Origin: an uncultured Bacteroidales bacterium
GTDB taxonomy: Bacteria; Bacteroidota; Bacteroidia; Bacteroidales; Muribaculaceae
Direction of reading: 5' to 3'
Assembly: GCA_945829225.1 (NCBI GenBank)
Contig: CALZTY010000025.1
Span: 1 to 33,685, forward strand
Length of the DNA stretch: 33,685 bases
In this document: in pieces, positions 1-33,685 of the stretch
Position numbering within the stretch: position 1 is the stretch's first letter
Layout of the letters: every line of letters begins with the position of its first letter
The notes under the pieces: model-generated
Databases searched by the model: none
The model's input: the letters and a program-made list of their open reading frames with translations, nothing else
Told to the model about the DNA's origin: nothing
Position numbers and translations under genes: made by a program

Positions 1-609
1 GTCGTTGATGTCCGGGGTTGAGATCTGGATAAACTTAATCATACGGAAGAAGTACATAAAGAACTTCTTAACCTCGGAAGAATCGTTTTTGCAATATGAC
101 GCTATAAAATCCCTCAGGCGAAGATATGCAGATACAAGAAGCTTTCCACTTTTTGTAAGCGTATCTTCGGCCGGTATAGCATCATTTGCAATCTGCTCGA
201 GGATTAGGGAAGCATCTTCATATTGCAGCAAGAGATGGTATTTGTGTACCTCGTTGCCATCATCATCTAATGTGGTATTGGCGATGCATTGGTCGATTGT
301 GCGGTGGTCAAGACCAAACTGAGAGAAAACACTTTTGAAAGCACAAAGGGCAAGGAAAAGCGTTGTTGTGCGCTGCTGACCGTCTATTAGTTCGTTGGAG
401 CCATTGTTGTTGAAAACAACAGTTGTGCCGATGAAATATTCTTTTTTTGCGTCTGAGGAGTATGCCTCGTCAATGTCCGAAAGAAGTTGTTCCACCTGTT
501 TGTCAGCCTCCCAAACGTATTCACGCTGATAGTCGGGCACTACAAAAAAGTTGGAGAAACATTTCTCTACTGTGAGGTCGATAAACTCGTATTTTGAAGA
601 AGTTGACAT
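1..609 (-). CDS. DUF262 (GmrSD N-terminal-type) protein, 3' end cut by window edge
   Basis: The reading frame opens at ATG 609-607 and stays open to base 1, giving the first 203 residues; the rest lies outside the window. Two hallmark DUF262 motifs are visible: PDYQREYVW at residues 25-33 and DGQQRTT at 76-82. In this family (named after the GmrS half of the GmrSD type IV restriction enzyme) the DGQQR loop belongs to a ParB/Srx-like nucleotide-binding fold. Full proteins usually carry a DUF1524 HNH nuclease half at the C-terminus, which cannot be seen here. Some DUF262 proteins restrict modified DNA; many have no assigned role, so a defence function is an inference. The gene stands apart from pyrD by 289 bases and has its own candidate promoter. 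Confidence 0.85.
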   Translation of the reverse strand, partial: MSTSSKYEFIDLTVEKCFSNFFVVPDYQREYVWEADKQVEQLLSDIDEAYSSDAKKEYFIGTTVVFNNNGSNELIDGQQRTTTLFLALCAFKSVFSQFGLDHRTIDQCIANTTLDDDGNEVHKYHLLLQYEDASLILEQIANDAIPAEDTLTKSGKLLVSAYLRLRDFIASYCKNDSSEVKKFFMYFFRMIKFIQISTPDIND

Positions 610-898
610 TGGTTATCAATTTATTGGGATTAAAAGACTTGTACTTTATATAGATGAATTCGGATAATGCTTGAATTACAAAGGTACGAAAATTCTGCCA
701 GATGGTGGATAGTTGGAAAATATGTTTTTTAGCATATCATTTGTAATTCGCTTGCAAAGATAGTATGGTGGGTGTGCAAAAGTGAGGGGTTGGTGAGTTA
801 TTAATTGTTAAGGTAGGTGGGCATAAAATACCTGATGTATTCACGCACATTAGTCGCGGTGTGATAGCTGATGTAGTTATTTTTAGAAATGAGAGAGT
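610..898. other. Intergenic region between pyrD and the DUF262 gene
   Basis: AT-richer than its surroundings and without a convincing gene. Bases 610-780 look like the upstream region of the minus-strand DUF262 gene. They contain two minus-strand -7 type boxes and a 10-base inverted repeat, GAATTACAAA at 673-682 and TTTGTAATTC at 740-749. Bases 780-898 are the 3' flank of pyrD. On the minus strand there is only a weak small hairpin there (AATAC, loop ATCAG, GTATT), so I do not call a terminator. Confidence 0.6.
679..762 (-). promoter_or_regulatory. Candidate promoter boxes for the DUF262 gene
   Basis: Read on the minus strand, TACCTTTG (686 to 679) and TATCTTTG (762 to 755) both match the Bacteroidetes -7 consensus TAnnTTTG. 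Neither has a clear TTG at the expected 19-21 base distance upstream, so the calls rest on the -7 box alone. One arm of the inverted repeat (673-682) overlaps the proximal box, which would suit an operator. Confidence 0.4.
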
Positions 899-1813
899 TT
901 AGGGGATGATGGAGCGGAGTTGGTTGATGTCGGAGATGTTGTGGCGGCGGAGGTAGTCGGAGATGCCGTCGACGATTTGGACAGAAGCGGCGGGGTTGAT
1001 GAAGTTGGCGGTACCGACTTGAATTGCGGTAGCTCCAGCCATGATGAATTGGAGAGCGTCGTCGGCGTTGACGATGCCCCCGAGCCCGACGACGGGAATC
1101 TTGACACGGCGAGCGACTTGCCACACCATGCGGACTGCAATAGGACGGACAGCGGGACCGGAGAGACCACCGGTGATAGTGGATATTGATGGGCGCTGCC
1201 GCTCGACGTCGATGTGCATGGCGAGTAGGGTGTTGATGAGGGATACGGAGTCGGCACCGGCATCCTCGACGGCAGCGGCGATGCCGGCGATGTCGGTGAC
1301 ATTGGGCGAGAGCTTGACCATGAGGTGTCGAGCCCAAGAGCGACGGACTGCGGCTGTGACCTCGGCAGCGCCTTGGCAAGAGGTGCCGAAAGCCATGCCA
1401 CCGGCTTTGACGTTGGGACAAGAGATGTTTACCTCGATTGCGTGAATGGCGGGGAGGTCGGCGAGCCGCTCGGCGACGGCTTGGTAGTCGGCGATGGAAG
1501 CGCCGGAGACGTTGACGATAACCTCGGAGCCGCAGTCGGCGATAAGTGGGTAAATGTGCTTGACGAAATGGTCGACGCCCTTGTTTTGGAGCCCGACGGC
1601 GTTAATCATACCGGAGGGAGTCTCGACCATGCGTGGGGCGTCATTGCCCTCGCGAGGGTTGAGGGTAGTTCCCTTGACGATGAAGCCGCCGAGGCGGGAG
1701 AGGTCGATGAAGTCGGCGTATTCGATGCCGTAACCGAATGTGCCGGAGGCGGTGAGGACGGGATTTTTGAGCCTCAAGCCATTGCCGAGGTCAACGCTGA
1801 GATTTAGTTCCAT
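899..1813 (-). CDS. pyrD: Dihydroorotate dehydrogenase, class 1B catalytic subunit
   Basis: Oxidises dihydroorotate to orotate in pyrimidine synthesis, using FMN and passing electrons to PyrK and on to NAD+. The 304 residues match the class 1B length. The N-terminal TASGTFGYG stretch, the KGTT loop near residues 47-50 and the NISCPN motif (catalytic-base Cys132) are all present; class 2 enzymes use Ser here and a membrane-binding N-terminal helix, which is missing. The start at 1813-1811 overlaps the end of pyrK by 10 bases, implying translational coupling of the two subunits. It is the last gene of the seven-gene minus-strand run. Confidence 0.95.
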   Translation of the reverse strand: MELNLSVDLGNGLRLKNPVLTASGTFGYGIEYADFIDLSRLGGFIVKGTTLNPREGNDAPRMVETPSGMINAVGLQNKGVDHFVKHIYPLIADCGSEVIVNVSGASIADYQAVAERLADLPAIHAIEVNISCPNVKAGGMAFGTSCQGAAEVTAAVRRSWARHLMVKLSPNVTDIAGIAAAVEDAGADSVSLINTLLAMHIDVERQRPSISTITGGLSGPAVRPIAVRMVWQVARRVKIPVVGLGGIVNADDALQFIMAGATAIQVGTANFINPAASVQIVDGISDYLRRHNISDINQLRSIIP

Positions 1814-2574
1814 AGGAGTTGGTTGATATTAAAAACGGGGCCCTCGGTGCATACGCAGATGTTGCCACGGACGGTTTTTTCGATACAGCAGAGGCAAGCG
1901 CCGAGTCCGCAAGCCATCATATTTTCGAGAGAAACGAAGCAGTCGGTGCCGCGATTGCGAGCGGAAGCTGCGACGGCTTTCATCATGGGAGTGGGACCGC
2001 AGCAGTATATGCGGTGGTAATCGGCGGAGAAAGCGTTGAGCGAAGTTACCAAGCCATGGTGCCCGGCGGAGCCGTCGTCGGTGGCGAAGTGGAGGTGAGC
2101 ATCGGGTACGAAGAGGCTGTCGATGCCGGCGATGTCGGCTGCGGAGCGCCCACCGATGCAGATGTCGACTGAAGCGCCGGCAGCGGTGAGAGCGCGGGCG
2201 AGGAATACGAGAGGAGCGACGCCGACGCCACCACCGACGAGGAGGGCACGTCGGCCCTGCATATCTGAGGTGTCGAAGCCGTTGCCGAGAGGGAGGACGA
2301 GGTTGAGGGTGTCGCCGACGGCGAGGGAGTCGATGTGTCGAGTGGCATTGCCGATGGGCTTGACCATGAGGATAAGGTGCCCGTCGGGGGTAACATCACA
2401 CACGGAGATGGGGCGACGAAGGAGTACCTCGGGAGCGAGAGCCTGCACCTGGACGAATTGTCCGGGTGTGATGTCGTGGAGATCGGGCGTGCCGAGAGGC
2501 AAGAGGGTGAGCAGGCAGTTGCCTCCGGCAGAGGCTTTGTTCACGATCTTGAAGTCTTGAATGCGCTTGGACAT
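1804..2574 (-). CDS. pyrK: Dihydroorotate dehydrogenase electron-transfer subunit
   Basis: FAD and [2Fe-2S] subunit that carries electrons from PyrD's FMN to NAD+, forming the class 1B heterotetramer in the cytosol. At 256 residues it is of normal length. The FAD-binding RRPIS lies at 53-57, the nucleotide-binding GGGVGVAPL at 114-122 and CGPTPMM at 192-198. The cluster ligands near the C-terminus fit C-x4-C-x2-C-x11-C (Cys222, 227, 230, 242). The start ATG follows the nucleotidyltransferase stop by 8 bases, and the end overlaps pyrD. Confidence 0.95.
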   Translation of the reverse strand: MSKRIQDFKIVNKASAGGNCLLTLLPLGTPDLHDITPGQFVQVQALAPEVLLRRPISVCDVTPDGHLILMVKPIGNATRHIDSLAVGDTLNLVLPLGNGFDTSDMQGRRALLVGGGVGVAPLVFLARALTAAGASVDICIGGRSAADIAGIDSLFVPDAHLHFATDDGSAGHHGLVTSLNAFSADYHRIYCCGPTPMMKAVAASARNRGTDCFVSLENMMACGLGACLCCIEKTVRGNICVCTEGPVFNINQLLWN

Positions 2575-2582
2575 AAGAGGAA

Positions 2583-3323
2583 TTATTTGGGGAAGTTATG
2601 AGAAGCCCAGAGGGAAGCTTGTTGTAGGCTCTGTGGCTTACCGACGTCGAACCAGTGAGCCGAGTTGGGGAGGGAGAAGCCGCCGATGCGTAATTGTGAA
2701 CAAGTGTTAATGTAAAAATTTGTTATAGAGAAGGGAGTGTCGGCGGGAGCGAATTGAGTGAGGAGAGGGAAAACGGATGGCGAGATGATGTGAACGCCAC
2801 CGAAAGCGAGGCGATGCAAGCCCGAGGTGACAAGGTCGGCTGGACGGCACTCGCCGGTGGAAGTGTTAATCCAGCCTCGGAGACGCTGCTCATCAAAGAG
2901 GAAGTATCGGGAGGTGTCGCGTGGCTGGACGAGGAGGGTTACGTCGTTGCCCGAGCGAGAGTGGGCGTCAATCATGTCGTGGAGGTCGAAGTCGGTGAGG
3001 ATGTCGGCATTGTGGATGAGGACCGGCTCGTTGCCAATGAGTGGAAGGGCTCGGAGGAGTCCGCCGCCGGTGTCGAGGAGAAGCTGAGACTCGTCGCTGA
3101 TGGCGATGTTGACGTGAGAATAGTTATCGTGGAGAAAATCAACGATTTGCGAGGCGAAATGGTGGACATTGACGATGATGTCGGAGATGCCGGCATCGAG
3201 GAGCTTGTCGATGACGCGAGCGATGATAGGTTGACCAGCCACGGGAGCGAGCGCCTTGGGGTGGGAGTCGGTCCAAGGCTTGAGGCGACTGCCAATGCCG
3301 GCGGCAAAAATCATACCTTTCAT
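2583..3323 (-). CDS. Sugar-1-phosphate nucleotidyltransferase, MurU-like
   Basis: A 246-residue single-domain nucleotidyltransferase. The N-terminal signature AAGIGSRLKPWT followed by PKAL (residues 7-25) is the G-x-G-x-R...PK nucleotide-binding loop, and NADIL near residue 95 supplies the metal-binding Asp. There is no left-handed beta-helix acyltransferase domain, so it is not GlmU. Its upstream neighbour is an AmgK-type kinase. In Pseudomonas the pair AmgK-MurU turns MurNAc or GlcNAc into the UDP-sugar by anomeric phosphorylation and uridylylation, bypassing de novo synthesis. I infer the same here. A mannose-1-phosphate guanylyltransferase-type activity cannot be excluded from sequence alone. 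The start is 10 bases after the kinase stop. Confidence 0.8.
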   Translation of the reverse strand: MKGMIFAAGIGSRLKPWTDSHPKALAPVAGQPIIARVIDKLLDAGISDIIVNVHHFASQIVDFLHDNYSHVNIAISDESQLLLDTGGGLLRALPLIGNEPVLIHNADILTDFDLHDMIDAHSRSGNDVTLLVQPRDTSRYFLFDEQRLRGWINTSTGECRPADLVTSGLHRLAFGGVHIISPSVFPLLTQFAPADTPFSITNFYINTCSQLRIGGFSLPNSAHWFDVGKPQSLQQASLWASHNFPK

Positions 3324-3333
3324 AGCTCGTGAG

Positions 3334-4764
3334 TTATTTGCGGTTGAAGAGTTGCTCGATATTTTGCTCGCGGTGGATTAATTCCACTTTGACGTTAAAT
3401 TTGCGGTTGAGGTGCTCAGCCATGTGTTGAGCGGAGTAAACCGAGCGATGCTGCCCACCGGTGCAGCCGAAGGATACCATAAGGTTGGTGAAACCGCGGT
3501 CGATGTAGCGCTGAACTGTGGCGTCGACGAGGGCGTAGCAGTGGTCAAGGAAGGTGAGGATTTCGCCATCCTCCTCGAGGAAGTCGATGACTTGGCGGTC
3601 GAGTCCGGTGAAAGGCTTGTAACGCTCGTACTTGCCGGGGTTGTTGACGGCTCGGCAGTCGAAGACGTAACCGCCGCCATTGCCGGTGGGGTCGTTGGGG
3701 ATGCCCTTTTTGTAGGCGAAACTCATGACGCGGACAGTGAGGAGTCGCTTGGATTCGTCGGAAGTGAATTGCTTGAGGTTGACGAGGTCGGCGAGCATGC
3801 GAGAGAGGTAGGGATACTCATCGAAGGGTTGCTCAAGGAGAGCGCGTAGGTTGGCGATAGCGTATGGGACACTCTGCATGAAGTGAGGTTTCTTCTCGAA
3901 GTATCCGCGGAAGCCATAGGCGCCGAGGACCTGGAGGACACGGAAGAGGACGAAGTGACGGAGAGTGCGATGGAAGCTATCGGGGTCGATGGGTTGATAT
4001 TTCTGGACAGCATCGATGTATTCGTCGATGAGCTCGAGGCGGAAAGAGTCGGAGAAATTAGCCTTAGCCTGCCAGAGGAAAGAAGCGACGTCGTAGTAGA
4101 AAGGACCGCGGCGACCGCCTTGGAAGTCGATGAACCAAGGCTCTCCGTCCTTAATCATGACGTTGCGCGACTGGAAGTCGCGGTACATGAAAGTGAGGGA
4201 GTCGGACTCCATGAGCTTGTCGGCGAGGGCATTGAAGTCGTCCTCGAGGCGGTCCTCTTCAAATTCGAGCCCGGTAGCCTTGAGGAAGCAGTACTTGAAA
4301 TAGTTGAGGTCCCACATAATCGAACGGCGGTCGAAGGCTGGGACGGGGAAGCACTTGGAGAAGTCGAGACCTTGAGCGCCGGCGAACTGGAAGTCGGGGA
4401 GGCGGCGAATGGTTTTGACGAGTAATTCGCGTTCAAATTGGGAGAAAACGCGGGTGAGGCGCCCCTTCTCGATGGCATTGAAGAGGAGGGTGTCGCCGAG
4501 GTCCTCTTGGACGTAGGACATGCGGTCGGGGGCAATTGCGAGGACTCGAGGGACTGGCAAGCCCTTGGAGATGAAGTGGTCGTCGAAGGAGAGGAAAGCC
4601 TCGTTCTCGAGGCGGTTGGTGCCGACCACACCGATGAGGGAGCCTGCAGCGCCGTTGATGCGGAAGTAGCGGCGGTTGCTACCCGAGGAGGGGAGCTCGA
4701 CTATGTCGGCGGGGTCTACGCCGCGACATTGCTTGTATAGAGATGAAAGAGTGTCGTTGGTCAT
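3334..4764 (-). CDS. AmgK-like aminoglycoside-phosphotransferase-fold kinase fused to RapZ C-terminal domain
   Basis: A 476-residue two-domain protein. Residues about 1-330 are an APH-fold sugar kinase: the glycine-rich loop is SSGSNRRYF (26-34), the catalytic loop YRDFQSRN (194-201) holds Asp196 and Asn201, and the metal Asp213 sits in IDFQGG. This resembles AmgK, the MurNAc/GlcNAc anomeric kinase. Residues about 340-476 match the C-terminal domain of RapZ/YvcJ, including GCTGGQHRSVY (433-443). The RapZ N-terminal P-loop domain is absent. In E. coli the RapZ C-terminal domain binds glucosamine-6-phosphate and the small RNA GlmZ. I chose ATG 4764-4762 because the kinase fold starts there and the recQ stop lies 7 bases upstream; a longer frame to 5148 would overlap recQ and encodes low-complexity sequence. 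Confidence 0.85.
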   Translation of the reverse strand: MTNDTLSSLYKQCRGVDPADIVELPSSGSNRRYFRINGAAGSLIGVVGTNRLENEAFLSFDDHFISKGLPVPRVLAIAPDRMSYVQEDLGDTLLFNAIEKGRLTRVFSQFERELLVKTIRRLPDFQFAGAQGLDFSKCFPVPAFDRRSIMWDLNYFKYCFLKATGLEFEEDRLEDDFNALADKLMESDSLTFMYRDFQSRNVMIKDGEPWFIDFQGGRRGPFYYDVASFLWQAKANFSDSFRLELIDEYIDAVQKYQPIDPDSFHRTLRHFVLFRVLQVLGAYGFRGYFEKKPHFMQSVPYAIANLRALLEQPFDEYPYLSRMLADLVNLKQFTSDESKRLLTVRVMSFAYKKGIPNDPTGNGGGYVFDCRAVNNPGKYERYKPFTGLDRQVIDFLEEDGEILTFLDHCYALVDATVQRYIDRGFTNLMVSFGCTGGQHRSVYSAQHMAEHLNRKFNVKVELIHREQNIEQLFNRK

Positions 4765-4771
4765 AATGAGT

Positions 4772-6952
4772 TTAGTTGCCAAGTTCGGACAAGAATTTAA
4801 TGCGGACGAGTCGGATTTCCTCCTCAGTGTAGTCGGGGCACAATTCCTTGTAAGCGTCCTCGAGGGAGTCGGAATGAGCGTTGCGGAAGTAGTCGAAAAG
4901 CTCGTCTTGCTCGTCGGCGTCGAGGACGTCGTCGATGAAGTAAGAGATATTGATTTTGTTGCCGGAGTTGACGATAGACTCGATTTCGTCGAGGAGTTGG
5001 TCGAAGTCGAGACCGTTGCTGATAGCGACCTCGTTGAGGTCGATTTTGCGGTCGACGGCTTTGATGATAGAGATTTTGCGCTTGCTCTTGTTTGCGACGG
5101 AGCGGACGCGAAGGTCCTCGGGACGCTCGATTTCTTTTTCATCGACATAAGTCTTGATGACTTTGAGGAATTCGTCGCCGTAACGGCGTGCCTTACCCTC
5201 GCCGACGCCGGGGATATTCTGGAGTTCCTCGGTGGTGATGGGGTAGGTGGTAGCCATAGCCTCGAGGGATGGGTCTTGGAATATGACGTAAGGCGGGAGG
5301 TTGTGGCTCTGAGCTATTTCCTTGCGGAGGGCGGAGAGGATGGCAAAGAGCTCGGGGTCAGCGGCGCAAGCCGAGCCGCCCTTGACGGGCGTTGTGTCTT
5401 CCTCGTCGTTGAACTCGCTATCCTCGACAATCTTGAACGATGCGGGGTGAGCGAGGAAATTCTTGCCGTCGGGAGTGATACGTAGGGTTCCATAATTCTC
5501 GATATCGCGGTCGAGGAACCCGGCGAGGACAGCCTGCCGGATAACGGCGTTGAGGAAACGGCGCTCGGTGCCTTGGCAGCAGCCGAAGACTTCGAGCTCG
5601 TCGTGATGATAAGATTTGACGTCGTTTGTGTTTTTGCCGAGCATAACGTCGATGATATAGTCGGCTTTGTATTTTTCTTTTAGGGCGGCAATAGTCTCGA
5701 GAGCCGCCAAAAGTTCTTCTTTAGCTTCCACTTTCTTTTTTGTGTTTAGACAGTTGTCGCAGTTTCCGCAATTATCTTCGAGATAAGTTTCACCGAAGTA
5801 ATGCAGGAGAGTGCGGCGACGGCAGACAGAAGATTCGGCATAAGATGCGGTTTCGGCGAGGAGTTGCTTACCTATTTCTTGCTCGGCGAGGGGCTTACCT
5901 TGCATGAATTTTTCCATTTTCTGGAGGTCGCGATAGGCATAGAAAGTGAGGCATATGCCTTCACCGCCATCGCGGCCGGCGCGGCCTGTTTCTTGGTAGT
6001 AACCTTCGAGCGACTTGGGCATGTCGTAGTGAATGACATACCGGACGTCGGGTTTATCAATGCCCATACCGAAAGCGATAGTAGCGACGATGACATCGAT
6101 TTTTTCCATGAGGAAAGCGTCCTGGTTTTCGGAGCGAGTGACAGCATCCATGCCGGCGTGGTAAGCGCGAGCGCGGATGTTGTTGACGCAGAGCAATTCG
6201 GCAAGTTCTTCAACTTTTTTGCGGCTGAGGCAGTAGATGATGCCCGACTTGCCGGGGTGTTGCTTGACAAAGCGGATGATGTCGTGGTCGGTGTTTTTGG
6301 TTTTGGGACGGACCTCGTAGTAGAGGTTGGGGCGATTGAACGAAGATTTGAAGACGGCGGCGGATTGTTGCATTCCGAGGTTCTTCTGGATGTCGTGTTG
6401 TACCTTTTGGGTGGCGGTAGCCGTGAGGGCTATCACCGGGCGGGTTCCGATGTCGTTGATGATAGGGCGAATGCGGCGGTACTCGGGGCGGAAGTCGTGT
6501 CCCCACTCCGAGATGCAGTGCGCCTCGTCAATGGCATAGAACGAGATAGTAATAGTTTTAAGAAATTCGATATTTTCCTCCTTGGTGAGGGACTCGGGTG
6601 CGACGTAGAGGAGCTTGGTGCGCCCGGCTTGGACGTCCTCCTTTACCTTGTCGATTTGGGCACGAGTGAGGGAGGAGTTGAGAAAATGGGCAATGGAGTC
6701 GTCCTCGCTGAAGTTGCGCATGGCATCTACTTGATTTTTCATCAAGGCGATGAGGGGAGAGACGACAATAGCGGTGCCGTCCATGAGCAGAGCGGGGAGT
6801 TGGTAACACAGGGACTTGCCACCGCCGGTGGGCATCAACACGAAGGTGTCGCGCCCGTCGAGGAGGCTTTGAATGATAGCCTCTTGGTTGCCCTTGAAAG
6901 TACCGAAACCGAAGTGACGGCGCAGAGCGTCGGTGAGAGAAGAATTGTCCAT
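4772..6952 (-). CDS. recQ: ATP-dependent DNA helicase RecQ
   Basis: 3'-5' DNA helicase acting in recombination and fork repair. The 726 residues carry Walker A TGGGKS (42-47), the DEAH box at 142-145 in AIDEAHCISEWGHDFR, and the second RecA lobe with the ETGRAGRDG arginine-finger motif. A four-Cys zinc site follows in the RQC region (Cys of CRRR, then CGNCDNC), then a winged helix. A single HRDC domain is seen near NIPGVGEGKARRYG. After it comes an acidic C-terminal segment of roughly 100 residues, which is longer than in E. coli RecQ (about 610 aa). The start is 35 bases downstream of the clpX stop. Confidence 0.95.
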   Translation of the reverse strand: MDNSSLTDALRRHFGFGTFKGNQEAIIQSLLDGRDTFVLMPTGGGKSLCYQLPALLMDGTAIVVSPLIALMKNQVDAMRNFSEDDSIAHFLNSSLTRAQIDKVKEDVQAGRTKLLYVAPESLTKEENIEFLKTITISFYAIDEAHCISEWGHDFRPEYRRIRPIINDIGTRPVIALTATATQKVQHDIQKNLGMQQSAAVFKSSFNRPNLYYEVRPKTKNTDHDIIRFVKQHPGKSGIIYCLSRKKVEELAELLCVNNIRARAYHAGMDAVTRSENQDAFLMEKIDVIVATIAFGMGIDKPDVRYVIHYDMPKSLEGYYQETGRAGRDGGEGICLTFYAYRDLQKMEKFMQGKPLAEQEIGKQLLAETASYAESSVCRRRTLLHYFGETYLEDNCGNCDNCLNTKKKVEAKEELLAALETIAALKEKYKADYIIDVMLGKNTNDVKSYHHDELEVFGCCQGTERRFLNAVIRQAVLAGFLDRDIENYGTLRITPDGKNFLAHPASFKIVEDSEFNDEEDTTPVKGGSACAADPELFAILSALRKEIAQSHNLPPYVIFQDPSLEAMATTYPITTEELQNIPGVGEGKARRYGDEFLKVIKTYVDEKEIERPEDLRVRSVANKSKRKISIIKAVDRKIDLNEVAISNGLDFDQLLDEIESIVNSGNKINISYFIDDVLDADEQDELFDYFRNAHSDSLEDAYKELCPDYTEEEIRLVRIKFLSELGN

Positions 6953-6987
6953 TTTCTGCTTGAATAATGTGAATAAAAGAGGATTGA

Positions 6988-8265
6988 TTAAGAGCCGACG
7001 GCAGCGGCGTTGAAATGTGCATTTTCAAACTTCTCGCGAGCGTAGTCGAGAGAGACGGTGAACTCGGAGACGTTGTTGGAGGGGATATCGTACATGGCGT
7101 CGACCATGATAGCCTCGACGATTGCGCGGAGACCTCGAGCGCCGAGCTTGTACTCGATAGCCTTGTCGACGACAAAGTTGAGCATGTCGGGGTCGAAGGA
7201 GAGCTTGACGTGGTCCATGGCGAAGAGCTTGATATACTGACGCGTGATGGCGTTCTTGGGCTCGGTGAGGACTTGGAGGAGAGCGTCGCGGCTGAGTGGC
7301 TCGAGGTGAGTGATGATTGGGAGACGCCCGATGATTTCGGGGATAAGCCCGTAGGAGCGGAGGTCCTGCGGAGCGACATAGCGGAGGTAATCCTGCTTGT
7401 CGGAGAGGCTGACGCGCGAGGAGTCGGTGTTGAAGCCGACGACGTGGCTATTCATGCGGTGAGCGATTTTGGACTCAATGCCTTCAAAGGCGCCGCCGCA
7501 GATGAAGAGGATATTCTTGGTGTCGACGGGAATCATGCGAGCCTCGGGGTGTTTGCGACCGCCTTGAGGAGGGACGTTGACGATTGAGCCCTCGAGGAGC
7601 TTGAGCAAGCCTTGTTGCACGCCCTCGCCGGAGACGTCGCGAGTGATAGAGGGGTTGTCGCCTTTGCGGGCGATTTTGTCTATTTCGTCGATGAAAACGA
7701 TGCCACGCTGCGCCTTGTCGACGTCGTAGTCGGCGGCTTGGAGGAGTCGAGTGAGGAGGCTCTCGATGTCCTCGCCGACATATCCGGCTTGAGTGAGGAC
7801 GGTAGCGTCGACGATGGTGAATGGTACGTCGAGGAGTCGGGCGATAGTCTTGGCGAGGAGTGTTTTGCCGGTGCCGGTTGGACCGACGATGATGATGTTG
7901 CTCTTCTCGATATCGACATCGTCCTTGGCGTCGGCGGGCTGCATGAGACGCTTGTAGTGGTTGTAAACGGCTACGGAGAGGAACTTCTTGGCTTGGTCTT
8001 GTCCGATGACATATTGGTCGAGGAAAGCCTTGATTTCGTGGGGCTTTGGTGTGCCCTTAGCCATCTGCTGAGAGAAATCATCGGCAGCCTTGAGTTTGCG
8101 GTCGGCGGCTTCGTCGACGAGCATATCGTGGATTTGCTCGATGCAGTCGGTGCAGATATAAGTTTTCTCGTCGTGGGATGGGACAACGTAGCGGTGGACA
8201 GTGTAGTCGCCGGGGCGGCCGCACCAAGCACAGTTCATGTTGGGTATGCCTTGTTTCTTAGCCAT
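6988..8265 (-). CDS. clpX: ATP-dependent Clp protease ATP-binding subunit ClpX
   Basis: AAA+ unfoldase that feeds substrates to ClpP. With the start at ATG 8265-8263 the protein has 425 residues. The N-terminal zinc-binding domain has C12-x2-C15 and C38-x2-C41, Walker A is GPTGTGKT (128-135), Walker B is IVFIDEIDK, the pore loop is AGYVG and the ClpP-docking loop reads VGF in place of IGF. The longer frame to 8301 would run into clpP and adds nothing conserved. The start lies 1 base after the clpP stop, a tight arrangement that suits coupled translation of the two partners. Confidence 0.96.
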
Positions 8266-8266
8266 G

Positions 8267-8959
8267 TTATTGCTGAGGGTTCTTGGTGAGTACCTCGTCA
8301 ATCATGCCATACTCGACAGCCTCGCGGGAGGTCATCCAGTAGTCGCGGTCGCTGTCGCGCTCGACCTTGTCGATTGGTTGCCCGGAGTGGTTGGCAATGA
8401 TCGAGTAGAGCTCGTGCTTGAGTTTGAGGATTTCGCGAGCTGTGATTTCGATATCAGAGGCTTGCCCTTGAGCGCCGCCCATGGGTTGGTGAATCATGAC
8501 GCGTGAGTGGTTGAGGGCATATCGCTTGCCCTTGGCGCCGGCGACGAGGAGGACGGCAGCCATGGAAGCAGCCATGCCGGTGCAGATGGTTGATACATCG
8601 CAAGATACATACTGCATGGTGTCGTATATGCCCAATCCGGCATAAACCGAGCCGCCGGGTGAGTTGATATAAATGGAAATGTCACGACCGGGCTCGGAGG
8701 AGCTGAGGTAGAGGAGCTGAGCCTGAATGACATTGGCGGTGTAGTCGTTGACTTCGGTGCCGAGGAAGATAATGCGGTCCATCATAAGACGAGAGAAAAC
8801 GTCCATTTGAGCGACGTTGAGCTGACGTTCCTCGATGATAGTGGGGTTGATGTAACTCGAGGTGATGGAGGCGTTTACAGCCGAAGTGTAGTTGTCAAGG
8901 GCGAGCCCGTTCATGCCGAGACCTTTGACAGCGAAATTTCTAAAATCGTTATTCTGCAT
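8267..8959 (-). CDS. clpP: ATP-dependent Clp protease proteolytic subunit ClpP
   Basis: Serine peptidase that forms the tetradecameric chamber capped by ClpX. The 230 residues contain the catalytic triad Ser132 (GMAASMAA), His157 (VMIHQP) and Asp206 (DSDRDYW), with the NSPGGSV oxyanion strand at 99-105. The chosen start, ATG 8959-8957 (MQNNDF), gives the usual family length plus about 20 residues of likely propeptide. The open frame continues upstream to 9847, but that part lies antisense to trigger factor and is not ClpP-like. It is the first gene of the minus-strand run, with a promoter candidate about 35-60 bases upstream. Confidence 0.95.
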
Positions 8960-8992
8960 ATTGTAGATTAAATGATTGTTCCAAATAATATT

Positions 8993-9021
8993 CAAAGTTA
9001 ATAAAAAAATCCGGATTACAA
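8993..9021 (-). promoter_or_regulatory. Promoter for the clpP-clpX-recQ run
   Basis: On the minus strand TAACTTTG (9000 to 8993) is an exact TAnnTTTG box. TTG at 9021-9019 lies 18 bases upstream of it, one short of the usual 19-21 window. The transcript would begin about 25 bases before the clpP start. Confidence 0.6.
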
Positions 9022-9135
9022 GCAATAATAGAGATAGAAAAAATTTTTTTGATAAAATAAAAATGCTTGAGGTATTATATATATAATGTGTGGAGGTGCC
9101 GAGGAAGGGAGAAATAAAAAAAATGTGTAAGTGGC

Positions 9136-9165
9136 TTGTTAGGTGAGAAAAAAGTGCTAACTTTG
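9136..9165 (+). promoter_or_regulatory. Promoter for trigger factor gene
   Basis: TTG at 9136-9138, a 19-base spacer, and TAACTTTG at 9158-9165 match the Bacteroidetes primary sigma factor consensus exactly. Predicted transcription starts near 9172, leaving a leader of about 45 bases that has an AAGGA purine tract just before the ATG. Confidence 0.8.
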
Positions 9166-9217
9166 CAGTCGCAAAAGCAAAAAACGCTAACACATTAAAA
9201 ATAAAGGAAAAAAGTAA

Positions 9218-10579
9218 ATGGATATTACATTTGAAAAGACCGGCGAGGCACGCGGTGTGATTACCGCCAATGTGGTTGCAGCCGACTATAGCGTCAAGGT
9301 AGACGAAGAACTGAAGAAAATCGGTAAGACCCACGTGATACCCGGGTTCCGCAAGGGACACATCGCCCTGCCTGAGTTGCGCAAGCGCTTTGGCAACAGC
9401 GTGAAAAGCGACGTGCTCAACCGCGTGGTAATCGATGCAACATTCGACTATATCGAGCAGAATAAGATTGAGATCATCGGTCAACCTCTGCCCGCCCATA
9501 ATATAGAGATCGACCTCAAGCAACAGGATTACACCTTCAAGTATGACGTAGCCTTGTGGCCCGAGCTGAATATCGTATTGGATAAGACTGTAGAGCAGCC
9601 TTTCTACCTTATCGGCGTGAGCGACAAGATGATCGAAGACCAGGACAACCAGTTGCGTGAGCGCTTTGGCAAGCAAGTTCCCGGTGAGGAAGTCGATGCC
9701 AACGCCATCATCAAGGGTACCGTGCAAGAGCTGAACGCTGACGGCAGCATCAAGGAAGGCGAAGATGCCATCCAGGTAAATGATGCAATGTTTGGTATGT
9801 TCCTGTTCTCGGACAACGATGAGGCAGCCAAGCTCATCGGCAAGCACGTAGGTGACAAGGTGGTATTCAACCCCGCCAAGGGCTTTGGTGGCAATGCTGC
9901 ACGCGTGGCTTCATTGCTGAATATCGACAAGGACCAAGCCGAGGGCGTTACCGCCGACTTTGAGGTTGCAATTGCCGAGATTATCGTCAACAAGCCAGCC
10001 GAGCTCGATCAAGAATTCTTTGATGATGCCTTCGGTAAGGACAAGGTACACAATGAGGAAGAGTACCGCGCCACCCTCACCAATATTATCAAGAACAATC
10101 TCATTCCCAATAGCTTCAACCTCTCAAATCGTCAGCTCCACGACTACCTCATGGATACCTATGGCGACAAGGTGGTGATAGATGTAGAGCTCGTGAAGAA
10201 GTGGCTCGCGCTTAACAACCCCGAGAACACCAAGCTCGACGAAGAGTTTGAGGGAATGTTGCCCGGCATCAAGTGGGAGCTTATCAGCCAGACAGTTGTT
10301 AAGCAACTTGATGTGAAGGTGACCGAGGAAGACTTGATGGCACAGGCATCGGTGCTTGCACGCCAACAGCTCCAGCAGTATGGCATGTTCGACGCCGACG
10401 ATGAGATGATCAAGAGCTTTGCCCAGCGCATCCTCGGCGACAAGTCGTTGCGCAAGCAGATTGCAGGTCAAGTAGAGGAGCTGAAGCTCTTCCAAAGCAT
10501 CCGCGGTGCCATTACAATCAAGGAACAGACCATCAGCGATGAGGAGTTCGGCAAGATTGTAGAAGGACTGAAGAAATAA
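9218..10579 (+). CDS. tig: Trigger factor (ribosome-associated chaperone)
   Basis: Folding helper that binds nascent chains at the ribosome exit tunnel. The 453 residues follow the family layout: an N-terminal ribosome-binding domain whose signature is GFRKG (43-47; usual form GFRxGxxP), a central FKBP-like region at roughly 150-245, and a helical C-terminal cradle. The FKBP part is divergent, as is common in Bacteroidetes, so prolyl isomerase activity is uncertain. It is transcribed away from clpPX, whereas in E. coli tig, clpP and clpX point the same way. It has its own promoter and a strong terminator, so it is probably monocistronic. Confidence 0.93.
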
Positions 10580-10603
10580 TTTTTCTATTACAGTTAATAT
10601 GTA

Positions 10604-10636
10604 CGTGGGGCTGCACTGAGTGTAGCCCCGCGTTTT
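10604..10636 (+). terminator. Intrinsic terminator of trigger factor gene
   Basis: A 12-pair stem joins 10604-10615 with 10621-10632, with two G-T pairs and a 5-base loop (CTGAG). TTTT follows at 10633-10636. It lies 25 bases after the stop codon. Confidence 0.85.
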
Positions 10637-10700
10637 ATATATATTAGTGTGAAAATTTTGTAAAAAGAGGAGAAAAGGAGTGAAAAAGGGAGAAGAAAAA

Positions 10701-10731
10701 TTGGTGGGGCGGAAAAAAAGTCGTACCTTTG
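10701..10731 (+). promoter_or_regulatory. Promoter for rpsP
   Basis: TTG at 10701-10703, 20-base spacer, and TACCTTTG at 10724-10731 form a full Bacteroidetes promoter match. The 5' leader would be roughly 40 bases. Confidence 0.8.
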
Positions 10732-10779
10732 CGGCGCAAAACAATGCAAGACCAACTAATTAATTAAAAACAACAGTTA

Positions 10780-11319
10780 ATGGCAACAAAAATCAGATTA
10801 CAACGTCATGGTCGCAAGAACTATGCGTTTTATCCTATTGTTATCGCCGATAGCAGGGCACCACGAGATGGTAGATTTATTGAAAGGATAGGTTCTTATA
10901 ATCCGAACACTAATCCTGCTACAATTACTCTTAACTTCGAGCGGGCCTTGTATTGGGTGAATTGCGGTGCTCAACCCACCGACACAGTTCGCAACATCCT
11001 CTCCAACGAGGGCGTATTGTTGATGAAGCACCTGCAGGGTGGTGTTAAGAAGGGCGCATTCGACGAGGCAGAAGCCGAGCGTCGTTTCAACGCCTGGAAG
11101 CAGAGCAAGCAAGCAAAAGTTGAATCAGTAAAGGCAAACGAAGCCGGACGTCTCCAGCAGGAAGCTAAGGCACGCCTTGAAGCCGAAGTTGCAAAGAACA
11201 AGGCAAAGGCAGAAGAAGTAGCGAAGAAGAAAGCTGAAGAGGCTGCCGCCAAGGCAGAAGCAGAGGCTGCTGCAAACGCTACCGAAGCTGAAGCTACTGA
11301 GGCTCCCGCCGCTGAATAA
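10780..11319 (+). CDS. rpsP: 30S ribosomal protein S16
   Basis: Small-subunit ribosomal protein. The first 80 or so residues are the S16 core, opening [18 protein letters not shown], with the conserved [14 protein letters not shown] segment. From about residue 85 to 179 there is a low-complexity helix-forming tail rich in Ala, Glu and Lys; the bacterial core protein is only about 80-90 residues long. Such tails are typical of Bacteroidetes S16. The gene has its own promoter; transcription may continue past a hairpin into ileS. Confidence 0.96.
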
Positions 11320-11323
11320 AAAG

Positions 11324-11398
11324 CACCTCCGCTTTTACTTGCAGCGATTAGACTTATTTGAGGAGGTGTGTCGGCAAGCCGCTGACACACCCCTTTTT
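11324..11398 (+). terminator. Terminator or attenuator hairpin between rpsP and ileS
   Basis: The stem GGTGTGTC (11365-11372) with GACACACC (11384-11391) is perfect, and TTTTT follows at 11394-11398. The upstream CACCTCC (11324-11330) can instead pair with GGAGGTG (11362-11368), which would break the terminator stem. No separate TAnnTTTG promoter is evident before ileS, so partial read-through from rpsP is plausible. Confidence 0.65.
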
Positions 11399-11430
11399 GT
11401 TAATTAATAAAACAAATACTTCATTACCTC

Positions 11431-14400
11431 ATGAAGAAATTTCCCGAATATACAGGCTTATCATTGCCTGCAGTGAATAAAGAAATGTTGCAGACGTGGA
11501 CCGATGAGAACCTCTTTGCCCGTAGTATCGAAGAACGAGCCGGCTCGCCCGCCTTCGTATTCTTCGAGGGACCGCCATCGGCAAACGGTATGCCCGGCAT
11601 CCACCATGTGATGGCTCGTACCATCAAGGATATCTTCTGCCGCTACAAGACCATGAAGGGCTACTGCGTGAAGCGCAAAGCCGGCTGGGATACACACGGA
11701 CTGCCTGTGGAGCTGGGCGTCGAGAAGTCGCTCGGTATCACCAAGGAGGATATCGGTCGCAAGATTTCGGTCGATGACTACAACGACGCTTGCCGTCGCG
11801 AGGTAATGAAGTACACCAAGGAGTGGGAGACACTCACTAAGAATATGGGCTATTGGGTGGATATGACCGACCCATACATCACATATGACAATCGCTACAT
11901 CGAGTCGGTGTGGTGGTTGCTCAATCAGCTGTACAAAAAGGGTTATCTCTACAAGGGCTATACCATTCAACCCTACTCGCCGGCTGCCGGCACCGGATTG
12001 AGCTCGCACGAACTCAACCAACCCGGGTGCTATCGCGATGTAAAGGATACCACCTGTATTGCGCAATTTGAGGTGCTCGATCCCAAGGCAGAGATGACAG
12101 GGTGGGGCACTCCCTACTTTGTGGCATGGACCACAACCCCCTGGACCTTGCCCTCCAACACTGCGCTGTGTGTTGGTCCCTCGATTAATTATTGTGCTGT
12201 GCGCACCTACAACAAGTATAACGGCAAGGCTATCACCGTGGTAGTTGCCGAGCCGTTGCTTGATGCCGTATTAGGTGCCAAGGGGCGCGACCTCGACCTC
12301 GCCTCCTACAATCCCGGCGACAAGGTAGTTCCCTGGCAAGTGGTTGCTACATATAAGGGTACAGACCTCGTGGGCTTGCATTATCGCCAGCTCATTCCGT
12401 GGATGTCGCCCGGCGAAAATGCCTTCCGCGTAATCCCCGGCGACTATGTGACCACCGAAGATGGTACCGGTATCGTGCATATCGCCGGTACATTCGGTGC
12501 CGATGACCTCCGTGTTTCGGTGCAGAACAATATTCCGCCTATGGAGCTTATCAACCGCGCCGGCAAGGTGTGCCCCATGGTTGACCTCAATGGTCGTTTC
12601 TATATGCTCGAAGACCTTGACGAGGGCTTCGTGCGCGACCGCGTAGATGTCGAGGCTTATACGCCCTGGCAGGGTAAGTTTGTCAAGAATGCCTACGACC
12701 CCGACAAGGCGCCCAACGACATCACTCTCGATATCGAAATATGTATGATGCTCAAGGAGCAGGGCTTGCTCTTTGCTTCGGAGAAGCATACTCACTCATA
12801 TCCCCACTGCTGGCGCACCGACAAGCCTGTGATTTACTATCCGCTTGACTCGTGGTTTATCAAGACCACCGCAGTGCGCGAGCGCTTGATGGAACTCAAC
12901 AACACCATCCAGTGGAAGCCCGCATCGACCGGTAGCGGGCGCTTCGGCAAGTGGCTCGAGAATCTCCAGGACTGGAACCTCTCGCGTTCGCGCTACTGGG
13001 GCACACCCCTGCCCATCTGGCGCACCGAGGATGCTGCCGAGGAGTTGTCAATCGACTCTGTCGAGATGCTCTACAATGAGATTGACAAGGCTGTCGCCGC
13101 CGGATTTATGACCTCCAACCCCTTGCGCGACAAGGGTTTTGTCCCCGGTGACTATTCCAAGGAGAATTACGAGAAAATTGACCTCCACCGTCCGTATGTC
13201 GACGACATCGTGCTGGTATCGCCCTCGGGCAAGCCTATGCGTCGCGAACTCGACCTCATCGATGTGTGGTTTGATAGCGGCTCGATGCCCTACGCTCAGA
13301 TTCACTATCCTTTTGAGAATAAGGAAGCCTTTGAGCGTGGCGATGTATACCCTGCTGACTTCATCGCCGAGGGTGTCGACCAGACTCGTGGCTGGTTCTT
13401 CACTCTCCATGCCATCGCCGGCATGATTTTTGACCGCGTATCATACAAGGCTGTGGTCAGCAACGGTTTGGTCCTCGATAAGGATGGCAACAAGATGTCC
13501 AAGCGATTGGGCAATGCAGTTAATCCTTTTGAGGCTATCGAGCAATATGGCTCTGACCCCTTGCGCTGGTATATGATTGCCAATTCGTCGCCGTGGGACG
13601 ACCTCAAGTATGACCCGGCAGGCGTCACCGAGGTAGGACGCAAGCTCTTCTCCACGCTGTACAATACCTACTCGTTCTTTGCGCTGTATGCCAATGTTGA
13701 CGGCTTCGACCCCAATGCGCCACAAGTGCCTGTAAATGAGCGCCCCGAGATTGACCGCTGGATCATCTCGTTGCTCAATTCGTTGATTATCAACGTGGAT
13801 AGCGCCCTCAACGACTATGAGCCCACCAAGGCTGCTCGCGCTATTAACGACTTTGTGCTCTACAACCTCTCCAACTGGTATGTGCGCCTCAATCGCAAGC
13901 GCTTCTGGGGTAGCGAAGACCCCAAGGACAAGTTGGCGGCTTATCAGACCCTTTATACTTGCCTTCTCACCCTCAGCAAGTTGATTGCTCCGGCGGCTCC
14001 CTTCTATGCCGACCGCCTCTATCGCGACCTCACTGCCGGTGGCACACAGGGAGATAAGGCTCCCTCGGTACACTTGGCTCTGTTCCCGGTAGCCGACACC
14101 TCGCTCATTGATGCCGACTTGGAGAAGCGCATGGATGTAGCTCAGCAACTCACTTCGATGGTGCTCTCGCTGCGTCGCAAAGTTAATATCAAAGTGCGTC
14201 AACCGCTGTCGACCATCATGGTGCCCGTGGCAGATGATGCTACTCGCCGGCTGATGGAGTCTATCTCCAACTTGGTGCTTACCGAGATAAATGTAAAAGA
14301 ATTGAAAATCGTTGACAACGGTGCCGGTGTCCTCGTGAAGCGCGTTAAACCCGATTTCAAGAAACTCGGTCCGAAGTTTGGCAAGCAAATGAAGACTGCG

Positions 14401-14865
14401 GCTGCCGCGCTTACATCGCTCTCGCAAGCCGAAATCGCATCGCTTGAGGCTCAAGGCTTCATCGAACTCACCCTCGATGGCAACAGCCAGCGTGTCGAGC
14501 TTGCCGATGTCGAAGTAATCTCGGAGGATATCCCCGGATGGCTCGTCGCTAACGAAGGCTCGCTCACCGTGGCTCTTGATGTGACTGTCACCGATGCTCT
14601 GCGTCGTGAAGGACTCGCTCGCGAAATCATCAACCGTGTGCAGAATATCCGCAAGGAGCGCGACTATGACATCACCGACCGCATTACCCTCACTTTCGCG
14701 CCCGCCGATGGTCTTGCCGAGGTGCTTGCCGACTTTGGCTCATATATCGCCTCGCAAGTGCTTGCCACCTCTATCACAGTAGACGATACAGTCGCCGGCA
14801 ACAGCGATGCCGTGGCTCTCGATATTGATAATATTACCCTTAATCTACTAATACACAAAGCATAA
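11431..14865 (+). CDS. ileS: Isoleucyl-tRNA synthetase, type-2-like, with GIHH signature
   Basis: Charges tRNA-Ile. The 1144 residues contain a class I catalytic domain with a large CP1 editing insertion and an anticodon-binding domain. A C-terminal extension follows in place of the E. coli-type zinc finger, as in the eukaryote-like IleRS2 clade. The second signature is intact (KMSKR, 688-692), as are the AGWDTHGLPVE and WFDSGSMP motifs. The first signature, normally HxGH, reads GIHH (56-59; bases 11596-11607), so the first and third positions are swapped. The surrounding PPSANGMP shows this is genuine and not a frameshift. The next gene starts 2 bases after the stop, forming an operon with the TraR/DksA-like gene and lspA. 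Confidence 0.95.
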   Translation: MKKFPEYTGLSLPAVNKEMLQTWTDENLFARSIEERAGSPAFVFFEGPPSANGMPGIHHVMARTIKDIFCRYKTMKGYCVKRKAGWDTHGLPVELGVEKSLGITKEDIGRKISVDDYNDACRREVMKYTKEWETLTKNMGYWVDMTDPYITYDNRYIESVWWLLNQLYKKGYLYKGYTIQPYSPAAGTGLSSHELNQPGCYRDVKDTTCIAQFEVLDPKAEMTGWGTPYFVAWTTTPWTLPSNTALCVGPSINYCAVRTYNKYNGKAITVVVAEPLLDAVLGAKGRDLDLASYNPGDKVVPWQVVATYKGTDLVGLHYRQLIPWMSPGENAFRVIPGDYVTTEDGTGIVHIAGTFGADDLRVSVQNNIPPMELINRAGKVCPMVDLNGRFYMLEDLDEGFVRDRVDVEAYTPWQGKFVKNAYDPDKAPNDITLDIEICMMLKEQGLLFASEKHTHSYPHCWRTDKPVIYYPLDSWFIKTTAVRERLMELNNTIQWKPASTGSGRFGKWLENLQDWNLSRSRYWGTPLPIWRTEDAAEELSIDSVEMLYNEIDKAVAAGFMTSNPLRDKGFVPGDYSKENYEKIDLHRPYVDDIVLVSPSGKPMRRELDLIDVWFDSGSMPYAQIHYPFENKEAFERGDVYPADFIAEGVDQTRGWFFTLHAIAGMIFDRVSYKAVVSNGLVLDKDGNKMSKRLGNAVNPFEAIEQYGSDPLRWYMIANSSPWDDLKYDPAGVTEVGRKLFSTLYNTYSFFALYANVDGFDPNAPQVPVNERPEIDRWIISLLNSLIINVDSALNDYEPTKAARAINDFVLYNLSNWYVRLNRKRFWGSEDPKDKLAAYQTLYTCLLTLSKLIAPAAPFYADRLYRDLTAGGTQGDKAPSVHLALFPVADTSLIDADLEKRMDVAQQLTSMVLSLRRKVNIKVRQPLSTIMVPVADDATRRLMESISNLVLTEINVKELKIVDNGAGVLVKRVKPDFKKLGPKFGKQMKTAAAALTSLSQAEIASLEAQGFIELTLDGNSQRVELADVEVISEDIPGWLVANEGSLTVALDVTVTDALRREGLAREIINRVQNIRKERDYDITDRITLTFAPADGLAEVLADFGSYIASQVLATSITVDDTVAGNSDAVALDIDNITLNLLIHKA

Positions 14866-14867
14866 CT

Positions 14868-15254
14868 ATGGCAGAAAAACTAAGATATTCCGATGAGGAA
14901 TTGGAGGAGTTTCGCGCTATAATCAACGAGAAACTCGATAGGGCTCTCAAGGAGTTTGAGCATATGCGTCAGATGCTCACCAACTCGGGAGGCAATGATA
15001 CCAACGATACGGCACCGACATTCAAGGTGCTCGAGGAGGGTGCCGATACCCTGGGCAAGGAGGAGGCTGCACGCCTCGCCGAGCGCCAGCGCGTGTTTAT
15101 CAACCACCTCCGCGCCGCTCTGCAACGCATCGACAACAAGACCTACGGCGTGTGTCGTGCTACAGGCAAGCTTATTCCCAAGGAGCGCCTCCGCATCGTG
15201 CCCCACGCAACCCTCAGCGTTGAGGGTAAGGAAATGCTCAGCAAGCAGAAATGA
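14868..15254 (+). CDS. TraR/DksA-family protein with degenerate zinc finger
   Basis: A 128-residue protein: an N-terminal charged helical region (residues 5-40), a linker, then a DksA-type helix and zinc-finger-like end (YGVCRATGKLIPKERL, 93-108). DksA proteins bind the RNA polymerase secondary channel and tune rRNA and amino-acid operon transcription with ppGpp. Only one of the four zinc ligands is kept (Cys96); Thr99, Ser117 and Gly120 stand at the other expected positions. The fold may thus be metal-free. I recall similar Cys-poor forms from Bacteroidetes, so the loss may be lineage-wide. Its end overlaps lspA by 4 bases (ATGA). Confidence 0.8.
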   Translation: MAEKLRYSDEELEEFRAIINEKLDRALKEFEHMRQMLTNSGGNDTNDTAPTFKVLEEGADTLGKEEAARLAERQRVFINHLRAALQRIDNKTYGVCRATGKLIPKERLRIVPHATLSVEGKEMLSKQK

Positions 15255-15886
15255 CCTCGGCACGGAAACACAACACTTGGTTGGTCGTGGCTATCGCCGC
15301 TGCGGTGATTATCCTCGACCAAGTACTCAAGTTGTGGGTCAAAACTCACTTCTACCTCGGCGAGAGCTATCAAATCTTGCCATTCTTCGAGCTGAAGTTT
15401 ATTCAGAACAACGGCATGGCATTCGGCATGGAGTTGGGGAGCAAGCTCTTCCTTACACTGTTCCGCGTGATTGTGGTGGGCTTCATCGTGTGGTATATCA
15501 TCAGATTGTTGCGACGCCCCGATATCAAGCGCGGCTACTTGGTGACCCTTACCTTGATAGCCGCCGGAGCTGCAGGCAATATCTTCGATTGCCTGTTCTA
15601 CGGTGAAATTTTCACCAATCCCGCCTTCCCGCAAGTTGCCGAATTTGTGCCTTGGGGCGAGGGCTACGGCTCGCTGTTCCACGGCTTGGTGGTAGATATG
15701 CTCTATTTCCCGCTGTTTGAGTTCCAATGGCCCCAGTGGATGCCCTTGGTGGGTGGCGAGTGGTTCTCATTCTTCGACCCGGTGTTCAATCTCGCCGACT
15801 CGGCTATCACCATTGGTGTGCTCATCTTGATTTTCTTCTATACCAAATATTTGCCCTTCGGAGCCGGTGATAAAAAGGAGGATTGA
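15251..15886 (+). CDS. lspA: Lipoprotein signal peptidase (signal peptidase II)
   Basis: Inner-membrane aspartyl protease that cleaves signal peptides of prolipoproteins. Four membrane segments are predictable (about 11-30, 65-85, 95-112 and 183-197). The catalytic pair is Asp113 in GNIFD and Asp183 in FNLADSA; NNGMAFG (53-59) is the conserved first-loop motif. At 211 residues it is longer than the E. coli enzyme (164); the extra length lies in the loop between the two aspartates, which I recall as usual for Bacteroidetes. The next gene encodes a predicted lipoprotein and several lipoproteins of the pilus locus would depend on this activity. Confidence 0.95.
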   Translation: MTSARKHNTWLVVAIAAAVIILDQVLKLWVKTHFYLGESYQILPFFELKFIQNNGMAFGMELGSKLFLTLFRVIVVGFIVWYIIRLLRRPDIKRGYLVTLTLIAAGAAGNIFDCLFYGEIFTNPAFPQVAEFVPWGEGYGSLFHGLVVDMLYFPLFEFQWPQWMPLVGGEWFSFFDPVFNLADSAITIGVLILIFFYTKYLPFGAGDKKED

Positions 15887-16685
15887 CCGATTAGCCGCTT
15901 GCGCACTGCTTGCTCTTGCAATTATTGCATGCAACAAGGTGCCCGACGACGTCATTCAGCCCGAAGAAATGGCGGCGCTGATGGCTGATGTGCGCATCGC
16001 CGGTGCCGTGGTGTCGGTGAATGCCTCGGACTATCGCGGTCCCGCAGCCAAGGAAGCCCTCAAGCAGGAGGTGTTTCGCGTGCATGGCGTCACCGAGGCT
16101 CAATACGATAGTTCGTTGGTATGGTATGGGCACAATATCGGTGTTTATCAGGAGGTTACCGACCGTTGCATCGAAATCCTCGAGCAACGCGCTCGCGAAG
16201 CCGGTAGCGCAGCCGCCTCGGCGGTGATGTCGGTAGCCGGCGACTCGGTCGATGTGTGGGATGCTCCGCGCCTGTTCTCCTTCTCCAATAATTCGCCCAC
16301 AAAGTATATCACCTTCGCCCTGGATGCCGACCGCAACTGGGAGCCGGGCGATGTGTACACATGGCATATACGTTTCCTCCTTGCACCCGAGACTGCTCAT
16401 TGGCAGCTGGTAGCCGAGTATGACGACGGCGCCGTGGAATCGCAATCGGGCACCTTGCATATATCGCAGCAGGGGCGCCAGGAAATCATGCTCTTCTGCG
16501 ACTCTACTCGCGAGGCTCGTTCCATCTCGGGCTGGCTCGAGGTGACCCCGGCGGGCAATCGCCCCGTGGTGGTGGACAGCGTCGGCTTGATACGTCGCCG
16601 CCGATATATTCCCACTTCGGGCTATCGTCTCCAACGTCGCATTGTTCCACGTCCTGATTATGTCGACTCAACAGCCGTGCGTTGA
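15867..16685 (+). CDS. DUF4296 lipoprotein
   Basis: A 272-residue predicted lipoprotein. A GTG start at 15867 gives a basic N-terminus, a hydrophobic stretch and a lipobox ending AIIAC near residue 22. The next hundred residues match DUF4296 (VPDDVIQPEEMAALMADV and a following helical segment), a Bacteroidetes family of unknown function that commonly sits beside lspA. The C-terminal half (about 120-272) is predicted beta-rich and not recognised. The start overlaps the lspA end by 20 bases, so the two are likely co-translated. Confidence 0.8.
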   Translation: MIKRRIDRLAACALLALAIIACNKVPDDVIQPEEMAALMADVRIAGAVVSVNASDYRGPAAKEALKQEVFRVHGVTEAQYDSSLVWYGHNIGVYQEVTDRCIEILEQRAREAGSAAASAVMSVAGDSVDVWDAPRLFSFSNNSPTKYITFALDADRNWEPGDVYTWHIRFLLAPETAHWQLVAEYDDGAVESQSGTLHISQQGRQEIMLFCDSTREARSISGWLEVTPAGNRPVVVDSVGLIRRRRYIPTSGYRLQRRIVPRPDYVDSTAVR

Positions 16686-16899
16686 CCGCATCCTCGCCCG
16701 GCGAGTCATCCATCGTGGCGAAGTATGCGGCTTGTCGCTGGTCACTATCAGCGGCAACGAAGTCTCCGTTGAGCCTTTCACCCACGAGACCGCCAATACC
16801 ACCTTTTATAGCGGCACATTACGCATCCTTCGCGTCGGCTACCGCACACTCAACGACTGGCACCGCCCCGGCGACCCTATCGCCATTGTTAAAGAATAA
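16660..16899 (+). CDS. Small protein of unknown function
   Basis: A 79-residue frame beginning at ATG 16660 (MSTQQP), overlapping the end of the DUF4296 gene by 26 bases. A longer frame starts at 16642. The sequence has no signal peptide or membrane segment. It contains PFTHETANTTFYSG and ends in PGDPIAIVKE, which looks like a compact beta-rich fold. I do not recognise a family. The overlap and co-direction place it at the end of the ileS-lspA operon, just before a separately promoted gene. Confidence 0.6.
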   Translation: MSTQQPCVDRILARRVIHRGEVCGLSLVTISGNEVSVEPFTHETANTTFYSGTLRILRVGYRTLNDWHRPGDPIAIVKE

Positions 16900-16910
16900 A
16901 CGTTAAAGAT

Positions 16911-16941
16911 TTGGTAATCTAAATCTTAATCGTTAAATTTG
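16911..16941 (+). promoter_or_regulatory. Promoter for the M3 peptidase gene
   Basis: TTG at 16911-16913, a 20-base spacer and TAAATTTG at 16934-16941. Transcription would begin near 16948, about 20 bases before ATG 16969. This also rules out the TTG start at 16939, which would lie inside the promoter. Confidence 0.8.
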
Positions 16942-16968
16942 CGAGCAGAAAATAACCTTATTGAAATA

Positions 16969-19092
16969 ATGAAATTAAGTATCCTAACACTCGCGACCGC
17001 CGCGTTGGTGACGTGTGCGGCGCCCGCTATAGCTCAAGAGACTATGCGCCAAAATCCCTTCCTTCAAGACTATACTACGGTCTATCAAATTCCTCCATTT
17101 GAGCAGATTACCTATGCCGACTATCTGCCGGCTCTCTATGCTGCCATCGCCGAGCACGATGCCGAGATAGCTCAAATCTGCAGCCAAACCGAGGCTCCGA
17201 CATTCGAGAATACCATCCTTGCTCTCGAAAATTCGGGTAGCACTCTCGACAAGGTCGTGCATGTATTTATGGCTCTCGAGGAGTCCAATTCATCGCCCGA
17301 GATGGTCGCTATCGCCGAGGAGTTGTATCCTGCTTACTCGCAACATAGCGATGCAGTGTCAATGAACGATGCCCTCTTTGCTCGCATTAAGGGCGTATAC
17401 GACACCATGGATGCCGCCGGCTTGGATCCCGTGCAGCGTCGCCTCGTCGAGAAGTATTACAAGCAGGCAGTGCGCAACGGTGCCCTCCTCAATCCCGAGC
17501 AGAAAAAGGAACTCACCGAGGTCAACTCGTTGCTGTCGTCGCTCTATCTCACATTTAACAAGAATTTGCTCAACGCCACCAATGCATTTGCTGCCGTGGT
17601 TGACGACCCCGCACGTCTGTCGGGTCTGCCCGAGAGCATCGTAGCCACAGCCGCCGAGCAGGCAGCCGCTCGTGGTCTCGGCGAGGGTCACTGGGTGTTC
17701 ACCCTTCACGCTCCCTGCCGCCTCCCCGTGTTGCAGTATGCCGACGACCGCGACTTGCGCTGCGAGATTTATGTCGGCTATACCACTCAGGCACAGAGCG
17801 GTGAGTTCAACAACCTCCCCGTCATCAGCGATATCCTCGTGGCTCGCGCTCGCAAAGCCGCTATCCTCGGCTTCGAGAGCTTCGGCGCCTATCAGACCGA
17901 TTGCGTCATGGCGAAGACCGTGCAGAGCGCTCGCGACCTCCTCATGCAAATCTGGGAGCCTGCCAAGGCTCGCGTTGCCGAGGAAGTAGCCGAGATGCAA
18001 GCCCTCGCCGACCGCCGTGGTGACAACATCACCATCGAGCCTTGGGACTACTACTATTATTCCGAGAAGGTCCGCGCCGAGAAGTTTGACCTCGACGAGA
18101 ACGAAGTGCGTGCCTACTTCCCCCTGCCTTCGGTCGTTAAGGGCTTGTTCACCATGGCAGAGCGCCTCTACAATGTGAAGTTCACCGAAATTACCGATGC
18201 TCCTCACTACTTCGATGAGGTGACTGTCTACGACGTTACCGACGCTACCACCGGCGAGCACATCTCGGTGTTCATGACCGACTACTACTCGCGTCCCTCC
18301 AAGCGCCAAGGCGCATGGATGAGCGAGTTCAAGGGCTCGTGGGTCAATGCCGACGGCACCGCCGAGCGCCCCATCATCTTCAATGTATGCAACTATGCAC
18401 ACCCCACCGGCGATACCCCCGCTCTGTTGTCGCTCGATGACGTAGAGACCACTTTCCACGAATTTGGCCACGCCCTCCATGGCATGCTCACTCGCGCTCG
18501 CTACAAGAGCCTTGCCGGCACCAATGTCGACCGCGACTTTGTCGAGCTGCCCTCGCAGATTGACGAGCACTGGGCAATGGAGCCCGAATTGCTCAAGGAG
18601 TATGCACACCACTATATCACCGGCGAGGTAATCCCCGACGAGCTCATCGCTCGCTTGGCTGCCGCCGCCAACCATGGTCAGGGCTTCGCCACCACCGAGT
18701 TGTGTGGCGCATCGCTCCTCGACCTCGCATTCGGCGAGCTCAATCCCACCGAGGCTGTCGATGTCACTGCCTTCGAGCAGCAGGTAAGCGAGCAACTCGG
18801 CATGCCGGCTCAGCTCACCTACCGTTATCGTCCCGCCTACTTCAAGCACGTCTTCGGTAGCGACCAATATGCCAGCGGTTACTATACCTACTTGTGGGCT
18901 GAGGTCCTCGATAGCGATGGCTTCGAGCTTTTCAAGGAAAAAGGTGTCTTTGACCCCGAGACTGCCGCATCGTATCTGCACAACATCCTCGAGCCGGGTG
19001 ACTCCGAGGACCCCATGACACTCTTTGTACGTTTCCGCGGTCACAAGCCTGCTGTTGACGCTCTGTTGCGCAACCGTGGTCTTGCTGATTAA
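16969..19092 (+). CDS. dcp: M3-family metallopeptidase (dipeptidyl carboxypeptidase type)
   Basis: Zinc peptidase of the thimet oligopeptidase/Dcp family, which removes C-terminal dipeptides or cuts short peptides. The 707 residues start with a signal peptide (hydrophobic to about residue 20, likely cut after AIA). The zinc motif HEFGH is at 497-501, with the third ligand Glu526 in VELPS. The exact substrate range (Dcp or oligopeptidase A-like) cannot be told apart by eye; the secretion signal and length favour periplasmic Dcp. The start at 16969 is set by the promoter position. DJ-1 follows after 12 bases, probably on the same transcript. Confidence 0.9.
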   Translation: MKLSILTLATAALVTCAAPAIAQETMRQNPFLQDYTTVYQIPPFEQITYADYLPALYAAIAEHDAEIAQICSQTEAPTFENTILALENSGSTLDKVVHVFMALEESNSSPEMVAIAEELYPAYSQHSDAVSMNDALFARIKGVYDTMDAAGLDPVQRRLVEKYYKQAVRNGALLNPEQKKELTEVNSLLSSLYLTFNKNLLNATNAFAAVVDDPARLSGLPESIVATAAEQAAARGLGEGHWVFTLHAPCRLPVLQYADDRDLRCEIYVGYTTQAQSGEFNNLPVISDILVARARKAAILGFESFGAYQTDCVMAKTVQSARDLLMQIWEPAKARVAEEVAEMQALADRRGDNITIEPWDYYYYSEKVRAEKFDLDENEVRAYFPLPSVVKGLFTMAERLYNVKFTEITDAPHYFDEVTVYDVTDATTGEHISVFMTDYYSRPSKRQGAWMSEFKGSWVNADGTAERPIIFNVCNYAHPTGDTPALLSLDDVETTFHEFGHALHGMLTRARYKSLAGTNVDRDFVELPSQIDEHWAMEPELLKEYAHHYITGEVIPDELIARLAAAANHGQGFATTELCGASLLDLAFGELNPTEAVDVTAFEQQVSEQLGMPAQLTYRYRPAYFKHVFGSDQYASGYYTYLWAEVLDSDGFELFKEKGVFDPETAASYLHNILEPGDSEDPMTLFVRFRGHKPAVDALLRNRGLAD

Positions 19093-19104
19093 TCCCTTGC
19101 CGAT

Positions 19105-19665
19105 ATGAAGACTACATACATATTCCTTGCTCCCGGCTTTGAGGAGATAGAGGCACTTGCCACCACCGATGTGCTCCGTCGCGCCGGTATGGCAGTCGAG
19201 TTGGTATCCGTTACCGACGACCCCGAGGTGTGTGGTGCCAACGGCATCAGCGCCGTAGCTGACTTCACCCTCGACGAGGTGGATTGCTCCGATGCCGAGT
19301 GGCTCATCTGCCCCGGCGGCATGCCAGGTGCGACCAATCTCCATGAGTGCAAGGCGCTCAACGACTTGCTCGTTGCCCACTACAATGCCGGCGGTCGCGT
19401 GGCTGCCATTTGTGCCGCACCCGCAGTGGTGCTGGCTCCGCTCGGGTTTCTCAACGGACGCAGTGCCACATGCTATCCCGGCTTTGAGCCGGCACTGCTC
19501 GCCGGCGGTGCCTCTCATGTGCCCGAGCGCGTGGTCGTTGACGGCAATGTCATCACCGCCAACGGTCCCTCGTCGGCGATACCCTTTGCAGCTGCCATCA
19601 TCACCGAGACCCTTGGAGCCGAAGTCGCTCAACAGGTCACCGATGGAATGCTCGTCAATATGTAA
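19105..19665 (+). CDS. DJ-1/PfpI family protein
   Basis: A 186-residue single-domain protein of the DJ-1/YajL group. The conserved N-terminal acidic motif PGFEEIEA holds Glu15/16, and the nucleophile elbow AICAAP contains Cys103. Members are cysteine-oxidation sensors, chaperones or glyoxalase/deglycase-like enzymes; the deglycase claims are disputed, so I assign no reaction. There is no signal peptide, so it is cytosolic, unlike its upstream partner. It ends at a strong terminator. Confidence 0.92.
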   Translation: MKTTYIFLAPGFEEIEALATTDVLRRAGMAVELVSVTDDPEVCGANGISAVADFTLDEVDCSDAEWLICPGGMPGATNLHECKALNDLLVAHYNAGGRVAAICAAPAVVLAPLGFLNGRSATCYPGFEPALLAGGASHVPERVVVDGNVITANGPSSAIPFAAAIITETLGAEVAQQVTDGMLVNM

Positions 19666-19685
19666 TCCCAATCCATCCACTAATA

Positions 19686-19723
19686 GAGAGCCTCGCCCCG
19701 CAACCGGCGAGGCTCTCGTTTTT
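19686..19723 (+). terminator. Strong intrinsic terminator after the DJ-1 gene
   Basis: A perfect 12-pair stem, GAGAGCCTCGCC (19686-19697) with GGCGAGGCTCTC (19706-19717), an 8-base loop, then GTTTTT. It closes the peptidase/DJ-1 unit and insulates the pilus locus. Confidence 0.92.
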
Positions 19724-19978
19724 AGTGAAGGGATGTTAAAGTTGTGTTAACAAATATTAAATGGGGGGGTAAAAATTTTATTTTATAATTTTGTACCGCT
19801 AAAGACAACCCTTTTGTCGGTGACGGCAATATGGTGAAGTTTTGTTAAGGGGGATTGACCCGGGAAAGCAAGGCTCGTTATCTAAGGCACGAGATTTATT
19901 ATCAGATACTTACAAAACCAAATTATCAAACAACAGGACCTTGGACTTTATACCGCAAGGGTATAGGAGAAAAGTATT
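19724..19978 (+). promoter_or_regulatory. Upstream region of the pilus locus with candidate promoter
   Basis: This belongs to a 313-base gene-free stretch (19666-19978) that opens with the terminator. TAATTTTG at 19786-19793 fits TAnnTTTG, but no TTG sits 19-21 bases upstream; that stretch is a G-run (19763-19769), so an activator may be needed. The predicted leader is about 175 bases. Just before the gene, TATACC (19949-19954) pairs with GGTATA (19960-19965), and AGGAG (19965-19969) lies 9 bases before the GTG start, so the hairpin could modulate initiation. I saw no flanking inverted repeats typical of invertible promoters. Confidence 0.5.
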
Positions 19979-21274
19979 GTGAAATATTTGTTCAGAACAT
20001 TGTTCTTGGCGACGGTATTGTCGGCAACGGCTTACCAACCCTCTCAACCGACGCTTGACGTTGATACGGCAAATGTACTGTATCGGGTCAATCGCTCGCG
20101 TCTCGATACCACCTACTGCGACAATGGCGCGGTGTTGGGCGGCATCGTCGAGTCGCTTGATGCGATGAGCGTATCGGCTGACACATCGCTTGTGCGCATC
20201 GATGTCGTAGGCGTTGCATCGCCCGAGGGTCCTGTGGGCAATAACAAGCGCTTGGCTGTCAATCGTGCGCGCCAAGTTCAGGAATATATATCGAGCCATA
20301 CAGCCACGAGCGATTCGCTCATTGACATAGTGACCGAGAAAAATGCCTGGGTCTTGTTGCGCGATATAGCGCGTAACGATACTATACTCAACGGCATCGA
20401 TGAGGTGATGCAATACCTTGATGCCCTTGCCGAGAATGACATTGACACGAAAGAACATACTCAAGCCTTCCGCAAACTTTGGGGGTTCAAGAGTGGCATA
20501 TATTATAGGTATATCTACAAGCGTCTGTATCCTTTGGTTCGCGCTGCCTCGGTGAGAGTTGTATATCTCGCCGAGAGCAGACCAGCCGAGGAGCCTGACA
20601 CCATCGAAGTGGTTGCTGAGCCGGATACCCTTGAGGTAGCCGTGGAGCCGGATACCATCGTCGTGCCGACGGAGCCGGAACCTACGCCGGTGGTTGCTCC
20701 CATCGTGACACCCAAGCCCCTGTATATGTCGCTGAAGACCAATATGCTATATGATGCGGCGTTGTTGCCCAACATCGGCGCCGAGTTGTATGTTGGCTCA
20801 AATTTCTCGGTGACAGCCAATTGGATGTATGGCTGGTGGAATTGCGACAGTCGCCACCACTATTGGCGAGCCTACGGCGGCGATGTGGGTATGCGCTACT
20901 GGCTCTCGCATAGTAAACCCCTCACGGGACACCACATCGGCGTGTACGGTCAGATGCTCACCTACGACTTCGAGTGGGGCGGTAAGGGCTATATGGGCGG
21001 TGTGCCGGGCGGCTCGCTGTGGGACAAGGCTCACTGGGGCGCCGGCATCGAATATGGCTTTGCTCTCCCGATTGCTCGCCGACTCAATATCGACTTTACG
21101 ATCGGTTTGGGTTACCTCGGCGGCGAGTACCGCGAGTACATACCCATTGACAATTGCTATGTGTGGCAAGCCACCAAATATCGTCACTGGTGGGGACCTA
21201 CCAAGGTAGAAATATCCTTGGTGTGGCTCCTTGGTAGTGGCAACCACAATAAGCCGAAAGGAGGTGAGCGATGA
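19979..21274 (+). CDS. OmpA-like / DUF3575 outer-membrane protein of the pilus locus
   Basis: A 431-residue exported protein starting at GTG 19979 (signal peptide about 1-18). Residues about 60-110 resemble the OmpA C-terminal fold (VGVASPEGPVGNNKRLAVNR, the peptidoglycan-binding type helix). Residues 205-240 form a Pro/Glu/Thr repeat linker. From about 250 to the end is DUF3575, with alternating aromatic strands (LKTNMLYDAALLPNIGAELY and later) that suggest an outer-membrane beta-barrel. DUF3575 genes often precede fimbrillin genes in Bacteroidales; a role in anchoring or assembling the pilus is inferred. The end overlaps the next gene by 4 bases. Confidence 0.82.
   Translation: MKYLFRTLFLATVLSATAYQPSQPTLDVDTANVLYRVNRSRLDTTYCDNGAVLGGIVESLDAMSVSADTSLVRIDVVGVASPEGPVGNNKRLAVNRARQVQEYISSHTATSDSLIDIVTEKNAWVLLRDIARNDTILNGIDEVMQYLDALAENDIDTKEHTQAFRKLWGFKSGIYYRYIYKRLYPLVRAASVRVVYLAESRPAEEPDTIEVVAEPDTLEVAVEPDTIVVPTEPEPTPVVAPIVTPKPLYMSLKTNMLYDAALLPNIGAELYVGSNFSVTANWMYGWWNCDSRHHYWRAYGGDVGMRYWLSHSKPLTGHHIGVYGQMLTYDFEWGGKGYMGGVPGGSLWDKAHWGAGIEYGFALPIARRLNIDFTIGLGYLGGEYREYIPIDNCYVWQATKYRHWWGPTKVEISLVWLLGSGNHNKPKGGER
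20591..20698 (+). repeat. Four in-frame 27-base tandem repeats
   Basis: Units begin at 20591, 20618, 20645 and 20672. Each encodes a nine-residue Glu-Pro-led unit such as EPDTIEVVA, EPDTLEVAV and EPDTIVVPT, the last being EPEPTPVVA. They form the linker between the OmpA-like and DUF3575 parts. Because the unit is a multiple of three, copy-number change would alter the linker length without breaking the frame. Confidence 0.85.
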
Positions 21275-22224
21275 AGAGTATTGCTAACTTCCTGTATATT
21301 ATAGTGTTAATGCTTGCTTTTACTGCCTGCGAGCACAAGGAATTATGTACCGACCATCCACACAAAGCAACTGTTACGCTGAAATTTGATTGGCGAGAGG
21401 CTCCCGAAGCAAATCCGCGAGGTATGTGCGTGTTCTTCTATCCCATCGAGGGTGGTGTGCCTTACCGCTACGACATGCGAGGCACCGAGGGCGGCTCCAT
21501 CGAGTTGCGCAACGGCACCTATCGCATCATCACTTATAACAACGATGCCGAGGGCACCCAGAGTTATGGCGTTGACGACTATCTCCTACACACCTTCTTC
21601 ACTCGCGAGGGCAACGTCTTGGAGCCTATCTACGGCAACACTGCCAATTATGCTCCGCGAGCCGATGGCACCGAGGACGAGCGCGTGTTCATTTGCCCCG
21701 ATATGATGTGGGGATGTGCAGTCGATGAGTTGGTCGTTGTCGATGGCGACGTAATCACACTCTATCCTCACGAACTAACCTGCGAATACACCTACGAGAT
21801 ACTGGATGTGACCAACCTGCGCCATGTGACGAGTATGTGCGCCACTATCAGCGGTATGTCGAGCCGACTGCGTATCCACGATGAGTATCTCGACAGCGAG
21901 CCGGTCACCATCCCTTTCGATGCTCTCAAGGGCGACGACACCACTATCGTGGGGCACTTCTATACCTTCGGCTGCGACCTCGTGAGCCTGTATACCCACC
22001 GCATGGTGCTCTATGTGGTGATGGACGATGGCAGCAAGTATGCTTTCGGACCCAATACACAGCGCTTCGATGTCACCACCCAGGTACACCAATCACCCGA
22101 CCGACACCATGTGCATATCGTCATATCCGGCGGACTTGAATTACCTCAGCCCATCGAGAATGGTCACGGCTTCAATCCCTCGGTAGACGATTGGGATGAA
22201 ATTAATGTAGAAATTACAATGTAA
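21271..22224 (+). CDS. DUF5119 lipoprotein, FimB/Mfa2-type pilus anchor candidate
   Basis: A 317-residue predicted lipoprotein with lipobox AFTAC near residue 20. The N-terminal region (VTLKFDWREAPEANPRGMCV, then FFYPIEGG and a YRIITYNND strand) matches DUF5119, which is found beside fimbrillin genes and has a two-beta-sandwich layout related to FimB/Mfa2. By analogy with P. gingivalis FimB and Mfa2, it would cap and anchor the pilus base in the outer membrane. It overlaps the DUF3575 gene by 4 bases and precedes the fimbrillin by about 36, supporting one transcript. Confidence 0.8.
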   Translation: MKSIANFLYIIVLMLAFTACEHKELCTDHPHKATVTLKFDWREAPEANPRGMCVFFYPIEGGVPYRYDMRGTEGGSIELRNGTYRIITYNNDAEGTQSYGVDDYLLHTFFTREGNVLEPIYGNTANYAPRADGTEDERVFICPDMMWGCAVDELVVVDGDVITLYPHELTCEYTYEILDVTNLRHVTSMCATISGMSSRLRIHDEYLDSEPVTIPFDALKGDDTTIVGHFYTFGCDLVSLYTHRMVLYVVMDDGSKYAFGPNTQRFDVTTQVHQSPDRHHVHIVISGGLELPQPIENGHGFNPSVDDWDEINVEITM

Positions 22225-22260
22225 TTATCAATATTTTTAATTCTTAAAAACTAAATGCAA

Positions 22261-23391
22261 ATGAAGAAATTATTCTTTGGAGCAGCCGCAATGCTGGCAT
22301 TGGCATCCTGCTCAAGCGAGAACACTCTCGACCTGAACAACAGCGGTAACGAAATCGCATTCTCCGTTGCAACTAACAACACCTCGCGTGCCGCCGACGT
22401 GTATTGCAACAACAACCTGCCCGGCGAGTTCAATGTATGGGCTTCGCACGGCAACAAGCAGTACATTGCCGGTGACCTCATCAAATTTGAAGGAGGCAAG
22501 TGGGTTAACAAGAGCGGTAACCGCTACTGGCCATCGACCGGTGATGTGACATTTGTTGCCTATGAGAATGAAAACGGTGATTTCGCTTTCAACCCCACCG
22601 GCGCATCGAACCTCACCAACTTCACCGTGCCTACTGACGTTGCAAACCAACTTGACTTCATCTACGCTCGCAAGACTCAGGCAAAATCTGCAGGCACTCA
22701 AGTTAACCTTAACTTCCGTCACGCTCTCTCGCAGATTGTCTACAAGGCTAAGAACACCAACAAGAACCTCTTCGTAGAAATCGGTGTCGTGTCTATCGTG
22801 AACGTTAACTCAAAGGCTGACTTCGCTTTCCCCACTGCAGACACAACTACTCCCTATGTGGACCACGGCTCAACAGGCGATGCTACTATCGAGAACCAAG
22901 GTACTTGGAGCAACTGGTCGACCCTTACCACTTTCCCTGTGTCATTTACAAACAAGGAAGTTGCCGGCAACTCAGCCCCTGTTGACCTGACTGCAGCCAA
23001 TGACCCCACTAAGGAATTCAGCAGCCTCGCTCTGCTCCTCATTCCCCAGACTACTACTGCATGGGACCCCTCGTCTGTTACCAAGCCTACAGATGAAGCA
23101 ACAAATACCTACTTTGTGCTCTCGTGCAAGATTCGCAACGTTCGCGATACTTCGATAGGTGTTCAGGCAGATGATATTTATCTGTATGGTGCTGCTGATA
23201 CCTATGCCAACATCTACATTCCTGTTGCTCTCAACTGGGCTCCGGGCAAGAAGTATGTCTACACCTTCACCTTCGGTGACGGCACCGCCGGCTATGACCC
23301 CGAAGGCGACCACGTCCTCGTGCCCATCACATTCGATGTAACCGTCGACGACTTCAAGCTCGGTGGCGAGCATGATGTAAATATGGATTAA
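22261..23391 (+). CDS. Fimbrillin-family major pilin candidate
   Basis: A 376-residue lipoprotein (lipobox ALASC, then SSEN) of the fimbrillin type: an early strand EIAFSVAT is followed by TSRAAD, and the rest is beta-rich with the RYWPS...VTFVAYE motif typical of the family. In type V pili the pilin is lipidated, exported and cut after an Arg in the N-terminal region, freeing a groove for donor-strand exchange; the Arg in TSRAAD (about residue 43) is the likely site, an inference. ATG 22255 is an alternative start two codons earlier. Its place as third gene and the hairpin behind it suggest that it is the most abundant subunit. Confidence 0.85.
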   Translation: MKKLFFGAAAMLALASCSSENTLDLNNSGNEIAFSVATNNTSRAADVYCNNNLPGEFNVWASHGNKQYIAGDLIKFEGGKWVNKSGNRYWPSTGDVTFVAYENENGDFAFNPTGASNLTNFTVPTDVANQLDFIYARKTQAKSAGTQVNLNFRHALSQIVYKAKNTNKNLFVEIGVVSIVNVNSKADFAFPTADTTTPYVDHGSTGDATIENQGTWSNWSTLTTFPVSFTNKEVAGNSAPVDLTAANDPTKEFSSLALLLIPQTTTAWDPSSVTKPTDEATNTYFVLSCKIRNVRDTSIGVQADDIYLYGAADTYANIYIPVALNWAPGKKYVYTFTFGDGTAGYDPEGDHVLVPITFDVTVDDFKLGGEHDVNMD

Positions 23392-23414
23392 TCCACAATT
23401 AACCCTTATAACAA

Positions 23415-23447
23415 AGCTATGAGGGGTTAAATGTTCCCCTCATAGCT
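23415..23447 (+). terminator. Perfect hairpin between fimbrillin and tip gene, no U-tract
   Basis: AGCTATGAGGGG (23415-23426) pairs perfectly with CCCCTCATAGCT (23436-23447) around a 9-base loop. What follows (ACAATTTGAAA) has no T-run. It is therefore more likely a partial terminator, an RNA-stabilising 3' end or a processing site than a full terminator, and could set the pilin-to-tip ratio. Confidence 0.65.
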
Positions 23448-23467
23448 ACAATTTGAAACGAAAAAAA

Positions 23468-25792
23468 ATGAATAATTGCCGAAAAATCAATTGTTTGGCG
23501 GTGTTGTCAGCCATGGTGTTTGCAACGTCCTGCAGCGATAGCGACTACCGCGGTGGCGATAGCCTCGACGAGGTAGTATCCTTCGCGGTGATACCAGCCG
23601 ACTGGCAGGTAATGGGCGCCGGGCGCTCGGTCAACAAGGCGGCAGGCAATGCAGTGCATACCCGCGAGAATATCGAGGGTAGCGACTACACCCTGCACAC
23701 AGTCATTGAGCGCAACGGCTTAGGCGACGAGCAAGGCTCGCGAGCCTTGGTCACCACGCTCGATGTGTTGAAGTCGAGCGGTTTTGAGGTGAATGCTATT
23801 GTTGAAAACAAGGCTACGGGCAACAAGCAATTGTTGATGCGCGAGACTGCCGTCAACTATAACGGCTCGGCATGGACATATAGCCCATTGAAGTATTGGC
23901 CTAAAGTCGATCAATACAAGACCTCGTTTTATGCCTACCGCCTCAGCGATTTTACTTCGGCAACTTACGAGGGCGCAAATTTGTTGCCCACATTAAAATA
24001 TACGGTACCCGTAGACCCTACGGCTCAGAAGGATATAGTGACGGCTCAAAATGCCAATAACGATCGCAAGCCCGTGGACCTTGCTTTCGAGCACCGCATG
24101 ACTACAGTGCGAGTAAAGACCCGCCATATAGATCGTCCCATCATTCGCTTGGAATTTACAGGTATCTATGACAATGCTACATTCGACCTTACCACCATGA
24201 CGTGGCAAAATGTGAAGTTCTCTGACGAGAACCCCGAGGGCATTTTCAGATACCGCTTTGTAGGCTCGCAACTCATTGGCGAGAGCGGAGCGGGTGAGGT
24301 GTATGTGCCCGACGAAGGGGGTAGCGAATACTATTTCATGATGCTGCCACAGGACCTTGGTGCAGCCGGGCGCGATGCCCGCGTCAAGGTGCTCTTTGAC
24401 AACGGCACCATCGTCACAGCGTCGCTCAAGCAGAACTGGGAAGCAGGAACATCGGTGACCTACATCTTCTCCTATGACGATGTCACTTGCCAGTGGCTCG
24501 AGGATGCCAACTGCTATCTTATCAACCCCATTAAAACCAGTAACCGAAAGGATGTCAACCTCTTTGCCATTCCTATCAGTTTCCGCATCAATTCCTTCTG
24601 GCAGAACGAGGCAGGAGTGAAGCCACTGACCGGCGGAGTAATCTATGCCGCCGACGTGATATGGCAGGACCGCAATGAGCGCATGATTGACTTCGGTGAG
24701 AGTGCATACTCTGATGCAACAGGAAGTTACAACCATTATACGACAACTGCTCAGGGTGATGGAGATGATGAGTACTTATATTTCAAACTTCATAATCCCG
24801 ACTTTACGGGCACGGCAAATATTGTGGTCGGAGTGCGCTTGGCGTCCGCTCTGGGAGGTCACGAAGGTGAGTATCTGTGGAGTTGGCATTTGTGGCTTAC
24901 CGACTACTATCCCATCCCGGATGTCGCCTATGAACTCAATACTGCAGCGCGAGTGAGCGTGCCGGGTGGCTCCATTGAGCGCTACGACGAGGGATATAAT
25001 GTGCCGGAGCCAAGTTGGAGCGTACTCCGGAATCGCTACTTGATGGACCGCAATATCGGCGCCAAGGCTCCCTCTACCTACGATGGGACTATGACCAGTT
25101 TTGAGAATTCCCGCGGTATGTATTATCAAGTGGGACGCAAAGACCCCTTCCCACCCAACGGCACATTATATCATATTGACGGCACATCGGTGGTAGGTAC
25201 ACTTGCACCGGATAATGCCGCGTTGATAACCTCAAAAAATCTACGCACCACTGCGGACTACAATCTGCCTTTAATAGATATGGTCAAGTATCCTATGCAA
25301 TTTGTAAGGTATGATACCTACGAGCGAGTGTGGATGTATGAAGATTGGCGCAATCCGTCGTGGTATCCCGAGGGCGCCGGTGACGGCAAGAGTTTCTATG
25401 ACCCGTGTCCTCCGGGATGGAAACTCCCCGACAAGCGAATATTTGATATATTCCATGCGTCGCAGACCTATGTCGAGGGCTGGTCGGGATTTGCTGTGTA
25501 TACATCACCCGATTCACGAGCCCAAGCCAAAGAACTGTTCTACGATGGCAGTCGACTTGTATGCTTGAGACTCTATATGGATAGAGCCAAAACCATGACT
25601 ACCGACTATATGGCACATGGACAACGAGAGCCATATTCCGGCTTGGAACATTCTGAGATAAATACATTGTTATGGCTTAAGAATAGTCACATCTTCCAGC
25701 CCACCAATGGCGGCTCGTTGAGTGAATGTATGAGACCATTTAATCATCCCAACCAGGTATATGGAGGACAAGTAAGAGCAATACATGAGTAA
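23468..25792 (+). CDS. Large fimbrillin-like lipoprotein, putative pilus tip subunit
   Basis: A 774-residue predicted lipoprotein (lipobox ATSC near residue 20). The N-terminal 300 residues are fimbrillin-like (VVSFAVIPADW, later YSPLKYWPKVDQYKTSFYAY and AFEHRMTTVRVK). The C-terminal part carries YMDRN-type and DPCPPGWKLPD (645-655) motifs, resembling the Fib_succ_major (FISUMP) fold often found at the end of Bacteroidales surface proteins. Twice the pilin's length and placed last, it fits an accessory or tip adhesin. I start at ATG 23468; the longer frame from TTG 23453 adds only a lysine run. The ligand is unknown. Confidence 0.78.
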   Translation: MNNCRKINCLAVLSAMVFATSCSDSDYRGGDSLDEVVSFAVIPADWQVMGAGRSVNKAAGNAVHTRENIEGSDYTLHTVIERNGLGDEQGSRALVTTLDVLKSSGFEVNAIVENKATGNKQLLMRETAVNYNGSAWTYSPLKYWPKVDQYKTSFYAYRLSDFTSATYEGANLLPTLKYTVPVDPTAQKDIVTAQNANNDRKPVDLAFEHRMTTVRVKTRHIDRPIIRLEFTGIYDNATFDLTTMTWQNVKFSDENPEGIFRYRFVGSQLIGESGAGEVYVPDEGGSEYYFMMLPQDLGAAGRDARVKVLFDNGTIVTASLKQNWEAGTSVTYIFSYDDVTCQWLEDANCYLINPIKTSNRKDVNLFAIPISFRINSFWQNEAGVKPLTGGVIYAADVIWQDRNERMIDFGESAYSDATGSYNHYTTTAQGDGDDEYLYFKLHNPDFTGTANIVVGVRLASALGGHEGEYLWSWHLWLTDYYPIPDVAYELNTAARVSVPGGSIERYDEGYNVPEPSWSVLRNRYLMDRNIGAKAPSTYDGTMTSFENSRGMYYQVGRKDPFPPNGTLYHIDGTSVVGTLAPDNAALITSKNLRTTADYNLPLIDMVKYPMQFVRYDTYERVWMYEDWRNPSWYPEGAGDGKSFYDPCPPGWKLPDKRIFDIFHASQTYVEGWSGFAVYTSPDSRAQAKELFYDGSRLVCLRLYMDRAKTMTTDYMAHGQREPYSGLEHSEINTLLWLKNSHIFQPTNGGSLSECMRPFNHPNQVYGGQVRAIHE

Positions 25793-25811
25793 GGGTGTAT
25801 AAAAATGTAGG

Positions 25812-25842
25812 TTGATAAGGAGCCGTCGATGTCGTATTTTTG
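25812..25842 (+). promoter_or_regulatory. Promoter for the A-T-C / MATE unit, inside a terminator
   Basis: TTG at 25812-25814, 20-base spacer, and TATTTTTG at 25835-25842. The -7 box is the loop of the terminator hairpin, so the start site would fall near 25849 in its 3' arm, giving a leader of about 50 bases. A weaker second match (TTG 25864-25866, GAACTTTG 25887-25894) would give a nearly leaderless transcript. Confidence 0.7.
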
Positions 25843-25861
25843 CATCGTCGGCTCTTTTTTT
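25820..25861 (+). terminator. Intrinsic terminator of the pilus locus
   Basis: GAGCCGTCGATG (25820-25831) pairs with CATCGTCGGCTC (25843-25854), with a single T-T mismatch and an 11-base loop. Seven T residues follow (25855-25861). It lies 27 bases beyond the tip gene stop. Confidence 0.88.
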
Positions 25862-25898
25862 GCTTGATTTTTTCAATAAAAAATGTGAACTTTGTCGC

Positions 25899-28760
25899 AT
25901 GGAAAGGCGAGAAACAGTAATAGAGCGATTGAGGCGCGTGACGAGCAAGGGGAGTGACCGCCTTGCCGTTGCAGATGAGCGCCATCATCTCACATATAGA
26001 GAGTTGGAATCGCTTACCGATGGCGTGGCACGGCAGTTGCTTACCATTGTCAAGCCGGGCGAGGTAGTAGCCGTCATTGCCGACTGCTCCATCACCGCGG
26101 TGGTCGCCCCGTTGGCGATAATGAAGGCTCGATGTGCCTTTGCGCCGATATATGCCGAGTGGCGACGCCCACAGTTTGAGCATATCTGTCGCGATGCACG
26201 GATTCGAGTGGCTATTGTTGATGACGGACTCGTCGACTTAGTGCCCGAAACGGTTAAAACCATTACGTTAAGTGAAATACTTGATTATATTGATAATCAG
26301 GTGGATGAATTGCAGACCCCGTCGCTTGAAGACCTTGCCTTGATAGTCTACACCTCGGGCAGTAGCGGACAACCCAAGGGATGTATGCTGTCGCATCGCA
26401 ATTTGGCTCTCCAAGCCACAAACTACGGCTTTACTGCCGAGGATATCACCGCCTCGTTCATGCCGCACAACTCTGTTGCTTTTATCCACGATATATTCGG
26501 CGCTCTGTGCGTAGGGGCAAGCATCCGGATTATGTCTCGTGATGCCAAGGATACTCCGGCGACTATAGCCGAGTTTATCAACGTGAAAAGAGCAACGACG
26601 ATAATTCTGCCTGGGCGTGTCGCAGCCGAGATGTCGGCAATGGAGTTTCCAACGTTGAGGAAGATGATAGGGGTAGGGGAACATTGGCAACCGCGACAAA
26701 TCCCGCGAGGCTACGAACTGTACAACGGTTACGGGGCATCGGAAATTTGTGGCGGGGCGTTGCGCTATTGCATCACCGAGTTGCAGTCGACTATCCCGGT
26801 GGGCACGGCGCTGCCCAATGTGGGTGTTGAGATAGTTGATGAGGACCTGCAGCCATGTGACGATGGACAACTCGCCATAGTCGGTGATGCCGTGGGCGAG
26901 GGCTATCTTAATCTCCCGAAACTGACCGCCGAGCACTTCATCACCCTGCGAGGCGAGCGTGTGTATCTCACCGGCGACCGTGCGCGTCGCCTTGCCGATG
27001 GCAATATCGTGATTGCCGGGCGCATCGACCGCACCGTCAAGGTCAGTGGTTGGCGAGTAGACCTCCAAGCCGTCGAAGTCGCCATGTCGACTCAGAGAGA
27101 TGTGGAAGCGGCGGCGGTTCGAGCCATACAATTCGGGCAAGATACGGTGTTGTGCGGCTACTACCAAGGCGCGATACAACCCGAAGCGTTGCGCGACGAG
27201 TTGCGACAGTCGCTACCGTCGTATATGGTGCCCACGCACATCATGCGACTTGAGCAGTTGCCATTAACCGCTTCAGGGAAGATTGATTATCCCAATTTGC
27301 CGGCACCGCAATGGCATACTCACAGCGATGATTTGCCCGACAATCTGCGGCAATTGTTAGCCATAGCACGGAGCGTGGTCTCGGCTCCGATTGCCGATAT
27401 ACACACTGACCTCGTGTCGCTGGGCTTGTCGTCGTTGACGGCATTGGAGTTGAGTGTAGCCATCGAGGAGCAGATGGGCTTACAGATTACCGCAGCGTCG
27501 ATTTTGGCTTTTCCCACGGTGGCTCAAATCAGCGAGAACGCCAGGCTTACGCTCAATATTTTGCGTAAATTTCCTGTCCAAGATACATATCCGTTGATGG
27601 CAGACCAGCGCCGTATGGTCGAAGGTGCGATCGAGCATCCCGATGACCCCAAGAATGTGATGACCTATGCTGTCGAGGTGGACAATGTGACGTCAAAGCA
27701 GTTGGAAGATGCTATCAATAAGGTGTTTGACAATCATGAATACCTTTGCGTGCAATTCAGTCGACGCGATGGCAAATTTGTTCAGCGCTGTGGCACCGAG
27801 CGCCCGCCGATTAAAGTGATACGACTGTCCAAGCCATGCTCAGAGGCGGATATGCTCGCCGAAGCGAGTCCTTGGGCTATTCTTGATGCTCCGCTCACGC
27901 GTTTTGCTATCTTTGAGGCTGAAAATCAGCCTATACGACTTCTTGTTACCACTATGCATGCCGTGAGCGATGCCGCCTCATTTCATATTCTTATCAATGA
28001 GATAGTCGATGCTTGCAACGGGAAGGAATTGCTACCGGAAATCATTGATGCTTATGACCTTACGTTGTGCGAGCAGCGGTTTGAGGCATCTGAGGAGGGA
28101 GCGCGTTGTCGCAAATACTTTGAAGATATCTGCGCCGCCGGCTATTTGGTAGATAGGCTTAATGATGAGAAACTGCCCGCCGAGACTCCCGGAGTAGCGA
28201 CGTTCGAGGTTGATACAGAGGTGGTTGAGGGACTTGCTCACCGCCTTGCCGTCACGCCCAACGCTTTGATGACTACCACGATGATGCAAGCTATAGGTGA
28301 TCTCACCGGGCACGACAAATTGGTAATAAGCACCTTCTCCAACCGCCGCAATTTGATGGCAGTGAGCCGCACACAGGGTATGTTGCTGCGAACGCTACCC
28401 ATTGTGTGGGAGCGCTCGACACTCGCTCCGCCGGAGGGAGTACGGCAAATGCAACAATTTTTCCGCCGGCTCATGTTGTGTGACCTCTATCCGTTCTGCA
28501 ATATCGCCGACGAGATAGGCTTCGAGATGAAATTTCTCTATATATATCAAGAGGAATTGGCAACGATGACACCGCCCGCGGGGTGGCATCCTATCGCACT
28601 TGCCGCGCCCGACGATGCCACGGCGATATGTTGTGTACAGGTGGTGCCGGGATGCGCTACTTACCGAATATTAATTGAATACAATGGCAGGACATATCGT
28701 CGTGCCGATATTGAGCGACTAATCGCCAAGTGGCGCTCCAATATAGAAATAATGCTATGA
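25899..28760 (+). CDS. Single-module NRPS-like protein: adenylation, carrier, condensation
   Basis: A 953-residue cytosolic protein. The adenylation domain (about 1-470) has YTSGSSGQPKG (151-161), NGYGASE (276-282), the TGD loop (358-360), the hinge GRIDRTVKVSGWR (374-386) and the catalytic Lys461 in ASGKIDY, so it should activate an acid as its adenylate. The carrier domain (about 480-550) has LGLSSL with Ser512 for phosphopantetheine. The condensation domain (about 558-953) has MHAVSDA with His687 and Asp691. The residue at the Asp235 position of PheA is Val193, so the substrate may lack an alpha-amino group. No thioesterase or reductase is fused; the C domain could release the product onto a free amine or alcohol. 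ATG 25899 is chosen by domain start; the last codon overlaps the MATE gene. Confidence 0.88.
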   Translation: MERRETVIERLRRVTSKGSDRLAVADERHHLTYRELESLTDGVARQLLTIVKPGEVVAVIADCSITAVVAPLAIMKARCAFAPIYAEWRRPQFEHICRDARIRVAIVDDGLVDLVPETVKTITLSEILDYIDNQVDELQTPSLEDLALIVYTSGSSGQPKGCMLSHRNLALQATNYGFTAEDITASFMPHNSVAFIHDIFGALCVGASIRIMSRDAKDTPATIAEFINVKRATTIILPGRVAAEMSAMEFPTLRKMIGVGEHWQPRQIPRGYELYNGYGASEICGGALRYCITELQSTIPVGTALPNVGVEIVDEDLQPCDDGQLAIVGDAVGEGYLNLPKLTAEHFITLRGERVYLTGDRARRLADGNIVIAGRIDRTVKVSGWRVDLQAVEVAMSTQRDVEAAAVRAIQFGQDTVLCGYYQGAIQPEALRDELRQSLPSYMVPTHIMRLEQLPLTASGKIDYPNLPAPQWHTHSDDLPDNLRQLLAIARSVVSAPIADIHTDLVSLGLSSLTALELSVAIEEQMGLQITAASILAFPTVAQISENARLTLNILRKFPVQDTYPLMADQRRMVEGAIEHPDDPKNVMTYAVEVDNVTSKQLEDAINKVFDNHEYLCVQFSRRDGKFVQRCGTERPPIKVIRLSKPCSEADMLAEASPWAILDAPLTRFAIFEAENQPIRLLVTTMHAVSDAASFHILINEIVDACNGKELLPEIIDAYDLTLCEQRFEASEEGARCRKYFEDICAAGYLVDRLNDEKLPAETPGVATFEVDTEVVEGLAHRLAVTPNALMTTTMMQAIGDLTGHDKLVISTFSNRRNLMAVSRTQGMLLRTLPIVWERSTLAPPEGVRQMQQFFRRLMLCDLYPFCNIADEIGFEMKFLYIYQEELATMTPPAGWHPIALAAPDDATAICCVQVVPGCATYRILIEYNGRTYRRADIERLIAKWRSNIEIML

Positions 28761-30271
28761 ACAGGTCTCTGATTTCCATATCCTTCCATCGCTACCTTAT
28801 TCCCACGCTCATCTCGTATATGGTTGGCTCGATCAATGGGGTGGTGGATGCCGCCATAGTGGGCAATATTATCGGCGAGCAAGGATTGTCGGTGGTAAAT
28901 ATGTGTATGCCGCTCAATGTGCTGATTATTACGTTGATGACTGTGTGCTTTGTGGGCGCTTCGATAATCACTTCGCGCTCAATCGCCGCCGATGAGCGTG
29001 AGACTACGACAGGGGTATTCACTACGGCGACGGTGCTCACATTGGCACTGTCATTGGTAGTGTGCGTCGCGGGCTTGCTCAATATCGATGTTATAGCAGC
29101 AGTGTTGTGTCATCAACCCGAGTTGCGCCCCGATGTGACGGAGTATGCACGAGTGATGATTATCGCGCTGCCCGTGATGACTATGTGTGGCGGACTTGCG
29201 ACAATGGTCAAGACCGACAGTTCGCCACGCTTAGTGACTACGGCGGTGATTATTGCCGGGAGTATCAACACTGTGCTCGACTATGTGTTTATCAAGTACT
29301 TACATACCGGAGTGGTAGGCTCGGCATGGGCTGGCGCCACGGGATTTGCCGTGTCGTTGTGTGTCTGTTGTATCCACTTCACATTCAAGCGCTCGCACTT
29401 GCGATTCAGCCGCGTGATGCCCCCGGCAGGGTGGCGCGAGATGCTGATGCTCGGCTTGCCGATGACCATCCAGCAATTGTGCAATGCCGCTCGAGCCACG
29501 GTAATCAATGGCATGGTTGAGGACACAATCGGCACTCATGGCGAGGCAATCTTGATGCTGTTTATAAATTTTGCAGTCATCGGCGGTGTGTTTTTCAGCG
29601 GTGTCAACCAGGTGATGCAGATTATCAACAGTTCGACTATCGGCTGCAGCGACCGCCGCGGTTATGCTATTGCCCTGCGTCATGCCGTACTGTATATCGG
29701 TGTCGGAGTGGGTGTGGTGGCTACACTTATTATGCTATTCCCACTCAAAGTGGCAGCGATATTCGGCTTTGACTCCGAGGCGGATATTGCTATGAATATA
29801 CGTCAATTGGCGCCTACTTTGGTGCTTATGGCGGCAAATTTCACCTTGATGAGCATCTATCAGATTACGGGACGCACGCGCATTGCAATTGTAATCTCGT
29901 TGATGCAGACGCTTATGGCACTGCCTGTTATGGTGATGATTTTGAGAGTTTCACCTGAAAATTTCTGTTTGTCATTCCCGATATCCGAGGGGATAACCTT
30001 GGCTGTAATCCTTGCTATGCACCGTTCCGTATCACCCAAGTGGACTGTGGAAAGCGAGAATACTTATCGCTTGACAGCCAATGCGATACCGGACGACCTA
30101 CCGCAATATATTGTAGATGAAAGCCGGGAAGCGGCAGGATGGAAACTCCTCGAGGCGACAGTGCGCACTCATAGCGATGGTAGCGTCACAACGCTCATCC
30201 GTCATAATGGCAGCCACACCGAGGATTACACCTATGCCATCAACCTCCACCAGCGCGTACTACGGCAGTGA
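28757..30271 (+). CDS. MATE-family efflux transporter with C-terminal extension
   Basis: A 504-residue membrane protein with about twelve helices in two pseudo-repeats, beginning MNRSLISISFHRYLIPTLIS. Features of the family include the VDAAIVGNIIG segment in helix 1 (about residues 26-36). MATE transporters export cationic drugs or natural products with H+ or Na+ exchange. The start ATG overlaps the A-T-C stop (ATGA), so the two are probably translated together and the exporter likely secretes the A-T-C product; this is inferred from context. After the last helix a 79-residue soluble tail (426-504) follows that is not part of standard MATE proteins. Confidence 0.9.
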   Translation: MNRSLISISFHRYLIPTLISYMVGSINGVVDAAIVGNIIGEQGLSVVNMCMPLNVLIITLMTVCFVGASIITSRSIAADERETTTGVFTTATVLTLALSLVVCVAGLLNIDVIAAVLCHQPELRPDVTEYARVMIIALPVMTMCGGLATMVKTDSSPRLVTTAVIIAGSINTVLDYVFIKYLHTGVVGSAWAGATGFAVSLCVCCIHFTFKRSHLRFSRVMPPAGWREMLMLGLPMTIQQLCNAARATVINGMVEDTIGTHGEAILMLFINFAVIGGVFFSGVNQVMQIINSSTIGCSDRRGYAIALRHAVLYIGVGVGVVATLIMLFPLKVAAIFGFDSEADIAMNIRQLAPTLVLMAANFTLMSIYQITGRTRIAIVISLMQTLMALPVMVMILRVSPENFCLSFPISEGITLAVILAMHRSVSPKWTVESENTYRLTANAIPDDLPQYIVDESREAAGWKLLEATVRTHSDGSVTTLIRHNGSHTEDYTYAINLHQRVLRQ

Positions 30272-30289
30272 TGAGGCTCTTGTTTTATT

Positions 30290-30319
30290 TTGATATGTAC
30301 GGAATTGTTTGTACCTTTG
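30290..30319 (+). promoter_or_regulatory. Promoter for the dCMP deaminase operon
   Basis: TTG at 30290-30292, 19-base spacer, and TACCTTTG at 30312-30319 match the consensus. The leader is about 13 bases to ATG 30339. It lies 18 bases after the MATE stop, and no terminator is visible between them. Confidence 0.75.
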
Positions 30320-30338
30320 CGAAGATAATGAAATAACG

Positions 30339-30773
30339 ATGGAAACAGTGAGTCAAAAGCAAGAATTGCTGGACAAGCGCTATCTGCGCATGGCGGATAT
30401 ATGGGCTGAAAATTCGTATTGTGTGCGGCGCAAGGTGGGCGCAATCTTGGTGAAGGACCAGATGATAATCTCAGATGGCTATAACGGCACGCCGTCGGGC
30501 TTCGAGAACGTGTGCGAAGATGAGGGCGGAGTCACCAAGCCCTATGTGCTTCACGCCGAGGCGAATGCTATCACCAAGGTGGCTCGCAGCAACAATTCGA
30601 GCGACGGCTCGACACTGTATATCACAGCATCGCCGTGTGTAGAGTGTGCCAAATTGATAATTCAAGCAGGCATCAAGCGCGTGGTATTCAATGAGATATA
30701 TCGCATCACCGATGGCATCGACTTGCTGAAGCGTGCCGGTGTGGAGTGCGTGCATATCCCCTCTCTTGATTGA
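30339..30773 (+). CDS. Deoxycytidylate (dCMP) deaminase
   Basis: Converts dCMP to dUMP, supplying thymidylate synthesis. The 144 residues hold the zinc site HAE (72-74, with catalytic Glu74) and PCVEC (99-103, Cys100 and Cys103). YNGTPSGF (48-55) is typical of the dCMP deaminase/ComEB group, as distinct from free cytidine or tRNA deaminases. The start ATG 30339 follows the promoter; the open frame begins earlier at 30309 but overlaps the -7 box. The stop precedes the S41 protease start by 20 bases. Confidence 0.92.
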   Translation: METVSQKQELLDKRYLRMADIWAENSYCVRRKVGAILVKDQMIISDGYNGTPSGFENVCEDEGGVTKPYVLHAEANAITKVARSNNSSDGSTLYITASPCVECAKLIIQAGIKRVVFNEIYRITDGIDLLKRAGVECVHIPSLD

Positions 30774-30793
30774 CAAAAATTCCAAAAAGGTAT

Positions 30794-32389
30794 ATGAAAT
30801 TGACTTCTAAGACAGTTAAGTGGTTGCCGCTGATAGGCGTTGGTTTGATGGCTATCGGCATAGGTGTCGGCTATCTGTGTGGCAGTAGCAACAATATGAC
30901 TCCGGCACAGCATAAACTAAACGATATAATCGAACTTATCAACGATGAATATGTCGATGAGATAGACCAAGATAGCCTCATCGAGATGAGTATCGCTGAT
31001 ATTTTGCATAACCTCGACCCGCACTCGATGTATATACCGGTGAGCGAATTAGAACAAGCCAATCGCGACTTGGAAAGTTCGTTCTATGGCGTAGGCGTTC
31101 AGTTCCAAATACTTAACGATACTATATGTGTGGTGCAAGTTATCTCCGGCGGACCGGCAGAGCGCGAAGGAATGCTCGCCGGCGACCGCATCATAGAGGT
31201 CGACGGAAAAAAGATGACCGGCAAGGATGTCAGCAATGAAGATGTATTCAAGGCATTGCGAGGTCCCAAGGACACACAAGTGACTATGAAGGTGAAACGC
31301 AACCATGTGGCTAAGCCGCTGACATTCACCGTGACACGCGGCGAGATACCATCCACATCGGTTGATGCAAGTTATATGCTCAACGACTCGGTGGGCTATG
31401 TGCGCGTGAGCAAATTTGCCGGAAATACATATAGCGAATTTATTCAGGCGCTGAGCTCGCTACAGTACAAGGGCGCTACCAAGTTTGTGCTCGACTTGCG
31501 AGGCAATGGCGGTGGCTTGCTCGACCAAGCAATTTTGATGGCAAATGAGTTCCTGGAGCCTGCATATAGAATTGTGGAAGTCAGAGGACGTCATACACGC
31601 GAAAATGCCACATGGGTGAGCGATGGCAACGGTTCGTTCACAGCACAGAAGTTGGTGGTGCTTGTCGATGAATTCTCGGCAAGTTCGTCGGAGATTGTCG
31701 CCGGTGCTATCCAGGATAACGACCGCGGACTCATCATCGGACGTCGCACCTTTGGCAAGGGCTTGGTGCAGAGAGCGATAACTTTGCCCGACTCGTCACA
31801 GATACGACTGACGGTTCAGCGCTATTATACCCCATCGGGGCGCTGTATCCAGAAGGACTTTGTGCGTGGACACAATGATGACTACCAGACCGAAATTGTC
31901 GACCGCTACTCCAATGGCGAGGTCTTTAGCGCCGATTCCATCAAGGTAGACGAGAATAATGTGTTCTACACACTGTCGGGACGCACTGTTTATGGTGGGG
32001 GTGGCATCATACCCGATGTGTTCGTGCCGTCAGATACTTCGTTTGTGACTACTTACTATCTGAATGTGGCAAATGCAGGCTTGCCGATACGTTTTGCATA
32101 TGAGTATGCCGATCTCAATCGCGAGAGCCTCGCTAATGTAAAGACTGTCAAGGAATTGCTTACAAAATTGCCACCTGCCGATGTGCTGTTGAGAGCGTTT
32201 ACCTCATATGCCGCTCAAAATGGTATTCCGCAGCGATGGTATTATATCAATATTTCAGCACCGTTGATTATCAATCAGTTGAGGGCGCTCATTGCTCGAG
32301 ATATCTTGGATATGAATGCTTACTTTGAGATAGTAAACGAGAGTGACCCGGTAATCAAGGAGGCTCTGAAGCAACTGAGCAGCGATTAG
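30794..32389 (+). CDS. S41-family C-terminal processing peptidase
   Basis: A 531-residue envelope protease of the CtpA/Prc type. It has an N-terminal membrane anchor or signal (11-28), a PDZ domain (about 95-185, with VISGGPAEREGMLAGDRI) and the catalytic S41 fold with the DLRGNGGG loop (234-241). The Ser-Lys dyad is Ser297 in FSASSSE and Lys322 in TFGKG. A C-terminal region of about 170 residues follows. Such proteases trim or degrade periplasmic proteins. I chose ATG 30794 over the TTG at 30770, since the anchor starts there. A 2-base gap separates it from the next gene. Confidence 0.93.
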   Translation: MKLTSKTVKWLPLIGVGLMAIGIGVGYLCGSSNNMTPAQHKLNDIIELINDEYVDEIDQDSLIEMSIADILHNLDPHSMYIPVSELEQANRDLESSFYGVGVQFQILNDTICVVQVISGGPAEREGMLAGDRIIEVDGKKMTGKDVSNEDVFKALRGPKDTQVTMKVKRNHVAKPLTFTVTRGEIPSTSVDASYMLNDSVGYVRVSKFAGNTYSEFIQALSSLQYKGATKFVLDLRGNGGGLLDQAILMANEFLEPAYRIVEVRGRHTRENATWVSDGNGSFTAQKLVVLVDEFSASSSEIVAGAIQDNDRGLIIGRRTFGKGLVQRAITLPDSSQIRLTVQRYYTPSGRCIQKDFVRGHNDDYQTEIVDRYSNGEVFSADSIKVDENNVFYTLSGRTVYGGGGIIPDVFVPSDTSFVTTYYLNVANAGLPIRFAYEYADLNRESLANVKTVKELLTKLPPADVLLRAFTSYAAQNGIPQRWYYINISAPLIINQLRALIARDILDMNAYFEIVNESDPVIKEALKQLSSD

Positions 32390-32391
32390 TT

Positions 32392-32934
32392 ATGGATAAG
32401 CGGCAACTGCGTAGCGCTGTCAAGGCAGCCAAGCAAGCCCTGACGCCGGAGCAAAAGGCACATGCTGCAGCTCGAGTGTTCGAGCAAGTGGAGCAATTGC
32501 CGCAGTTTGCCGATGCTCGCAATGTGTTGATTTATTACTCTTTGCCCGATGAGTTGTCGACTGTTGATGCGATAGACCGATGGAGTGGGTTTAAGAATCT
32601 TTATTTGCCGAGGGTCAATGGCGATGAACTTGACATCTTGCCCTATGACCCGGCAAAGCTTTTTCATGGAGCCTATAACATCGTCGAGCCGACCGGCGAT
32701 ACACTTGTCGATGTTGCGGATATCGACTTGATAATTGTGCCGGGAGTGGCGTTTGACCGAGCGGGCAATCGTCTTGGGCGCGGTAAGGGCTACTATGACA
32801 GACTGTTGCGTAATGCAAGAGCTGTCAAGGTCGGCGTGGCTTATCAGTGTCAGATTGTTGAGAATATGCCCACTGACGAGTATGATATTCCCATGGATAT
32901 AGTTGTTGCGGATAACGAAGTTATAATCAGATAA
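32392..32934 (+). CDS. 5-formyltetrahydrofolate cyclo-ligase
   Basis: ATP-dependent conversion of 5-formyl-THF to 5,10-methenyl-THF, the salvage of a folate by-product. The 180 residues match the family length. The conserved VPGVAFD (116-122) and GRGKGYYD (129-136) motifs bind phosphate and folate; an N-terminal basic helix (MDKRQLRSAV) is also typical. Together with the dCMP deaminase two genes upstream, it links the operon to one-carbon and thymidylate metabolism. It starts 2 bases after the S41 stop. Confidence 0.93.
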   Translation: MDKRQLRSAVKAAKQALTPEQKAHAAARVFEQVEQLPQFADARNVLIYYSLPDELSTVDAIDRWSGFKNLYLPRVNGDELDILPYDPAKLFHGAYNIVEPTGDTLVDVADIDLIIVPGVAFDRAGNRLGRGKGYYDRLLRNARAVKVGVAYQCQIVENMPTDEYDIPMDIVVADNEVIIR

Positions 32935-32936
32935 TT

Positions 32937-33626
32937 ATGCAAGTATCAGCCGAAGAATTACATGTCGAGGAGGTGCGCCTGCGCTATGCCGAGTTGCTAC
33001 AAGACGAGTCGGTATTCCCGACCGAAGCCAATTGGGAGTACATAATCAAGCATCGTATGGAAGGGCTTGGCGATGACCTGCTTGAGAAGTATATCGATGC
33101 GATGACCATCGGCGATGTCGACCGCGTTGACTTGCACAATATCGCCATAAATCGCTTCCATGACTACCTTGATGCGGTGTCATTTCGCTATGCCGTTAAT
33201 GTGGTCTATGGCAATATCTCCAATAAGGAGATAACCGTCGACTTGATCCGTAGGCATCGGTTGTTCGATGCTGACAACCTTGCCGAACTGATAGATTGTG
33301 GCGAGATATCAATGGTGATGGATGTGATTGATGTGTACAAGCCCGAGTATGATGCCGGCGACTTGGAGGCGATGCAGAGTCTGTTGCATAAGATCGATGA
33401 GTTGCCGGCGCGAGGGTATAACGAGATGCGTAAGGGGCTGTTTGGCACAACACTAAAGTATATTTGTCCGGCTGGTCATGTCAACGATGCTGCCACCACC
33501 TATTGCGCACATGCCGGTTGTGGGCTCGATAGGCGAGGATTCACCGAGACCCAGTCGCGCGCCTTAGAGACCTACCGCCATCGCATCGCCGCCCTCAAAT
33601 CCCTCCTTTGGCACCACTCCCATTAA
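32937..33626 (+). CDS. Unknown protein with C-terminal zinc-ribbon
   Basis: A 229-residue protein I do not recognise. Residues 1-180 are predicted helical, acidic and lacking a signal or membrane segment. Residues about 180-200 hold a possible metal knuckle: CPAGH, then a second pair in YCAHAGC. A short basic, His-rich end (LLWHHSH) follows. It starts 2 bases after the cyclo-ligase stop, so it is co-transcribed with the dCMP deaminase operon. It could be a nucleic-acid- or protein-binding adapter, but nothing in the sequence fixes this. Confidence 0.75.
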   Translation: MQVSAEELHVEEVRLRYAELLQDESVFPTEANWEYIIKHRMEGLGDDLLEKYIDAMTIGDVDRVDLHNIAINRFHDYLDAVSFRYAVNVVYGNISNKEITVDLIRRHRLFDADNLAELIDCGEISMVMDVIDVYKPEYDAGDLEAMQSLLHKIDELPARGYNEMRKGLFGTTLKYICPAGHVNDAATTYCAHAGCGLDRRGFTETQSRALETYRHRIAALKSLLWHHSH

Positions 33627-33632
33627 AAATTG

Positions 33633-33664
33633 AAGAGGATGCTTCTTGAAAGAAACATCCTCTT
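33633..33664 (-). terminator. Hairpin after the last gene, T-run on the minus strand
   Basis: AAGAGGATG (33633-33641) pairs with CATCCTCTT (33656-33664); TTCTT and AAGAA extend the stem inward after a mismatch. On the plus strand no T-run follows, but on the minus strand it is followed by CAATTTTTA. This suits a terminator of a convergent minus-strand gene beyond the window that also marks the 3' end of this operon. Confidence 0.6.
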
Positions 33665-33685
33665 GAGTTGCCTTGGAAGGATTCG

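Follow-up and report, generated by a model that had tools for sequence, protein, structure and literature searches.

What can a one-module NRPS make, and how is its product released, if the protein ends in a condensation domain? The question is raised by two overlapping genes in a 33,685-nucleotide stretch of DNA (the window) from an uncultured Bacteroidales bacterium of the family Muribaculaceae. The first gene encodes a protein with adenylation (A), carrier (T), and condensation (C) domains, and the second encodes a MATE exporter. Our answer, which we put forward tentatively and at somewhat less than even confidence, is that the pair may be a minimal two-gene NRPS unit, in which a non-amino acid would be activated and coupled to an acceptor from outside the operon, and the product exported.

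Layout of the gene pair

Both reading frames proposed in a first-pass annotation were present, with an ATG at 25899, an ATGA overlap of the two genes at 28757, and an end at 30271. The pair and its flanking signals are as follows.

25817..25862, + strand: putative terminator, a hairpin (25817-25857) followed by a T-run, 3' of a fimbrillin gene and before the A-T-C ATG (fold -24.5 kcal/mol, z -5.5)
25835-25842, + strand: TAnnTTTG box inside the hairpin (motif scan)
25899..28760 with stop (coding 25899-28757), + strand: A-T-C protein gene, 953 aa (ORF and Pfam)
25941..27281, + strand: A domain, residues 15-461 (Pfam and alignments)
27351..27536, + strand: T domain, Ser512 codon at 27432-27434 (Pfam)
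27576..28757, + strand: C domain, His687 (27957-27959) and Asp691 (27969-27971), motif MHAVSDA (Pfam and alignment)
28757..30271 with stop (coding 28757-30268), + strand: MATE exporter gene, 504 aa (ORF and Pfam)
30312..30319, + strand: TAnnTTTG box TACCTTTG, a putative signal 5' of a dCMP-deaminase gene (motif scan)

In the first protein, Pfam placed AMP-binding at residues 15-337 (7e-54), AMP-binding_C at 392-461, PP-binding at 485-546, and Condensation at 560-877 (1.6e-24). The A, T, and C domains scored 183.5, 42.9, and 86.9 bits, over curated cut-offs of 29.9, 20.8, and 30.6, respectively. The C domain is the end of the protein, with no second module, thioesterase, or reductase after it. 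The annotation had placed Ser512, His687, and Asp691 correctly, and all three recur in the nearest relative found. The annotation also stated that all catalytic A motifs are present; this is true of the A10 lysine and the ATP-binding motif, whereas other residues stand in place of the substrate-binding Asp235 and of the A5 proline. Compared with HHxxxDG, the C motif MHAVSDA keeps the second His and the Asp, whereas the first His and the Gly are changed; because this active site (MHxxxDA) is atypical, the activity of the C domain is uncertain. The 953-codon open frame is intact and the catalytic Lys, Ser, His, and Asp are kept, which argues for selection on the gene.

The pair had also been credited with its own promoter, which is plausible only. 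The hairpin with its T-run and the boxes speak for it, but TAnnTTTG boxes are common in the window (20 observed versus 12.3 expected by chance), and a general consensus scan of the window yielded neither promoters (3 versus 5.8 in shuffles) nor terminators (1 versus 4.0) above shuffles; the hairpin at 25817-25857 is absent from its terminator list. A further transcription unit may begin at the box at 30312. Among the 16 genes of the window, the A-T-C gene had the lowest codon adaptation value, followed by the MATE gene, tied with MTHFS; this is a weak signal.

Distribution of the pair and lineage of the exporter

The second protein contains a MatE domain (74.3 bits versus a Pfam cut-off of 24.9) and a C-terminal tail of ∼80 aa beyond the membrane region. 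In 386 family genomes, 64 of the 71 relatives of this MATE (E<=1e-26, outside the source genome) had an NRPS match no more than 7.9 kb away, and an NRPS was present in 68 of the 69 genomes with such relatives. The exporter is thus a member of an NRPS-linked lineage, and this link at the level of the lineage is newly found here. The NRPSs that neighbor the related MATEs are long and multi-module.

The pair itself is a rare unit, found in 1 of 49 genus genomes. Among the matches listed from 397 family genomes, the one close relative, in genome G099, is a candidate second pair, incomplete at contig ends. The annotation had named a lack of conservation across related genomes as an outcome that would refute it, and these counts, a single genus genome and one candidate, speak in part against it. 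When we required a standalone A-T-C protein with a full-length match in a frame of ∼1,000 aa, the matches listed from the 397 family genomes and from two draws of the order that overlap each other (393 and 324 genomes) contained none besides those in G000 and G099. Shorter frames in three genomes (G665, G755, and G719) were rejected because they are parts of long NRPSs that run up to contig ends. The partial matches included a frame of 865 aa in G781, with a match to the A domain alone, and frames of 835-1268 aa in the order that matched A and T alone. A scan of genome contigs for named relatives gave four loci at 24-29% identity, which were multi-module NRPSs or, in one case (L026), a 505-aa protein of ligase size. 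A literature search worded for MATE-linked Bacteroidales NRPSs or standalone A-T-C proteins found no paper, which does not establish absence from print; papers on Muribaculaceae and NRPSs exist, and the available passages of PMC9007364 and PMC8241843 contain nothing on an A-T-C/MATE pair.

Family clusters that combine an NRPS with a MATE (for example, L036, L039, and L079) share the A and C families of the pair and have a related MATE beside the NRPS, but they contain 2-3 modules. The scanned family clusters carry SpoIIE phosphatase, PPTase, or porin-like genes; a terminal reductase was present in all three NRPSs scanned with Pfam (L034, L035, and L036; L039, L079, and L080 lay outside that scan), and a HATPase domain was present on both long MATEs scanned. 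The best NCBIfam match, AusA (aureusimine synthetase), aligns to residues 3-712 at 259 bits, below the cut-off of 2500. AusA has the architecture A-T-C-A-T-R; the A-T-C protein is without the second module and the reductase. The best solved-structure sequence match was LgrA (linear gramicidin synthetase), which aligned through its A1-T1-C2 region over residues 18-837; this protein is longer and keeps both the Asp and the A5 Pro in its A domain.

With such relatives, the pair could instead be what decay has left of a larger NRPS-MATE cluster in the family, and it would then no longer yield a product. Long multi-module relatives that ended in a reductase in each of the three scanned, the degenerate C motif, the occurrence in a single genus genome, and the stop near the contig edge in the G099 MATE fragment would all suit a remnant. 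The MATE tail may likewise echo the HATPase domain that other MATEs carry as a fusion, a match that was not significant (hmmsearch E 0.12 and 0.16 with 2 targets, hhalign P 0.046) and was retained as a lead only. We nevertheless consider a remnant unlikely, given the intact frame, the retention of catalytic residues in all three domains, and the clean ATGA overlap. Moreover, the C domains of the A-T-C protein and of G099 split off together in a tree (100/100). This grouping makes a recent truncation an improbable origin for the A-T-C type, although long branches lower the certainty.

Substrate of the adenylation domain

The A domain has the code V-A-H-I-I-V-G-G-G-K. Both phmmer and MAFFT alignments assigned the Asp235 position to Val193, and in the A5 motif, YGASE, Ala280 replaces the proline. 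Among 45 aligned A domains, 39 had both the Asp and the Pro, five had neither, and one was cut off at position 235. The five were those of the A-T-C protein and of G099 and the first A domains of L039, L079, and L080. A common origin with the L039/L079/L080 type was considered and set aside: a first tree gave a split of 97/86 for the five Asp-lacking domains, which was lost without the code columns (a tree of 19 of the rows, in which one clade of five was unsupported and, with p-AU 0.298, also not rejected).

According to the available passages of PMC11253843, the alpha-keto-acid domain of StsA has Ile at Asp235 and Met at a conserved Pro, and mutation of LgrA P483 to Met or Ala raises the activity with alpha-keto acids slightly but significantly. 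By alignment numbering, P483 is the A5 proline. The A domain studied here combines a hydrophobic residue for Asp235 (Val193) with a non-proline in A5 (Ala280), the StsA-type criteria that we took from the same passages and that rest on one solved example. Its lack of both residues, the combination reported for an alpha-keto-acid A domain, is newly reported here. Judged from these residues, the substrate is probably a carboxylic acid other than an ordinary alpha-amino acid; our best guess is an alpha-keto acid, with alpha-hydroxy and arylpropanoic acids next in line. One point against a keto acid is that the A-T-C protein has no ketoreductase domain, whereas the keto-acid module of PMC11355689 has one.

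This assignment is not firm, because McyG has Val at position 235 and yet is listed as Phe-activating (PMC11253843, in the passages available). The A domain could by that precedent take an amino acid through an unusual pocket, so that a simple dipeptide or aminoacyl amide would be made. We regard this as quite unlikely, since the A5 proline is lost as well, as in the keto-acid domain of StsA, and all 39 Asp-bearing domains of the set keep it.

Proposed acceptor, release, and export

The source assembly (85 contigs, 99.87% complete) was searched for other C domains, carriers, and a PPTase. No other C domain was found. Besides the T domain of the A-T-C protein, two carriers were present, one on contig C27, which we take to be AcpP, and one on C54, adjoining genes that resemble KASIII, SDR, and MBOAT (names given by eye). 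The annotation had named a phosphopantetheinyl transferase as a prerequisite, and one PPTase (PF01648 match over the cut-off) was indeed found; it is a candidate for acting on the T domain. The search result of no other C domain, two other carriers, and one PPTase is newly reported for this genome.

The A-T-C order itself is already known from AmbB of Pseudomonas aeruginosa. According to the available passages of PMC8968710 and PMC4357302, AmbB activates L-Ala and donates it to the T1 carrier of AmbE. AmbB resembles the present protein in having A-T-C in one protein and a catalytic His in the C domain, and its cluster likewise includes a putative transporter gene (AmbA, of the LysE type). It differs in its L-Ala substrate and AmbE partner, whereas here the A domain has no Asp235, the search gave no second NRPS, and export is assigned to a MATE. 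The view that the A-T-C order implies a free acceptor thus does not hold as a rule, since AmbB hands its acyl group to a carrier. In this genome a free acceptor is the better guess, only because no other C domain and just two other carriers were found.

The A-T-C protein might, like AmbB, work in trans, its C domain passing the acyl group to the C54 or C27 carrier and other enzymes finishing and releasing the product. The AmbB precedent (PMC8968710 and PMC4357302) and the two carriers would allow this, but we judge it improbable: the search for an AmbB-like partner module found one C domain and three carriers, the protein's own T included; the neighbors of the C54 carrier point to another pathway; and no separate carrier gene adjoins the pair. 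Alternatively, a lipid or a surface polymer could receive the acyl group, with the MATE-like protein flipping the result. NCBIfam matches of the A domain to DltA-type ligases, far below the cut-off, and the superfamily that MATEs share with flippases might point that way. We consider this reading very unlikely, since neither gene of the unit encodes an enzyme for polymers or lipids, the C domain is of NRPS type, and the best solved-structure sequence match is LgrA.

A two-gene make-and-export unit, as the annotation had proposed, is supported by a MATE of NRPS-neighboring lineage, by a PPTase gene, and by a C domain that neither a release domain nor another NRPS module follows. In such a unit, the PPTase would add the phosphopantetheine arm to the T domain, and the A domain would activate the carboxylic acid, which would be loaded on Ser512. 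The C domain, through His687, would transfer the acyl group to a nucleophile from outside the operon, for which a soluble amine or an amino acid is the likeliest candidate. Formation of the amide (or ester) bond would also release the product, so a thioesterase or reductase would be unneeded, and the MATE protein would export it. Substrate class, free acceptor, release by condensation, and export are all steps that we infer. In the most specific form of this proposal, the pair is a self-contained one-module NRPS whose starting acid is an alpha-keto acid or another non-amino acid; condensation with an amine or amino acid in solution would then free an alpha-ketoacyl amide for export. We regard this form as rather doubtful.

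The group of the source bacterium is rich in larger peptide-making clusters, with NRPS clusters in at least 80 of the 397 family genomes besides the source genome. The MATE-NRPS link offers a handle on the exporters of these clusters. If active, the pair would be an NRPS pathway that is complete yet very small, within reach of a test that needs only two expressed genes. It would also show whether a terminal C domain can release a product to a free acceptor when the genome has yielded no other NRPS. If the ketoacyl amide reading is true, it would represent a small-molecule class made and exported by two genes.

The gene pair and its borders

The first-pass annotation had described an adenylation-carrier-condensation (A-T-C) protein joined by an ATGA overlap to a MATE exporter. 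This arrangement was confirmed, since both frames are open, their order is as described, and the overlap is present.

Features of the pair
25817-25862: stable hairpin with a T-run, upstream of the pair, containing a TAnnTTTG box
25899-28757 plus stop: A-T-C gene, open frame
28757-30271: MATE gene, open frame, overlapping the A-T-C gene by ATGA

The first protein exceeded the Pfam cut-offs for AMP-binding, AMP-binding_C, PP-binding, and Condensation, and the second exceeded that for MatE. Pfam found no thioesterase or reductase in the A-T-C protein, which in alignment ends at about the same point as the C domains of its relatives.

One TAnnTTTG box precedes the pair, at 25835, and another follows it, at 30312; the window contains 20 such boxes versus 12.3 expected by chance. 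As one box lies inside the hairpin, terminator and promoter may overlap at 25817-25862. The operon borders are putative, because a consensus scan of the window did not list the hairpin and found promoters and terminators no more often than in shuffled sequence.

Occurrence in the genus, family, and order

A search of the genus with the A-T-C protein (E ≤ 1e-30) matched 20 of 49 genomes. The match extended over the T and C domains in the window's own genome only (1/49); in the other 19, the A domain alone was matched, in frames of 480 to 528 aa. These single A-domain proteins (e.g., at loci L085 to L092) are related at 28 to 31% to the A domain of the window. Of 48 genus genomes, 46 had a match to the S41 protease encoded downstream of the pair. 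Eight genus loci (L105 to L112) were examined, and in seven of them a dCMP deaminase adjoined the protease; in the remaining one, L106, it was missed by the ORF filter. Neither an A-T-C nor a MATE gene was seen upstream of the deaminase in any of the 8 loci, one of which, L108, is cut off too early to show its upstream neighbor. Neighbors in this slot vary, with L109 and L110 sharing one (45% identity). Because the pair is absent and the slot variable at genus loci while the protease and deaminase are conserved, the pair is an accessory element inserted in this species; the rest of its contig looks genus-like.

Across the family, 19 of 198 genomes matched the A-T-C protein at E ≤ 1e-60, own genome included. 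With a two-sequence profile run over 397 family genomes, the listed matches running through A, T, and C were mostly frames of 2,200 to 3,000 aa, and two were near 1,000 aa, in the own genome and in genome G099. No further A-T-C frame of ∼1,000 aa was found in two overlapping draws from the order (393 and 324 genomes).

The G099 frame shares 28% identity with that of the window and runs past the end of contig C35, so that it may or may not stop after the C domain. On contig C43, a related 235-aa MATE frame has its start close to the contig end, and an in-frame TGA within the contig's last ten bases may reflect the assembly edge or a broken gene. In unrooted trees with long branches, the two C domains split off together (100/100), as did the MATE fragment with the window MATE (99/97, 41% of columns filled). 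In the [GD]-M-x-x-[NK]-T-L stretch, both C domains carry Arg versus Asn or Lys in the seven others shown. G099 is a candidate, and no more, for a second A-T-C/MATE pair.

Related exporters and neighboring NRPSs

MATE matches were found in 70 of 386 family genomes (E ≤ 1e-26, own genome included). Outside the own genome, 64 of 71 MATE places shared a contig with an NRPS match, at most 7.9 kb away. Of the remaining seven, six fell in genomes that have an NRPS at another location, and the seventh was in a genome (G697) without an NRPS among the matches listed. The NRPS list comprises the matches listed from the 397-genome draw, and the 386 genomes are a different draw; 12 NRPS genomes had no MATE at E ≤ 1e-26 or fell outside the latter.

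Three long NRPSs were scanned with Pfam, the others being assessed by length plus A and C matches. Those at L035 and L036 read C-A-T-C-A-T-R, and that at L034 reads A-T-C-A-T-C-A-T-R, with no MATE in the stretch fetched. Genes scanned around long NRPSs included SpoIIE phosphatases (2), PPTases (2), and an alginate-export-like porin (1). Two MATEs beside three-module NRPSs carry an additional domain:

L039:13637-15412: MATE with C-terminal HATPase_c_2
L079:3700-5523: MATE with C-terminal HATPase_c_2

The L079 cluster also contains a SpoIIE phosphatase gene, and export could possibly be tied to a partner-switching regulator. The window MATE (28757-30268) has a tail of its last ∼80 aa beyond the membrane region, also present on the G099 fragment; its likeness to HATPase was weak and nonsignificant. 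By eye, ∼100-aa ORFs adjoining NRPSs (L143:11552-11854 and L144:17669-17971) resemble anti-sigma-factor antagonists. A 448-aa protein adjoining a three-module NRPS (L079:14490-15833) has a weak AMP-binding match below the cut-off. At L188:3851-8901 (G719), an NRPS is divided between two overlapping frames: one of 885 aa, truncated where the contig stops, and a 799-aa frame that holds the reductase.

Predicted substrate and product release

The own assembly (2.27 Mb, 85 contigs, 99.87% complete), probably of a Muribaculaceae member and with the window as positions 1-33685 of its contig C25, yielded one PPTase match, one C domain, three carrier domains, and four AMP-binding matches. On contig C54 (L175:1-3175), one of these carriers, a small protein, adjoins genes named by eye as KASIII-, SDR-, and MBOAT-like, possibly an acyl-modification operon.

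In two reports, the A-T-C protein AmbB can act as donor to a carrier that belongs to a different NRPS, with its C-domain His being required (PMC8968710, PMC4357302). Since no partner NRPS was found in the own genome, the simplest reading is that the product would be released onto a soluble acceptor. In the C motif, other residues stand in place of the first His and the Gly, which casts real doubt on the activity of this domain.

Alignment to LgrA gave the ten-residue code V-A-H-I-I-V-G-G-G plus the A10 lysine, which was present in all 45 A domains aligned (window, LgrA, and 43 from fetched loci). Asp235 and the A5 proline co-occur: 39 of the 45 have both, 5 have neither, the window's among them, and 1 is truncated at position 235. 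According to PMC11253843, StsA, the one solved keto-acid A domain, has the same double change; Ala or Gly replaces Asp235 in hydroxy-acid A domains; and McyG, listed as Phe activating, has Val there. Because of the double change shared with StsA, we put an alpha-keto acid first among the candidate substrates, though not firmly, given the McyG valine. The pair consists of ordinary parts in an unusual and minimal arrangement, and its substrate signature makes a simple test of it worthwhile.
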